Source of the DNA: Roseovarius pelagicus
GTDB lineage: Bacteria > Pseudomonadota > Alphaproteobacteria > Rhodobacterales > Rhodobacteraceae
Direction of reading: 5' to 3'
NCBI RefSeq assembly: GCF_025639885.1
Contig: NZ_CP106738.1
Location: 434,001 to 498,000 of the forward strand
Length of the DNA stretch: 64,000 bases
In this document: positions 1 to 64,000 of the stretch, piece after piece
Layout: every line of letters starts with the position of its first letter
Numbering within the stretch: position 1 is the first letter of the stretch
Translations under genes and position numbers: made by a program
Notes under the pieces: generated by a model
Told to the model about the DNA's origin: nothing
Databases searched by the model: none
The model's input: the letters and a program-made list of their open reading frames with translations, nothing else

Positions 1-30
1 TCTCACAAGTTGCCCAAGCCTTTCATAGAC

Positions 31-63
31 TTATCCACAGATTTACTCACAGCGTTGTCCACA
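31..63. promoter_or_regulatory. Cluster of three DnaA-box-like 9-mers
   Basis: TTATCCACA at 31-39 is a perfect consensus DnaA box. TTACTCACA at 43-51 and TTGTCCACA at 55-63 each differ from TTATNCACA at one position. The three lie in the same orientation with starts exactly 12 bases apart. A partial box-like TCTCACA sits at the window edge (1-7), so the cluster may continue to the left. It could be an origin, a DnaA-titration site or a DnaA-regulated promoter; no dnaA gene is visible. Apart from this cluster I see nothing in 1-242. Confidence 0.55.
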
Positions 64-242
64 GCGGCGGAACGCAACCTAGGCGAGCAAATGTTACCGG
101 TTCGTTAATTGTTGCTTGCCCCTCAACCTTTGTTTCGAATTGGTAAACAATCAGCCACAGGTGCGTTCGCTGCGATGACGAGAAGCGCAACACCCGCTTA
201 GGTTGCGTCATGGTGATCCGATCTGAAAACCGGAGACCCGAT

Positions 243-542
243 ATGAATGAGATTATGCACACCCTCGCCACGTTGCGCCGGCCCCGCATCCTGATCCGCG
301 CCGCCCGTATCGGGGCCGCAGATTATCGTCGCGAGGCGCATCTAAGGCGGTATCTGGGACAGGGCCGCCTGCCGCGCAGCGACGCCGCCCTGAGCGATCT
401 GGTCGAAATGGAAGCGGCGCTGGAAAACCAGCGCCGCGAAGATAACGCGGGCTATTCGGCCTCGCGCCATGTCGATATTCTGATTGCGATGATGGGTGAG
501 GCGCGCATGCTGCGCGCCATCACCCCACAGCCCGTTACATAA
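243..542 (+). CDS. DUF6477 family protein
   Basis: A 99-residue cytoplasmic protein without signal peptide or membrane segment. The N-terminal part (LRRPRILIRAAR, then DYRRE..LRRYLG) matches what I recall of DUF6477, a small basic family common in Rhodobacteraceae with no assigned function. The ATG at 243 is chosen because the family begins just before the LRRPR motif; an upstream in-frame ATG at 210 would add 11 residues of no evident homology. The gene ends 8 bases inside the 3' end of the convergent MttB-family gene. It is the first gene to the right of the DnaA-box cluster, but no functional link is shown. Confidence 0.75.
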   Translation: MNEIMHTLATLRRPRILIRAARIGAADYRREAHLRRYLGQGRLPRSDAALSDLVEMEAALENQRREDNAGYSASRHVDILIAMMGEARMLRAITPQPVT

Positions 543-2079
543 AGGCGTCGGGCATCGACTCTTTCTTGCGCGCGGTGTAGTCGGCCAGCCCTTCGGCGAT
601 ACCTTCGTCGAGGGGCGGCTGCTGATAGGTGTCCAGCATCCGGCGCATCCGTGCATTGGCCAGTGTCATCGTATCGCGTGCGCCGTCCTCTTCCCACGTC
701 TCGAATGGCTTGTAGTCCAGCACTTCGGTACGCCAGAAGGCGTCCTTGAAATTCGCCTGCGTATGGGCACAACCGAGATAGTGCCCGCCGGGGCCAACCT
801 CGCGGATGGCGTCCATCGCCTGACCGTTTTCGTCATGCATGACACCGCGCGCCATATGGTGCAGAACGCCCAGCTGATCGGCGTCCATCACGAATTTCTC
901 GAACGACGATACCAGTCCCCCTTCGAGCCAACCACACGAATGCAGCATGAAATTCACGCCGCCCAGCAGCACCGCGTTATGAGTATGCGCCGTTTCATAT
1001 GCTGCCTGTGCATCGGGAAGTTTAGAGCCACAAAGCCCCCCGCCAGAGCGATACGGCAGGTTCAGGCGGCGCGCGAGCTGACCGGCACCATAGAGGATAT
1101 GACTGGCTTCTGGTGTGCCAAAGGTCGGCGCGCCGGAGTTCATGTCGATTGATGTCACAAACGCGCCAAAGATCACTGGCGCGCCGGGTTTCACCAACTG
1201 GCTATAGGCGATGCCGGCCAATACTTCGGCCAAAACCTGCGTCAGCGTACCAACCACCGACACCGGCGCCATCGCGCCACCTACAATGAAGGGCGACAGG
1301 ATGCAGGCCTGATTGTTCTGCGCGTAGACTTCCATTGCGCCCATCATCACGTCGTCGAAGGTCATCGGCGAGTTCACGTTGATGAGCGAGGTCATAACGG
1401 TGTTTTCCTGCACGAAATCCTTGCCAAAGAGGATCTCACACATATCGACGCTGTCCTGTGCGCGGCTGGGTTCGGTCACAGAGCCCATGAACGGTTTGTC
1501 CGACAGAGTCATGTGGGCATGCAGCATGTCGAGGTGACGCTTGTTCACCGCCACGTCTGTCGGCTCGCATACCGTGCCGCCCGAATGGTGCAACCATTTG
1601 GACATATAGCCGAGCTTCACGAATTTGCGGAAATCGTCCATTGTTGCATAGCGGCGGCCACCATCCATGTCGCGCACGAAGGGCGGGCCGTAGACAGGCG
1701 CGCAAACCAAACTGTTACCACCGATTTCGACGGTGCGCGCAGGGTTGCGGGCGTGTTGGGTGATCCGGCTGGGTGCGGTCGCGCACAGCTTGCGCGCCAA
1801 ACCCTTGGGGATGCGCACGCGTTCGCCATCGATATCAGCCCCGGCCTCGCGCCAGCGGTCCAGCGCTGCGGGGTTGTTCACGAAATTGACACCGACCTCT
1901 TGCAGGATCGTTTCGGCATTGGCCTCGATGACCTCCAGCGCCTCTTCGCTCAGCGGCTCATAGAGCGGGATATTCCGCTCGATGAACCTGGCGGTTTCGA
2001 TGCTAACGGCCGTGCGTTCGGCTCTGCGTGCGGCACCGCCGCCTCCCCTTGCCCGTCTGGGGGCTGCTGTTTCGGACAT
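535..2079 (-). CDS. Trimethylamine methyltransferase family (MttB-like) protein, non-pyrrolysine
   Basis: A 514-residue protein of the MttB superfamily, whose members transfer a methyl group from a quaternary or tertiary amine to a cobalamin-binding corrinoid protein. The first 30 residues are a low-complexity Arg/Gly/Ala stretch; the rest is the TIM-barrel catalytic region at the usual family length. The frame is open throughout with no in-frame amber codon, so this is not the pyrrolysine enzyme but one of the non-Pyl homologues, known examples of which act on glycine betaine, proline betaine or carnitine. The substrate cannot be read from sequence. No corrinoid protein gene lies beside it, but a corrinoid-activating Fe-S/ASKHA protein begins at 63265. 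It is transcribed divergently from guaA across a 214-base gap. Confidence 0.88.
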   Translation of the reverse strand: MSETAAPRRARGGGGAARRAERTAVSIETARFIERNIPLYEPLSEEALEVIEANAETILQEVGVNFVNNPAALDRWREAGADIDGERVRIPKGLARKLCATAPSRITQHARNPARTVEIGGNSLVCAPVYGPPFVRDMDGGRRYATMDDFRKFVKLGYMSKWLHHSGGTVCEPTDVAVNKRHLDMLHAHMTLSDKPFMGSVTEPSRAQDSVDMCEILFGKDFVQENTVMTSLINVNSPMTFDDVMMGAMEVYAQNNQACILSPFIVGGAMAPVSVVGTLTQVLAEVLAGIAYSQLVKPGAPVIFGAFVTSIDMNSGAPTFGTPEASHILYGAGQLARRLNLPYRSGGGLCGSKLPDAQAAYETAHTHNAVLLGGVNFMLHSCGWLEGGLVSSFEKFVMDADQLGVLHHMARGVMHDENGQAMDAIREVGPGGHYLGCAHTQANFKDAFWRTEVLDYKPFETWEEDGARDTMTLANARMRRMLDTYQQPPLDEGIAEGLADYTARKKESMPDAFM

Positions 2080-2293
2080 ATGTGACTTCCCTCGTCAGTC
2101 GTGACGGCCCATCGAGCCTTGAATACCACCCGACAATATCCGAACGCGAAACCGCGCCACAGGAGATAACCGCCCCTTGAGGGGGGAAAGCGACATGTCG
2201 TGATCAGACAATGCCCCGGCTGGACCGTCATCAACCCGCCAAAACCCGATCCGCCCTCTTGCTTTGGGCCGCGCTGCGCCCTACTAGGCGAAC

Positions 2294-3856
2294 ATGACAG
2301 ATACATCGCATGACCGCCTTTTGATTATCGACTTTGGCAGCCAAGTGACGCAGTTGATTGCGCGTCGCCTGCGCGAGCTGAATGTTTATTGCGAAATTCA
2401 CCCCTTCAATACTGTCACGGACAGATTCCTAGAGGAATTTGCGCCGCGAGCCGTGATATTGTCCGGCGGACCGTGCAGTGTGCTGGATACGGACTCTCCG
2501 CGACCGCCTGCCGATGTTTTCGACCTCGGCGTGCCGATTCTGGGCATTTGCTACGGCCAGCAGGTGATGATGCAGATGTTGGGCGGTCAGGTCGAGCGCG
2601 GCGATTCCACGGCCGAGTTCGGTCGCGCCTACGTGGTTCCCGGCGCCGAGCGTATCGACATGCTGAACGGTTGGTTTTTGGAGGAACGCGAACAGGTCTG
2701 GATGAGCCATGGCGACCATGTCAGCCATATCGCCCCCGGTTTTGCCGTCTATGCGACGTCACCCGGCGCGCCCTTTGCCATCACCGCCGATCTGGACCGC
2801 AATTTCTATGCGGTGCAGTTTCATCCCGAGGTGCATCACACCCCGAACGGCAAGACACTGTATGAGAACTTCGTCAAACTGGCTGGTTTCAAGGGTGACT
2901 GGACCATGGCCGCCTACCGCGACGAGGCCATTCGCGCCATCCGCGAACAGGTCGGCGACGATCATGTGATCTGTGGTCTGTCGGGCGGGGTCGACAGCTC
3001 TGTTGCCGCTGTTCTGATTCACGAGGCGATCGGCGATCAACTGACATGCGTATTCGTCGACCACGGTCTATTGCGTCAGGGCGAGGCCGATGAAGTCGTG
3101 GGCATGTTCCGTGATCATTACAACATCCCCTTGATTCATGCCGATGAGGCAGATCTGTTTCTGGGTGAGCTTGACGGCGTAAGTGACCCGGAAACCAAGA
3201 GAAAAATTATTGGCCGCCTGTTCATAGACGTATTCCAGAAACATGCCAATTCTATCGAGAACGCGAAATTCCTGGCCCAAGGAACGCTCTACCCGGACGT
3301 GATTGAATCGGTCAGTTTCTCTGGCGGGCCCAGTGTCACGATCAAAAGCCACCACAATGTCGGTGGCTTGCCGGAAAAAATGGGGCTCAAACTGGTTGAG
3401 CCGCTGCGCGAACTGTTCAAGGACGAAGTGCGCGCCCTAGGCCGCGAACTGGGTTTGCCCGACAGCTTCATCGGGCGGCACCCCTTCCCCGGCCCCGGTC
3501 TGGCAATCCGCTGTCCCGGCGAGATCACCCGGGAAAAGCTGGAAATTCTGCGCAAGGCCGACGCGGTCTATATTGACCAGATCCGCAAACATGGCCTCTA
3601 CGACGAAATCTGGCAGGCGTTTGTCGCTATTCTGCCCGTGCGCACGGTGGGTGTGATGGGTGACGGGCGCACCTATGATTTTGCATGCGCCCTGCGCGCA
3701 GTGACTTCTGTCGATGGGATGACGGCGGATTATTATCCTTTCAGCCATGACTTTCTGGGTGAAACGGCGACGCGCATCATCAATGAGGTACGCGGGATCA
3801 ACCGAGTAACCTACGATATTACCAGTAAACCCCCCGGAACGATTGAATGGGAATAA
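2294..3856 (+). CDS. guaA: GMP synthase (glutamine-hydrolysing)
   Basis: Converts XMP to GMP using ATP and ammonia released from glutamine, the last step of guanine nucleotide synthesis in the cytoplasm. At 520 residues it is full length. The N-terminal class I glutamine amidotransferase domain (about 8-195) has the nucleophile Cys86 in GICYGQQ and His177/Glu179 in QFHPEV. The ATP-pyrophosphatase domain has the PP-loop SGGVDSS at 230-236. The C-terminal dimerisation domain ends with the conserved KPPGTIEWE. guaB, the preceding step, lies at the other end of the window (61302-62750) and is not linked to it. Confidence 0.98.
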
Positions 3857-3889
3857 GGTCATAACGGCAGGAAATTTCGGCATCGAGAC

Positions 3890-4993
3890 ATGGGTATGAG
3901 GTGGGTCAGGTCAGACACCGCCAAGATCGTACTGGCCGTTTTCCTGATCTTTGCCCTGCTGGAGCAGATTGTTCGGATCTTTGATCTGCGCACCCGCCTC
4001 TCTGCCGCGCCAGCCGCCGTCAGCGAGGCAAACTATTCCTTGCGCGACATCCACGGCGAGGATTGGCAGGATTACATCGTGGTTGGACGCGAACAAACCA
4101 CGTCGGCGATCTATAGCCCGTTCATCGAGTATATCAGTGGCCCGATCGACGGGGCGTTTGTGACTGTTACGGACGCGGGCCTGCGCTGCCATGACGCGGC
4201 CAAAAGCGCCTGCAGCATTTCGGGTGGCGCGGGAGAGGTATGGGTCTTCGGGGGCTCCACGACCTTTGGCTACGGCGTCAAGAATAACGAAACGATTCCT
4301 GCCTATCTGAACCAGATGCTGCCGGCCTACAATGTTCTGAACTTTGGCGTCGCTTCGTATTATTCGACGATCGAGCGGATCGCGTTTCTGAACCTGCTAA
4401 CACATTTTGACCCACCTGCCGCCGTCGTCTTTATCGATGGTCTGAATGATTTCTATTATCATCGCATTCCTGACGAGAGCATGGTCTCGGACGAGTTGCG
4501 CAACACGTTTGAACTGCCGGATGCCGCGCGAACCCTGTCCAAATTGAATACATTGGCGCAGAAGTCCGAACTGATCAGCCTCATATTTGATATGGCGGGT
4601 GATAAAGCAGACAAAACGCCGATCCTGCTGCGGTCGGATGAGGCGCTCGGCAGAATAATCGAGCGGCTGGAACGTAACATCGCAATGCGCACAGCAGTCG
4701 CGAACGGGTTCGGGACAAGAATCGTTAACGTTCTTCAGCCTGTTCCACTCTACGGGCCGGGCCACGCGACATCGTATGTTCCGGCGGAATTCCTGCATTT
4801 CAAGGATCACGTCAACAGTGGTCGTGGTTACGAATTGATCCATGAGCGCCCGACGCTGCTGTCCAACCCCACGGTGCTGAATCTGGCCGAACTGGGTGCG
4901 ACAGGTCAAATGTATGTCGATACAGTGCACTATCATCCGGAATTTAACCGGCTCATCGCAGAACGGATATTTCAGAAACTACAATTAGATTAA
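3890..4993 (+). CDS. SGNH/GDSL-type hydrolase-like protein, membrane-anchored
   Basis: A 367-residue protein with one N-terminal hydrophobic segment (about 11-29), probably a signal anchor placing the rest in the periplasm. The SGNH signature is visible: block I VFGGSTTFGYG (119-129, candidate nucleophile Ser123), a GLND block near 190, and a C-terminal DTVHYHPE supplying a possible catalytic His. Such proteins are esterases or O-acyl modifying enzymes, often acting on polysaccharides; the substrate is unknown. It starts 33 bases after guaA and is followed by a small methyltransferase after 50 bases. The ATG at 3890 has only a weak ribosome-binding site, and Met3 is a possible alternative. 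Confidence 0.7.
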   Translation: MGMRWVRSDTAKIVLAVFLIFALLEQIVRIFDLRTRLSAAPAAVSEANYSLRDIHGEDWQDYIVVGREQTTSAIYSPFIEYISGPIDGAFVTVTDAGLRCHDAAKSACSISGGAGEVWVFGGSTTFGYGVKNNETIPAYLNQMLPAYNVLNFGVASYYSTIERIAFLNLLTHFDPPAAVVFIDGLNDFYYHRIPDESMVSDELRNTFELPDAARTLSKLNTLAQKSELISLIFDMAGDKADKTPILLRSDEALGRIIERLERNIAMRTAVANGFGTRIVNVLQPVPLYGPGHATSYVPAEFLHFKDHVNSGRGYELIHERPTLLSNPTVLNLAELGATGQMYVDTVHYHPEFNRLIAERIFQKLQLD

Positions 4994-5043
4994 TCCACGG
5001 AGCTTGTGGGTATTACGGCGGCTCCTGAACGGAGAATTTGAAA

Positions 5044-5646
5044 ATGAAGATTTGGTATTTGCTGCGGCATTTCAAAGCGCTGAGCGACTGGGAACGACGC
5101 GGTTGGTCCGACCACGCGCCACAGTTTGTCAAACAGGCGATTTTCGAGAAATACGCAATCGACGGTGCCACTTGGGTAGAGACCGGGACGTTCATGGGCC
5201 GGACGACGCGGTTTCTGGCATCGCTGTCGCCGCTTGTCTATACGATCGAGCCTGCGCCCAAATTGTTCAAACGTGCGAAACGTCGTTTCAAGAACACTCA
5301 TGTTCATGTCCTGAATGGCACCAGCGAGGACATCATCCCCGCATTGCTGCCCAAACTGAACAGTGATGTTTGCTTCTGGCTCGACGGGCATTACTCTGCC
5401 GGACAGACCCACAGAGGGCCAACCGATTGCCCGATTGAACAAGAGCTTTTCGCCATTGCCGCAAACCTCGACAACTTTGAAAAGATGAGTATCCTGATCG
5501 ACGACATTCGCCTGTTCGTGCCCAGCGAAACCACCTACACAGACTATCCAACGGTTGATTTTCTGGTCGACTGGGCGCGGAGGTATGACTTCGAATGGCG
5601 CATCGAGCAGGATATTTTTGTCATGCGTAATTGGTCTGAGGGCTGA
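5044..5646 (+). CDS. Class I SAM-dependent methyltransferase-like protein
   Basis: A 200-residue protein resembling methyltransferases of the Methyltransf_24 kind. VETGTFMGRTTRFLA corresponds to the SAM-binding glycine loop, followed by a YTIEPAPK strand with the acidic residue expected to hold ribose, and later LDGHYSA and ILIDDIR. Substrate unknown. The ATG at 5044 is preferred because GGAG at 5031-5034 lies 9 bases upstream; an in-frame TTG at 5038 would leave only 3 bases. The gene is tightly placed between the SGNH-like protein and an EamA transporter. Surface-glycan modification by the first two genes is only a guess. Confidence 0.65.
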   Translation: MKIWYLLRHFKALSDWERRGWSDHAPQFVKQAIFEKYAIDGATWVETGTFMGRTTRFLASLSPLVYTIEPAPKLFKRAKRRFKNTHVHVLNGTSEDIIPALLPKLNSDVCFWLDGHYSAGQTHRGPTDCPIEQELFAIAANLDNFEKMSILIDDIRLFVPSETTYTDYPTVDFLVDWARRYDFEWRIEQDIFVMRNWSEG

Positions 5647-5656
5647 CTTTCGCGCC

Positions 5657-6574
5657 ATGACATTGCCGAGCAATACCAAGACCATTCCCGAGACAGCAAA
5701 TGTGCTGGGCGCCGCGCTGTGGATGACCGGGGCGATCGCGTCATTTTCGCTGATGGCGATTTCGGGCCGCGCAGTCAGCTTTGAGCTGGACACCTTTGAA
5801 ATCATGCTGTTCCGCAGTGCCGTCGGCCTGATCGTCGTGTTGATCGTGGCCGGTATGGCAGGCACGCTGCATCAGGTTTCGCGCCGCCATCTGGGGCTGC
5901 ATTTGCAGCGCAACATCTGTCATTTCGCGGGGCAGAACCTATGGTTTCTGGCGATTACATTGATTCCGCTGGCGCAGGTATTTGCGTTAGAGTTTACGGC
6001 CCCGCTTTGGGCATTGCTGATGGCACCGTTTGTTCTGGGCGAGCGGCTGACGCGTGTGCGGGTGTTGGCAGCGATGACCGGGTTCATCGGTATCCTTATC
6101 GTCGCCCGGCCTGCCCCTGACACGATCAGTATTGGCATGCTCGCCGGGATCACTGCCGCGGTCGGTTTCGCCGGTGCGGCAGTGCTGACACGGAAACTGA
6201 CGCGCTCAGAGAGCCTCACCTGCATTCTCGTATATATGACGGCTATGCAGTCGGTCCTCGGTATTGTCTGCGCGGGAATTGATGGGGACATCGCGCTGCC
6301 CTCGGCAGGGTCTGTTCCCTGGCTGATCCTGATCGCGCTTTGTGGGTTGGTTGCGCATTTCTGCCTGACCAAGGCTTTGATGATCGCCCCGGCATCGGTG
6401 GTGATGCCTTTTGACTTCGTCCGCCTACCCCTGATCGCAGTGGTCGGGGCGCTGATCTACGGAGAGGTGTTGGATATCTACGTCTTTATCGGCGCCGTGG
6501 TGATTTTCGGGGCCAACTACATCAATATCCTATCCGAAATCCGTGCGCGACGCCTGCGAGCCAGCGCCGTGTGA
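5657..6574 (+). CDS. EamA/DMT family transporter
   Basis: A 305-residue integral inner-membrane protein with about ten hydrophobic helices arranged as two EamA repeats, the architecture of drug/metabolite exporters. The second repeat begins around IGMLAGITAAVGFAGAAVLTRK. Members export amino acids, nucleosides or other small metabolites; no substrate can be assigned here. The ATG at 5657 is chosen because it immediately precedes the first membrane helix; an upstream in-frame start at 5555 would lie inside the preceding methyltransferase gene. The end of the preceding gene is only 10 bases away, so co-transcription is likely. Confidence 0.88.
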   Translation: MTLPSNTKTIPETANVLGAALWMTGAIASFSLMAISGRAVSFELDTFEIMLFRSAVGLIVVLIVAGMAGTLHQVSRRHLGLHLQRNICHFAGQNLWFLAITLIPLAQVFALEFTAPLWALLMAPFVLGERLTRVRVLAAMTGFIGILIVARPAPDTISIGMLAGITAAVGFAGAAVLTRKLTRSESLTCILVYMTAMQSVLGIVCAGIDGDIALPSAGSVPWLILIALCGLVAHFCLTKALMIAPASVVMPFDFVRLPLIAVVGALIYGEVLDIYVFIGAVVIFGANYINILSEIRARRLRASAV

Positions 6575-6691
6575 CTTTTTTGTGTCATTTTCTACGCCCG
6601 TATGCCTGCCGCATTTCGTGACGCGGCGTCATTATATCGCGATAAAAATCCAGACGGTATGACAATTCGCAACTTCTGGAGGAGCGAAACA

Positions 6692-7798
6692 ATGAAATCC
6701 ACTGTCCTGTCTGTCGCCTCTGCGATGACCTTGGCCGCAGGTGCGGCAACTGCTGGCGGTCTTGACCGTAGCGGCACCCCGATCGATATCATCTTTGAAA
6801 AGGGCAACTATGCCGAGCTGTCTTTTGGCTTTGCTGCGCCGGATGTGACCGGGAACGATGTACTGGGCAACAGCATTCCGAATATTGCCAATGATTTCGC
6901 AATGGTCGGCGCGGCCGTAAAAATGCAGTTCAGCGATTCATTCTCGGTTGGCGTGATCTTTGATCAACCCTACGCGGCAGATGTTTCGTACTCCGGAAAC
7001 CGTCTGACAACGATGCTGGGCGGTACATCAGCCGACGCCAGCAGCAACGCGCTGACCATTTTGCTCAAATACAATCTGAGCGATCGTCTTTCGATCTACG
7101 GTGGTCCACGCGTCGTCGAAGCCGATGGTGACATCACTCTGTCCGGACGCGCCTATGGGCCGCTCAATGGCAACAATTACAGCTTTGATTCCAGCCGTGG
7201 CATTGGTTACGTCGTGGGCGCTGCGTATGAAATCCCCGATATCGCGTTCCGCGCCTCGCTGACCTATCACTCGAATGTACGTCTGGATCTGAACACCACG
7301 ATCACGCCCTTTGGCGGTGGCCCGATTCCCGTCGGTTCGACCCAAGCCAAGCTGCCCGAAAGCATCAAGCTGGCCGTTCAGTCGGGCGTCGCCAAGGACA
7401 CTCTGGTGTTTGGTAGTGTGCGTTGGTCAAACTGGAGCGAGTTCAAGCTGGACCCGGCGGGTCTCACGCCCAACTTGGCCGAGCTGGATGACAGCATCAT
7501 TTATGAAATCGGTGTCGGGCGCAAATTCTCGGACAAATTCTCGGCTTCGATCAGCTATGCCTATGATCACAGCGATGGCAACGATCTGGTGTCACCCCTC
7601 GGCCCACGTGATGGCGAGCAGTCGATCTCGGTGGGTGGCAAGTATCAGGTCACCGACGCGATCAACGTATCCGGCGGTATCAAATACATCTGGTTCGGCG
7701 ACGCCCGTCCGGAAACCGGTACACCAGACGTCGCGCGTGGGGCGTTCAACAGCAACACCGCGATTGCCGCTGGTTTCAAGGTTGGTATCAACTTCTGA
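6692..7798 (+). CDS. OmpP1/FadL family outer-membrane transporter
   Basis: A 368-residue outer-membrane beta-barrel. A typical signal peptide (residues 1-21, cleavage after AGAATA) is followed by alternating strands ending in aromatic residues and a C-terminal strand GFKVGINF that closes on Phe. FadL-type proteins carry hydrophobic compounds such as long-chain fatty acids or aromatic hydrocarbons across the outer membrane. The ATG at 6692 has a strong GGAGGAG ribosome-binding site at 6678-6684. The gene is monocistronic, with its own promoter region (6575-6691) and a clear intrinsic terminator at 7825-7856. Confidence 0.88.
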   Translation: MKSTVLSVASAMTLAAGAATAGGLDRSGTPIDIIFEKGNYAELSFGFAAPDVTGNDVLGNSIPNIANDFAMVGAAVKMQFSDSFSVGVIFDQPYAADVSYSGNRLTTMLGGTSADASSNALTILLKYNLSDRLSIYGGPRVVEADGDITLSGRAYGPLNGNNYSFDSSRGIGYVVGAAYEIPDIAFRASLTYHSNVRLDLNTTITPFGGGPIPVGSTQAKLPESIKLAVQSGVAKDTLVFGSVRWSNWSEFKLDPAGLTPNLAELDDSIIYEIGVGRKFSDKFSASISYAYDHSDGNDLVSPLGPRDGEQSISVGGKYQVTDAINVSGGIKYIWFGDARPETGTPDVARGAFNSNTAIAAGFKVGINF

Positions 7799-7824
7799 TT
7801 TCAACCAATCTGGTATCTTGTTTG

Positions 7825-7856
7825 ACCCCGCAGAGCATGTCTTTGCGGGGTTTTTT
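7825..7856 (+). terminator. Intrinsic terminator after the FadL-type gene
   Basis: CCCCGCA (7826-7832) pairs with TGCGGGG (7844-7850) around an 11-base loop and is followed by six T (7851-7856). It lies 27 bases after the stop codon. Confidence 0.9.
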
Positions 7857-7948
7857 CGTGTTTCGTGGGTTGCGCGTTCAATAGATTCAGGTTGTGTTTC
7901 AACTTGGGGGGAAAACGGTATAGGACACCGCTAAAGAAGGGCGGCACG

Positions 7949-8809
7949 ATGATTTACGAAACACCTGAGGACTGGCGCGATGCCCCGCACAAGCGGGTGC
8001 TGTTCTATGGAATGTCCGGTTTAGGCAAAACGCATTTGTCGAACATGTTGCGAGGCTCTGGCGGGTGGTTTCACTATTCCATCGATTATCGCATCGGCAC
8101 GCGCTACATGGGCGAACTGATCGCCGATAATGCCAAACGTCATGCGATGCAGGTGCCGTTCCTGCGAGAATTGTTGTTGTCGGATTCGATCTATATCGGC
8201 TCCAACATCACCTTTGATAATCTGGCACCGGTATCGACCTATCTGGGCAAACCCGGAAATCCTGAGCGTGGTGGTTTGCCGATAGACGACTATCACCACA
8301 GGCAAGAGCAGTTCCGCCAAGCTGAGATTGCGGCGCTGAATGATACCGGCCATTTTGTCGAGCGGGCGCAATCGCTCTATGGGTATCCGCATTTCATTTG
8401 CGACACGGGCGGTTCAATCTGCGAGTGGGTGGATGGGGACGATCCGAACGACCCACTGCTGACCGAGCTATCACAACAATGCCTGCTGGTGCAGCTCAGG
8501 GGCACTGACGCGCATACCCAAGAACTGATCCGACGCTTTGACCGCGCGCCCAAGCCGATGGCCTATCAGCCCGAATTTCTGGACACGGCATGGAATGTTT
8601 ATCTAAAAGAAAACAACATGCTGCCTACCGATGTTGATCCTGATACCTTTATCCGCTGGACCTATGCACGCGCGCTGGCCCATCGCGCGCCACGCTACGA
8701 TGCAATGGCGCCTTGGGGCCTCACGCTGGAGGCATCGGACGTTGCGCAGGTCAAGGATACTGACGATTTCGATGCGCTGATCATGCGCGCGCTAGAAAAC
8801 CGCGGCTAA
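7949..8809 (+). CDS. P-loop NTPase of unknown role
   Basis: A 286-residue soluble protein with a Walker A motif GMSGLGKT at 21-28, directly preceded by a beta strand (KRVLFY). The N-terminal 35 residues are therefore a nucleotide-binding start, but no kinase or GTPase family can be named. A CDTGGSICEWVDGDD stretch in the middle may be a Walker B-like region. The ATG at 7949 is the first Met after the upstream terminator and precedes the P-loop at a natural distance. It is transcribed 45 bases upstream of metA and probably together with it; I recall the same pairing in related bacteria, but that recollection is not evidence from this sequence. No membrane segment or signal peptide. Confidence 0.72.
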   Translation: MIYETPEDWRDAPHKRVLFYGMSGLGKTHLSNMLRGSGGWFHYSIDYRIGTRYMGELIADNAKRHAMQVPFLRELLLSDSIYIGSNITFDNLAPVSTYLGKPGNPERGGLPIDDYHHRQEQFRQAEIAALNDTGHFVERAQSLYGYPHFICDTGGSICEWVDGDDPNDPLLTELSQQCLLVQLRGTDAHTQELIRRFDRAPKPMAYQPEFLDTAWNVYLKENNMLPTDVDPDTFIRWTYARALAHRAPRYDAMAPWGLTLEASDVAQVKDTDDFDALIMRALENRG

Positions 8810-8854
8810 GCCGCCTATCTATCCTCTTTCCACCCCCTGCCAAAGGCCAGAACA

Positions 8855-9787
8855 ATGCCCATCAAAATCCCCGCCTCGCTGCCCGCCTACGACGTGCTGA
8901 CGCGCGAGGGTGTTATGGTGATGGACGAGGATTCCGCCGCGCGTCAGGATATACGCCCGTTGCGCATCGGTCTGCTGAACCTGATGCCAAAGAAGATACA
9001 GACCGAAACGCAGTTTGCCCGCCTCATTGGCGCGACGCCTCTACAGATCGAGCTGAGCCTGATCCGTATGTCCGAGCACGAGGCCAGAAACACGGCCGCC
9101 GAGCATATGGAGAGTTTCTATCGTCCCTTCAGTGAAGTCGAAGCCTCGGGAGAGTATTTTGATGGCCTCGTCATTACCGGCGCACCGATCGAACATCTGC
9201 CCTTTGAGGAGGTGACATACTGGGACGAGCTACGCACAGTCTTTGACTGGACCCAGAGCCATGTGCATTCAACATTCGGCGTGTGCTGGGGCGGCATGGC
9301 GATGATCAACCATTTTCATGGTGTGGCCAAGCACATGCTGCCAGCCAAGGCATTCGGCTGTTTCCGGCATCGCAACATGTTTCCTGCGTCGCCGTATCTG
9401 CGGGGGTTTTCAGATGATTGCGTGATTCCGGTCAGCCGCTGGACCGAAATGCGCAAATCCGAGATTGACGCCGCCGCTGGTCTGACCACGCTGCTACACA
9501 GCGAAGAAGTCGGCCCTTGTCTGGTCGAAGATCCGGCACGGCGCGCCCTCTATATTTTCAACCATCTGGAATATGATAGTGACACGCTGAAGCAAGAATA
9601 CGACCGCGACGCTTCGCAGGGTGAACCGATCAATGTGCCCGGCAACTATTATCCAGACGATGATCCCACACGCCCACCGCAGAACCGTTGGCGCAGTCAC
9701 GCACATTTGCTCTATGGTAACTGGATCAACCAGATATACCAGACAACCCCCTTTGAGATGTCGCAGATCGGTCTAGGTTCCGCCTGA
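8855..9787 (+). CDS. metA: Homoserine O-acyltransferase, MetA type (predicted acetyltransferase)
   Basis: Acylates homoserine, the first committed step of methionine biosynthesis, in the cytoplasm. The 310-residue length and motifs fit MetA: nucleophile Cys144 in STFGVCWGG, and the GAP-x-E loop at 109-113. The residue equivalent to E. coli Gly111 is Glu113 here (the two proteins are offset by two, judging by Cys142/Cys144). In the MetA family, Glu at this place goes with acetyl-CoA use and Gly with succinyl-CoA use, so the product is probably O-acetylhomoserine. No SAM-II riboswitch is seen in the 45-base upstream gap. Confidence 0.95.
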
Positions 9788-9815
9788 ACACCCCAATGAT
9801 AGGGAGAGGCGGACA

Positions 9816-10790
9816 ATGACGACGAAACTGATACTGATGGCGCTAGCGGCTGTGGCTCTGGCCGCCGGCTGCGGCGGGTTGGCTGGCAAACGCGAGCGTG
9901 ATGCGCGTACCGAATTTCCGCCGATTGGGCAATTTGTCGAGGTAGGTGACACGACGGTGCACGCGTGGGTTCGTGGCTCTGGTCCCGATCTGGTGCTGAT
10001 CCACGGGGCTGGGGGTAATCTGCGTGATTTCACCTTTCGTCTCGCTGACCAACTGACCAATCGTTACCGTGTCATCGCCTTTGATCGCCCCGGTCATGGA
10101 TGGACTGACCGACTGCCGGGTTTTGGTGGCGCAGGTAGCACACGCGGCGAGAGCCCGGCAGAACAGGCAGCATTGCTGCAAAAAGCGGCAAAGCAACTGG
10201 GCGTGCAGCGCCCGATAGTGCTGGGGCATTCCTTTGGCGGTGCCGTGGCTCTGGCATGGGGACTGTCGCAACCGCGTGACACGGCTGCGCTGGTGATTGT
10301 CGGCGGGGTATCGCAGCCCTGGCCGGGCGAGATTGACCGCTATTACAAGGTCACCAGTTCGGCCATTGGGGGCGCCACTGTCGTTCCCCTGATCACCGCA
10401 CTGGCTCCGGATAGCCGTATCGAGGATGCACTCGCAGGGATCTTTGCGCCGCAAAGTCCGCCCGACGGCTATGCTGAATATGTCGGCCCCGGCCTAACGC
10501 TGCGCCGCGCGTCCCTGCGTGCAAATGGTCAGCAAGTGAGCAGTCTAAAGGCCCATGTCACCGAAATGTCAAAACGTTACGCCGACACGCTGACGATGCC
10601 TGTCGAGATCGTGCACGGCACCGCCGATACCACCGTCCCGTTGCAAATTCATGCAGAACCGCTGGCCCGTCAGCTGCGCCGCGGTACGCTGACGCAGTTA
10701 GAGGGCGTCGGGCACATGCCGCAGCACGCGGCCCCCACCGCTGTGATCGCCGCGGTCGACCGCGCCGCGCGGCGCGCCCGATTGCGCTGA
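9816..10790 (+). CDS. Alpha/beta hydrolase lipoprotein
   Basis: A 324-residue alpha/beta-fold hydrolase. The N-terminus has a lipoprotein signal with lipobox LAAGC (Cys19), so the mature protein is probably membrane-anchored in the periplasm. The core shows LIHGAGGN (oxyanion region), the nucleophile elbow GHSFGG with Ser139, the VHGTADTTVP segment supplying the acidic residue, and GHMPQH supplying the catalytic His. Esterase, epoxide hydrolase and haloperoxidase-like activities share this fold, so the reaction is not assigned. It lies 28 bases after metA and 42 bases before ppk2 and may be part of the same transcript. Confidence 0.85.
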   Translation: MTTKLILMALAAVALAAGCGGLAGKRERDARTEFPPIGQFVEVGDTTVHAWVRGSGPDLVLIHGAGGNLRDFTFRLADQLTNRYRVIAFDRPGHGWTDRLPGFGGAGSTRGESPAEQAALLQKAAKQLGVQRPIVLGHSFGGAVALAWGLSQPRDTAALVIVGGVSQPWPGEIDRYYKVTSSAIGGATVVPLITALAPDSRIEDALAGIFAPQSPPDGYAEYVGPGLTLRRASLRANGQQVSSLKAHVTEMSKRYADTLTMPVEIVHGTADTTVPLQIHAEPLARQLRRGTLTQLEGVGHMPQHAAPTAVIAAVDRAARRARLR

Positions 10791-10832
10791 GCCTGTCGGC
10801 AGGCCATAATGCGCAAAAAAGGGAGCAGCTTC

Positions 10833-11702
10833 ATGGACCTACCGTTTGACGGTGCGATCAGCGCCTATTTCAACGCCGAGGCACCAGAAGACGTGCGCAA
10901 CGCCATCCGTCGCGCCGAAAAGGGCGACATTCTGGATGGCGATTATCCACATTCCGACCGGATGCCTCGCAAGGCCTATGAAAAGGATCTTGCCAAGCTT
11001 CAGATCGAACTGGTCAAGCTGCAAGCGTGGAGCAAGGAAAGCGGCGCCCGTATCGCATTGATTTATGAGGGCCGAGATGCCGCCGGAAAAGGCGGCACAA
11101 TCAAACGTTTCCGAGAGAATCTTAATCCTAGAGGCGCGCGCGTTGTTGCGCTGCCAAAGCCGTCGGACACCGAACAGACGCAATGGTATTTCCAGCGCTA
11201 CATCGACCATCTGCCTGCTGCCGGTGAAATCGCGTTTTTCGATCGCAGCTGGTACAACCGCGGTGTCGTGGAAAAGGTCTTTGGTTTTTGCACTGATACG
11301 CAGCGCGAGCATTTCTTTGCACAGGTGACTGATTTTGAGCGGATGCTTGTCGAGGACGGGATTATTCTCGTCAAATTCTGGCTGAATGTGGGGCGGGCCG
11401 AACAGTTGCGCCGCTTCCTAAGCCGAGAGCGCGACCCGCTAAAGCAATGGAAGTTGAGCTGGATCGACGTCGAAGGGCTAAAGCGGTGGGATGCCTATTC
11501 CGCTGCCATCGCCGAGACGCTTGAGCGTAGCCATAGGGATGCTGCCCCCTGGACCATCGTACGGTCGGACGACAAACGCCGCGCACGGCTGGCAGCGATC
11601 CGTACCGTGCTGCACCGAGTGGACTATGCCAACAAGGACGTGCAGGCCATCGGTCCAATCGACACAGACATTTGCGGCGGCCCCGATATCTGGAATGTCT
11701 AA
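10833..11702 (+). CDS. ppk2: Polyphosphate kinase 2
   Basis: Transfers phosphate between polyphosphate and nucleotides in the cytoplasm; members usually favour making GTP or ATP from polyphosphate. The 289-residue protein has Walker [12 protein letters not shown] (79-89), the Walker B-like FFDRSWYNR and the lid-region [15 protein letters not shown], typical of single-domain class I PPK2. The ATG at 10833 is chosen because GGGAG (10821-10825) lies 7 bases before it; an upstream ATG at 10809 has no such site. Its stop overlaps the start of a TetR regulator by 8 bases, so the two are probably translationally coupled. Confidence 0.95.
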
Positions 11703-12312
11703 ACGTGGCTATCACCACGGCAACCTGCGTCAGGCGTTGGTCGAAGCAGCACTGGCGTTGATCGAGGCGAAAGGACCGACCGGCTTTACCCTATCGGAGG
11801 CGGCCAAGCAGGCCGGTGTGACCCCTGCCGCAGTCTATCGCCACTTTGCCGGGCGCGACGATCTGATCGCCGAAGCCGCGCGGCAGGGTTACGAGATTTT
11901 CGCCGAGTTGATGCAATATGCCTATGATGACGGCCAACCTTCGGCCCTCGCAGCGTTCGAGGCAACGGGCCGAGCCTATCTGGCGTTTGCCAGAAAGCAT
12001 CCGGGCCATTACATCGCGATGTTTGAAAGCGGAATTTCGGTCAACCGCACTGTTGATCTGGCGGCTGTCGCACTGCGCGCCCGCAGCGTTCTGGAAAAGG
12101 CAGCACTTGAACTGTCACAGCACATTCCTGCGCACAAACGCCCCCCGCCTGCAATGTTCTCGGCGCATATCTGGGCGCTGAGCCATGGTGTGGTGGAGCT
12201 GTTTGCGCGCGGCTCGCCCGGTACGCAGTCGCCCTACCCGCCCGAAGACCTGCTGGAAAGCGGTATCGGCATTTACCTGCGCGGGCTGGGCCTGTTGCCG
12301 CCCGATCAATAG
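11695..12312 (+). CDS. TetR/AcrR family transcriptional regulator
   Basis: A 205-residue regulator. The N-terminal TetR DNA-binding domain (about 8-55) includes the helix-turn-helix [20 protein letters not shown]. The C-terminal ligand-binding region carries the [12 protein letters not shown] helix characteristic of one TetR_C group. The ATG lies within the last codons of ppk2 (8-base overlap), so it is made from the same message. Autoregulation of ppk2 or control of genes elsewhere is possible; no operator is evident here. The next gene, encoding the 1051-residue membrane protein, is convergent. Confidence 0.9.
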
Positions 12313-12351
12313 CCGCCGCGACGCTATCACAATCGACATGTGCCCTGCGCT

Positions 12352-15300
12352 TTATTCTCCGGTGGAGCGGCGCAAAGTCTTGGAGAATGTCAGCACCAGC
12401 ATGGAACTGACAATCCAGCCCAGCAGTTTGTAAATCGATCCGGCCAACTGCCAGAACCTAGGTGTATCGAGAAAAGAACGCGACCATGTGGGCACTTCTG
12501 GTGCCTGCGTCATATCGGCCCTCACCCGGCACAGGCGCTCTTGGCCCAGCTCGATCAGCGGCACGAATTTGTCCAGCGCAAAGAGGATCGGCAGGATTTC
12601 ATTGCGACAGGGTTCATTTGGGATCGCCGGTCGGCCGCCTTGTATGAACGCGGAATCCGGGCTGGTGTTCAAGACGAGGACATCGCGACTGAGCGCCATA
12701 TGTGTACCCATGACACCAAGCGCGACCATCAGAATGAATGTCGATAACGACCGGTAAATGGAAAACCCATAGCCAAATGCGACGCCGAACATCCAGATAA
12801 AGGGACGAAGGAGGATGTTGGTCTGTGTCCCGTTCTGCCATCTGGCCTTGAGCCGCGAAATCCGGCGGAACCCTTCCTCATCGCCCTGATGTCGCATGAC
12901 CTGCGCCAATTGCTCCATCGGCTGGGGATTGAACTCCATCCGGGTGGGTCGGTAATCATAGAACTGTAGCTTCAGCCATCTCTTGCGTTTTTTCCATGGG
13001 CGCGCGCCGTCTCTCAGAGGCTCCATATGCCTCACGGAGCGCGCCAAGATCACGAGTGCGCACAAGAATATCGACCATTGTACCATCCATCCGTAATCTC
13101 GTGTCATCGCCGCATCGAGGGCTCCTTCGATGAACATCAGCGCTGCATAGCCAATCAGACCAAAGACAACGGCCCAAATCAGCCAAAATAGCCCCGGTGA
13201 TTTTCGGCGCGTTTCCCGCTGCATATGCCGCGCTTTCTTGCGTCCGACCACTTTGGGTCTGGGGTCAGGCATTTCCAGCGCATCATAGGTAAACCCCGAC
13301 AGATCGAGACGGACCGTCTTGGGCCATTTGTTCCCGTGATTGTCGGTGAGTTTGCCCACGTGACTGTTGCGCAGCCCGATGGTGGGACGCAGGCGAAACG
13401 TGTCCTCTGTCACGCCACGCTCCTTGACGAACGCCCGCTTGGCGCGCCGGGGCATTTTCTCGAAACGATGCTCGGTTGCCAACAACGGCGCTCTGGGCCA
13501 GTCATCGCTGAATGTCGCCACGGCCTCTTCAGTGAAATAAAGCGGCTGTGCTGGCCAGGTCATCGTCGGCAAATCCGAATGGAGTTCTTCTTCGTCCAGC
13601 ATTTCGACCACGTGGTTGCGCCTGTGAACCACGAATTTGGACCGGAACAACGACTCGCCATACCAGATGGACGCGTGCGCCCCAAAGAGACAGTTGCCTC
13701 GTTTTGCCTCTTTCAGTTCTTCTGCGGTCATTAGCGTTAATGGTTCGATCGCCTCGCGACCGAAATCGGGGAGCTGCTGATAGGTCCAGTCATCGGGTTC
13801 CACGATGCGGAAATGGCCCGCGTCGGCCATCAGAGTGCCGCAGAAGACGCGCAGATAGTCCTTCTTCTGTTCGTCGGTTTCCAGCAGCAGATCACCGCGC
13901 CTGAACGCCGGGAAGAACGCCTTGCCTGCGCCTTCGAGTAGCTGAAAATGTCGACCCACGCGGATGGCTTCGCCAAAATGCTTCCGTCCGCGAAACGACA
14001 CCTGAAACTCCCACAACTCCGCATCCTTGGCAAAGCTGAGCGGGGTCACACGGCACGCCACCGGCTTGCGCGTGGACAGGGTTTTGCGCATCGCGCCCCA
14101 GCTATCCTCGGAATCCACCGTCAGAGTGCCCAGATCCAGCCCGACCGATGCCCGCGAAGCGTTGAGCATCAGCGCATTCACGGCTTTGGGCGGGCTCATT
14201 AACGTCAGCCCATTGCTGAACCCGAGATTGATCGAAGTTTCGACCTTGCATTCCGACAGTGTCACCGACCCGCGCCATTCACCGCTGAGGAACAGGCTGC
14301 CGCCGACATTGCACCCGCTGAAGTTGGCGAGAAGCACTTCATCATGTTCAGGTGTGGCTTCGGCCTCGTTCGGGCGCGCTATGCGGCGGGGGCGCACCAG
14401 AATTGTTTGCAGATTGATCGTGCCCGCAACGATGCAGTTTATTGCTTGAATTTGGCCGCGTATGTCTGTTTGAAGCCCGTTGGAGCTCGCCTGCAGGCTG
14501 CGAATCCGTGAATTGCTGAGTTCGAGCGCGACCAGATGGTTGCGTTCTTCCGCGATCAACGCGGCGCCCGCAATATCAAGCGCACCGTCAATCTCGCTGT
14601 TCAGAAAATCAACCAGCCCCTTGGCCTCAAAACGCACAGCAGATTTGTCTTGGGGCTTTACGTCCCGCAATCCGACAAACCCGCTGATCCGCGCCTGTTG
14701 CGCATTCAATGCGGACCCTTCTCCGGCAATGAGCTTGCTGCTGGCGAGAAAAAGATTGGCGCCGATCCGGGACGCTGCAACAGAAACGCCACCCAATACG
14801 GCGCTACCTTCATAGATATTTACACTCTTCGCAATGCATGCGTTGCCAAGTGACACCGCATATTCGAGGATCGTATTGGTCGTATCGATATGCGCGCGCG
14901 GTGGTGGACCACACAGCAGCGATCTCTTGATCACGAAGGACTGATCAAGGTCCGCATTGTGAAAGTTCAGTCGGCACATCCCCTGTGCCGCCACGCCCTC
15001 GATCACCGATGCATTTTCGGGCGCGTTCTCATCACCGTGATCAGGATCGAATGCGCCGGTCATTGGGCCGCGATCTTTGCCATACCAAGTATCACGCGCC
15101 ACGATACCTGTGCGATTGTCGTCCGGCTCTGACGAGAAAACCTGTTCAAATTCAACCTGACCGAACACTTTGCAGGCCTCGGCAGTCACGACCCTGAGGC
15201 CACATTTCTGAAACCGCAGCCCCAGCAGGGTCGATCCGGTCAGATCGATCTCGTCAGCAAAATGACAATCAATGAAATAGAGGCCGATCAACCCCTCTTG

Positions 15301-15507
15301 ACGACCGCGAAAGAGGTTGGCCAGATCGACGCGCCCATGAATATACGCATGACTGAGGGTAAATGTCCGCTCTTCCAGCGGGGCGACCTTGTGCCGTTCA
15401 TGTGCATTGAAAATTGCTTTGACCAGCAGATCGGCGCTGATCTCAGGACGATCTTCGGAACTGGGAAATACCGTCGTCGACCTGGTCAATATCGTCTTCG
15501 TATCCAA
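12352..15507 (-). CDS. Large beta-helix-like repeat protein with C-terminal membrane domain, function unknown
   Basis: A 1051-residue protein without an N-terminal signal. Residues about 55-470 consist of irregular repeats of the type N..I.G.L.L....I.G, the pattern of a right-handed beta-helix or degenerate pentapeptide-like solenoid. A middle region (about 480-750) has no recognisable motif. The C-terminal quarter has membrane segments near 773-793, 806-823, 903-934 (perhaps two) and 1019-1041. Between them lies a conserved-looking soluble motif NPQPMEQLAQVMRHQGDEEG (860-879), and later FALDKFVPLIELGQE. This combination resembles proteins loosely called membrane-associated oxidoreductases, but I see no redox cofactor site. 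It is a single-gene unit between the rpsI terminator and a convergent tetR. Confidence 0.72.
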   Translation of the reverse strand: MDTKTILTRSTTVFPSSEDRPEISADLLVKAIFNAHERHKVAPLEERTFTLSHAYIHGRVDLANLFRGRQEGLIGLYFIDCHFADEIDLTGSTLLGLRFQKCGLRVVTAEACKVFGQVEFEQVFSSEPDDNRTGIVARDTWYGKDRGPMTGAFDPDHGDENAPENASVIEGVAAQGMCRLNFHNADLDQSFVIKRSLLCGPPPRAHIDTTNTILEYAVSLGNACIAKSVNIYEGSAVLGGVSVAASRIGANLFLASSKLIAGEGSALNAQQARISGFVGLRDVKPQDKSAVRFEAKGLVDFLNSEIDGALDIAGAALIAEERNHLVALELSNSRIRSLQASSNGLQTDIRGQIQAINCIVAGTINLQTILVRPRRIARPNEAEATPEHDEVLLANFSGCNVGGSLFLSGEWRGSVTLSECKVETSINLGFSNGLTLMSPPKAVNALMLNASRASVGLDLGTLTVDSEDSWGAMRKTLSTRKPVACRVTPLSFAKDAELWEFQVSFRGRKHFGEAIRVGRHFQLLEGAGKAFFPAFRRGDLLLETDEQKKDYLRVFCGTLMADAGHFRIVEPDDWTYQQLPDFGREAIEPLTLMTAEELKEAKRGNCLFGAHASIWYGESLFRSKFVVHRRNHVVEMLDEEELHSDLPTMTWPAQPLYFTEEAVATFSDDWPRAPLLATEHRFEKMPRRAKRAFVKERGVTEDTFRLRPTIGLRNSHVGKLTDNHGNKWPKTVRLDLSGFTYDALEMPDPRPKVVGRKKARHMQRETRRKSPGLFWLIWAVVFGLIGYAALMFIEGALDAAMTRDYGWMVQWSIFLCALVILARSVRHMEPLRDGARPWKKRKRWLKLQFYDYRPTRMEFNPQPMEQLAQVMRHQGDEEGFRRISRLKARWQNGTQTNILLRPFIWMFGVAFGYGFSIYRSLSTFILMVALGVMGTHMALSRDVLVLNTSPDSAFIQGGRPAIPNEPCRNEILPILFALDKFVPLIELGQERLCRVRADMTQAPEVPTWSRSFLDTPRFWQLAGSIYKLLGWIVSSMLVLTFSKTLRRSTGE

Positions 15508-15584
15508 TTGGCATCTCCGATAGGTGTGCCACGTTACGCAACCATACGCAGTTAGAGCAACCAGTCATTCGGCCTCGAAAACGA

Positions 15585-15614
15585 GAAAAGGGCCACCCGA
15601 AGGCAGCCCTTTTC
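15585..15614 (-). terminator. Intrinsic terminator after rpsI
   Basis: GAAAAGGGC (15585-15593) pairs with GCCCTTTTC (15606-15614). Read on the minus strand it follows the rpsI stop at 15633 by about 20 bases and ends in CCCTTTTC. The symmetric A/T flanks could also stop transcription from the other side. Confidence 0.8.
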
Positions 15615-15632
15615 CAAAAATATGCAGGCGTC

Positions 15633-16124
15633 TTAACGCTTGGAGAACTGGAAGCTCTTCCGGGCTTTGGCCTTGCCGTATTTCTTACGCTCAACCACGC
15701 GGCTGTCGCGGGTCAGGAAGCCCGCAGCCTTGAGCGCGGCGCGCAGGCTGGGATCATAGAGCTGCAGAGCCTTCGAGACGCCGTGCTTGACCGCGCCGGC
15801 CTGACCAGAAAGGCCACCACCAGTGACAGTCGCCATCACGTCAAACTGATCCTCAGTGCCCGACACGGTGAAGGGCTGGCGCAGGATCATTTGCAGAACG
15901 GGACGCGCGAAATAGACGCTCATCTCTTTGCCGTTCACGGTAACCTTGCCGGAGCCCGGCTTGATCCACACGCGGGCGATAGCGTCTTTACGCTTGCCCG
16001 TGGCGTAAGAGCGGCCCAGATCATCACGGACGGGTTCGCGGGTGATTGCCTCTTCGGCGGGTGCGGCGGTCACGCCTTCGGCAACCGCTTCGAGCCCTTC
16101 GAGGGATTTGATTTCTTCAGCCAT
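15633..16124 (-). CDS. rpsI: 30S ribosomal protein S9
   Basis: Component of the 30S head near the P-site tRNA. The 163-residue form has the alphaproteobacterial N-terminal extension of about 35 acidic residues before the conserved core, which starts at [14 protein letters not shown]. The universal C-terminal basic tail ends in SFQFSKR, whose last Arg contacts P-site tRNA. The start codon overlaps the rplM stop by one base (TGATG), giving the standard rplM-rpsI operon. Confidence 0.98.
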
Positions 16125-16588
16125 CAGTATGCCACCCGAGTATTCTTGGAGTTCATGTTCTTCACATCCAGCACTTCGGGGCTTTGCGCCTCGTGGGGAT
16201 GTTCGGTGCCCGCATAGACGCGCAGATTGGTCATCTGTGTGCGGCTCAGACGGTTGCCCGGCAGCATGCGCTTGACAGCTTGCATAACCACACGTTCGGG
16301 GTACTTGCCCTCAAGGATCTGACCGGTGGTGCGGGATTTGATCCCACCCGGATGGCCGGTATGCCAGTAGTTGGGCTTTTCACGCTTCTTGCCGGTCAAC
16401 TGAACCTTGTCCGCATTGATGACGATGACGTTGTCGCCCATGTCCATGTGGGGGGTAAAGCTGGCCTTATGCTTGCCGCGCAGGCGGGTGGCGATAATCG
16501 AGGCGAGACGGCCCAGAACAACGCCCTCGGCGTCGATCAGGATCCATTTCTTGTCGATATCTGCCGGAGTTGCAGAGAATGTCTTCAT
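16124..16588 (-). CDS. rplM: 50S ribosomal protein L13
   Basis: Early-assembling 23S rRNA-binding protein of the large subunit. At 154 residues it has the expected length, with [16 protein letters not shown] near the N-terminus and the conserved [18 protein letters not shown]. The ATG at 16588 is chosen over upstream in-frame codons because family members begin with MKTFSA. It is the first gene of the rplM-rpsI operon, with a 160-base AT-rich upstream region (16589-16748) before the MocR gene. Confidence 0.98.
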
Positions 16589-16748
16589 TGTGTGTCGAAA
16601 CCTTATCTGGTGTCCGTTTGGGACGCGTCGGAACGCACCCGTATGTGATGGGCGGTGTATATAGGGACTGCGCGCCACGTCAAGCGAGGTTTTACTTAAT
16701 AAACAAAGCAAAAACAGCAAGTTAGTATTTAGGTATTATAATACCCCA

Positions 16749-18164
16749 CTAAAAATCAACATTCACGGGCGGTCGCGACAGCAGCGCCGAAATACGACGC
16801 AGGCCGTCCTCGAGTGCGGATTGTTCGGCAATGGCGTTCAGGGTCAGGCGTACTGCATGTGGTGCTGCCCCGTCTGGCGGTGCAAATTCATCTGCGGGCT
16901 TGATTCGCAGTCCTTCTGCCTCGCAGGCCATGGCAAATGTCGAGCCACGCCACCCCTGCGGCAGCCGCAGCCACACAAAGGAAACATCGGTGCGCCACTT
17001 GATGTCCCATTGGCCCAGTATATTGACGGCAATCTGTACCCGGTGCGCCACTTCGCGCTCCACAAGATCGCGAATCCGCTCCGCCTCGCCAGAGCGGATC
17101 AACTCAGCGCAGAGATCCAGAACCGGCTGCGGCAAGCCGTAGAAGGTGGATTGCGCCACTTGGCGTGCCGTCGATGCCTGCTCTGCCGGGCAGGCTGCGA
17201 ACCCGAAACGCAACGCGGCAGAGACCGATTTCGTCAGGGAGGAAACCAACCAGCCGCGTTCCGGGCAGATGGCGCGGAATGTGGGCATGTCGGGGCGGTT
17301 TATCACATGGCAATCATCCTCGATGATCTGCAACTGATACCGTCGGGCAATGTCACCGATGCGCTGACGACGTTCCAGACTCATGCGGGCGGTGGTTGGG
17401 CTGTGCGCGTGAGGCGACAATAGCAAGACCTGCCCCCCGTGGCGGCGCAATGCCTCTTCCAGACGGTCGGGACGCAGGCCCTCTTGATCGATCTCGACCC
17501 CGATCAACTGTGCACGCAGCAACCGCGCGGCATGGCGCACACCGGGATAGGCCAAGCCTTCGGTCAGGACTACGGGACTCGCACCGTGCAAACAGGCCTG
17601 AAGTGCCATCATCACCGTGTTTTGCGCCCCAAGCCCCAGCACGATGTCATCTGCTACCAATCGCCCGGCGCGCTCCGGCCCGATCCAGCGAACCACCTGT
17701 TGACGTGCAGCCAGATCGGTCTGTGACGTCGGATAATCAAGATAGGGCGCGTCCTGCATTTGGCCCAATTGGCGCAGCACGGTGCGGATTGCCGCGCTCT
17801 GCCCCACTTCGGGCACACGGGCGGCGCGAAAATCCAGCAAATCCGTTTGCGCAAGCCCGATCAGCGGTTCCGGCGGCGGCGGGGCCAACTGCGGTGCGCC
17901 GGTGACAAAGGTGCCGCGTCCGACAGCAGCCTCTACCAGCCCTTCGTCAGTCGCCAGCTTGTAGGCGCGCGCGACTGTGCCCGGCGTGATACCAAACTCC
18001 CAAGCGAGCTCTCGCACGGGTGGCATCTTGGTGCCGGGCTTTAGGCGGCCAGATCGAATAGCTTCGCGGATGGATTGTATCAACACAATGTACTTTGGAT
18101 CTGACTTCCCGGCAAAATCAGGCAGGCCAATTGTATCAATAACAATGTTTCCCTCGCCAATCAT
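16749..18164 (-). CDS. MocR-type GntR/aminotransferase-like transcriptional regulator
   Basis: A 471-residue fusion of a GntR winged helix (about 17-90; PVRELAWEFGITPGTVARAY is the recognition region) and a fold-type I aminotransferase domain. The PLP-binding lysine is Lys312 in SSLTKSVSAALRFGF. The usual EDDYDSE segment reads EDDCHVIN, so the Tyr that normally helps hold PLP appears replaced by Cys. MocR proteins sense PLP or amino-linked ligands and often control a neighbouring gene. Two copies of an ATTGTA-type inverted repeat lie inside its first 30 codons and a third in the gap to the divergent DUF1127 gene, which suggests control of both. The ATG at 18164 is chosen over the upstream one at 18197. 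Confidence 0.9.
   Translation of the reverse strand: MIGEGNIVIDTIGLPDFAGKSDPKYIVLIQSIREAIRSGRLKPGTKMPPVRELAWEFGITPGTVARAYKLATDEGLVEAAVGRGTFVTGAPQLAPPPPEPLIGLAQTDLLDFRAARVPEVGQSAAIRTVLRQLGQMQDAPYLDYPTSQTDLAARQQVVRWIGPERAGRLVADDIVLGLGAQNTVMMALQACLHGASPVVLTEGLAYPGVRHAARLLRAQLIGVEIDQEGLRPDRLEEALRRHGGQVLLLSPHAHSPTTARMSLERRQRIGDIARRYQLQIIEDDCHVINRPDMPTFRAICPERGWLVSSLTKSVSAALRFGFAACPAEQASTARQVAQSTFYGLPQPVLDLCAELIRSGEAERIRDLVEREVAHRVQIAVNILGQWDIKWRTDVSFVWLRLPQGWRGSTFAMACEAEGLRIKPADEFAPPDGAAPHAVRLTLNAIAEQSALEDGLRRISALLSRPPVNVDF
18074..18089. promoter_or_regulatory. Putative MocR operator copy 1 (inside the MocR coding region)
   Basis: ATTGTATCAACACAAT is an inverted repeat with ATTGTA/CACAAT arms around TCAA, with one arm mismatch. 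It matches the copy at 18202 in 14 of 16 bases. It lies within the 5' coding region of the MocR gene. Confidence 0.5.
18130..18146. promoter_or_regulatory. Putative MocR operator copy 2
   Basis: ATTGTATCAATAACAAT is a one-base-longer, less perfect version of the same inverted repeat (ATTG and CAAT ends conserved). It lies 18 bases inside the MocR start codon. Confidence 0.45.
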
Positions 18165-18201
18165 CGCAAATCCCCATAATTTACACCTACGTAGCACGCA
18201 A

Positions 18202-18217
18202 ATTGTACCAATACAAT
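18202..18217. promoter_or_regulatory. Putative MocR operator copy 3 (upstream of DUF1127)
   Basis: ATTGTACCAATACAAT is a perfect inverted repeat (ATTGTA-CCAA-TACAAT). It ends 15 bases before the DUF1127 start codon and immediately before its ribosome-binding site, within the 68-base divergent gap. Confidence 0.6.
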
Positions 18218-18232
18218 GCAGGAGAAAAGACC

Positions 18233-18466
18233 ATGTTGACCCTCACCCAAACCGACAGGATGGCCCTGACGCAGCTGAATGCGCGCACTGCACTTCCCTT
18301 GGCGGCAGTGGCAGCGGTTCGCGTGGCATATCTGATTACCCTGTGGTCATTCCGCTCCCGCACACGAAAGACCCTGAATGCCCTGCCTTACAGTGCGCTC
18401 GAAGACATCGGACTGACGCCGCGTCAGGCCGCATCGGAAAGTCGCAAATGGTTCTGGAGGTCGTAA
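18233..18466 (+). CDS. DUF1127 domain-containing small protein
   Basis: A 77-residue protein. The C-terminal half (LNALPYSALEDIGLTPRQAASESRKWFWRS) is a clear DUF1127 signature, a short Arg-rich family that in some alphaproteobacteria affects phosphate, carbon or RNA turnover phenotypes. The N-terminal half has a hydrophobic stretch (ALPLAAVAAVRVAYLITLW) that could associate with membrane. AGGAG at 18220-18224 sets the ATG at 18233. It is divergent from the MocR gene, with a putative operator overlapping its leader, and ends in a strong terminator, so it is a single-gene unit probably under MocR control. Confidence 0.88.
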   Translation: MLTLTQTDRMALTQLNARTALPLAAVAAVRVAYLITLWSFRSRTRKTLNALPYSALEDIGLTPRQAASESRKWFWRS

Positions 18467-18493
18467 CGTCCCCGGTACGAGACCTCTTCTACT

Positions 18494-18521
18494 GGCCGGG
18501 CCATGCGCCCGGCCTTTTTTT
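18494..18521 (+). terminator. Intrinsic terminator after the DUF1127 gene
   Basis: GGCCGGGC (18494-18501) pairs perfectly with GCCCGGCC (18507-18514) around a 5-base loop, followed by seven T. Confidence 0.95.
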
Positions 18522-18549
18522 CGTCGCACCGTTCTGATTGCGTTTGCGA

Positions 18550-18972
18550 TCAGCCCTTGGGGGGAATTGAGTAGGTCATGCTGGCGCGCGCAACCGGTGC
18601 CTCGCCCCCTTCCGAGAATATCAAAACCTCGCCCACCGCCAGCACGCGCCCCAGCTTGAGCAGGCGACATTCGGCGATCAGATCCACGCCCGAAATCGGC
18701 TTGCGCATGAAATCAATCGAACAGTTGGTGGTGACGGCCAGCCCCTGCGGCCCGATCATCGCCAGAACCGCCAGATAGACTGACACATCGGCAAGCGCAA
18801 AAATTGACGGACCAGATACGGTGCCACCGGGGCGCAAATGGCGTTCACCTACCAGCAAACGGGTGCGAATACGCATCTCCCCCACTTCCTCGATGGCGAA
18901 CTCGCCACTCACTTGTGGAAACTCCGCTTTCAGGAACGTGTCCAGTTCCGCCGCGCTCATCTGCAAACCCAT
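18550..18972 (-). CDS. PaaI-type hotdog thioesterase
   Basis: A 140-residue single hotdog-fold protein. The motif HLRPGGTVSGPSIFALADV near residue 45-63 is the helix-entry signature of the PaaI/YbgC-like acyl-CoA thioesterases; the Asp in LADV is a candidate catalytic residue. Such enzymes release CoA from aryl- or acyl-CoA esters; the substrate is unknown. The ATG at 18972 has GGAG about 9 bases upstream. It is divergent from the crotonase-like gene, with only 58 bases between the starts, which suggests a shared promoter region and possibly related acyl-CoA metabolism. Confidence 0.85.
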   Translation of the reverse strand: MGLQMSAAELDTFLKAEFPQVSGEFAIEEVGEMRIRTRLLVGERHLRPGGTVSGPSIFALADVSVYLAVLAMIGPQGLAVTTNCSIDFMRKPISGVDLIAECRLLKLGRVLAVGEVLIFSEGGEAPVARASMTYSIPPKG

Positions 18973-19030
18973 GCTTTTCTCCGTCCCTGCGTATCGCTAC
19001 AACTGACCCCAAGTTTGAGGGAGTGGCAAG

Positions 19031-19816
19031 ATGGCGATATTGGAACGGACCGACACAGGGGCAGTGGCACACCTGCGGATGAATGCGCCCGAGCGACTGA
19101 ACGCCCTGAGCGACACGATGCTGGCCGCACTGAAGTCTGAATTCGAAACGCTCTCCGACCAGCCACAGATACGCGCCGTGGTGCTGTCTGGTGCGGGCAA
19201 GGCATTCTGTGCCGGTCATGACCTGAAGGAAATGACCGCTGGCAGGCAGGCCGAGGACGGTGGCAAGGCCTATTTTCACGATCTCTTTGAACGTTGCGGG
19301 GCGCTGATGATGGCGATCCGCGCCCTGCCCCAGCCCGTGATCGCCGCACCGCATGGCATCGCCACCGCGGCGGGCTGTCAGCTGGTCGCCTCATGTGATC
19401 TGGCCATCGCCGCGACAGGCACGCGGTTCGGCGTGAACGGTGTCAACATCGGGCTGTTCTGCTCTACCCCGATGGTCGCACTCAGCCGCAATATCGGGCG
19501 CAAACAGGCGTTCGAGATGCTGACGACTGGCAGCTTTATCGACACCGACCGGGCCGAGGCACTGGGGCTGATCAACCGCGCCGTGCCCGCCGAAAACCTA
19601 GAGGCAGAAGCGATCGCTCTGGCGACGACCATCGCCGGAAAACTGGGCGCCGCCGTGCGCATCGGCAAGGAGGCGTTTTACAAACAATCCGAAATGTCAC
19701 TGGCCGACGCCTACGCCTATACCGGCGACGTCATGGTGCAGAATATGCTGTGGCGCGATACGGAAGAAGGCATCAGCGCCTTTATCGAAAAGCGCCTTCC
19801 CAAGTGGGAACAATAG
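19031..19816 (+). CDS. Enoyl-CoA hydratase/isomerase (crotonase) family protein, atypical active site
   Basis: A 261-residue crotonase-fold protein. The oxyanion-hole segments are present (GKAFCAGHDLKEM near 58-70 and PHGIATAAGCQLVASCDLAIA near 108-128). The two glutamates that catalyse hydration in classic enoyl-CoA hydratases appear missing: the GGGxEL position reads AAGCQL, and the PE-x-NLG position reads NGVNIG. It may therefore resemble the ECHDC3-like group rather than a true beta-oxidation hydratase. It is divergent from the PaaI thioesterase. The gap of 211 bases after it is AT-rich and leads into the cytochrome peroxidase gene. Confidence 0.85.
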   Translation: MAILERTDTGAVAHLRMNAPERLNALSDTMLAALKSEFETLSDQPQIRAVVLSGAGKAFCAGHDLKEMTAGRQAEDGGKAYFHDLFERCGALMMAIRALPQPVIAAPHGIATAAGCQLVASCDLAIAATGTRFGVNGVNIGLFCSTPMVALSRNIGRKQAFEMLTTGSFIDTDRAEALGLINRAVPAENLEAEAIALATTIAGKLGAAVRIGKEAFYKQSEMSLADAYAYTGDVMVQNMLWRDTEEGISAFIEKRLPKWEQ

Positions 19817-20027
19817 GCGCGACCTGCCCGAATACTGTGTATTGAACGCTCACGTGGTGACCCAACGTCAGCCGTAGCCCCCTGAATTCCCGTGTGTTCA
19901 CAATTCCTTGAGGTTTGTTTCCAAATCAGTGCCACATTATTTCCATATTTGCCGTTTTTCCGCCCCAATTTACCAAGTATCTATTTTAATTGAATTTTAG
20001 GTGAGATTATTTTGGGGTTGTTGCACC

Positions 20028-21368
20028 ATGAAATTATGGATCTCTATCGGCGTTTTTTCTCTTCAGGCCAGCATCGCATTGGCCGCCGATCTGCCGAGCC
20101 CCGCAGCCCATGACGATTTCCCAGTCCCCGGAGCCACATCAGTTCTGTTGGGGCGGCAGCTCTTCTTTGATCCGGTCCTGTCTGGCAACCAGAATATTTC
20201 CTGCGCGACCTGCCATCACCCGGCTTTGGGCAGTGGTGACGCGGTGTCATTGTCGATTGGCGAAGGCGGTATTGGTCTTGGGGTAGAACGCATCGCCGAT
20301 CCGGCCAACATGCCGCTGGCGCGCATCCCCCGAAATGCGCCAGCACTATACAATTTGGGTGCGCGTGAATTTACCACGCTCTTTCACGACGGACGGGTGC
20401 AGGTCGACGACAATGCCCGGTTCAACCTCGCAATGCCCCCCGGCCACGAACTGGAACGCCACCTACCCTCGCCACTGGCGGCTCAGGCCATTCTGCCAAT
20501 CACCTCGCATGACGAGATGGCTGGCCAACCCGGCGAAAACCCGATTGCCGATGCCGTCGAAGAAGGCCACATTCGCGGTCAAGACGGTGCCTGGCAGATG
20601 CTGGCGACGCGGGTCGAGGCGATCCCGGCCTACCGCAAACAGTTCGATTGGATCATTGGTGAGGGCGAGCCGATCCACATCACCGATATCGGCCGGGCGA
20701 TTGCCGACTACATCTCTTTTGATTTCCGTACGACGGACAGCAAATTCGACGCGTTCCTGCGCGGCGACGATGCATCGCTGACCAATGCCGAAATCCGCGG
20801 CATGTCGCTGTTTTACGGCAAGGGCGGCTGCGGCGATTGTCATAGCGGTGTTTTCCAGACCGATCACAGCTTTCACGCCATTGGAATCCCGCAATTCGGA
20901 CCGGGCAAAGGTCACGGACCGGGCTATGCCGATCATGGTCGCGCGGCTGTGACAGGCGATCCTCAAGACGCCTACAAGTTCCGCACACCGTCGCTGCGCA
21001 ATGTGTCACTGACAGCGCCATACGGCCATAATGGTGCTTATGCCAATCTAGAGGACATGGTGCGCCACCATCTGGACCCGCTGACCATGCTGGCGGAATA
21101 TACGTTGGAATACGCGCTGTTTCAGGACATGCAACTGAGCGTGTCAGACACCGAAGTGTTGGAGGATTTCGATGAAATGCTGCGCCTCGGTATGGCGGTC
21201 GAGCTAGAACCACTAGAGCTGCATGATGACGAAGTCGATGCCATCCTCGCGTTTCTCGGCGCACTAGAGGATCCGATCGCGCGCACCGGGCGTCTGGGTG
21301 TGCCGGATGCTGTACCGTCGGGGTTACCGCTGGATCCATTGAACCTGACGGATTTGCCTCCCTCCTGA
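20028..21368 (+). CDS. Di-heme cytochrome c peroxidase/MauG family protein
   Basis: A 446-residue periplasmic protein with a signal peptide (1-20, ending IALAA). It has two c-type heme motifs, CATCH at 59-63 and CGDCH at 268-272, arranged as in the CCP/MauG superfamily. Classic members reduce hydrogen peroxide with electrons from cytochrome c; MauG-like members oxidise protein residues. At 446 residues it is longer than bacterial CCP (about 320-340), so assignment within the superfamily is open. The region just upstream (19900-20010) is unusually AT-rich, but I find no clear FNR-type box. A stand-alone gene followed 39 bases later by trmFO. Confidence 0.9.
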   Translation: MKLWISIGVFSLQASIALAADLPSPAAHDDFPVPGATSVLLGRQLFFDPVLSGNQNISCATCHHPALGSGDAVSLSIGEGGIGLGVERIADPANMPLARIPRNAPALYNLGAREFTTLFHDGRVQVDDNARFNLAMPPGHELERHLPSPLAAQAILPITSHDEMAGQPGENPIADAVEEGHIRGQDGAWQMLATRVEAIPAYRKQFDWIIGEGEPIHITDIGRAIADYISFDFRTTDSKFDAFLRGDDASLTNAEIRGMSLFYGKGGCGDCHSGVFQTDHSFHAIGIPQFGPGKGHGPGYADHGRAAVTGDPQDAYKFRTPSLRNVSLTAPYGHNGAYANLEDMVRHHLDPLTMLAEYTLEYALFQDMQLSVSDTEVLEDFDEMLRLGMAVELEPLELHDDEVDAILAFLGALEDPIARTGRLGVPDAVPSGLPLDPLNLTDLPPS

Positions 21369-21407
21369 CCCTTTCCAAAGTGTCCGCGATGGCCTACATC
21401 GCGGCGC

Positions 21408-22775
21408 ATGGACAACAATACATTGCATATCATTGGCGGCGGCATGGCCGGATCAGAAGCAGCCTGGCAGGCGGCCCATATGGGCGTCCGCGTCGTGATC
21501 CACGAGATGCGTCCCGCTGTCGGCACCTTTGCCCATCGCACCGGCGATCTGGCGGAAATGGTGTGTTCCAATTCATTCCGCTCGGATGATGATGAACAGA
21601 ACGCTGTGGGTCTGTTGCATTGGGAAATGCGGGCGGCGAACGGGCTGATCATGCAAACCGCCGATCGCCATCGTCTGCCTGCGGGTGGCGCGCTGGCGGT
21701 TGATCGCGATCCCTTTGCCCGCAGCGTGACCGAAGCATTGATGGCCCATCCCAACGTATCCGTCGAATATGGTGAGGTGGACAGCCTGCCCGAGAGCGGC
21801 CAATGGATCATCGCCACCGGCCCGCTAACCTCTCAAAAGCTGGGTCAGGCCATCGCTGCGGAAACCGGACAAGGTGCGCTGGCGTTCTTTGATGCCATTG
21901 CACCTATCGTACACCACGACAGCATCGACATGTCCCGCGCATGGATGCAGTCGCGCTATGACAAGGGCGAAACCGAGGCGGAGCGCACCGCCTACCTGAA
22001 CTGCCCGATGGATAAACCGACCTATGAGGCGTTCATTGACGCGTTGCTGGCAGCGGACAAGACCGAATTTCACGAAGGCGAAACAGCCGGGTATTTCGAT
22101 GGGTGCCTGCCGATCGAAGTGATGGCGGAACGCGGGCGCGAAACACTGCGCCACGGCCCGATGAAACCCGTCGGCCTGACCAACCCACACATGCCGGATG
22201 TAAAGCCGTGGGCCGTGGTCCAATTGCGCAGGGATAATGCATTAGGAACGCTGTATAACATTGTGGGTTTTCAAACTAAAATGAAATATGGCGCGCAAAC
22301 TGAAGTGCTGCGCATGATTCCCGGCCTTGAGAACGCGCGTTTTGCCCGGCTGGGCGGGATTCATCGTAATACATTTTTGAACTCACCCACATTGCTGGAC
22401 GATCAGATGCGCCTGCGCGCGCGCCCGAATATCCGCTTTGCCGGGCAGATCACCGGTGTCGAAGGATATGTCGAGTCTGCGGCGATGGGTCTGCTCGCCG
22501 GGCGCATGGCCGCCGCCGAGATCCTCGGGCATCCGCTGGCCACGCCGCCGCAGGATAGTGCGATGGGCGCGCTCATCCACCACATTACAGGCGGGGCAGA
22601 GGCGAAAACATTCCAACCGATGAACGTCAATTTCGGCCTTTTCCGGCCGGTCGATGGACTTAAAGGCGGACGTCGTGGGCGCAAGGATCGTTACAAGGCT
22701 TACACGGACCGCGCCAAGTCGGCGTGGAATGATTGGCTGGCAAACAGCAGACTGGACGCCGAACAACCGGTGTGA
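21408..22775 (+). CDS. trmFO: Methylenetetrahydrofolate-tRNA-(uracil-5-)-methyltransferase, FAD-dependent
   Basis: Forms 5-methyluridine at position 54 of tRNA using methylene-THF and FADH2. The 455-residue protein begins with the dinucleotide-binding motif [13 protein letters not shown] (8-20), followed by the family signature [10 protein letters not shown] and the C-terminal [11 protein letters not shown] and MNVNFGLF blocks characteristic of TrmFO (Gid). Followed after 12 bases by a methyltransferase and then gluQRS, so three genes that include two tRNA-modifying enzymes are probably co-transcribed. Confidence 0.97.
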
Positions 22776-22787
22776 TTTTCTGGATCC

Positions 22788-23402
22788 ATGACCGGAAAAT
22801 TCCTCGATAAAGCCTATGATCTCGACGGGGCAGACAAGACTCAGGCGCATTACGATGCCTGGGCTGCCACGTATGACGCCGAAATTTCCGAAAACGGCTA
22901 TGCCACTCCGGGGCGCTGCGCTGCTGCCCTTTGGGCCAAATTGCCCCGCCCTGATGCACCGATCCTCGATTTCGGTTGCGGCACCGGTCTCTCTGGGCTT
23001 GCGCTGAAACTTGCTGGGTATCGGGTGATTGACGGCACCGATCCCAGCGTTGAAATGCTGGAAGGTGCGCGCGCCAAGAACGTTTACCGCACGCTATCTG
23101 CACTCGACCTGTCAGACCCCGCCCCCATCCCCACCGGCCGCTATCGCGCCATCGCGGCAATTGGCGTGATAGGCACTGGCGCGGCCCCGGCCAGAACCCT
23201 GGATTTGTTGATGAAGACGCTCGGGCGTGGTGATTTTCTCGTCTTTAGCTACAATGATCACGCGCTGGCCGATCCGCACTATGTTGGCCGTCTTAACCAG
23301 TGGCTGGATTGCGGTGCCGCCCGCCTGATCACCAAGGATTACGGACCTCACCTGCCCGGACAAAACCTGAACTCCAACGTTTATGTTGTTGAAAAAAATT
23401 GA
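22788..23402 (+). CDS. Class I SAM-dependent methyltransferase
   Basis: A 204-residue soluble methyltransferase with the glycine motif ILDFGCGTGLSGLAL (about 63-77) and the acidic motif II in DGTDPSVEML. The N-terminal YDAWAATYDAEI helix is common in small-molecule methyltransferases, including those acting on quinones, tetrapyrroles or lipids. Substrate not assigned. Its TGA overlaps the TTG start of gluQRS (TTGA), so translation is coupled, and it follows trmFO by 12 bases. A tRNA-related role is suggested only by position. Confidence 0.85.
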   Translation: MTGKFLDKAYDLDGADKTQAHYDAWAATYDAEISENGYATPGRCAAALWAKLPRPDAPILDFGCGTGLSGLALKLAGYRVIDGTDPSVEMLEGARAKNVYRTLSALDLSDPAPIPTGRYRAIAAIGVIGTGAAPARTLDLLMKTLGRGDFLVFSYNDHALADPHYVGRLNQWLDCGAARLITKDYGPHLPGQNLNSNVYVVEKN

Positions 23403-24325
23403 AATTTAAGACTCGATTTGCGCCATCTCCGACTGGCCCGCTGCACTTGGGGCATGCCTATTCGGCGCTGCTTGCTAATGATCTGACTGCCGCAGAAGGC
23501 GGGCGATTTCTGCTACGGATCGACGATCTGGATCAGACCCGTTCACGCCCGGAATGGGAGGCCCAGCTAAAGGACGACCTTGGTTGGCTCGGGCTACGAT
23601 GGCCTGAACCCTGCCGACGAGAATCCGACTGCACGGCAGACTATGACGCCGCGCTGGACCGGTTGTGGGGAATGGGGCTGATCTATCCATGTACCTGCAC
23701 ACGGCACGACATCCGCGACGCAGCGAATGCGCCTCAGGAGGGCATAGCTGCACATGGGCCAGACGGCCTGATTTACCCCGGAACGTGTCGCGGTAAGACA
23801 TTATCAGAACGAGATTTTTCCAAGTGCCACCTCCGCCCCAGAGGCGTCACGCTACGGCTCGATATGGCGCGGGCTTGTAGCTATGCCAACGGAGCAGAGA
23901 ACAAAACCGAAGCCCCCAACCGAATGCCAAAGAGTTTCGCCAACTTCCACGAAACAGGTCATGGCCCGAATGGGGAAACCGGACTGATCGAGGTCTCCGC
24001 AGATACACTTGTTCACGGGGTCGGCGATGTCGTGCTGGCACGCCAAGGCGGAGAAGCCGCGTACCATCTGGCTGTCGTTGTGGACGACGCCGCGCAGGAC
24101 ATCAGCCACGTCGTACGCGGTCAGGATCTGTTTGATGCCACGCAGATCCATATCATGCTGCAACGTCTGCTCGACCTACCGACACCGATCTATCACCACC
24201 ACGGCCTGATCCGCGATGACATGGGCAAGCGATTGGCCAAACGTGACGACGCACGGGCGATCGCAAAATATCGCACAGACGGTGCTACGCCTCAGGAGAT
24301 TCGTCGCCTTGTTGGTTTAGATTAG
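23399..24325 (+). CDS. gluQRS: Glutamyl-Q tRNA(Asp) synthetase
   Basis: Attaches glutamate to queuosine at position 34 of tRNA-Asp; a paralogue of the GluRS catalytic core without the anticodon-binding domain. The 308-residue length fits. The class I HIGH-like motif is in FAPSPTGPLHLGHAYS (7-22), the zinc-binding Cys-x-Cys is in YPCTCTRHD, and the KMSKS-like loop is GKRLAKRDDA near the C-terminus. The start is an unusual TTG at 23399 overlapping the previous stop; no ATG lies near it, and family members begin with this KFKTRFAPSPTG segment. Confidence 0.95.
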   Translation: MKFKTRFAPSPTGPLHLGHAYSALLANDLTAAEGGRFLLRIDDLDQTRSRPEWEAQLKDDLGWLGLRWPEPCRRESDCTADYDAALDRLWGMGLIYPCTCTRHDIRDAANAPQEGIAAHGPDGLIYPGTCRGKTLSERDFSKCHLRPRGVTLRLDMARACSYANGAENKTEAPNRMPKSFANFHETGHGPNGETGLIEVSADTLVHGVGDVVLARQGGEAAYHLAVVVDDAAQDISHVVRGQDLFDATQIHIMLQRLLDLPTPIYHHHGLIRDDMGKRLAKRDDARAIAKYRTDGATPQEIRRLVGLD

Positions 24326-24357
24326 AATTTCATCTTGCTGTAAATGCAGGATTATTC

Positions 24358-24720
24358 CTACTTTGCCTCGGGTTTCATGATCTCGACCTCTGCACCGTCC
24401 CGCAATGCGGTATAGAAGCAACTGCGGCGGTTGGTGTGGCAGGCAGAACCAACCTGTTCGATCAGAACAAGCAGGCAATCACGGTCGCAATCGATGCGCA
24501 TCTCAACCAGTTTTTGGGTGTGGCCGCTGGTTTCACCCTTGATCCAGAATGCCTGACGCGACCGGGACCAATAGGTAACGCGCCCTGTTTCCAGTGTGCG
24601 TGCGACCGCATCGGCATTCATCCATGCCATCATCAGCACGTCACCATTGGTGGCATCCTGTGCGATGGCCGGGATCAACCCGGCGTCATTATAGGTCAGG
24701 CTGGCAGGATCGAACGACAT
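24358..24720 (-). CDS. hisI: Phosphoribosyl-AMP cyclohydrolase
   Basis: Opens the purine ring of phosphoribosyl-AMP, the third step of histidine biosynthesis. At 120 residues it is the stand-alone HisI without a HisE domain. Visible signatures are LMMAWMN, the tryptophan-rich VTYWSRSR, the zinc-binding DCDRDCLL, and GSACHTNRRSCFY with further zinc-ligand Cys. The ATG at 24720 starts MSFDPASL; an earlier in-frame start at 24747 lies in the promoter region. It is divergent from the NifU-like gene and convergent with gluQRS. Not linked to other his genes here. Confidence 0.96.
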   Translation of the reverse strand: MSFDPASLTYNDAGLIPAIAQDATNGDVLMMAWMNADAVARTLETGRVTYWSRSRQAFWIKGETSGHTQKLVEMRIDCDRDCLLVLIEQVGSACHTNRRSCFYTALRDGAEVEIMKPEAK

Positions 24721-24786
24721 TGGACATTTCCTTGGCAACTGGAGCACGCGGGATTATCTATGGGATATTGAGACAAAGGAAAAGTG

Positions 24787-25242
24787 ATGAGCGGCAACAG
24801 CGACATGATCAAGCTCTACTCGGCACGCATTCTGGCGCTGGCGGCGGATATTCCACGGCTGGACCGGTTGTCCGCCCCGTCTGCGACGGTGAAACGTCGC
24901 GCACCGCTCTGCGGGTCGACAGTCACGGTTGATCTGACAGTCGAGGATGGTCGCGTCACCGATTTCGGCCAGGATGTGAAGGCCTGCGCGCTGGGTCAAG
25001 CTGCGGCCAGTGTTGTCGGTGCGAATATCGTCGGCTGCACACCGGCAGAGGTCGTTGCAGCCCGCGATGCACTAAAGGCCATGCTGAAGGCTGACGGACC
25101 GACACCACCCGCCCCATTCGACGGCCTCGAAGTGCTGAGGCCCGCGCAAGAATACAAGAATCGCCATGCCTCTATCCTGCTGACGCTTGAGGCCGCGGTA
25201 GAGGCGCTGGATGACGCGTGCGCCGCCAGTTCCTGCGCTTGA
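24787..25242 (+). CDS. Iron-sulfur cluster assembly scaffold protein (NifU/IscU-like)
   Basis: A 151-residue member of the NifU N-terminal family. Candidate cluster ligands are Cys42 (APLCGSTV) and Cys67 (VKACALGQ). The third ligand region, usually RxxCA, reads KNRHAS with His127, so the binding set differs from classic IscU. The C-terminus has extra Cys (DDACAASSC). The ATG at 24787 is preferred because AAGGA at 24776-24780 lies 6 bases upstream; an in-frame GTG at 24784 is closer. A small two-helix membrane protein follows after 15 bases. Confidence 0.82.
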   Translation: MSGNSDMIKLYSARILALAADIPRLDRLSAPSATVKRRAPLCGSTVTVDLTVEDGRVTDFGQDVKACALGQAAASVVGANIVGCTPAEVVAARDALKAMLKADGPTPPAPFDGLEVLRPAQEYKNRHASILLTLEAAVEALDDACAASSCA

Positions 25243-25257
25243 GTGACTGGTAGACTG

Positions 25258-25449
25258 ATGTCGCCACGCGTTGTCTGGGCTTTCAACTTCACCGGCTGGA
25301 TCCTGTTCACATTCTCTGCCGTGGGCTTTGTCTGGACCACATGGCGCGCTGGCGACATGATCGGTTTGGCCGCCAGCCTCTTTTTCCTGATTGCCTGTCT
25401 GGTTTTTCTGGTCCCGGTTTGGGCACACCGGCCCGGTCGTCGCGACTAG
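25258..25449 (+). CDS. Small two-helix membrane protein, hypothetical
   Basis: A 63-residue protein consisting mostly of two hydrophobic helices (about VVWAFNFTGWILFTFSAVGF and MIGLAASLFFLIACLVFLV) with a short basic tail PGRRD. The ATG at 25258 is chosen. An in-frame GTG at 25243 directly after the preceding stop is possible and would make the two genes contiguous. It is probably co-transcribed with the NifU-like gene. No family recognised. Just beyond its end lies a terminator that reads in the opposite direction. Confidence 0.6.
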   Translation: MSPRVVWAFNFTGWILFTFSAVGFVWTTWRAGDMIGLAASLFFLIACLVFLVPVWAHRPGRRD

Positions 25450-25451
25450 CC

Positions 25452-25490
25452 AAAAAAATCCGCCGCACATCCGGGGATGGATGGCGGCGG
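25452..25490 (-). terminator. Strong intrinsic terminator reading leftward
   Basis: CCGCCGC (25460-25466) and CATCC (25468-25472) pair with GGATG (25479-25483) and GCGGCGG (25484-25490), a 12-bp stem with one bulge and a 6-base loop. On the minus strand it is followed by seven T (complement of 25452-25458). It ends the transcript of the 40-residue peptide gene at 25661-25783 and anything downstream of it. Confidence 0.9.
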
Positions 25491-25575
25491 TCAGTGGGGT
25501 GCGATCCCCCATGGAACCCTGTCGTGCCGTCCGGGGGAACGAGGTAAACCCGGAGAGGACGTCGAAACAGGCAGT
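25491..25575 (-). ncRNA. Candidate structured RNA or structured 3' UTR
   Basis: Between the peptide gene and the terminator lie stacked inverted repeats. An outer stem CCTGT (25518-25522)/ACAGG (25567-25571) encloses an inner stem TCCGGG (25530-25535)/CCCGGA (25549-25554). A second hairpin GGGG (25496-25499)/CCCC (25506-25509) comes between this and the terminator. No coding frame here resembles a protein. The terminator makes the minus strand the likely transcribed one. It does not match SRP RNA, RNase P RNA or tmRNA signatures that I know; a diverged 6S-like RNA cannot be excluded. Boundaries are approximate. Confidence 0.45.
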
Positions 25576-25660
25576 GTCAGTTACGTCGCATCAGGAATGG
25601 GGACAGGAGATGCAGGCACGCAAGAGGCATGGGTCGGATCGCAGGCAGAAACTCAAAAAC

Positions 25661-25783
25661 TCAGACAAGACCGGGCAGATAAAGACCGACAACCAAAATG
25701 ATCATCAATGCCGCACATCCGATCGCGTCCCCTACGAGGGTGTCGTTTGAACGGGCGGCGGCGGTTTTGATCTGTTGGAACAT
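25661..25783 (-). CDS. 40-residue hydrophobic membrane peptide, probable LexA target
   Basis: A 40-residue peptide: an amphipathic, charged N-terminal part (FQQIKTAAARSNDTLVGD) and one membrane helix (AIGCAALMIILVVGLYLPGLV). The ATG at 25783 has AAGGA 7 bases upstream (25791-25795). I recall similar short proteins in Rhodobacteraceae, but no function. A perfect alphaproteobacterial LexA box lies at 25847-25861 and a TTGACA at 25888-25893, spaced almost as at recA, so damage-induced expression is inferred. Small SOS-induced membrane peptides are known (TisB in E. coli, SidA in Caulobacter) but share no evident sequence with it. A 170-base structured region and a strong terminator follow. Confidence 0.65.
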   Translation of the reverse strand: MFQQIKTAAARSNDTLVGDAIGCAALMIILVVGLYLPGLV

Positions 25784-25846
25784 CGAGGCTTCCTTTTCAG
25801 TCCTTAGTGTTGCCTCTTTGTTCTCATTTTCAGCGTCACCTGTAAA

Positions 25847-25861
25847 GAACTTTTTAAGAAC
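25847..25861. promoter_or_regulatory. Perfect alphaproteobacterial LexA (SOS) box before the 40-residue peptide
   Basis: GAAC (25847-25850), seven bases, GAAC (25858-25861); on the minus strand this is GTTC-N7-GTTC. It starts 63 bases upstream of the peptide start codon and 26 bases downstream of the TTGACA, where it would overlap the transcription start and block it. Confidence 0.7.
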
Positions 25862-25887
25862 ATCTGTGAACAAACAGACATTCCATA

Positions 25888-25893
25888 TGTCAA
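25888..25893 (-). promoter_or_regulatory. Consensus -35 element (TTGACA) for the 40-residue peptide gene
   Basis: TTGACA on the minus strand (TGTCAA on the plus strand). A -10 region would fall near 25865-25870 and is weak (TTCACA). It lies inside a longer inverted repeat, CAGACA at 25875-25880 and TGTCTG at 25895-25900. Confidence 0.5.
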
Positions 25894-25922
25894 CTGTCTG
25901 AAAATATGGGAAAGTTTTCTGT

Positions 25923-30296
<4,374 letters not shown>

Positions 30297-30611
30297 GTCT
30301 TCTCCTCGCTGTCGCGTCGATTTGAAATTATCAGACCACCGGGGTCAAAGCTTTTGCACGCATTCCCTGCTCTGAGAAGGTGAAAAGAGTTCCGCCCCGC
30401 GAAGTCTTGGTATTGTGTATCGGACTTCCGTTCGGATGGAACACTAAATGCTTTTCGAATTGATAGGCCGCAGCCTCGCAGACGTCCAGTCCGCGTGATC
30501 GCCATCGGTGCAATTGGCAATACCAAAAGACCGCCGCCCGTTCTGGGCCGCGGTCTTTTCATCTTTGGAGGATGTTGCCTGTTGTGGCTTTCGGGGGCTT
30601 CGCCCCCGGCT
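30297..30611. other. Intergenic region between ligA and ctrA
   Basis: A 315-base stretch holding the bidirectional terminator at 30525-30559 and the ligA ribosome-binding site near 30299-30304. A weak 60-codon TTG-start frame on the minus strand (30331-30513) has no clear start signal or family resemblance. I see no tRNA or riboswitch. Confidence 0.5.
30525..30559. terminator. Bidirectional intrinsic terminator downstream of ctrA
   Basis: AAAAGACCGCCGCCC pairs with GGGCCGCGGTCTTTT around a short loop (GTTCT). A-rich on one side and T-rich on the other, so it can act on both strands; on the minus strand it follows the ctrA stop by about 50 bases. Confidence 0.85.
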
Positions 30612-31328
30612 TCACGCCCCGATGGCGAGACGTTGATCGTCAAGCTCGGTTGGTTCGGGATCTCGCAGCACATAGCCGCGCCCCCAGACTGTCTCGATAT
30701 AGCTTTCTCCACCCGTAGCTTCGTTCAGTTTCTTGCGCAGCTTGCAGATAAATACGTCGATGATCTTCAACTCCGGCTCATCCATGCCGCCATAGAGATG
30801 ATTGAGGAACATTTCCTTGGTCAGCGTTGTGCCTTTGCGCAGGCTCAGCAGTTCCAGCATCTGATATTCCTTGCCCGTCAGATGCACAGTTTTACCACCC
30901 ACATCCACGGTCTTGGCGTCCAGATTTACATTGATCATTCCAGTGCGGATCACCGATTGTGAATGTCCCTTTGACCGGCGGATGATTGCATGAATGCGCG
31001 CTACCAGTTCTTCGCGGTGAAATGGTTTGGTGAGATAGTCATCAGCGCCGAACCCGAACCCCTTGATCTTGCTCTCTGTATCGTCTGCCCCTGACAGGAT
31101 CAGGATCGGCGTTTCCACCCGAGCGAGGCGCAGTTGCCGCAAGACATCATGCCCTGTCATATCCGGCAACCCAAGGTCGAGCAGGATAAGATCATAGTCA
31201 TAGAGCTTGGCCAGATCGATGCCCTCTTCGCCCAATTCGGTCGTATAGACGTTCAGATTGGCATGGGTCAGCATCAGCTCAATGCTCTTGGACGTCGTGG
31301 GGTCGTCTTCCACCAGCAGCACACGCAT
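30612..31328 (-). CDS. ctrA: Cell-cycle response regulator CtrA
   Basis: OmpR-family response regulator that in alphaproteobacteria controls cell-cycle genes and, in Rhodobacterales, mainly motility and gene transfer agent genes. The 238-residue protein has a receiver domain (1-115) with phospho-acceptor Asp51 in [11 protein letters not shown], conserved Lys in LTKPF, and a winged-helix domain with [10 protein letters not shown] and [13 protein letters not shown]. The very high identity to the CtrA consensus makes the call firm. It lies directly downstream of sciP on the same strand; the 95-base gap carries a near-consensus CtrA box (31382-31396), suggesting autoregulation. The cognate kinase cckA is at 57657-59948. 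Confidence 0.97.
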
Positions 31329-31381
31329 ATATTCTTCTCCGCAAGTATGACTTTATCGAAAATAAACTTGGCGAATATTGG

Positions 31382-31396
31382 TTAACTACAAGTTAC
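31382..31396. promoter_or_regulatory. Near-consensus CtrA box upstream of ctrA
   Basis: TTAA-CTACAAG-TTAC matches the CtrA site TTAA-N7-TTAA with one mismatch. It lies 54 bases upstream of the ctrA start codon in the short gap to sciP. A weaker TTAA-N7-TAAA overlaps the sciP stop codon at 31424-31438. Confidence 0.5.
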
Positions 31397-31423
31397 TATA
31401 GGCGAACATTTCGTGAATACCAC

Positions 31424-31702
31424 TTAAAGTTGTCTAAACTCCTTTAACGCAGTCGCCTTCAGCGCCTCTTCTCCGTGCAGGCTAACCGCCCGAATCCATT
31501 CGCAAAACTCATCCTCACTCAGCGCGTATCGGTCGCAGGCATCCTCTTGCGAAATCAGGCCGTAGAGGACGCCGCGCACCACGGCCAGCTTGCGCGAGGC
31601 GACCCAGCGCCGTGTGTCCGGCGCGGGCAAATCCCCCTGCGTCAGCACCGTTCCATCGGGGAGCGTCACCGCACGCGGGCCGTCTACTTTTTTCAGATAC
31701 AT
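31424..31702 (-). CDS. sciP: CtrA inhibitor SciP (DUF1153)
   Basis: A 92-residue DUF1153 protein. In Caulobacter the family member SciP binds CtrA and blocks its recruitment of RNA polymerase. Visible features: the N-terminal GPRAVTLPDGTVLTQGDLP strand region, RRWVASRKLAVVRGV, and a helix-turn-helix-like segment LISQEDACDRYALSEDEFCEWIRAV. The ATG at 31702 is chosen because GAGG lies 9 bases before it; the in-frame GTG at 31711 abuts that site. Location immediately upstream of ctrA supports the assignment. It is divergent from mnmA. Confidence 0.93.
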   Translation of the reverse strand: MYLKKVDGPRAVTLPDGTVLTQGDLPAPDTRRWVASRKLAVVRGVLYGLISQEDACDRYALSEDEFCEWIRAVSLHGEEALKATALKEFRQL

Positions 31703-31864
31703 GTCTCTCACCCTCGCAATAGCTGCATCAAGCTGCCCCTTTCGCCGTTAACAGCGGCTGAAACCGGTGGCGTAGAATGCGGCGGATTTTCGTAAAGGGT
31801 TTTGCGTTTTCGCGCGGCAGCACTTATGTGGCAGACTGAAACGCCCATTCGCCGGAGACATCCA

Positions 31865-33010
31865 ATGGCCCTCGACCGCCCCCATCCGATCAATTCGCTC
31901 GGTTTTGCAAAACCGCCCGCGGAAACCCGCGTCGTTGTTGCAATGTCCGGCGGCGTCGATAGTTCGGTCGTGGCCGCACAACTGGCAGAAGAAGGCTATG
32001 ACGTGGTCGGCGTGACCTTGCAGCTATACGATCATGGCGCTGCTCTGGCCAAAAAGGGGGCGTGCTGCGCTGGTATCGACATTCACGATGCGCGTCGCGT
32101 CGCAGAGGAAATGGGTTTCCCGCACTACGTTCTAGACTATGAAAATATCTTTAAGGACACGGTGATCGACGAGTTTGCCGACAGCTACCTTGCCGGGGCG
32201 ACTCCGGTGCCCTGTATCCGCTGCAATGAGCGGGTCAAGTTCAAGGACCTGTTGGAAACAGCAAAGGATCTGGACGCCGATTGCATGGCGACCGGGCATT
32301 ATATCCAGCGCAAGGTGGGGCCAACCGGGCCAGAATTGCACAGTGCCGCCGATGCGGCCCGCGATCAATCCTACTTCCTGTTCTCGACGACGCCGGAGCA
32401 ACTGGATTTCCTGCGCTTTCCGCTGGGCCACCTGCCGTCCAAGGCGGCCACGCGCGCGTTGGCTGCGAAATATGGCCTTAGCGTCGCGGATAAACCCGAC
32501 AGTCAGGACATCTGCTTTGTTCCCAACGGCAACTATGCATCGGTGATCGAAAAGCTGCGCCCAGGAGCAGCCGAACCGGGTGAGATACACCATGCTGACG
32601 GGCGCGTGCTGGGCACGCATGACGGGGTCATTCATTATACCGTGGGGCAGCGCCGGGGTCTTGGCATCGGCGGATTGGAAGAGCCGCTATATGTGGTCAA
32701 GCTGGACGTGGATGCGCGCGTGGTCATCGTCGGACCAAAGGACATGCTCGCCACGCGTACGGTGCCGGTGCGCGAAATTAACTGGCTGGGAGACGAGCCA
32801 TTGACCGCCCGCGCCGAATGGCACGTCGCCGTCAGGGTCCGGTCGACCCGCCCGCCGCGCGACGCGGTGATCCGCCCGCTGCCCGATGGCACCGCCGAGG
32901 TCGAGCTGCTGACGGCTGAGGAAGGCGTATCACCGGGTCAGGCTTGTGTGTTTTATGATACGGGAAGCAGTCGCATTCTGGGCGGTGGCTGGATCTGGCG
33001 CGGGAACTGA
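31865..33010 (+). CDS. mnmA: tRNA-specific 2-thiouridylase MnmA
   Basis: Thiolates U34 of tRNA for Lys, Glu and Gln using ATP and sulfur relayed from a cysteine desulfurase. The 381-residue protein has the PP-loop SGGVDSS (28-34), candidate catalytic cysteines in PCIRC (117-120) and DICFVP (Cys217), and the tRNA-binding SYFLF segment. The ATG at 31865 has GGAG at 31854-31857, 7 bases upstream; an earlier frame start at 31802 lacks this. It is divergent from sciP and convergent with lpxB. Confidence 0.97.
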
Positions 33011-33035
33011 ACCCGCCTCGAAGCAAACGCTGCAT

Positions 33036-34184
33036 TCACAGCCGCGCCAGAACCGCGCGCGCAGCGCGCAGGCCCGGGGCCTCTCCGCCCTGCCCCAGAC
33101 GCTGCATCGTCAGACGCATCGCGGCCAGTTGAGCATTGGGGTGATTCAGCACATCCAGCAATGCCGCCGCGATTTTTTCCGGTGTGCAATCGGCCCCATT
33201 GCATTCCGGCACATCACGGGTTTCGCTGACCAGATTGACCAAGGTTGCCGTATCGATCAATAGCATACGTTTGACGATCGCTCGGGTCAGCCAATTGGCA
33301 TCATAAGCCATAACCATTGGTGTCTCTGCTGCGGCCAATTCTAACGAAACGGTGCCAGAGGCCGCCAAAGCGCAGGATGCGGTGGCAAATGCGGCGGTCT
33401 TGTCGTGGGCGTATTCTTGCGCACTACGCCCGCCGGGTCCCAGGATCAATGGGGCCTGAGGCCAGTCCGCCGTAACCTGCCGCACCAAATCAGTGACATT
33501 GCCGGTCGTCGGCACCACCAGTCGCAAACCGGGATGTGCCGTCAGAACCGATACCAACGCGCGACCGAATATCGGGCCAAGCCGGGCCACTTCGCCCCGA
33601 CGCGACCCCGGCAGAACCAGCAACAGCGGCGCATCCCCCAGACCGTATGTGGCGCGAAACGCCGCCTGCTGGGCTGCGTCTGCCACCGGCTCTGTCACCA
33701 CCGGATGACCAACGAAATCGCACGCCATGCCAGCCGCCTCCATGAAGGGCGGCTCGAATGGCAGCAGGGCCAGAACATGGTCGATCACGCGCGCCATCTT
33801 ATCCGCCCGTTTGGGACGCCATGCCCAGACCGAAGGGGCAACATAATGCACAGTTCGGATATCGCTCCGGGCCTTGACGATATGCGCAACGCGCAGGCAA
33901 AAATCCGGGCTGTCGATGGTGATCAGCACATCAGGCTGCGCGTCCAGTACCGCCGCCGCCGTTTGCGCGATCCGGCGTTTAAGGTGGCGGTACTTTGGCA
34001 GAACCTCGACCAACCCCATAACGCTCAACTCGTCCATAGGGAAAAGACTGTGCAGCCCTTCGGCCTGCATCAACGGCCCGCCAACACCGGCGAATTCAAC
34101 ATCCGTCAGCGTCTTGAGCCCCGTCATCAGCGCAGCCCCCAGCCGGTCGCCCGATGCCTCGCCCGCGACGACAAAGACCTTCAT
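33036..34184 (-). CDS. lpxB: Lipid-A-disaccharide synthase
   Basis: Joins UDP-2,3-diacylglucosamine and lipid X to form the lipid A disaccharide at the inner membrane. The 382-residue protein begins with KVFVVAGEASGDRLGAALM, the family signature, and has LPGSRRGEVARLGPIF in the UDP-binding half. The ATG at 34184 overlaps the lpxI stop by one base (TGATG); the in-frame GTG at 34187 is less likely. It is the last gene of the lpx segment of the long leftward operon. Confidence 0.97.
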   Translation of the reverse strand: MKVFVVAGEASGDRLGAALMTGLKTLTDVEFAGVGGPLMQAEGLHSLFPMDELSVMGLVEVLPKYRHLKRRIAQTAAAVLDAQPDVLITIDSPDFCLRVAHIVKARSDIRTVHYVAPSVWAWRPKRADKMARVIDHVLALLPFEPPFMEAAGMACDFVGHPVVTEPVADAAQQAAFRATYGLGDAPLLLVLPGSRRGEVARLGPIFGRALVSVLTAHPGLRLVVPTTGNVTDLVRQVTADWPQAPLILGPGGRSAQEYAHDKTAAFATASCALAASGTVSLELAAAETPMVMAYDANWLTRAIVKRMLLIDTATLVNLVSETRDVPECNGADCTPEKIAAALLDVLNHPNAQLAAMRLTMQRLGQGGEAPGLRAARAVLARL

Positions 34185-34990
34185 CACACCGACCGTGAAA
34201 TCAAGAAGATGCCGCGTTCTTCAACAGCCGATTTTACCCGATCCGCACCCAGAACCAATACCTGCCCTTCAGCGATCACCAGCCCGGCCAAACCAGCGTC
34301 AGCAACCGCCTCAATCGTCTGCGCACCGATCGCAGGCATGTCTACGCGCAGATCCTGCCCGCGTTTGGGCGCCTTGACATAGACCCCGCGCTGGCCGCGT
34401 TTCAACGCCTCGGGCGTGGTGCCGATGTATCGCAGAATCGCATCCGTGCCCTGAATCGTTTCGATCCCCAGACACAAGCCCCCCGCCACGGCGCATCCCT
34501 GCCCCAGATCAAGCGGCGCGAGACCATCGAGGATATCAAACCCGCGCGTGATGTCAGCCTCTTCGGCGGTGGTTGGTGCCGGCCCCAGATGCAGGCCCGC
34601 AGACACAGCCAGATCAGGCAACAATTCGTGTGCGCCAACGACCTCGAACCCTTCGGCCTCGAATATCCCGATGATGTGGCGCAGCAGCGCGTCGTCGCCC
34701 TTGACCACCGCCTGCATCAGCCCCGGCGCGATCCGCATCATCGTTGCATCAAAGAGCGCCGGATCCAGCGGCGGACGTGCCAGATGCCCGGCAAAGACCA
34801 TACGCGTGACGCCTGCCGTCCGCATCGCGTCGAAAATCGTGCCGAATTTCTCCAGCTGAAAACTCTGCGCCGTGCCGACCAATTCGCTGGGAATGCCGTT
34901 CAGCGTGATCTGCATCGCATCCGGATAGGCCGCGGCCAGTTGCACGGGCAACGCCCCGCCGCAGGCCAAGATCGCCAGACGTCCCGCCAT
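34184..34990 (-). CDS. lpxI: UDP-2,3-diacylglucosamine diphosphatase LpxI (DUF1009)
   Basis: Hydrolyses UDP-2,3-diacylglucosamine to lipid X, replacing LpxH in most alphaproteobacteria. At 268 residues it has the typical two-domain length: an N-terminal Rossmann-like domain (LAILACGGALPVQLA) and the C-terminal catalytic domain with VKAPKRGQDLRVDMPAIG and the Asp of VDMP. Flanked by lpxA (9-base gap) and lpxB (1-base overlap), which fits the pathway order. Confidence 0.96.
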   Translation of the reverse strand: MAGRLAILACGGALPVQLAAAYPDAMQITLNGIPSELVGTAQSFQLEKFGTIFDAMRTAGVTRMVFAGHLARPPLDPALFDATMMRIAPGLMQAVVKGDDALLRHIIGIFEAEGFEVVGAHELLPDLAVSAGLHLGPAPTTAEEADITRGFDILDGLAPLDLGQGCAVAGGLCLGIETIQGTDAILRYIGTTPEALKRGQRGVYVKAPKRGQDLRVDMPAIGAQTIEAVADAGLAGLVIAEGQVLVLGADRVKSAVEERGIFLISRSV

Positions 34991-34999
34991 GCGCGCGCC

Positions 35000-35812
35000 T
35001 CAGCCCTGTCCCGGCGTCAGGAACGACCGATCGCTGGCACCGGTCACGAAATTTACGATGTTGCGCACGTATTCACTTTCGGTTTCCTCACCCAAACGGC
35101 GGGCGCGATCCTGAAACGCGCCTTCGCCCTGTGCGAGCATCTGAAATGCGGCCCGCAGCGCGGTGATATCGGCGCGCGCAACGCCACGCCGTTTCAGCCC
35201 GACGAGGTTTAGACCATCCAACTCGCCGCGCGGCGCCTGCACCAGACCGTAGGGGATGACGTCATTGGTGACCATCGTCACCGCGCCAATGATTGCGCCC
35301 TGCCCGATGCGCACGAACTGGTGTACACCGGACAAACCACCAACCAGAACGTCATCCTCGATGATGCAATGCCCGGCGATCGCGGCGTTATTCACGATGA
35401 TCACCCGATCCCCGATGATCGCATCATGCGCCACATGACAGCCCGCCATCAGCAGGCAATCGGCACCGATTTTTGTCAGGCTGCCGCCTCCTGCCGTTCC
35501 GGTGTTGATCGTCACATGCTCGCGGATGCGGGTCCGCGGGCCAATCTCCAGCTGGGTACTCTCGCCTTTGAATTTCTGGTCCTGCGGAATCTCGCCAACA
35601 CAGGCAAAGGAAAAGATGGTGCAGCCTTCACCGATGATCGTGTCGCCCGTGAGGACGACATGAGATTTGACAACGCAATTGTCGCCAAGCCGAACCTGAG
35701 ACCCGATCAGACAGAATGGCCCGATGACGCAACCGGCACCAATCTGCGCGCCGGGTTCGACAATCGCGCTGGCGTGGATCTGCGTTTCAACATCGGTGTT
35801 CATGTTCGTCAT
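35000..35812 (-). CDS. lpxA: UDP-N-acetylglucosamine acyltransferase
   Basis: First step of lipid A synthesis, attaching a 3-hydroxyacyl chain from ACP to UDP-GlcNAc. The 270-residue protein has a left-handed beta-helix of hexapeptide repeats (about 12-195), the catalytic His region [25 protein letters not shown], and a C-terminal helical domain starting NLVGLKRRG. The start overlaps the fabZ stop by four bases (ATGA), indicating coupling. Confidence 0.97.
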
Positions 35813-36273
35813 TCCCCGGAGAGGTCCATCATCGCGGTGAACTGTGCTTCACAGGCCATTTCACCGTCGACTTGGGCGACGCCACCGAATTTCCAGACTT
35901 TCGCGCCCGGCTTGCCACGCAACGTGGTCAGCGTCATTTCCAGCGTATCGCCGGGTACGACCATGCGGCGGAATTTGCAGGCCTCGATGGCCATGAAATA
36001 AACCAGCATATTGCGATCTGCCATATCCAGCGCGGTGCCGACCATGACGGCAGCGGTCTGCGCCATCGCCTCGACGATGGTGACGCCGGGCATGATGGGC
36101 TTGCCGGGGAAATGTCCCTGAAAATGCGGTTCATTCATGGTGACGTTCTTGATCCCGACGGCGGTGGAATACCCGTCGATATCACGCACCTTGTCGACTA
36201 ACAGAAACGGGTAACGATGCGGAATGATACGCTGGATCAAGTGGATATCGGCGCTTTTGAGCGGCTCGGTCAT
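35809..36273 (-). CDS. fabZ: 3-hydroxyacyl-ACP dehydratase FabZ
   Basis: Dehydrates 3-hydroxyacyl-ACP in fatty acid elongation; here placed with lpxA, which uses the same substrate. The 154-residue hotdog protein has [11 protein letters not shown] near the N-terminus, the catalytic His54 in [15 protein letters not shown] and Glu68 on the following helix. Upstream is a 128-base gap to ompH in which lpxD, usually found at this place, is missing. Confidence 0.97.
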
Positions 36274-36401
36274 TTTAGTCCTTTCGCGCGGGCACTCGTC
36301 CCCTTTTCACTACCAACTCGGTAAGCCGTGAGCAAGCAACCTCAATCCAAGGCGCGGCTGACCGCCACCCGTTGCATCGGTCTTGGTCGGTTCACAACAC
36401 G

Positions 36402-37064
36402 CTAATCCTGAGATGTACCCGGCTCTGTCGACTCGGGTTGCGCCGTTTCAGGATCTAGTTGATCTGGCGTGACATCCGGGGAGGCATCTGGCGTGCCGTC
36501 CTCCGGTGGGGGGCCATCCACAGGACGGGTACCGTCACCAATCGCCACATCCACACGGGAAATCGCCAGATCGGTGATATCGATCACGTCGGCACGCAGC
36601 AACACCTGCCGGTGATCAAGGATGACGATGCCACCCGTATCACGCATGATCTGCACCAGAACCGGCTCTGCCAAGCGCATCAGTTGTAGCGGTGCAACCT
36701 CGCGCCGCCGCTCCAGATCCAGTGCCTCGCGTTCATTGTCCTGCCGAATGCCACGCACTTTTGCGTCAAAGGCGTCGGCCAGATCGCGAAAGGCAGCGGG
36801 CGTCATCGTGGGACGCTTTTCGGTCAGGGCCTGCTCTTCCGCGCGCAAATCCGCCTCGATCCGGCGATTGCTGGCAATCAACCGCTCGCGCTCTGCCTGG
36901 TAGTCGCGCGTGATCCGCTGTCCGGCTTTCGATCTGTTGAACAGCCCCTCGATGTCGAGGACAAGGATCTGGCTCTGGACCGTCCCCAAATCCTGCGCCA
37001 GAACCAGTCCGGGTGCGGCGCAGACCAGCGCGACCATCAGCGCAAGTCGACGCCAGATCCGCAT
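36402..37064 (-). CDS. OmpH/Skp family periplasmic chaperone
   Basis: A 220-residue periplasmic protein with a signal peptide (1-23, ending GLVLA). The central region (about 45-130) is a long charged coiled coil (QAERERLIASNRRIEADLRAEEQAL), the tentacle part of Skp, and the short beta segments before and after form the trimer body. Skp holds unfolded outer-membrane proteins for the BAM complex. A C-terminal Pro/Asp/Glu-rich tail of about 40 residues is an addition to the core. It starts two bases after bamA ends, the usual order. Confidence 0.9.
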   Translation of the reverse strand: MRIWRRLALMVALVCAAPGLVLAQDLGTVQSQILVLDIEGLFNRSKAGQRITRDYQAERERLIASNRRIEADLRAEEQALTEKRPTMTPAAFRDLADAFDAKVRGIRQDNEREALDLERRREVAPLQLMRLAEPVLVQIMRDTGGIVILDHRQVLLRADVIDITDLAISRVDVAIGDGTRPVDGPPPEDGTPDASPDVTPDQLDPETAQPESTEPGTSQD

Positions 37065-37066
37065 GA

Positions 37067-39394
37067 TCAGAATTCCGACTGGATCGTCAGGTCGAACTGC
37101 TGTTCCTTGTCTGACGCTTCTTTTTGCAACGCATGGCTGAAGTTGAAACGCAGCGGACCAAAGGGTGACTGCCAGATCACAGCAACCCCGACAACGTGAC
37201 GTGGTTTGAAGCCTTGCGACGAGATCGGCGTGCCGCCTGCGACGTTGTTCACATCCCAGATCGCGCCCATGTCATAGAACGCCCCGGCCGTGATCCCGTA
37301 CTCATCGGGCAGGCCCAGCGGGAATTCTGCATCCAGCTTCAATGCTGCATAAAAATTACCGCCCAGCTGCTCGCCCGATTGGACCGGACCGATACCGTTC
37401 GGTTCGAACCCGCGCATGATCTGCCCCGAGAAACGATCCACGGCGCGGCTGTTCTGGCCGCTGCTAAAGTGCAAGGCACCGCCTTCCAGTGTTGCACGCA
37501 GCGTCACTTCTTCGTTCAGGACCTTTGTCTGTGCAATGGCGCGGGCAGAACTCTTGATATATTCAGAGTCGCCACCCAGCCCGTAAAAATCCTGACCAAA
37601 GGACAGCAATACGCCCGCATTCGGGTTCAGGCCGGTCCGGCGCGTGTCGTAAGTGTAGTTATAACCAACACCACTGGAGAAGAGCCCACCGACGGCCGAT
37701 TCTGCGGTCAGAACCGCACTTGCACCAGTGTAGTTGTCCATTTCCTTGTAACCGGCACTATAGGACAGGCTCAGACGCCCGTTTTCACTGACCGGGAAGG
37801 TCAAACTGGGGCGGAAATTACCGATTGTCGTGTCGTATAGAGCGTAATCACCGTCGGTCTCCAACAGGCTGAAACTCAGGCCAAAAGCCACGTCCCGCCC
37901 AAGGAAGGCAGGCTCGACGAAATCAATGTTGTAGTTGATGTTGTCTGCCGCCGCCGCAACCGAAGCGGACAGGCGTTGGCCACGCCCAAGGAAATTCCGC
38001 TCGGAGAATCCGACCTGCACGCCGATACCGCCGCTGGTGGAATAGGACGCACCGAAGGACAATGTGCCTGTCGATTTTTCCTCGACATCCACATCAACCA
38101 CAACCTGATCGGGCCGAGACCCCTCGCGTGCATCCACATCAGCAGAGGTAAAGAAATCCAACGCGCGGATACGTTCAGCTGTTTCGCGGATTTCGCGCGG
38201 ATTAAAGGGATCGCCCTCGACCGTATCAAACTGGCGGCGGATTACGCGGTCCAGCGTCGTGGTGTTGCCCTCGATATCAATGCGCTCAACAAAGATGCGC
38301 GGGCCACGCAGAATCACAAACTCGACATCCAGCGTCAGGTCGCGGTCATTGCGGCTGATGCGCGGTTCTACGCGCAAGAAGTCGTGTCCTTGGCGAATGC
38401 CCAACCGCTCCATCCGGGCGATCGAGTTTTCGACCAGCGAAGGTGAATAGACCACTCCGGGTTTGATTTTCAGCGCGGCCTGATATTCTTCGGCCTCGAC
38501 GCCGTTGATCTCACTGATCGTGGTAATCTGGCCGAACCGGAACTGCTGACCTTCTTGTACGTTGAAGGTCACGAAATACGTATCGCGCTCGCGCGCCAGT
38601 TCAGCGTTTACCCCAGTCACTCGGAAATCGACATAGCCGCGTGCGGCGTAGAAATCGGCCAACACCTGCTTATCAAATTCGATACGATCCTCGACAAAGG
38701 TATCGCGGTTCACCAGCGCCCGGAAAATCCCGGTCTGCTTGGATTGCAGGACACGGCGCAGACGACGATCCGAATAGGCGCGGTTGCCAACTATGGAAAT
38801 GCGCTGCACCTCAATCTTGCGGCCTTCGAAAATTTCGAACACCAGATCGACGCGGTTATCACTGCGTCGGATCACACGAGGGGTGACACGGGCAGCCGAC
38901 CGCCCTGTTTCGGCGTAAGCTTCGATGATGGTGGCTGCGTCACGCTCTGCTTTGGCCGGGTTGAACACCTGCCTTGGGGCACTTTCGATGAAGCCGATCA
39001 GGTCCTCATCCTTGATCTTCTTGTTGCCCTCAAAGTTGATCTTGGAAATCGTCGGATATTCCTTGACCCGGATCTCCAGAGTGCTGCCACGGGGATTGAT
39101 CACGACTTCTTCGAAAAGCCCGCTTGCCAGAATGCGTTGATAGGCATCGTTCAACTCACCTGCGCTGACACTTTGGCCACGGGCGATTCCCGCATAGGTC
39201 AGGATCGTTCCCGCCTCGATACGTTGATTGCCCTCAATCGAAACCGAACTGAACCGATAACTCTGCGCGGAAGCGGGGGATGCGATTACGGAAAAGCTAA
39301 ATGAAAACAAGCAGATCAGCAATAAGGCCGACAGTGTCCGCGTAAGTGCGGAAATCGCCTTGCGCCCACGGCGCAGGTCATTCGTACATTTCAT
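37067..39394 (-). CDS. bamA: Outer-membrane protein assembly factor BamA
   Basis: Central component of the BAM complex inserting beta-barrels into the outer membrane. The 775-residue protein has an unusually long signal region (about 1-43, with a basic N-terminus), five POTRA domains (about 46-440; VSIEGNQRIEAGTIL starts the first) and a 16-strand barrel ending in Phe. The conserved loop 6 motif appears as RGFE. Two bases separate it from ompH; a 124-base gap precedes it, so a separate promoter is possible. Confidence 0.98.
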   Translation of the reverse strand: MKCTNDLRRGRKAISALTRTLSALLLICLFSFSFSVIASPASAQSYRFSSVSIEGNQRIEAGTILTYAGIARGQSVSAGELNDAYQRILASGLFEEVVINPRGSTLEIRVKEYPTISKINFEGNKKIKDEDLIGFIESAPRQVFNPAKAERDAATIIEAYAETGRSAARVTPRVIRRSDNRVDLVFEIFEGRKIEVQRISIVGNRAYSDRRLRRVLQSKQTGIFRALVNRDTFVEDRIEFDKQVLADFYAARGYVDFRVTGVNAELARERDTYFVTFNVQEGQQFRFGQITTISEINGVEAEEYQAALKIKPGVVYSPSLVENSIARMERLGIRQGHDFLRVEPRISRNDRDLTLDVEFVILRGPRIFVERIDIEGNTTTLDRVIRRQFDTVEGDPFNPREIRETAERIRALDFFTSADVDAREGSRPDQVVVDVDVEEKSTGTLSFGASYSTSGGIGVQVGFSERNFLGRGQRLSASVAAAADNINYNIDFVEPAFLGRDVAFGLSFSLLETDGDYALYDTTIGNFRPSLTFPVSENGRLSLSYSAGYKEMDNYTGASAVLTAESAVGGLFSSGVGYNYTYDTRRTGLNPNAGVLLSFGQDFYGLGGDSEYIKSSARAIAQTKVLNEEVTLRATLEGGALHFSSGQNSRAVDRFSGQIMRGFEPNGIGPVQSGEQLGGNFYAALKLDAEFPLGLPDEYGITAGAFYDMGAIWDVNNVAGGTPISSQGFKPRHVVGVAVIWQSPFGPLRFNFSHALQKEASDKEQQFDLTIQSEF

Positions 39395-39518
39395 TGCTCA
39401 AACCCAGTCAGACATCCCAGTGTGATTGTCAGTAACGGGTCTCTGGGACCTTGTCAAAACGCCAATGATGCGCCGCTCGGCCCTGTTGTCCGAAGGGCGC
39501 AGTCTTGCGTCCGGTCAC

Positions 39519-39644
39519 TTAGACTGAGGTGATATAAGATGCCAGAAAAAGCGACGCGACGATTACACCAAGAGACAACATACGATCCCGGTTCACATCG
39601 AACATCACGCTAAGCCCACGATACCCGCCAATAAGCGTTTGCAT
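39519..39644 (-). CDS. 41-residue membrane peptide between rseP and bamA
   Basis: A 41-residue protein beginning MQTLIGGYRGLSVMFDVNRD, followed by a single membrane helix (RMLSLGVIVASLFLASYITSV). AAGGA lies 7 bases before the ATG at 39644. I recall comparable short proteins in this position in Rhodobacteraceae, with no known role. It has 120 bases to rseP and 124 bases to bamA, so it is probably read through in the operon or has its own promoter. An association with envelope biogenesis is inferred from place only. Confidence 0.6.
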   Translation of the reverse strand: MQTLIGGYRGLSVMFDVNRDRMLSLGVIVASLFLASYITSV

Positions 39645-39764
39645 TTGCTTTTCCTTACGATTCTCACGTTCATCAGGAACTATGGCCGGGCATTGTGGCA
39701 CAAAGCAGCATGCAAATATGGCAAGATTAAGGCGACGCGCCCCGCCGCCCCCACGATCTGTCCA

Positions 39765-41117
39765 TCAGGGACAGAACAGATCTTGTGTCAACGCAAAGAC
39801 CATCAGACCCAGAACCAATGTCAGTCCTGCTGTCATAAGAATGCGCAACGCGCGATCACTTGGCGGGCGTCCGGTCACGGCCTCGAACGCGTAAAACGCC
39901 AGATGCCCACCATCCAGTACCGGGATCGGAAACAGGTTCAGCAGACCAACGGCGGTCGACAGGACCGCAATAAACCAAATAAAGCTTTCTGTGCCTTGGC
40001 TGGCCATTGCGCCGGATACCTGTGCGATTCCGAGGGGGCCTGACATGTTACAGCTGCTAATTGCACCCGTGATCATGTAGTAAAGCCCCGAAAGCGAGCT
40101 TTCGATGACTGTTGCTGTCTGTACCGCGCCGCCAGCGACTGCCTCAATTGGTCCCAGCCGCTCGGTTCCCGGCTCAAACGACCAGCCGCCCGCGATACCG
40201 ATCCGCCACGAGGTTTTAAAACCACCTTCTGACTGGATTTCATCCACCGCGCGCGGCTTCAGTGCAAACTCCAACATCTCTCCGGCACGCCATACATCCA
40301 GCCGCAGAACGCGGCCATTCGACCCCTCGACCATCTGTTTCAGTTGGTCGAAGGACGCGATTGCCTTGCCGTCTATGGCGGTAATGACGTCGCCCGGCTT
40401 CATGTCGATGGAATAGGCCGCCGATTGTGGCGCGAGTTGATCAACGATGGGCGGCAACGGGTGCGGGCCAATGGCGCTTTGTTTGGTGCCATCGCGCAAA
40501 ACGCCATACTCCACCAGCGCCGTATGCGGCAGCGCATCGCTAAACGTCTCGAAGGCGTCCGGTGCCTCGGCATCTGGCATCGTCACCCCTGCCACCGAGA
40601 GCAACTGATCCCCCGGACGCAGGGTAACGCCGGTCACCGGCATCGGTTTGAGGGTCCCAATGGTGATCGGATCGGTCGGTTTGCCTTGGGTCATCATGAT
40701 CGCGGCAAAGACGAGGATCGACAGTGCAAAATTGAACACAGGACCCGCCGCCACCGTGGCCGTGCGCGCCCAGAGTGGCGCACCGTGCATTGTCTGCCGC
40801 AAACGAGCGGGATCGGTTTGGGCCGCTTCGATCGCGTCTTCGTCCTTGCCACTGGCGGCATTCGAATCCCCCAGAAACTTGACATATCCTCCAAAGGGCA
40901 GCGCCGCCAATTGCCAACGCGTGCCGTGCCGATCCATCCGCGAGAACAAGACCGGGCCGAACCCGAGACTGAACACCTCGGCCTTGATGCCGGACCAGCG
41001 CCCGACGATGTAATGGCCGTATTCATGGATCGCGACGATCACCGACAGGGCGACAACAAAGGCGATAAACGTCATAAAAGCGCCGCCAAACTGCGGTATC
41101 ATCGTGGAAATATCCAA
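39765..41117 (-). CDS. rseP: Site-2 metalloprotease RseP
   Basis: Inner-membrane zinc protease that cleaves anti-sigma factors and remnant signal peptides within the membrane. The 450-residue protein has the zinc motif HEYGH at 31-35 in the first membrane helix, PFGGYVKFLGD after it, two PDZ regions (about 130-330) and the second active-site motif LDGGH near the C-terminus. It follows dxr after 9 bases in the usual envelope operon. Confidence 0.97.
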   Translation of the reverse strand: MDISTMIPQFGGAFMTFIAFVVALSVIVAIHEYGHYIVGRWSGIKAEVFSLGFGPVLFSRMDRHGTRWQLAALPFGGYVKFLGDSNAASGKDEDAIEAAQTDPARLRQTMHGAPLWARTATVAAGPVFNFALSILVFAAIMMTQGKPTDPITIGTLKPMPVTGVTLRPGDQLLSVAGVTMPDAEAPDAFETFSDALPHTALVEYGVLRDGTKQSAIGPHPLPPIVDQLAPQSAAYSIDMKPGDVITAIDGKAIASFDQLKQMVEGSNGRVLRLDVWRAGEMLEFALKPRAVDEIQSEGGFKTSWRIGIAGGWSFEPGTERLGPIEAVAGGAVQTATVIESSLSGLYYMITGAISSCNMSGPLGIAQVSGAMASQGTESFIWFIAVLSTAVGLLNLFPIPVLDGGHLAFYAFEAVTGRPPSDRALRILMTAGLTLVLGLMVFALTQDLFCP

Positions 41118-41126
41118 AACCCTGTC

Positions 41127-42302
41127 CTAACCGGCCCTGCGGCCTGCCTGCGTGTCTATGTGTTGCCGTGTAAGGTGGTCCACCGCCCGAACTCTTTCAA
41201 GCGTGATTTCGGATGTCGTAATGTCCGGGTGCCCGGCCAGCCCGTCCAGCGCGTCCTTCACCAAGTCTGCCATCGCCATAAAACCCACATCGCCAGCGAT
41301 AAAGTGGTCAAGCGCGCGCTCTTTGGCGGCATTGAAAACTGCCCCTGTCAGACCACCCGCATCCATCACCTGCCACGCGAGCGGCAGTGCAGGATAGCGC
41401 GCAGGATCGGGGGCCGTGAAATCCAACCGACCAATCGTTGGCAGATCAATCGCTTCGACTGGCAGTGCGCGCCGTTCGGGCCAGTTAAGCGCATAGCCGA
41501 TGGCATGGCGCATATCGGGCGGGCCGACATGGGCCATCAGGCCCCCGTCGCAAAACCCAACCAGCGCGTGAACGATGGATTGCGGGTGAACCACCACTTC
41601 GATCTGATCAGGTGAAAATCCAAAAAACTCTTTGGCTTCTATAACTTCCAATGCCTTGTTGAACATAGAGGCACTGTCGATTGTGATGCGCTGACCCATC
41701 TCCCAATTGGGATGGGCCGATGCCTGCGCAACAGTAGCCGTTTGCATCTGCGCCAGTGGCCAATCTCGAAAAGCACCGCCCGACGCAGTGATGATCACCC
41801 TGCGCGCAGCGGTGATGTCCTCGCCCATCAGGGCCTGAAAAATCGCGGAATGCTCGCTGTCGACAGGCAGGATGCGCGCACCCGTGGCCCGTGCCTGCGC
41901 CATCATCAGTGGTCCGGCCGTCACCAGCGATTCCTTGTTGGCCAATGCCAGTGTACCGCCGTTTTCCAGCGCCGCCAGCCCCGGTGCCAACCCCGCCACA
42001 CCGACGATGGCGGACATGGTCCAGTCCGCGGGGCGCTGTGCAGCGTCGATCAGCGCCGCTTCGCCTGCGGCCGCCTCGACCCGACTACCTGCAAGTGCCG
42101 CGCGCAAGGGCGCCAAAAGGTCATCATGTGCCGTCACGGCCAGTGCTGCGCCGAACTCTCTGGCGTCTGCCGCCAGTTGAGCGATATTGCGCCCGCCGGT
42201 CAGAGCAACCACCTGATAATGGCCCTTTGGCGCGCGTCGGATCAGGTCGAGCGTGTTCTGCCCGATAGATCCCGTCGCCCCAAGTATCGTTACACGCCTC
42301 AT
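41127..42302 (-). CDS. dxr: 1-deoxy-D-xylulose-5-phosphate reductoisomerase
   Basis: Makes MEP, the committed step of the non-mevalonate isoprenoid pathway, which supplies undecaprenyl precursors to UppS nearby. The 391-residue protein starts with the NADPH motif ILGATGSIGQNTLDLI (6-21). It has ILPVDSEHSAIFQAL, with the metal-binding DxE, and SASMFNKALEVIEA. The ATG at 42302 overlaps the cdsA stop by four bases; earlier in-frame codons lie inside cdsA. Confidence 0.98.
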   Translation of the reverse strand: MRRVTILGATGSIGQNTLDLIRRAPKGHYQVVALTGGRNIAQLAADAREFGAALAVTAHDDLLAPLRAALAGSRVEAAAGEAALIDAAQRPADWTMSAIVGVAGLAPGLAALENGGTLALANKESLVTAGPLMMAQARATGARILPVDSEHSAIFQALMGEDITAARRVIITASGGAFRDWPLAQMQTATVAQASAHPNWEMGQRITIDSASMFNKALEVIEAKEFFGFSPDQIEVVVHPQSIVHALVGFCDGGLMAHVGPPDMRHAIGYALNWPERRALPVEAIDLPTIGRLDFTAPDPARYPALPLAWQVMDAGGLTGAVFNAAKERALDHFIAGDVGFMAMADLVKDALDGLAGHPDITTSEITLERVRAVDHLTRQHIDTQAGRRAG

Positions 42303-43087
42303 GCCAGCCCCGGCATCAGGCTCAACCCCCAGAGCAGACTGGCCGCCAGTGCAGCGCCAAGCATTGCATCGAACCGATCCAGCACCCCGCCATGGCCGGG
42401 GATGAGGTTCGAACTGTCCTTGACGCCCGCATGTCGTTTGATCGCACTTTCCCAGATGTCGCCCATCTGCCCGGCAAACGCGATCAGAACCGAGATCGGG
42501 GCGAGCAGGACGCCTGCCCCGGTCACTGCACCGAAGATAAACCCGACCAGTGCCGCGGCCACCCAACCGCCAATGGTGCCGGACCATGTTTTCTTAGGGC
42601 TGATACGCGGCCAGAACTTGCGACCGCCCAACGTCTTGCCAACAAAATATCCCGCCACGTCAGAAGCGATGACAACGCAGATCACCCATAGAATCCACGC
42701 CAGCCCGGCCACTTCGCGCAGCATCACCATGGCATGGCACGCCAATAAAATCGCTGCGGCAAAGCAGGCATAGCGGACCCAGTCGCGCGGCAACTGGCCC
42801 GCGCCGACAATCGCCGCGCCGATCAACAGCGGCAGCACCAGCATCCCCGGCAATAACCATGCCAGCACCAGCGCCCCGCCCGAGACCAGCGCCAGACGTA
42901 CTGGCGCGCCGCGCGCGTCGGGGGCCAGCATACGCACCAGTTCCCAGATCATCAGCGCGCCAATGACCCACACCCCGACAGCAAAGACATAACCGCCTAG
43001 CCACAGCGCCACAGCGCCGATCGCCAGCATCACCACGGCCGAAATCACCCGCGGTCCCAGATCGCTCCAGCGCGCCGTGTTGCTCAT
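42299..43087 (-). CDS. cdsA: Phosphatidate cytidylyltransferase
   Basis: Integral membrane enzyme making CDP-diacylglycerol for phospholipid synthesis. The 262-residue protein has several hydrophobic helices and the C-terminal family signature region containing KRHAGVKDSSNLIPGHGGVLDRFDA. It lies 10 bases after uppS and overlaps dxr by four bases. Confidence 0.97.
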   Translation of the reverse strand: MSNTARWSDLGPRVISAVVMLAIGAVALWLGGYVFAVGVWVIGALMIWELVRMLAPDARGAPVRLALVSGGALVLAWLLPGMLVLPLLIGAAIVGAGQLPRDWVRYACFAAAILLACHAMVMLREVAGLAWILWVICVVIASDVAGYFVGKTLGGRKFWPRISPKKTWSGTIGGWVAAALVGFIFGAVTGAGVLLAPISVLIAFAGQMGDIWESAIKRHAGVKDSSNLIPGHGGVLDRFDAMLGAALAASLLWGLSLMPGLA

Positions 43088-43097
43088 GCCCGATGGC

Positions 43098-43841
43098 TCA
43101 TAGCGTTACAGCACCGAAACGGCGCTCTCGTTTGCCGTAACTTCCGACAAGCTTGGTGAATACGTCACGGGTGAAATCCGGCCATAACGTGTCGATAAAT
43201 TCATATTCCGCATAGGCAGATTGCCAGAGCAAGAAGTTGGAAATCCTTGCCTCCCCGCTGGTGCGGATCACCAGATCGGGGTCGGGTAACACGTGCGTGT
43301 CCAGATACCGCGTCAGCGTGGTTTCGGTCACGTCCTGCGGTGACAACTCACCCGACGCCACATCCTCGGCCAGCCGCTTGATCGCACGGCTTACCTCGTC
43401 GCGACTGCCATAATTCAGCGCGATCGTCAGGTGCACGCGGTCGTTGGCCTGCGTCATCTGTTCCAATTCGTCCATCAACGATATCAGCTTGTTATCCAGC
43501 CGCACCCGATCACCAATAAACCGCACGCGCACGCCCTCGTCACACAGCGCGCGCGCCTCTTTGGTGATGTAGCGCCGAAACAGGCTCATCAGACCGGCAA
43601 CCTCGGTCTGGGTACGCTTCCAGTTCTCAGTCGAGAAAGCGAAAACCGTCAGGTATTTAACGCCCAGATCAGGGCAAGCCTCGACAATCTCACGCACCCG
43701 TTTGGCGCCGGCATGATGCCCAAAGAGCCGGGGGCGTCCGCGCGATTGTGCCCAGCGACCATTACCATCCATGATGACGGCGACGTGTCGGGGCCCACAT
43801 TGCGTGCCCTGCTCTTGTTTTTCCTGGGCTCCATCGGGCAT
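43098..43841 (-). CDS. uppS: Isoprenyl (undecaprenyl) diphosphate synthase
   Basis: Cis-prenyltransferase making the C55 carrier for peptidoglycan and LPS. The 247-residue protein has the catalytic VIMDGNGRW (Asp25), the substrate motif HHAGAKRVREIV, FSTENW and the C-terminal RTSGEARISNFLLWQSAYAEYEF. The ATG at 43841 overlaps the frr stop by one base; the upstream open frame runs inside frr and is discarded. Confidence 0.97.
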   Translation of the reverse strand: MPDGAQEKQEQGTQCGPRHVAVIMDGNGRWAQSRGRPRLFGHHAGAKRVREIVEACPDLGVKYLTVFAFSTENWKRTQTEVAGLMSLFRRYITKEARALCDEGVRVRFIGDRVRLDNKLISLMDELEQMTQANDRVHLTIALNYGSRDEVSRAIKRLAEDVASGELSPQDVTETTLTRYLDTHVLPDPDLVIRTSGEARISNFLLWQSAYAEYEFIDTLWPDFTRDVFTKLVGSYGKRERRFGAVTL

Positions 43842-44404
43842 CAGACTTGCATGATCTCCGCTTGTTTTGTCTCCAACTGCTTGTCCACCTGAACAATGAG
43901 CTTGTCGGTCAGATCCTGCACTTCGGTCTCCCAGAACTTCTGGTCGTCCTCGGACATGCCATCGCCTTTGGCTTTCTTGATCTGGTCCATGCCGTCGCGA
44001 CGAATGTTGCGGATCGCAACGCGCGCGTGCTCGGCGTATTGCGAGGCCACCTTGGTCAACTCGCGGCGGCGTTCTTCGTTCAGCTCGGGAATGGGCAGCA
44101 TGATGATCGTGCCATTCATCTGCGGGTTGATACCCAGCCCGCTCTCGCGGATGGCCTTCTCTACCTTGTTCACCAGCCCCTTGTCCCACACGTTGATTGT
44201 GACCATGCGCGGCTCTGGTACGTTGACGGTACCCACCTGATTTATTGGTGTCTGCGCACCGTAAGCGTCCACCATCACCGGCTCCAGCATCGCCGCAGAA
44301 GCACGGCCCGTGCGCAGCGATGCGAACTCGGTCCGTAGTGACGCAATCGCGCCCTCCATCCGACGTTCCAGATCAGCGGTGTCTATTTCGATATCCTCGG
44401 CCAT
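43841..44404 (-). CDS. frr: Ribosome recycling factor
   Basis: Splits post-termination ribosomes with EF-G. The 187-residue protein has the standard length, with the first long helix containing [23 protein letters not shown], the TINVWDKG hinge region and [25 protein letters not shown] in the last helices. A 51-base gap separates it from pyrH. Confidence 0.98.
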
Positions 44405-44455
44405 TTTACTCTTTCCCTTCGCGGTCTGTTGCGCGCGTATGTGTCAACCCTAGCG

Positions 44456-45187
44456 TCAGCTATGCACTGTTGTATAGGTGCCTTCCCCGGCCAGAATACC
44501 CTTGAAGCCGCCGGGTTCATCCAGACTGAAAACGATGATCGGCAGATTGTTGTCGCGCGCCAGCGCAATGGCGCTGGCGTCCATGACTTTCAGATGTTTG
44601 GCCAGCACGTCATCATATGTGATCCGCTCAAACCGCACGGCGTCATCATTGGTCACCGGATCTTTGTCGTAAACGCCGTCGACCTTGGTTCCCTTCAGAA
44701 TCGCCTGACAAGCCATTTCATTGGCACGCAGCGTCGCGGCAGTGTCGGTGGTGAAATATGGGTTTCCCGTCCCCGCGGCAAAAATGCAAACACGCTTTTT
44801 CTCTAGGTGACGCACAGCGCGGCGGCGGATATAGGGCTCTGCCACCTCGTCCATGCGAATGGCCGAAATGACCCGGCAGAACACACCCAGCTTTTCCAGC
44901 GCGCTTTGCATTGCCAGTGCGTTCATCACCGTCGCCAGCATTCCCATGTAATCGGCAGTGGTACGCTCCATCCCCTGCGCGCTGCCCGAAAGGCCGCGAA
45001 AGATGTTGCCACCGCCAATGACCATGCAGATCTCGACCCCCATATCATGCACGTTCTGCACTTCGCGTGCGATCCTCTCGACCGTGGGCGGGTGCAGACC
45101 ATAGGCGGTGTCCCCCATCAGCGCCTCCCCCGAAATCTTCAGCATTACGCGTTTGAAGGTTGTTTTGGGGGTATCGCCATCGGTCAT
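44456..45187 (-). CDS. pyrH: Uridylate kinase
   Basis: Phosphorylates UMP to UDP; a hexameric amino-acid-kinase-fold enzyme. The 243-residue protein has [13 protein letters not shown] near the N-terminus, [11 protein letters not shown], and the C-terminal nucleotide-binding [12 protein letters not shown]. The ATG at 45187 gives MTDGDTPK; an earlier frame start at 45241 lies in the gap to miaA. It is the first gene of the leftward block; rpsB and tsf, often upstream of it, are not here. Confidence 0.97.
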
Positions 45188-45328
45188 ATGCCGCGCTCCA
45201 TGTTGGGTCCCGTATCGTCGCGCGCAAAATGTCCCAAACATCGTCTGAGTTCAATGCAATAAACCTTGCAAATGCGGAAACTGACGCCGCCGCTCGCATC
45301 GCTGCACGCTTTGCGGTATGCGGATGCC

Positions 45329-46204
45329 ATGAAATGGCAAGGCTCCCTATCACCCGAACAGCCCGTGTTGATCGCCGGACCAACGGCATCGGGTAAATCC
45401 GCGTTGGCGCTGGACATCGCCGAACGCCAGGGCGGCGTGATCGTGAATGCCGATGCGTTGCAGGTCTTTGACAACTGGTGCGTGCTCTCGGCGCGGCCGG
45501 ATGACGCCGAAATGTCGCGGGCACCGCATCGCCTGTATGGGCATATTCCTTATGATGCAGAATATTCCGTCGGACATTGGCTGCGCGAGGTCAGACCGTT
45601 GCTGTCTGGGCCAGATCGTCCAATCATCGTCGGGGGCACCGGGCTCTACTTTTCAGCGCTCACCGAGGGGTTGGCCGAGATACCTACCATCCCTGCCACC
45701 GTGCGCGCCGAGGCCGATGCGCTGCGTCAGCGCGGCGCGTTGCAGCAAATGATAGACAGTTTGGATGGCGCTACGCGGATGCGGATCGACACCCGCAATC
45801 CGATGCGTGTGCAACGCGCGTGGGAGGTGCAACAGGCCACCGGGCGCGGATTGGCCGACTGGCAGGATGCGACACCGCCGCCATTGCTGCCGCGTGCCAT
45901 CACTCAGGCCATCGTTTTGGACGCACCAAAAGAATGGCTGACACCACGCATTGAGGGCCGCTTTGCGCAGATGATCGCAAACGGCGCTCTTGACGAAGCG
46001 CGCGCGAATATGGATCACTGGGACCCTGCGCGCCTCTCGTCAAAGGCGATTGGCGCACCTGAGTTGATTGCCTATCTGCGCGGTGAAATGACACTTGGCG
46101 CCGCCGTTCAAGACGCCGTGGTTGCGACCCGCCAGTTTGCCAAACGGCAACGCACGTGGTTTCGAGCGCGCATGAAGGACTGGCATTGGCAGACCTGTGG
46201 ATGA
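45329..46204 (+). CDS. miaA: tRNA dimethylallyltransferase
   Basis: Adds a dimethylallyl group to A37 of tRNAs reading UNN codons. The 291-residue protein has the P-loop [14 protein letters not shown], the DALQVFDNW segment where DxxQVY is usual, VGGTGLYF, and [16 protein letters not shown] near the end, typical of MiaA. The start is uncertain: the ATG at 45329 is chosen for distance to the P-loop, with weak upstream signals; ATG 45272 or TTG 45266 would add about 20 residues. It is divergent from pyrH. Confidence 0.95.
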
Positions 46205-46215
46205 AATGTGGATAA
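46196..46215. promoter_or_regulatory. Two DnaA-box-like sites at the 3' end of miaA
   Basis: TGTGGATAA at 46207-46215 is the exact reverse of the consensus TTATCCACA; TGTGGATGA at 46196-46204 differs at one position. Their starts are 11 bases apart in the same orientation. They lie across the miaA stop and in the leader of the AraC-type gene. Confidence 0.4.
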
Positions 46216-46329
46216 CTCCTCATCCGCCGAAACATTTCTCTATTCGGACTATTTATGGCTGACATCAGGGATATTCTGTGCGAATAATTGACCAATCGCA
46301 ACAAAACCCCGTCAGGCGACACATCCCGG

Positions 46330-47127
46330 ATGAGCAGCACGCCACAGATCCTCTCTTTAGCGCAATGGATGCACGGTGCTCCATGGCGGTTGGCGCTTCA
46401 GCACGCACTACAACGTCACGCGTTGGTTTGGGTTACGCGCGGACAGGCTCGCGTTACGGTTGATGGTATCCGGCGCGGAGTCGGTGTGCATAATGCACTG
46501 GCTATCCCGGCGGGCACGCTCTTTTCGCTGGAACTGGGGCCACAATGTTTTGGCCTCGTGTGTCTTATCCCCCCCGGTGGTCCGACACTGATGCCCGATC
46601 GTCCACAGCATCTGCGCATCCGCGAAGTGCACACCCAGATGGAACTGACGGCGCTGCTTGACGCCATGCAACGCGAATCAAACCATCCACGCGATTTCTC
46701 GGATGAGGCCCTTGGGGCGCATGCCCAGTTGATGACAGTCTGGCTGCGGCGCGCCATGATCGCACATGAGGCCCCCGACCGGCCGAATGCGGCACATCGT
46801 CTGGTGGCGGCCTATGCTGCGATGGTGGCGCGCGACTATCAGTCCCCCATGCTGATGGCAGATTATGCACGCGATCTGGGGGTAACCCCGACACATCTGA
46901 CGCGGTCCTGTCGGCAATGTTGCGGACTGACTGCGGCTGAAATTCTGACGCAGCGCAGCCTGCACGCGGCGCGCGTCATGCTGGAAGACGGTGGCGATTC
47001 GATTCGTCACGTCGCGGTACAGCTGGGATTTCGCAGTGCTGCGTATTTCTCACGCTTTATCCTGCATCACACGGGGCAGACGCCTTCGGCTTTGCGCAAA
47101 AGCGCGGCCACCAAAAAAGCCGCGTAG
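46330..47127 (+). CDS. AraC family transcriptional regulator
   Basis: A 265-residue regulator. The N-terminal half is cupin-like (HALVWVTRGQARVTVDGIRRGVG...IPAGTLFSLELG), a ligand-sensing domain. The C-terminal AraC domain has two helix-turn-helices: MADYARDLGVTPTHLTRSCRQ and IRHVAVQLGFRSAAYFSRFILHHTGQTPSALR. Target and ligand unknown. The start is uncertain: ATG 46330 is chosen, and a TTG at 46288 would add 14 residues. The DnaA-box-like sites lie in its leader. Confidence 0.88.
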   Translation: MSSTPQILSLAQWMHGAPWRLALQHALQRHALVWVTRGQARVTVDGIRRGVGVHNALAIPAGTLFSLELGPQCFGLVCLIPPGGPTLMPDRPQHLRIREVHTQMELTALLDAMQRESNHPRDFSDEALGAHAQLMTVWLRRAMIAHEAPDRPNAAHRLVAAYAAMVARDYQSPMLMADYARDLGVTPTHLTRSCRQCCGLTAAEILTQRSLHAARVMLEDGGDSIRHVAVQLGFRSAAYFSRFILHHTGQTPSALRKSAATKKAA

Positions 47128-47175
47128 CGGGTCGTGAGCCGCGCCACATCCAGATACGTTAGAATTGTAGTGTAA

Positions 47176-47769
47176 CTAGCTGCCCCAAATTACTTTTACG
47201 TAATTTTTAGTTTCCTTGTAGGGTGGCACATCGCCGTATTTTTTGACCGCTGCGGGACCCGCGTTATAGGCCGCTAACGCCAGCCGCCATGATCCAAATT
47301 CACGATATTGCTGCGCCAGATATCGTGCGCCGCCCTCAAGGTTCTGCTTGGGATCATGGGGATCGACCCGCAACACGGAGGCCGTGCCCGGCATCAGCTG
47401 TGCAAGACCGATCGCGCCCTTGTGTGACAGAGCGGTGGGTTTCCAGTTTGATTCCTGCTGGATCAGCCGCAAAAACAGGTCCTCTGGCACAGAGTGACGT
47501 CGCGCAGCTGCCTTGGCCAACTTCAAATACTGGCCCCGATACCGTCCGTCATAAGCCTTGCCAATGCCATCGCCCCATTTGGTAGGGGTATTGATTTTCT
47601 TAGGCTGTAGACGAACGGACGCTTTGTATTGATTGGCCGCGCGATTATCCAAGACACTGGTTTGCGACTTGAATTGCTTTACACGGCTCTTGGTCGACAG
47701 AATATCAGCCTGAGCAGCCGTCGCTGTGGTCAGGCAAATCGCCAACGCGGCGGAAATGACTTTATTCAT
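47176..47769 (-). CDS. Lytic transglycosylase (SLT domain) protein
   Basis: A 197-residue periplasmic protein that should cleave peptidoglycan between MurNAc and GlcNAc. Signal peptide at 1-20 (ATAAQA). The SLT domain begins around residue 85, with the catalytic Glu106 in LIQQESNW and the [13 protein letters not shown] and [12 protein letters not shown] motifs typical of family 1. The ATG at 47769 precedes the signal peptide directly; the longer frame from 47856 would not give a signal. It is divergent from ssb. Confidence 0.92.
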
Positions 47770-47961
47770 GCCCCAAAACAGTCCCTGTCCCCGAATGAGG
47801 GCATCATACTGATTCCGGCAACAATTTCCAGCGTCAGCCGATACAATCGGCAGCATCCCGCGTGGTTCAGCGCATTTTACGCCAATTTTAACCTTCCCTT
47901 CATGCGCTTGCGATGGTGTAAACGCGCAAACATATGCATTCAGACGCTCAGGGAGACGATC

Positions 47962-48468
47962 ATGGCTGGCTCGGTAAATAAGGTAATCCTCATCGGTAAT
48001 CTGGGCCGTGACCCCGAGGTTCGGACATTCCAGAACGGCGGCAAGGTGTGCAATCTACGCATTGCCACCTCCGAGACGTGGAAAGACCGCAACACCGGCG
48101 AGCGCAAGGAACGGACCGAGTGGCATTCGGTCGCGATCTTTCAGGAGGGGCTGGTGCGCATTGCAGAACAGTATCTACGCAAAGGGTCCAAGGTTTACAT
48201 TGAGGGCCAGTTGCAAACCCGCAAATGGCAGGATCAGTCCGGTCAGGACCGCTATTCGACCGAGGTTGTCCTGCAAGGGTTTGGCGGGACATTGACCATG
48301 CTCGACGGACGCGGCGAAGGCGGCGGCGGCAACTACAGCGGCGGACAGGGCGGTGACTATGGCGGCGGCAGTCAGGGCGGTGGTGATTATGGCGGTGGCG
48401 GCCCTTCGGGTGGCCAAGGCAATCAGGGCGGCCCGTCGCGTGATTTTGACGACGAGATCCCGTTCTGA
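47962..48468 (+). CDS. ssb: Single-stranded DNA-binding protein
   Basis: Coats single-stranded DNA during replication and repair. The 168-residue protein has the OB-fold (1-110; [16 protein letters not shown] and WHSVAIF), a flexible Gly-rich linker made of GGGxYGGG-like units, and the acidic tip DDEIPF that binds partner proteins. GGGAG at 47951-47955 sets the ATG at 47962. No LexA box is visible upstream, unlike recA. Confidence 0.97.
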
Positions 48469-48515
48469 TCCGGCTTTAACGGCATTTTAGGATATTTGCC
48501 CGCACCTGATGGGTC

Positions 48516-49409
48516 ATGCAGATTGTCCTGAACTCCCCCGATCAGTCGCCCGCTTTGCCGGGCGGCGCCATCCAGCAGCACCCAAATTATGCGGCCGCAC
48601 TTGGCCGCATGGGGCTGGATATGCGCGCGGCCGAATTCTACTGTGATGGCAGATACTTGGGGCGGTCACAGTTTGCCCTGCGGCGTTTTGGTCCGCTCCG
48701 GGTTGCATGGATGCCGCGCGGCCCGGTCTGGAGACAGGACACGCCGCCGCCGGACCAAGACCTGCAAAATCGCATGATGGCAGGCCTGCGTCGGGCGGTT
48801 CGCCTTCGCGCTCTCTGGGCCATTAGCAATGACTGCGCCAACCATGCGCCGGGGTTGCGCGCAGCCGGCCCCAGACAGGTTGCCGAACTTTCGCTGACGA
48901 CCGACAGCATCGCCCGCCGCGCCGCGATGCATGGCAAATGGCGCAATAGATTGCGCCGCGCCGAGCGTAACGGTCTTCGCATCACCTCGCGGGTTCTGTC
49001 TCTGCCCCGCGATACGGCCTTGTTGCAGCGCGAGTTGGATCAACGCCGCGCCAGTCACTATGCGGCCCTGCCCCCGGCCTTTACCGTCGCGTGGGTGCAG
49101 GCACAGCCTCAGGCCACTAGGCTGTTCGCGGTACATGAGGGCACAGACGTTATCGCCTATATCCTGCTGTTGCTACACGCGCCTCAGGCCACCTATCATA
49201 TCGGCTGGAGCGGGTCGCGTGGCCGCACCCTGTGCGCTCACAACCTCGCTGTCTGGCATGCAACCGAATGGCTGGCGGCGCGCGGATATGCGCGACTCGA
49301 TCTGGGGTTGATCGATCCTGTCCGCACCCCAAGTCTTGATCGATTCAAGCTGGGTTGCGGCGCGCGCGCGCGTTCTATAGGAGCAACCACAGTTACCGCG
49401 CGATTATAA
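48516..49409 (+). CDS. GNAT/FemAB-like acyltransferase protein
   Basis: A 297-residue soluble protein. The C-terminal half (about 190-285) resembles the FemAB/GNAT acyl-CoA N-acyltransferase fold (LFAVHEGTDVIAYILLLLH...YHIGWSGSRGRTLCAHNLAVWHATEWLAARGYARLDLG). Similar proteins are linked to peptidoglycan, capsule or exopolysaccharide modification; substrate unknown. It follows ssb after 47 bases. The last six codons and stop are exactly duplicated just after the gene (49391-49428). Confidence 0.72.
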   Translation: MQIVLNSPDQSPALPGGAIQQHPNYAAALGRMGLDMRAAEFYCDGRYLGRSQFALRRFGPLRVAWMPRGPVWRQDTPPPDQDLQNRMMAGLRRAVRLRALWAISNDCANHAPGLRAAGPRQVAELSLTTDSIARRAAMHGKWRNRLRRAERNGLRITSRVLSLPRDTALLQRELDQRRASHYAALPPAFTVAWVQAQPQATRLFAVHEGTDVIAYILLLLHAPQATYHIGWSGSRGRTLCAHNLAVWHATEWLAARGYARLDLGLIDPVRTPSLDRFKLGCGARARSIGATTVTARL

Positions 49410-49428
49410 AGTTACCGCGCGATTATAA
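49391..49428. repeat. Perfect 19-base tandem duplication across a stop codon
   Basis: AGTTACCGCGCGATTATAA occurs at 49391-49409 and again at 49410-49428. The first copy contains the last codons and TAA of the GNAT-like gene, so the second copy is silent. It looks like a recent slippage event. Confidence 0.9.
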
Positions 49429-49535
49429 ATCGCTTGTTGTCGCTGCGACGCGGTCCCCCCTATTCGCTGCTTTGCCTCTGGCCTTTCAGTCAAAGCGCGT
49501 ATAGGGCGCGACAAAACATCTGAGGAACGCCCGAA

Positions 49536-51356
49536 ATGGACCTTCGCAATATTGCGATTATCGCCCACGTTGACCATGGCAAAACGACACTGGTGGACGA
49601 GCTGCTAAAACAATCCGGCGCCTTTCGCCAGAATCAGGCCGTGGACGAACGCGCCATGGACAGCAACGATCTGGAACGAGAGCGCGGCATTACGATCTTT
49701 GCCAAGCCCACTTCGGTGGTGTGGAAAGGCACGCGGATCAACATCGTCGACACCCCCGGCCACGCCGATTTCGGCGGCGAAGTGGAACGTATCCTGAGCA
49801 TGGTCGATGGCGTCGTCCTGTTGGTGGATGCCGCCGAAGGCCCAATGCCACAGACCAAGTTCGTGACCTCCAAGGCACTGGCCCTCGGCCTGCGCCCCAT
49901 TGTGGTGCTGAACAAGGTCGACAAGCCAGATGCAGAACCTGACCGTGCGCTGGATGAATGTTTTGATCTCTTCGCCAATCTTGATGCTGACGATGATCAA
50001 CTGGATTTCCCACATATGTACGCTTCGGGTCGCTCCGGCTGGGCTGACCACGAACTGAATGGTCCGCGCAAGGATCTCAGCGCGCTGTTCGATCTGGTGG
50101 TTAATCACGTTCCCGCCCCCAAGCAGATCAAGCATCAGAATGATGATTTCCGCATGCTGGCCACCACGCTGGGCGCTGACCCTTTTGTGGGGCGCCTGCT
50201 GACCGGCCGGGTCGAAAGCGGGCATATCCGCGTGGGTGCCACCGTGCAGGCGCTCAGCCGCGTCGGCCAAAAGATTGAGCAATTCCGCGTGACCCGGATT
50301 CAGGCGTTTCGCGGTCTGGCAAGTCAGGACATCGAAGAGGCACAGGCCGGCGATATCGTCAGCCTCGCCGGCATGTCCAAGGCGACCGTCGCCGATACGA
50401 TCTGCGCCTTGGCCGTCGATACACCGCTGGCGGCGCAACCGATTGACCCGCCAACCATTACCGTGACCTTCGGCATCAACGACAGCCCGCTGGCTGGCCG
50501 TGACGGCAAAAAGGTACAAAGCCGCGTTATCCGCGACCGACTGATGAAAGAAGCCGAATCGAACGTCGCGATCAAGATCAGCGACACGCCGGGCGGCGAT
50601 GCTTTCGAGGTTGCAGGTCGCGGTGAATTGCAGATGGGTGTCTTGATCGAGAATATGCGCCGTGAGGGATTCGAGTTGAGCATCTCGCGCCCGCAGGTCG
50701 TCATGCGTGACGGGGACGACGGCCAACGTCTGGAACCCATTGAAGAAGTCACCATCGACGTTGACGATGAATATTCCGGCGCTGTGATCGAGAAACTGAC
50801 CGGCGCACGCAAGGGTGATCTGACCGAGATGAAACCTGCTGGCGCAGGCAAGACACGGATCATCGCCCGTGTGCCCTCGCGCGGTCTGATCGGCTATCAC
50901 GGTGAGTTTCTGACCGATACACGCGGCACCGGCGTGCTGAACCGGGTGTTCCACGGCTGGGCCCCGCACAAAGGCGCCATTCCGGGCCGTCGCGCAGGGG
51001 TTCTAATCTCGATGGAGAACGGTGAATCGGTGGCCTTTGCCCTGTGGAACCTCGAGGATCGTGGCAAGATGTTCATCGGTCCACAGGCCAAGATCTATAC
51101 CGGCATGATTATCGGCGAACATAGCCGCGAAAATGATCTGGAAGTGAACCCGCTCAAGGGTAAGAAGCTGACCAACGTGCGGGCCAGTGGCACGGATGAG
51201 GCTGTACGCCTGACCACGCCCGTCACGATGAGCCTTGAACAGGCCATCGCCTATATCGACGATGATGAACTGGTCGAAGTAACGCCAAACGCGATCCGTC
51301 TGCGTAAACGTTATCTGGACCCGCATGAACGCAAGCGGATGGCCAAGACCATCTGA
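49536..51356 (+). CDS. typA: Translational GTPase TypA/BipA
   Basis: Ribosome-associated GTPase involved in 50S assembly under stress. The 606-residue protein has G1 [10 protein letters not shown] (10-19), switch [24 protein letters not shown] (G3) and NKVDKPDA (G4). The EF-G-like domains II, III and V follow, and then the TypA-specific C-terminal domain ending around [21 protein letters not shown]. It is followed by an intrinsic terminator. Confidence 0.98.
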
Positions 51357-51388
51357 TCAGTCCTTTCAGACATCGCCAGAACTGCCAG

Positions 51389-51424
51389 AACCCGCTGCAT
51401 GTGAATGCGGCGGGTTTTAATTTG
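51389..51424 (+). terminator. Intrinsic terminator after typA
   Basis: AACCCGCTGCAT (51389-51400) pairs with ATGCGGCGGGTT (51405-51416) around GTGA, with one G-T pair, followed by TTTTAATTT. Confidence 0.88.
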
Positions 51425-51453
51425 GATCACTGGATTTGGCCCGCAGGCCGCCC

Positions 51454-51777
51454 CTACTTCTTGGTCTTGCAGCCCACTTGACGCATGACGATATGCTCGG
51501 CCTCGACCAATGTCTTGTCCTCGCGATAAACTGCGGGGTATTCGACCAGATAGACAAGGTTCCCTTGGCGTAGGTATTTTTGCTCGGCCTTTTTGACCAG
51601 AACCTTTTTCACATCGTATTTCGCCGGGATTGTGACCTCTTTATAGCAGGCCAGAATCTTGGCGTTCGGATCCAGTTTGGTCGTGCTGCTGCCTGCCTGT
51701 GCCATAGACACGGCTGCTATCAACGCCAGACAAAATGCCAGCGCCGACGCGGTTAGATTGTGTTTGGACATGTGCAT
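51454..51777 (-). CDS. Small secreted two-cysteine protein, paralogue A
   Basis: A 107-residue exported protein, signal peptide about 1-28 (ending SMAQA). The mature part has CYKEVTIPAKY near its start and YPAVYRED...EAEHIVMRQVGC at its end, so two Cys frame the domain and probably form a disulfide. The protein at 51988-52257 shares the same framework. The ATG at 51777 is chosen because AAGGAG lies 6 bases upstream; the earlier frame start at 51792 includes that site. No family recognised; function unknown. Confidence 0.72.
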   Translation of the reverse strand: MHMSKHNLTASALAFCLALIAAVSMAQAGSSTTKLDPNAKILACYKEVTIPAKYDVKKVLVKKAEQKYLRQGNLVYLVEYPAVYREDKTLVEAEHIVMRQVGCKTKK

Positions 51778-51987
51778 ACTGCTCTCCTTCATGTCTCATA
51801 GACCTGTAGGATTGCAGCGCATTACGGCGTAAGTTGGAAATCGCTGTGGTGGTTAAGAGGCCGTTCATCAGATCGTGTTTCATCAGAACACGTGACGAAA
51901 ATGACGTCACCTGAGATCGCTCAGCCCCATCCCCAAACGTTGAGATGCGCAGAGCAGTCTGCGCATCTCAAATCGGTTCAGGCCAGC

Positions 51988-52257
51988 TTATTTGCAGACG
52001 GCCTTGCGCAGAACGTAATGACCTTCGGTCTTTACATAGCGCTTTTCCATGTAGATCGGAGGATAGTGCATTTCGACCATTTGACCGTTCATGTGCTCCC
52101 ACTTCATCTTTGCGGGATACTCGAGGTATTTCTTGGTCGCATATGTGGCCGGAATCCAGACCTTGTCATAGCAGGCCACTTTCTGGCCTTCCCAAGCCAG
52201 CGCAGGAGTTGCAGTGGCAGCCATGGCGACAATCGCCCCCATAATAATTGTCTTCAT
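51988..52257 (-). CDS. Small secreted two-cysteine protein, paralogue B
   Basis: An 89-residue exported protein, signal peptide about 1-21 (ATPALA). The mature domain runs CYDKVWIPATY ... YPPIYMEKRYVKTEGHYVLRKAVC, matching paralogue A at the Cys, the IPA-x-Y, the YP-x-x-Y and the (E)GH-x-x-x-R segments. An AGAAGAAA purine stretch precedes the ATG. The pair lies head to tail with 210 bases between them. Function unknown; the pattern suggests a small disulfide-closed periplasmic domain. Confidence 0.72.
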   Translation of the reverse strand: MKTIIMGAIVAMAATATPALAWEGQKVACYDKVWIPATYATKKYLEYPAKMKWEHMNGQMVEMHYPPIYMEKRYVKTEGHYVLRKAVCK

Positions 52258-52609
52258 ATTTCTTCTCCATGTTAAATTAACAGGAAGATGTTACCGAAGG
52301 TCAAAGCATTGTCACGACAGGAAAAGACTGGTGATGACCGTGAAACAGCCGGGGAACCGGAAAATTTTACTAAAAACGGCGAAACTGTGGCCATCGCGCA
52401 ATAGTTTTGACCTGAACGCCCTAAGTTATTGATTTTTCACTGTCCCGACAGACGAAACAATAGACCAAAATAGCTCAACAGCAGACATTCCGCGAAACAA
52501 TCAAACCCGTCGACCGATTCGTTTTTGGACTTCAATAGACAGAATTTCTGTCAGCGGCACGGCGCTCAACTGAATGCGACACAGGCAAAAAACCGCGCGG
52601 AATAACGAA
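52258..52609. other. Intergenic region without recognisable gene
   Basis: A 352-base stretch, less GC-rich than its surroundings, between the paralogue B promoter side and the end of the DUF1330 gene. I see no open frame with coding character, no tRNA, and no strong hairpin. It must hold the promoter of paralogue B. Confidence 0.5.
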
Positions 52610-52897
52610 TCATTCGGTGGTTTCAACCACCAGTAATTCGCGCTCTGACGCATCACGCGCATGACTTAACGCTTCTTGGTATTCCGGCGAATGATAGCAG
52701 GCTTCCGCAGCCTCCAAGCTGGGAAACCGCGCGACCACATTACGGGGCCGGTCCTTGCCCTCCAGCTGGACGTAACGCCCTGCACGGGCGATAAAATGCC
52801 CCCCGTGCTTGGCAATCGCCGGGCCCGCGAGGGCCGCGTATTTGCCATAGGATTCTTCGTCGGTGACGGTCACATGGGCAATCCATAGTGCAGGCAT
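52610..52897 (-). CDS. DUF1330 domain-containing protein
   Basis: A 95-residue protein of the dimeric alpha-beta barrel (ferredoxin-like) superfamily. Typical DUF1330 features are the N-terminal WIAHVTVTDEESYGKYA, GGHFIARAGR and VVARFPSLEAAEACYHSPEYQEA. Biochemical role unknown in the family. It starts four bases after alaS ends and is probably read from the same transcript. Confidence 0.93.
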   Translation of the reverse strand: MPALWIAHVTVTDEESYGKYAALAGPAIAKHGGHFIARAGRYVQLEGKDRPRNVVARFPSLEAAEACYHSPEYQEALSHARDASERELLVVETTE

Positions 52898-52900
52898 GAT

Positions 52901-55564
52901 CTATCCTTTCAACAGTGTTCTGACCGTCTCGATCGCGGCCTCTGCATTGGTGACATCGCGCCCGCCGCCGCGGGCCATGTCGGGTCGGCCACCGCCGCCC
53001 TTGCCGCCCAGTTGGACCACCGCCAGCTTCACGATGTCCTCGGCTGACACTCGGCTGGTCAGATCGTCGGTCACGCCCGCCGCCACAGCCGCCTTGCCGT
53101 CGGTATCGGCGATCAGCAACACCACGCCGCTGCCTATCCGCGCTTTGTGCTCGTCCAACAGCGCGGGCAGATCCTTGCCCGACACACCGCTCAGCACTTG
53201 CGCCACGAAGCGTACGCCGCCGATTTCCTCGACCGCAGCGCCACCGCCCTGCCCGGCCCCACCTGCCATCGCCAGTTCGCGCCGCAACTGCGCGACTTCG
53301 TTGCCCAACGCCTTGCGTTCATCCATCAAGCCGCGCACCCGATCCAGCACATCGCCCGGTTGTGCCTTCAACTCCAGCGCCAATGCCGCGACGCGGTGAT
53401 CCTGTTCGCTGAGATACCGGAACGCATCCGCCCCCGTCAGCGCCTCGATCCGGCGCACGCCCGCGCTAGACGCGGAATCGCCCAACGTGACGAAAACGCC
53501 AATATCACCGGTACGCTGCACATGAGTTCCACCGCACAGTTCGATCGAATAAGTCGCGCCATCGGCCCCCTTGCCAGAGCCCGCATGTGTGCCCATCGAC
53601 ACCACGCGCACCTCATCACCGTATTTTTCGCCAAAGAGCGCCTGCGCGCCCAACGCGCGCGCGTCATCCGGGGTCATAATCCGCGTCTCGACCGTGTCAT
53701 TTTGCCGAATATAAGCGTTCACATCGTCCTCAATCTGCTTCAACTCCTCAAGGCTCAGCGCCTTGGTATGGCTGAAATCGAACCGCAGACGATCCTCTGC
53801 ATTCAGGCTGCCGCGCTGTGCCACATGGGGACCGAGTGCCGCGCGCAGCGCCTCGTGCAGCAGATGCGTTGCCGAATGGTTCGCCCGGATACGGCTACGG
53901 CGGAGGTGATCCACCTCCAACTGTGCGGCATCTCCCTTGGTCAGCGTGCCTTCGGTGACTTTGGCAAAATGGATGAACACGCCCGCCACTTTGCGGGTAT
54001 CGGTAATCTCGGCACGCGCGCCATCGGTGCGCACGACGCCCGTATCGCCCACCTGCCCGCCAGACTCGGCGTAGAACGGTGTTTGATTGAGGACGATCTG
54101 TACGTCCTCCCCGGTTTTGGCCTCGGTGACCACTGCGCCGTCGCGTACCAATGCGCGGATTTGGCCTTCGGCCATCTCGGTGTCATATCCCAGAAAATCG
54201 GTCACACCCTCGGCTTCTGCGATGTCGAACCAGATACTGGCATCCGCCGCTTCACCCGAGCCGGACCATGCCGCGCGGGCCTTGGCCTTTTGTTCGGCCA
54301 TCGCCGCGTCGAAGCCACCAGTGTCAACGCCCAATCCCTTTTCGCGCAGCGCGTCCTGCGTCAGGTCCAGCGGAAAGCCATAGGTGTCATAAAGCTTGAA
54401 TGCCGTCTCGCCGGGCAGCTCTCCGCCTTCGGACAAATCGGCAACCGCATCGTCCAACATGCTCAGCCCACGTTCTAGCGTTTGCTTGAACCGGGTTTCT
54501 TCTTGCTTCAGCGTCTCTTCGATCAGCGACTGTGCGCGGCCCAGTTCGGGAAATGCCTGCCCCATCTGCGTCACCAGAGCGGGTACCAACCGGTACATCA
54601 CCGGATCCTTGGCCCCCAGAAGGTGTGCGTGGCGCATAGCACGCCGCATGATCCGGCGCAGCACGTAACCGCGCCCCTCGTTGGATGGCATCACGCCATC
54701 CGCCATCAGGAACGAGGTAGATCGCAAGTGATCCGCAATCACTCGATGATGCACATTGCCCGGCCCGTCAGGATCGTGGTTGGTGACATGCGCGCTGGCC
54801 TCGATCAGCGCGCGCATCAGATCGGTATCGTAGTTGTCGTGCTTGCCTTGCAGCAGGGCCCCAATCCGTTCCAATCCCATGCCGGTGTCAATGGACTGCA
54901 TGTCCAGATCACGTTGGCTGCCATCCTCGAACCGCTCGTTTTGCATGAAAACAAGGTTCCAAATTTCGATGAAACGGTCGCCATCCTCTTCAGCGCTGCC
55001 CGGAGGGCCACCCCAGATCTCTGGCCCGTGATCATAGAACACCTCGGTGCAGGGACCACAGGGGCCAGTGGCGCCCATCGACCAGAAATTATCGTCCGTA
55101 GCGATGCGGATGATCCGGTCGTCCGGCAGACCGGCGTATTTCTTCCAGATATCCGCTGCCTCGTCATCGGTATGGTAAACCGTGACCAGCAGCTTGGATT
55201 TATCCAGCCCGAACTCTTTGGTCAGCAAATCCCAAGCGTAAGGGATCGCCTGTTCCTTGAAATAATCGCCAAAGCTGAAGTTCCCCAACATCTCAAAGAA
55301 CGTGTGATGCCGGGCGGTATAGCCCACGTTATCCAGATCGTTGTGCTTGCCACCGGCCCGTACGCATTTCTGGCTGGTGGTGGCCCGGGTATAATCGCGA
55401 TGCTCGACGCCGGTAAACAGGTTCTTGAACTGTACCATGCCCGAGTTCGTAAACATCAACGTCGGGTCATTGCGTGGCACCAGCGGAGAGCTGTCGACGA
55501 TCGCATGATCGTTGCTTTCAAAGAAGTTCAGAAAGGTCGATCGGATTTCATTCAACGTCGGCAT
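52901..55564 (-). CDS. alaS: Alanyl-tRNA synthetase
   Basis: Charges tRNA-Ala and edits mis-charged Ser or Gly. The 887-residue protein has the class II catalytic core starting [16 protein letters not shown], motif 2 region [13 protein letters not shown], the tRNA recognition region, the editing domain with zinc ligands [11 protein letters not shown] and CGGTHV, and the C-terminal coiled coil and C-Ala domain ([15 protein letters not shown]). DUF1330 follows four bases later; recA lies upstream on the same strand after a 190-base gap with a terminator. Confidence 0.98.
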
Positions 55565-55657
55565 GGGTCATCTCTTTCCGGGCTTTGGGTTTTCGTGATT
55601 TATCTGCCCCTGCCCGCCCTGTCCACCGCAAGAAAAGGCGCGCACCCCGTCCAAGCG

Positions 55658-55684
55658 AAAAGCCCGACCGCGCGGAGCGGACGG
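55658..55684 (-). terminator. Probable intrinsic terminator after recA
   Basis: CCG-x-CCGC (55664-55671) pairs with GCGG-x-CGG (55677-55684) with one internal mismatch and a 5-base loop; on the minus strand it is followed by GCTTTTC. It lies about 70 bases after the recA stop. Confidence 0.5.
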
Positions 55685-55754
55685 ACCTTTGTCATTCTCT
55701 ATCTGTCAGGTGGCGCACAAGCTGAACGCAAACTCGTCACCCAGCCAGATCGGC

Positions 55755-56831
55755 TTATGCCTCCAGAATATCACCATCGTCGCCAGAGCCTTCTGGCATG
55801 TCGAAATCTAGACCATGCGCAGCCCGGATTTTATCCTCGATCTGCAGCGCGATGCGGCTGTTTTCTTTCAAAAAGGTCTTGGCATTCTCGCGCCCTTGAC
55901 CGATCCGTTCGTCACCATAGCTGAACCAGCTACCGGATTTTTCCACCACACCGGCCTTGACCCCAAGGTCGAGCAGTTCACCCATCTTGCTGATTCCTTC
56001 GCCATACATGATGTCGAACTCCACCTGTTTGAAGGGCGGCGCGACCTTGTTCTTGACCACCTTGACGCGGGTGGCGTTGCCCACCACCTCGTCGCGGTCT
56101 TTCAGCGCACCGATGCGCCGGATATCCAACCGGACAGAGCTATAGAACTTCAGCGCATTGCCGCCGGTCGTCGTCTCGGGGCTACCGAACATGACGCCAA
56201 TCTTCATGCGAATCTGGTTGATGAACACCACCGTACATTTGGTGCGACTGATCGAGCCGGTCAGCTTGCGCATGGCCTGGCTCATCAGTCGCGCATGTAC
56301 GCCCACGCTGCTGTCGCCCATGTCGCCTTCCAATTCGGATTTGGGCGTCAGTGCCGCGACAGAGTCGACCACGACCATGCTGACGGCCCCAGACCGAACC
56401 AACGTATCCACGATCTCCAGCGCCTGTTCTCCCGTGTCGGGCTGGCTGATCAGCAACTCGTCCAGATCCACGCCCAGCTTGCGCGCATATTGCGGATCCA
56501 GAGCATGCTCTGCATCGACAAAAGCGCAAACGCCGCCCTTTTTCTGTTCTTCGGCAACGCAATGCAGCGTCAGTGTCGTCTTGCCAGAGCTTTCAGGGCC
56601 GTAGATTTCGACAACGCGGCCCTTGGGCAGACCGCCAATCCCCAGTGCAATATCCAATCCGAGCGATCCGGTCGATGTCGCCTCGATATCCTGGATGGCA
56701 TTTTCGCCGCCCAGCTTCATGATCGATCCCTTGCCGAACTGGCGTTCTATCTGCGCCAATGCGCTATCCAGAGCCTTTTGCTTGTCTGCGCTTTTCTTGC
56801 TGTCCATGCTGAGTAAATCTGCCGTTGCCAT
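55755..56831 (-). CDS. recA: Recombinase RecA
   Basis: Strand-exchange protein and co-protease for LexA cleavage. The 358-residue protein has Walker A GPESSGKT (78-85), [11 protein letters not shown] (Walker B), the DNA-binding loop L1 with [15 protein letters not shown], and L2 around [22 protein letters not shown] perfect LexA box lies at 56886-56900, 54 bases before the start, with TTGAAA 28 bases further upstream. Single-gene unit. Confidence 0.98.
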
Positions 56832-56885
56832 ATCTCGTTCCCATCCTTATTCCACACCCTTGCGCGGGCGGCAATCGCTGCGTTC

Positions 56886-56900
56886 GTTCACCTCTTGTTC
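56886..56900. promoter_or_regulatory. LexA (SOS) box of recA
   Basis: GTTC (56886-56889), seven bases, GTTC (56897-56900), a perfect match to the alphaproteobacterial LexA site. A degraded second site, GAAC-N7-GAAA, lies at 56924-56938. A TTGAAA on the minus strand (56929-56934) is a plausible -35. Confidence 0.85.
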
Positions 56901-57026
56901 CACACTACATGCAGACAAAACGAGAACATTTCAAGAAAATTGTTCACATCTCCACTTTTTCCCAATTGGGTTAAAGAGTAGTTTACGCGCACCCCTAAGA
57001 GCAGACGGCAAAAGGCGGGCGCGTGC

Positions 57027-57665
57027 ATGTTGGTGTTTTCCAAACAGAAACTTGTGTTCTTATCGGTCCCGAAAACCGGGACCACCGCGTGGCAGGCCGC
57101 CCTCGGGCGGCATGCGTCGATGGTCGTCACTGATCCGCCGGAACTGAAACATGCGCCAGTATTCCGCTACAATCGGTTCTTTCGGCCCGCGCTCGAGAAA
57201 TTTGTTGGTGAGGGTCTTGATGTGATGGCCGTGATGCGTGAGCCGGTCAGCTGGCTGGGCAGTTGGTATCGCTATCGCCAGCGCCCATTTCTGGACGGGC
57301 ATGCCAACAGTACAGCCGGGATCAGCTTTGACAATTTCGTCGAGGCATATCTGAAGGGGCAAACGCCCGGTTTTGCCAATGTCGGAGCGCAATCCAAGTT
57401 TCTTGAACCTACCCGCAATGGTACTGCCATCACACATCTGTTTCGCTACGAGGATCAGGCGGCGATCATCGGCTTTCTGCAGGACCGGCTTCAATGCGCT
57501 ATCACGCTCGAACGCTACAACGCCTCGGCCAAAGCTGCGTCCGGCCCGCAGTTGTCTGAGGATGTGGAACGCCGATTGCGGCGCAAGTTCTCGCCGGATT
57601 TCGCACTCTGGAACGGGATCGGGGCTGATGGTGCCTATGTGCCGGTCCCCGAGGCCTCAATTTAA
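57027..57665 (+). CDS. Sulfotransferase family protein
   Basis: A 212-residue protein with the PAPS-binding loop VPKTGTTA (14-21) near the N-terminus and the 3'-phosphate-binding segment VMREPVSWLGSWYRYR (about 67-82), typical of small bacterial sulfotransferases. Acceptor unknown; roseobacter members often have several. It is divergent from recA and its 3' end overlaps the end of cckA by 9 bases. Confidence 0.85.
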   Translation: MLVFSKQKLVFLSVPKTGTTAWQAALGRHASMVVTDPPELKHAPVFRYNRFFRPALEKFVGEGLDVMAVMREPVSWLGSWYRYRQRPFLDGHANSTAGISFDNFVEAYLKGQTPGFANVGAQSKFLEPTRNGTAITHLFRYEDQAAIIGFLQDRLQCAITLERYNASAKAASGPQLSEDVERRLRRKFSPDFALWNGIGADGAYVPVPEASI

Positions 57666-59948
57666 TTGGCGTTGCACGATTTCCGTCAATTCCGTCAACG
57701 AGAACGGTTTGGGCAGAAAAACCGAGTTTGGAATGCGCGACTGCGTATCACCAAAATCCTCTTCGGCATAACCCGAAACAAAGACAACACGCACATCAGG
57801 GCGCGATTTCAGCGCCTGCTGCACCCAACTGGGTCCGTTCAAGCCGGGCATCACCACATCAGTTACGAATACATCCACTTCGAGTGCGTCATCTTTGAGC
57901 ATCTCCAATGCATCTTCCGCCGATTCCGCTTCTAACACGGTAAGGCCGCGCAACTGCAACGCACGCGAGGCGAAAGCCCGCACCGGTGCCTCGTCCTCTA
58001 CCAGCAGCACAACACCGTCTACCGGCGATTCCACCGGCAACGGTGCGATGGTGGGCTTGGGTACATCTTCGACCGCATCATAGGCTGGGAACAACAAGAA
58101 GAACTGGCTGCCAACACCATGTTCGCTGTCGACAAAGATAAAACCTCCGGTCTGCTTCACGATTCCGTACGCCGTAGACAAGCCAAGCCCAGTGCCCTCC
58201 CCCGTCCGTTTTGTGGTAAAGAATGGCTCGAACACTTTTTGCAGCTTGTCCGATGAGATGCCCCCGCCCTCGTCTGTTACCGCCACCCTGACATACCGGC
58301 CAGGTGCGACTACCGCGCGGTCACGGTTCAATGGCTCTGTCAGCGTGACGTTTTCGGTGGTCAATCGAATCTCGCCCCCCTCTGGCATTGCGTCGCGGGC
58401 GTTGACCACAAGATTCATCACCACCTGCTCCAACTGCCGCTTATCAGCACGGATCGACCAGAGCATCGGGTCGTGAGTTAGTGACAGAATTACCTTTTCG
58501 CCGACCAGACGGTTCAACAAATGAGTCAGATCCGACATTGCATCACGCAAATCCATGACCTCAGGCCGGAGTGTCTGCTTGCGCGAATAAGCCAAAAGCT
58601 GGTTAACCAGAGATGCAGCGCGATTGGCGTTCTGATTGATCTGAACCAGATCATTGTAATCGCTATCGCCCTGATCATGGCGCAAGAGCAGCAGGTCGCA
58701 ATGCCCGGAAATCGCAGTCAGCAGATTGTTGAAATCATGTGCAACACCGCCTGCCAACTGACCGATGGCCTGCATTTTCTGGCTCTGGACGAACTGCGCC
58801 TCCAGTGATTTTAACTCGGTTGCATCACTCAGCACCGCGATCAGGACTGTCTGTCCTTCTTCGCTCGCGCGGTTCAGTGTGACCTGAACGAACATATCCT
58901 GATCCGCGCGTTTTACGCGCAGAAATTCCGAATGCAGCGAACCGCGCCCCTTCGCCGCATCGCCCAACCAATCCGGAAGTGACCGCCCCAACCCTTCGAG
59001 AAGGTCAGTGATCGGGCGGCCTTGGCAATCGTCCGATCCCAGTAAGGCGCGCGCCGGCCGGTTCGACAATTGAATCTGCCCGCCAGGGTCCAACTTTAGC
59101 AGTGGGACCGGCAGTTCGTCGAAAAATGCCCATCCATCGGGCTGTCGCTCTGTTGCGGCGACACCGGGGAGCAAGAACACCTCACGTCGGCCTGCCATCC
59201 CTTCTAAGGCGACAGTCAGGCACGATTGCAGGCCATCACGGGTGCTGATGTTGTTGAACTGTCCTGATCGCAGGGGCAACTTCGGGCATATCCGGTCAAG
59301 TGTCCGGGCCCGCTCGCCCACCAGATTGCGGGCCGCATCATTCATGAACAGCACGGCATTGTTGCGTCCAACCGTGATCATCGGCAAAGGAAGCGGATCA
59401 GCACGTCGCGCCGCCATATCTGCCGATCGCTCAATCCGCCATAAAAACCGATCCTCTCCGGCACGATGCACACTCAGCCGGATATGTCCCGACGCCGTAA
59501 CCAGATCCTCATGTGCAGAGCCCCGCGCCATGGCAGCAGTTTTCAAACGAAAGAGCGCCGCGCCAGGGTTTGCCAATACGTTCTGCAATGCGCCAGCAAG
59601 CGTTTCGCAGCGATTTGCGCGATAGACTGTTTGTGCGGCATCATTGACGCATACAACCGCGCCATCGTCAGAGGTCACGATACTGGGGGACGCGTCGTGC
59701 TTGATCAGTGTCATCAGCGATTGTGCCGACGTGCGATTGACCGAGCGTTGAAACAGCGCGTAGCCACATATCCACAGGGCAGCACATCCCAGAATTGCCG
59801 CGACCCCAGCAATTATCTGTTGCGCCGTCCCATCCGGCACGACGAGCGCGGCCCCCATAAAGAAAACCGCCGACGCAAGGATCAACGCCGCGCGGGGACG
59901 CCCCCGCGCGGCGGCGCGCCGGATCGGTCCCAATGGTTGTGTTGTCAT
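57657..59948 (-). CDS. cckA: Hybrid histidine kinase CckA
   Basis: Membrane hybrid kinase feeding phosphate through ChpT to CtrA. The 763-residue protein has two N-terminal membrane helices (about 20-37 and 43-66) and PAS-like sensor regions (about 85-375). A HisKA domain carries the phospho-accepting His404 in GVAHDFNNLLTAI. The ATPase domain has NLVVNARDAMP, DEGGGI and GEGTGLGLST, and a C-terminal receiver (about 646-763) has Asp697 in VFVTDVVMPG. The ATG at 59948 is chosen at the start of the basic pre-membrane segment; a longer frame from 60002 adds 18 residues. ctrA and sciP are at 30.6-31.7 kb; chpT is not in the window. Confidence 0.95.
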   Translation of the reverse strand: MTTQPLGPIRRAAARGRPRAALILASAVFFMGAALVVPDGTAQQIIAGVAAILGCAALWICGYALFQRSVNRTSAQSLMTLIKHDASPSIVTSDDGAVVCVNDAAQTVYRANRCETLAGALQNVLANPGAALFRLKTAAMARGSAHEDLVTASGHIRLSVHRAGEDRFLWRIERSADMAARRADPLPLPMITVGRNNAVLFMNDAARNLVGERARTLDRICPKLPLRSGQFNNISTRDGLQSCLTVALEGMAGRREVFLLPGVAATERQPDGWAFFDELPVPLLKLDPGGQIQLSNRPARALLGSDDCQGRPITDLLEGLGRSLPDWLGDAAKGRGSLHSEFLRVKRADQDMFVQVTLNRASEEGQTVLIAVLSDATELKSLEAQFVQSQKMQAIGQLAGGVAHDFNNLLTAISGHCDLLLLRHDQGDSDYNDLVQINQNANRAASLVNQLLAYSRKQTLRPEVMDLRDAMSDLTHLLNRLVGEKVILSLTHDPMLWSIRADKRQLEQVVMNLVVNARDAMPEGGEIRLTTENVTLTEPLNRDRAVVAPGRYVRVAVTDEGGGISSDKLQKVFEPFFTTKRTGEGTGLGLSTAYGIVKQTGGFIFVDSEHGVGSQFFLLFPAYDAVEDVPKPTIAPLPVESPVDGVVLLVEDEAPVRAFASRALQLRGLTVLEAESAEDALEMLKDDALEVDVFVTDVVMPGLNGPSWVQQALKSRPDVRVVFVSGYAEEDFGDTQSRIPNSVFLPKPFSLTELTEIVQRQLN

Positions 59949-60062
59949 GGTCAAGCGATCGGGATCCTGTAATCGTGTTTCGATCCCCAACCATTGGTTC
60001 AAAGTTCTTAAAGTACACTTAATGCAAAAAAATATGCGCCGTCAGGGTTGCATCCAACATTA

Positions 60063-61229
60063 TCATTCTCGCAATAGGTGCGCTACGAAAAATCCATCCC
60101 CCACCGCACTGATGGGCAAACGCGCAACGGATACCGCCGACCAGCCGGAATGACGCCGAACAAATTCTTCGATCTGCTGCTCGTTTTCCTCTTGCAGGAC
60201 CGAACATGTCGCATAGACCAGCGTCCCCCCCGGTGCGATCAATGACCGCGCTGTATCCAGAATGACGCTCTGCACATCGACGAGCGCCCCAAGACTGGCT
60301 TCGCTCAGACGCCATTTCGCGTCCGGGGCGCGCCGCCATGTGCCGCTGCCAGAACAGGGCACGTCGCACAATACCATGTCGTAGGGGGCTGCCCGAGCTA
60401 CTGCATCCTCGTCCAAAATCCTGATCTGCGCGCCTGCCCGGCTGGCCCGAGCGGGCAGATCTTTCATTCGCGACGGATCGGCGTCATGGGCATATATGGT
60501 CGCATCCAGTCTTGCTGCCAGCGCCAGCGCCTTGCCCCCGCCGCCTGCGCAATAGTCCAAAATTCGCGCGCCGGCGGGTAGCACGATGGTTTGCATCGCC
60601 TTTTGGCTAGAGCTGTCCTGAAATTCGACCAAGCCGTTCTGAAACGCCGCCGATGAAAGAACTTTTCTATGATTATCTATAACTTGCAGGGCAGTATTGA
60701 TGCCATCAATTGGAGCGGTCGCAATCTCATCCGCTGCAAGCGATTGCATTGCCTGATCGACGGAGCCCTTGCGCAAATTCACCCGCAGCATGACGGGTGC
60801 GCGAGCACGTAATGCCATCGCCGCCCGCTCTGCATCATCCCCTAACGAACCTTGAAAACGTTCGACCAACCATGGTTGCAGATCTAACCGGTCGGCGTCT
60901 GTCACCGCAGGAGTCCCTGAGGTGAGTTCGACAGCACTCAGCGGGGCCGGTGCGTGACCCACGCCGGTAAAGAGCAACGCCGGGTCGGTATCGTCCGCGC
61001 GCAACGCCCCAATCATCCGACCACGCCCCGTGTCTGCGCCGCCAAGACAGGCATAGGATCGCCAGCAGCGCAGCGCCTGAAACACGTGATCTCGCACGGC
61101 CGCGCGATCTTTTGATCCAGCAAACCGTGACCGGCGCGCCCATCCGGTCAGCGCCCGCTCGGCAGCGGTTTCATCCGTGATCGCATCCAATATCTCGATG
61201 GCGGCCTGTATCCGCGCGCCCGGTGTCAT
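60063..61229 (-). CDS. RsmB-type rRNA cytosine-C5 methyltransferase family protein
   Basis: A 388-residue SAM-dependent RNA m5C methyltransferase of the NOL1/NOP2/Sun family. The N-terminal helical region resembles the NusB-like part of RsmB. The catalytic domain (about 150-388) has ILDYCAGGGGKALAL (SAM loop), the PC motif Cys in CDVPCSGSGTWRR, and the second Cys in YATCSVLQEEN. The likely target is 16S rRNA, but paralogues differ in site. It lies 72 bases downstream of guaB on the same strand. Confidence 0.93.
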   Translation of the reverse strand: MTPGARIQAAIEILDAITDETAAERALTGWARRSRFAGSKDRAAVRDHVFQALRCWRSYACLGGADTGRGRMIGALRADDTDPALLFTGVGHAPAPLSAVELTSGTPAVTDADRLDLQPWLVERFQGSLGDDAERAAMALRARAPVMLRVNLRKGSVDQAMQSLAADEIATAPIDGINTALQVIDNHRKVLSSAAFQNGLVEFQDSSSQKAMQTIVLPAGARILDYCAGGGGKALALAARLDATIYAHDADPSRMKDLPARASRAGAQIRILDEDAVARAAPYDMVLCDVPCSGSGTWRRAPDAKWRLSEASLGALVDVQSVILDTARSLIAPGGTLVYATCSVLQEENEQQIEEFVRRHSGWSAVSVARLPISAVGDGFFVAHLLRE

Positions 61230-61301
61230 CGTCCCATTGCGGTATTCATCCGCCGAACAACCACATTAACAAAAACAGTCAAGGATTTGATATGGTACAA
61301 T

Positions 61302-62786
<1,485 letters not shown>

Positions 62787-62959
62787 CTATTGCATGGATA
62801 TGCCAGAGACGAAAGGCCAATTTCGCCCGAGCGCCGTCCATGCATCCGACCGAAACGCACGTTTCCAGTCCCGGCCATGCCCCGTAGGGTTTGATCTGTG
62901 TCAGGGCCTGCGCATGTGTAGACACTAGTTAGCCGATGGCACGTTCCAAGGAGTTCGCC

Positions 62960-63268
62960 GTGTCTGATCTGCAAACCGCCCCGCTGTCGAGGACTGTTGC
63001 ACTTGATCTCACCCATGTGCGCGCCGGGGCGCTCGCCGCGATGATCCTCGCGGATATGGGCGCTCGGGTAATCAAGGCAGAGCGTCCCGGAGGCGGAGGT
63101 GACACCCGCGCATTTCCGGCCAGAAGAAGCACATGTGGATGGCTTGACGCGATGTGCCCTTCTGCCATGACGCGACAGGGCCAATTTTTGCCGGTTGCGG
63201 GCTTCCTCTGGGATCGCAATTCGCTATGGTCGCCTCAAAGACCTTCCCATCAGATGGAAATGCCATGA
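62960..63268 (+). pseudogene. Truncated CaiB/BaiF (family III) CoA-transferase remnant
   Basis: From a GTG at 62960 with AAGGAG 6 bases upstream, about 50 residues match the N-terminus of family III CoA-transferases (VALDLTHVRAGALAAMILADMGARVIKAERPGGGGDTR). After about 63110 the similarity ends and the frame continues with unrelated residues to a stop at 63266-63268 that overlaps the next start (ATGA). Full-length members have about 380-400 residues, so this is a remnant left by a deletion. The remaining frame may still be translated and could couple to the next gene. Confidence 0.7.
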
Positions 63269-64000
63269 GCACTGATCCCCTTGTCGTCTTTACGCCATCC
63301 GGTAAACGCGGTCGTTTTCCCGTGGGAACGCCCGTTCTCACAGCGGCGCGGCAGTTGGGCGTAGACCTTGATTCAGTCTGTGGTGGGCGCGGTATCTGTT
63401 CGAAGTGTCAGATCACACCGGGCTATGGCGAGTTTTCGAAGCACGGGGTCACTGTTCACGAGGGCGCGCTGTCTGACTGGAACGCGGTCGAGCAACGCTA
63501 TGACGACAAACGCGGCCTGACCAAGGGGCGTCGGCTGGGCTGTCAGGCCACTGTGCAAATGGATGTTGTAATCGACGTCCCACCTGAAAGTCAGGTTCAC
63601 AAGCAAGTCGTGCGCAAACGTGCCGAGGCCCGCGATATTACGCTGAACCCGTCCACGCGACTGTTTTATGTCGAGGTCGAAGAGCCCGACATGCACAAGC
63701 CCACCGGCGATCTGGAACGGCTCTGCACCGCATTGTCCGAACAATGGCAGATCGAGAACGTGCATGCCGATCTGCATATCCTGCAAACGATGCAGCCGAT
63801 CCTGCGCAAGGGCGGCTGGAAAGTCACCTGCGCGGTCAATCTGGGCGACAACGAAAACCCGCCCATGATCATGCAAATCTGGCCCGGTTTCCATGAGGGT
63901 ACGGTGTACGGTCTGGCGGTCGATCTCGGCTCTACTACCATTGCCGCGCATTTGTGTGATCTGGGGACCGGCGAAGTCGTGGCCTCGTCAGGTGTGATGA
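63265..64000 (+). CDS. Corrinoid activation protein: [2Fe-2S] ferredoxin plus ASKHA (DUF4445) domain, partial
   Basis: First 245 residues of a longer protein (family members have about 650-700); it runs off the window. The N-terminal plant-type ferredoxin has cluster ligands Cys39, Cys45, Cys48 (CGGRGICSKC) and Cys93 (LGCQA). A linker follows and then the start of an actin-like ATPase domain (AVDLGSTTIAAHLCD, about 217-231). Such proteins (RamA-like or RACE type) use ATP to reduce inactive Co(II) corrinoid proteins of methyltransferase systems. The MttB-like protein at 535-2079 is a possible distant partner; the true cluster probably continues to the right. The ATG overlaps the stop of the CoA-transferase remnant. 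Confidence 0.9.
   Translation, partial: MSTDPLVVFTPSGKRGRFPVGTPVLTAARQLGVDLDSVCGGRGICSKCQITPGYGEFSKHGVTVHEGALSDWNAVEQRYDDKRGLTKGRRLGCQATVQMDVVIDVPPESQVHKQVVRKRAEARDITLNPSTRLFYVEVEEPDMHKPTGDLERLCTALSEQWQIENVHADLHILQTMQPILRKGGWKVTCAVNLGDNENPPMIMQIWPGFHEGTVYGLAVDLGSTTIAAHLCDLGTGEVVASSGVM

Follow-up and report, generated by a model that had tools for sequence, protein, structure and literature searches.

What does the short stretch of DNA downstream of recG in Roseovarius pelagicus encode, and is it part of the response of the cell to DNA damage? A preliminary description of the window, the whole 64,000-nucleotide stretch analyzed here, had proposed an SOS-induced unit similar to TisB or SidA, consisting of a LexA box, a membrane peptide of 40 residues and a structured 3′ region. 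All the elements that it named are present: TTGACA at 25888-25893, GAAC-N7-GAAC at 25847-25861 (GTTC-N7-GTTC on the minus strand), a 40-codon frame on the minus strand with its ATG at 25783 and its stop ending at 25661, and a 3′ region that reaches 25452 with its terminator (Table 1). Genes for RecG and an NAD-dependent DNA ligase precede it on this strand (25923-30103), so that it sits in a small DNA-repair neighborhood. Of the 130 family loci that were read, namely the 30 best single-sequence matches and 100 of the other listed places, 126 have recG upstream in this orientation.

Table 1 Features of the locus, in window coordinates.
Feature	Position	Strand	Basis
recG, upstream neighbor	25923..28049	-	Pfam RecG wedge, RecG domain 3 and helicase domains
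Third GTTC half-site, 6 bases upstream of the box	25868..25871	-	present in 115/130 loci
LexA box GTTCTTAAAAAGTTC (GTTC-N7-GTTC)	25847..25861	-	perfect box in 127/130 family loci
TTTACA, putative -35 element	25841..25846	-	conserved directly after the box
Inverted box-like element GAACAAAGAGGCAAC (GAAC-N7-CAAC)	25809..25823	-	conserved spacing in relatives
Ribosome-binding site AAAAGGAAG	25789..25797	-	sequence; ATG start in 130/130 loci
Coding sequence of the 40-residue predicted membrane peptide, stop included	25661..25783	-	350/390 order-sample genomes, dN/dS 0.21, AlphaFold2
Conserved structured 3′ RNA	25494..25650	-	covariance model R2 match, E 2.7e-8, query window outside the training set
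Displayed motif CUGCCUG, 5′ of the closing stem	25642..25648	-	CTGCCTG in the 3′ region of 105/130 loci
Loop motif CUGUCCC	25600..25606	-	CTGTCCC in 95/130 loci
Loop motif CUGCCUG, second copy	25568..25574	-	CTGCC[TC]GT in a predicted loop in 55/64 loci having the motif
Intrinsic terminator, GC-rich stem and T run	25452..25490	-	query fold; GCGGCGG stem and T run in relatives
Small open reading frame convergent with the 40-codon frame	25243-25449	+	

Distribution, coding frame and promoter

The peptide could be followed through the genomes of Rhodobacteraceae, as the preliminary description had proposed. A single-sequence search of 394 family genomes from 393 genera found matches in 271 genomes and 270 genera. 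In a sample of the order, 350 of 390 genomes, from 134 of 139 genera, had a match to a profile built from 45 sequences (A1); every genome among those listed for this sample belongs to Rhodobacteraceae. In a sample of the class, the profile matched 3 of 240 genomes, all of them Rhodobacteraceae, and the 20 non-matching genomes listed are all of other families. Because the matches in the class sample are confined to Rhodobacteraceae, function cannot be transferred. Relatives with the gene include Ruegeria, Phaeobacter, Leisingera, Sulfitobacter, Roseovarius, and Rhodovulum, among the best 80 of 145 confirmed loci. The gene appears to be undescribed, as had been suspected: the 120 listed of 737 homologues from a profile search of protein collections are all unnamed, hypothetical or uncharacterized proteins without a Pfam domain, the 40-residue form matches nothing in Pfam and NCBIfam, and no description was found in open-licence full-text literature. 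The main text of a study of LexA in D. shibae (PMC6473078) does not contain recG.

Sixteen genomes without a profile hit were examined (of 20 listed among 40), and 14 of them have the promoter pattern. Inspection by eye showed a frame of 31-43 codons in 13 of the 14, beginning 68-91 bases downstream of where the box starts and having a similar core, D-x-x-G, a hydrophobic run and usually L-P; at L159, which has the promoter pattern and no profile hit, no such frame was seen by eye. The profile count therefore probably underestimates how widely the gene occurs. The other two genomes, G338 and G504, have neither a peptide hit nor the promoter pattern and are possible true losses. Four genomes (G046, G440, G215, and G383) have two peptide-profile matches each, possibly second copies, and one locus, L076, is a degraded copy without the LexA box, its frame extended to 75 codons. 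In one genus (g24), a 31-residue form without the N-terminal helix is found in 6 of 7 loci (L164-L170); at these short-form loci the promoter is the same, and the 3′ fold is similar though shorter.

The frame has the substitution pattern of a protein-coding sequence. Comparing 204 coding sequences with one another left 2928 pairs after filtering; their median dN/dS is 0.21, and pN is smaller than pS in 2925 of them. The sequences come from 129 of the 130 loci (L076 omitted) and 75 of 80 named loci and are not independent, as some share a genome. The entropies at the three codon positions of these sequences are 1.07, 0.63, and 1.53. This pattern argues that the frame almost certainly evolves as a protein and is a conserved coding gene. 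The protein search lists the gene as a 70-residue product (window 25661-25873), which is the length from an upstream TTG. We argue for a product of 40 residues instead, because the ATG is conserved in 130 of 130 loci and because of its position relative to the promoter block; exactly 40 codons are present in 108 of the 130. A Pfam match to Phosducin falls on the 70-residue reading, is below threshold (E 0.13) and was ignored.

The preliminary description had named a LexA box not conserved in orthologues as one finding that would speak against its reading, and the reading passed this test. Searching up to 200 bases from the ATG, we found a perfect GTTC-N7-GTTC in 127 of 130 loci, always 69-110 bases before the ATG. 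The three loci without it are L014, where the box is degenerate, L062, with a GTTC repeat at 6-base spacing, and L076, the degraded gene. The frequency of the box by itself is no evidence; it is conservation at a fixed place that exceeds chance. The 4.27-Mb query genome contains 61+61 boxes versus 62+60 for a reversed control pattern, and the window contains 2 versus 1.56 expected, near the chance number given earlier. A perfect box, in the opposite orientation, precedes recA in all 25 genomes examined and lexA in 24 of them. The lexA gene itself was found in all 25; in the one exception (L301), its start is 78 bases from the end of a contig and the scan window was misplaced. As the box is conserved here and also precedes recA and lexA, the gene is very likely under LexA control.

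Aligned over 127 loci, the promoter contains a conserved block of ~65 bp, which reads about TTGTTCnCAAATGTTCTnAAAAAGTTCTTTACA-N11/12-TATGAGAACAAAGnGGCAACA. The first GAAC of the inverted element lies 27 nt past the second GTTC of the box in 112 of 127 loci, and the 4-mer 11 bases beyond this GAAC agrees with GAAC at 3 or more of 4 positions in 121 of 125. From this conservation, the inverted element is likely to be an additional operator, weaker than the main box and facing the other way. In L017 and L029, the element is a perfect GAAC-N7-GAAC.

The position of the -35 element had to be revised. TTGACA had been proposed, with a geometry nearly copied from recA in the same window: 26 bases from hexamer to box here and 28 at recA, and 63 and 54 bases from box to start codon. 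The arithmetic of these distances is right; the recA hexamer, however, is TTGAAA and not TTGACA. TTGACA occurs within 60 bases upstream of the box in only 1 of 127 loci, the query itself, and was rejected as the -35 element. The likeness to recA is a coincidence, and a fixed geometry in common with recA was dropped as well, since the last upstream GTTC and the recA box are 22 to 31 apart. TTTACA just after the box, replaced by TTGAC in some relatives, appears to be the better -35 candidate. We note that a simple consensus scanner found no sigma-70 promoter on either strand of 25400-25960 and no terminator.

The predicted membrane peptide

The peptide consists of an amphipathic N-terminal helix, a conserved R-S-x-x-T-L-x-x-D-x-x-G, and an uncharged predicted membrane helix that terminates in a conserved L-x-L-P motif. 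Residues D19, G22, L34, and P37 are invariant in the 45-sequence alignment. AlphaFold2 predicts helices at residues 2-11 and 13-39 with a mean pLDDT of 89, and a charged residue within 20-40 is present in just 1 of 108 forty-residue sequences, in agreement with the single membrane helix proposed earlier. The hydrophobic moment of the N-terminal helix is 0.50 as the family mean and 0.48 in the query. Since the net charge of residues 1-19 averages -0.02, the orientation in the membrane is not predicted. The helix, the hydropathy and the near absence of charge in residues 20-40 predict a very small single-helix protein located in the inner membrane.

One reading of such a peptide is the TisB-like one of the preliminary description, an SOS-induced toxin that depolarizes the membrane and is restrained by an antisense RNA in a type I toxin-antitoxin system. 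The peptide is indeed small, SOS-linked and hydrophobic, but its membrane helix is not amphipathic, with a hydrophobic moment of 0.05 as the family mean and 0.10 in the query, versus 0.35 in E. coli TisB. An antisense promoter is also missing from the expected picture: sites scoring at least 10 of 12 occur in 0 of 125 loci, the mean best score is 7.37 versus 7.46 in shuffled sequences, and the scan of 25400-25960 returned no promoter on either strand. These searches of the 125 loci and the window address consensus-type promoters of an antisense RNA antitoxin, and weaker promoters or RNAs encoded elsewhere are outside their reach. Pairing of the leader with the 3′ UTR, tried as another sign of type I control, was likewise negative, as the own pair is better than swapped ones in 53 of 117. 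Toxin loci are typically spread patchily, and the present locus is fixed beside recG in 126 of 130. Because no antisense promoter of this type was found, the leader pairing is unspecific and the helix is not amphipathic, we consider a TisB/IstR-type system very improbable here, and the proposed toxin-style RNA control was given up with it.

Another reading compares the peptide with SidA of Caulobacter, a 29-residue LexA-controlled inner-membrane protein reported to block division via FtsW and to be the primary SOS division inhibitor of this bacterium (PMC4211646). The Pfam SulA model has no match in 25 of 25 genomes, while the E. coli positive control was found; the 40-residue peptide itself has no Pfam match, to SulA or otherwise. 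The analogy with SidA makes a similar action plausible, and this analogy together with the lack of a SulA match leads us to propose division inhibition, for and against which we see the chances as evenly balanced. The peptide could instead be an SOS membrane protein of another kind, for example one that modulates a transporter, a protease or a sensor of envelope stress, or an accessory of competence or of the gene-transfer agent. Small membrane proteins often bind larger ones as their partners, and no result here points specifically to the divisome. Against such other roles stand the SulA matches in 0 of 25 genomes and the precedent of Caulobacter, whose primary SOS division inhibitor is reported to be a small membrane peptide (PMC4211646), and we regard these roles as possible rather than probable.

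The structured 3′ RNA and a candidate target

The 3′ region of the query folds with a z of -5.15 and 0 of 200 shuffles folded as well, so the structured region of the preliminary description is confirmed. The terminator is visible in this fold and in relatives, although the consensus scanner had missed it. It was recognized in 125 of 130 loci, and a usable body without the terminator was obtained in 118. The folding z of these 118 bodies has a median of -2.49, with 79 below -2 and 1 above 0, and 109 of the 118 single-sequence folds contain a closing stem with 8 or more pairs. Bases within CUGUCCC, CUGCCUG, and UGCCUC have a probability of 0.79 of being unpaired versus 0.40 elsewhere, and the value is higher for the motifs in 110 of 113 loci. 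Among the loci having the respective motif, TGTCCC lies in a predicted loop in 61 of 99, CTGCC[TC]GT in 55 of 64, and TGCCTC in 43 of 50.

Covariation supports the body of the fold in sets of closer sequences. Such sets were needed after RNAalifold, run on the widest alignment (63 sequences), supported the terminator alone and no body structure. The first set contains 51 distinct sequences from 80 named loci, the others being without a recognized motif, terminator or frame. In this set, both sides change in 14 of 20 body pairs, and 84% of cells pair versus 74% in shuffles, whose maximum is 76%. Thirty of the 51 form alignment A4, with a structure summed from single-sequence folds. Here changes on both sides occur in 16 of 24 pairs versus 9.9 in shuffles, with 62 cells versus 21.4 shuffled and a score of 0.280 versus 0.160, and 0 of 500 shuffles scored as high. 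Every slid structure scores far lower, a comparison in which the structure is favored by its derivation from the same sequences. Model R1, made with the default structure, held 5 pairs and was discarded. A covariance model from A4 found the query locus (E 2.7e-8), recognized 32 of 40 other family loci at E <=0.01, none of the 40 being in the training set, and gave a single strong hit in the query genome (6.9e-7; next 0.56). In genomes where the peptide had no hit, it recognized 0 of 14 loci at E 0.01 (best 0.057), although similar short folds were seen there by eye. Rfam gave 0 hits at the gathering threshold and none at E 1 for 25400-25920. From these comparisons, we are highly confident that a conserved folded 3′ RNA exists. 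The hairpins thus described appear to be a conserved fold that displays loop motifs, more like a 3′UTR-derived regulatory RNA than the toxin control suggested earlier.

Does this RNA act on other RNAs, or does it only protect its own message? The 3′ structure may well be a mere stabilizing tail and terminator of a short mRNA without any action in trans, a reading we take seriously while placing it on the less probable side. Strong stems by themselves could shield a short mRNA, the leader pairs with the 3′ region without specificity (the 53 of 117 given above), and the complement GGGACAGGCAG, a candidate trans target, is not enriched in the query genome (57+54 versus 62+50 for the control). Two exact matches to GGGACAGGCAG in this genome do not resemble leaders of clear genes. 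However, conservation falls on the loop motifs CTGCCTG and CTGTCCC (Table 1), which are the unpaired parts of the fold by the probabilities given above, and a plain tail requires no conserved loops. An action in trans is a real prospect in our view, if one that falls slightly short of even chances.

In Klebsiella, the LexA-controlled dinI mRNA is reported to release a 3′ sRNA, DinR, which covers the ribosome-binding site of ftsZ (PMC10907235), and ftsZ was chosen as the candidate target on this precedent. Within 25 bases of the ftsZ start in 25 genomes, CAGGC is found in 24, CAGGCGGAC in 18, and GGACAG in 16; at 36 control starts of open reading frames in the window, CAGGC is found in 1 and GGACAG in 2. 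CAGGC and GGACAG are the complements of GCCUG and CUGUCC in the 3′ RNA. The ftsZ ribosome-binding region CAGGCGGACAG is unusual and conserved, e.g., at L357 in the query genome. In 800 kb of the query genome, 12 of 684 predicted genes are preceded by GGACAG, 44 by CAGGC, and 2 by the joined element, one of these two being ftsZ; this gene set comes from a crude prediction with several candidate starts per gene.

Pairing energies give a mixed picture. Against the exposed RNA segments, the ftsZ leader has a mean z of -2.19 and is below -1 in 20 of 23 genomes, with exact 6-mers in 15 of 23 versus 4.3 expected. The control leaders of recA (mean z -0.37, below -1 in 6 of 23; exact 6-mers 8 versus 5.4 expected) and lexA (-0.47, 9 of 22; 1 versus 3.9 expected) are weaker, in a comparison of three genes across genomes that are not independent, as leader and RNA are both conserved. 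Other results speak against ftsZ. Within the query genome, it ranks 83 of 618 by z, and by raw energy 180 of 684 for the best segment and 108 for the sum. The matched ftsZ and RNA beat swapped ones in only 11 of 23 genomes, and with the whole RNA ftsZ pairs no better than recA (duplex energies of -51.2 kcal/mol for ftsZ, -52.0 for recA, and -42.8 for lexA). Taken from the sequences, an action of the 3′ RNA on ftsZ is a lead that is suggestive only, and we consider it rather unlikely.

Overall reading and comparison with known systems

The explanation that we moderately favor is a stand-alone LexA-repressed SOS gene of Rhodobacteraceae, which would encode a SidA-like, division-delaying membrane peptide together with a possible regulatory RNA. 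LexA would sit on one strong box and, judging from conservation, probably also on the weaker inverted box across the promoter. DNA damage would release LexA and allow transcription of an RNA of presumably ~360 bases. This transcript would yield the 40-residue inner-membrane peptide, and its 3′ part would be an RNA with a covarying closing stem, hairpins showing C-rich loops, and the terminator. The peptide would most likely lodge in the membrane, contact the divisome and delay septation like Caulobacter SidA, a delay that would act in genomes where SulA was not found, and the 3′ RNA would probably persist as a regulatory RNA. If this is true, an SOS peptide conserved in nearly all sampled genera of a large family (134 of 139) is still called hypothetical among the listed database entries, and a single SOS transcript combines the message for a membrane peptide with a folded RNA that is itself conserved. 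The gene would be a possible means by which Rhodobacteraceae pause division during DNA repair, and it makes division arrest during the SOS response directly testable in this family.

A bolder version is a division checkpoint of two tiers, in which the peptide stalls the septal machinery and the 3′ RNA stops new FtsZ synthesis, both from one LexA-repressed transcript. The loops CUGUCC and GCCUG would then cover the ftsZ ribosome-binding site, and one dual-function RNA beside recG would replace the SulA, SidA, and DinR of other bacteria. We regard this version as unlikely.

Known systems resemble the locus in different parts. TisB of E. coli and the present peptide are both short, hydrophobic and SOS-linked, but TisB is amphipathic whereas the present peptide has a conventional predicted membrane helix, and tisB is annotated beside the divergent RNA IstR in the E. 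coli K-12 sequence, whereas no antisense promoter was found here. Pos19 of Rhodobacter sphaeroides is likewise a small coding RNA of Rhodobacteraceae with a short translated frame, but it is reported to be RpoE-controlled, 219 nt long, and located between cxp and fadB on chromosome 2, not beside recG (PMC5036791). In the DinR arrangement of Klebsiella (PMC10907235), a LexA-controlled mRNA of ~350 nt is reported to combine a small protein with a 3′ RNA, and the present locus has a conserved structured 3′ RNA on an mRNA under putative LexA control. The ftsZ ribosome-binding site is the reported target there and a candidate here. Processing, Hfq binding and a target are reported for DinR and are proposals for the present RNA, and the protein encoded by dinI is unrelated to the present peptide. 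SidA of Caulobacter crescentus is also alphaproteobacterial, under LexA control (indicated by the box here), and a very small predicted membrane peptide. This comparison draws on size, control and the single helix rather than on sequence. In the class sample, profile A1 matched only Rhodobacteraceae. SidA has 29 residues versus 40 in the present peptide, and the present gene differs from the SidA plan in its structured 3′ RNA, which is conserved, and in the amphipathic helix at the N terminus of its peptide.
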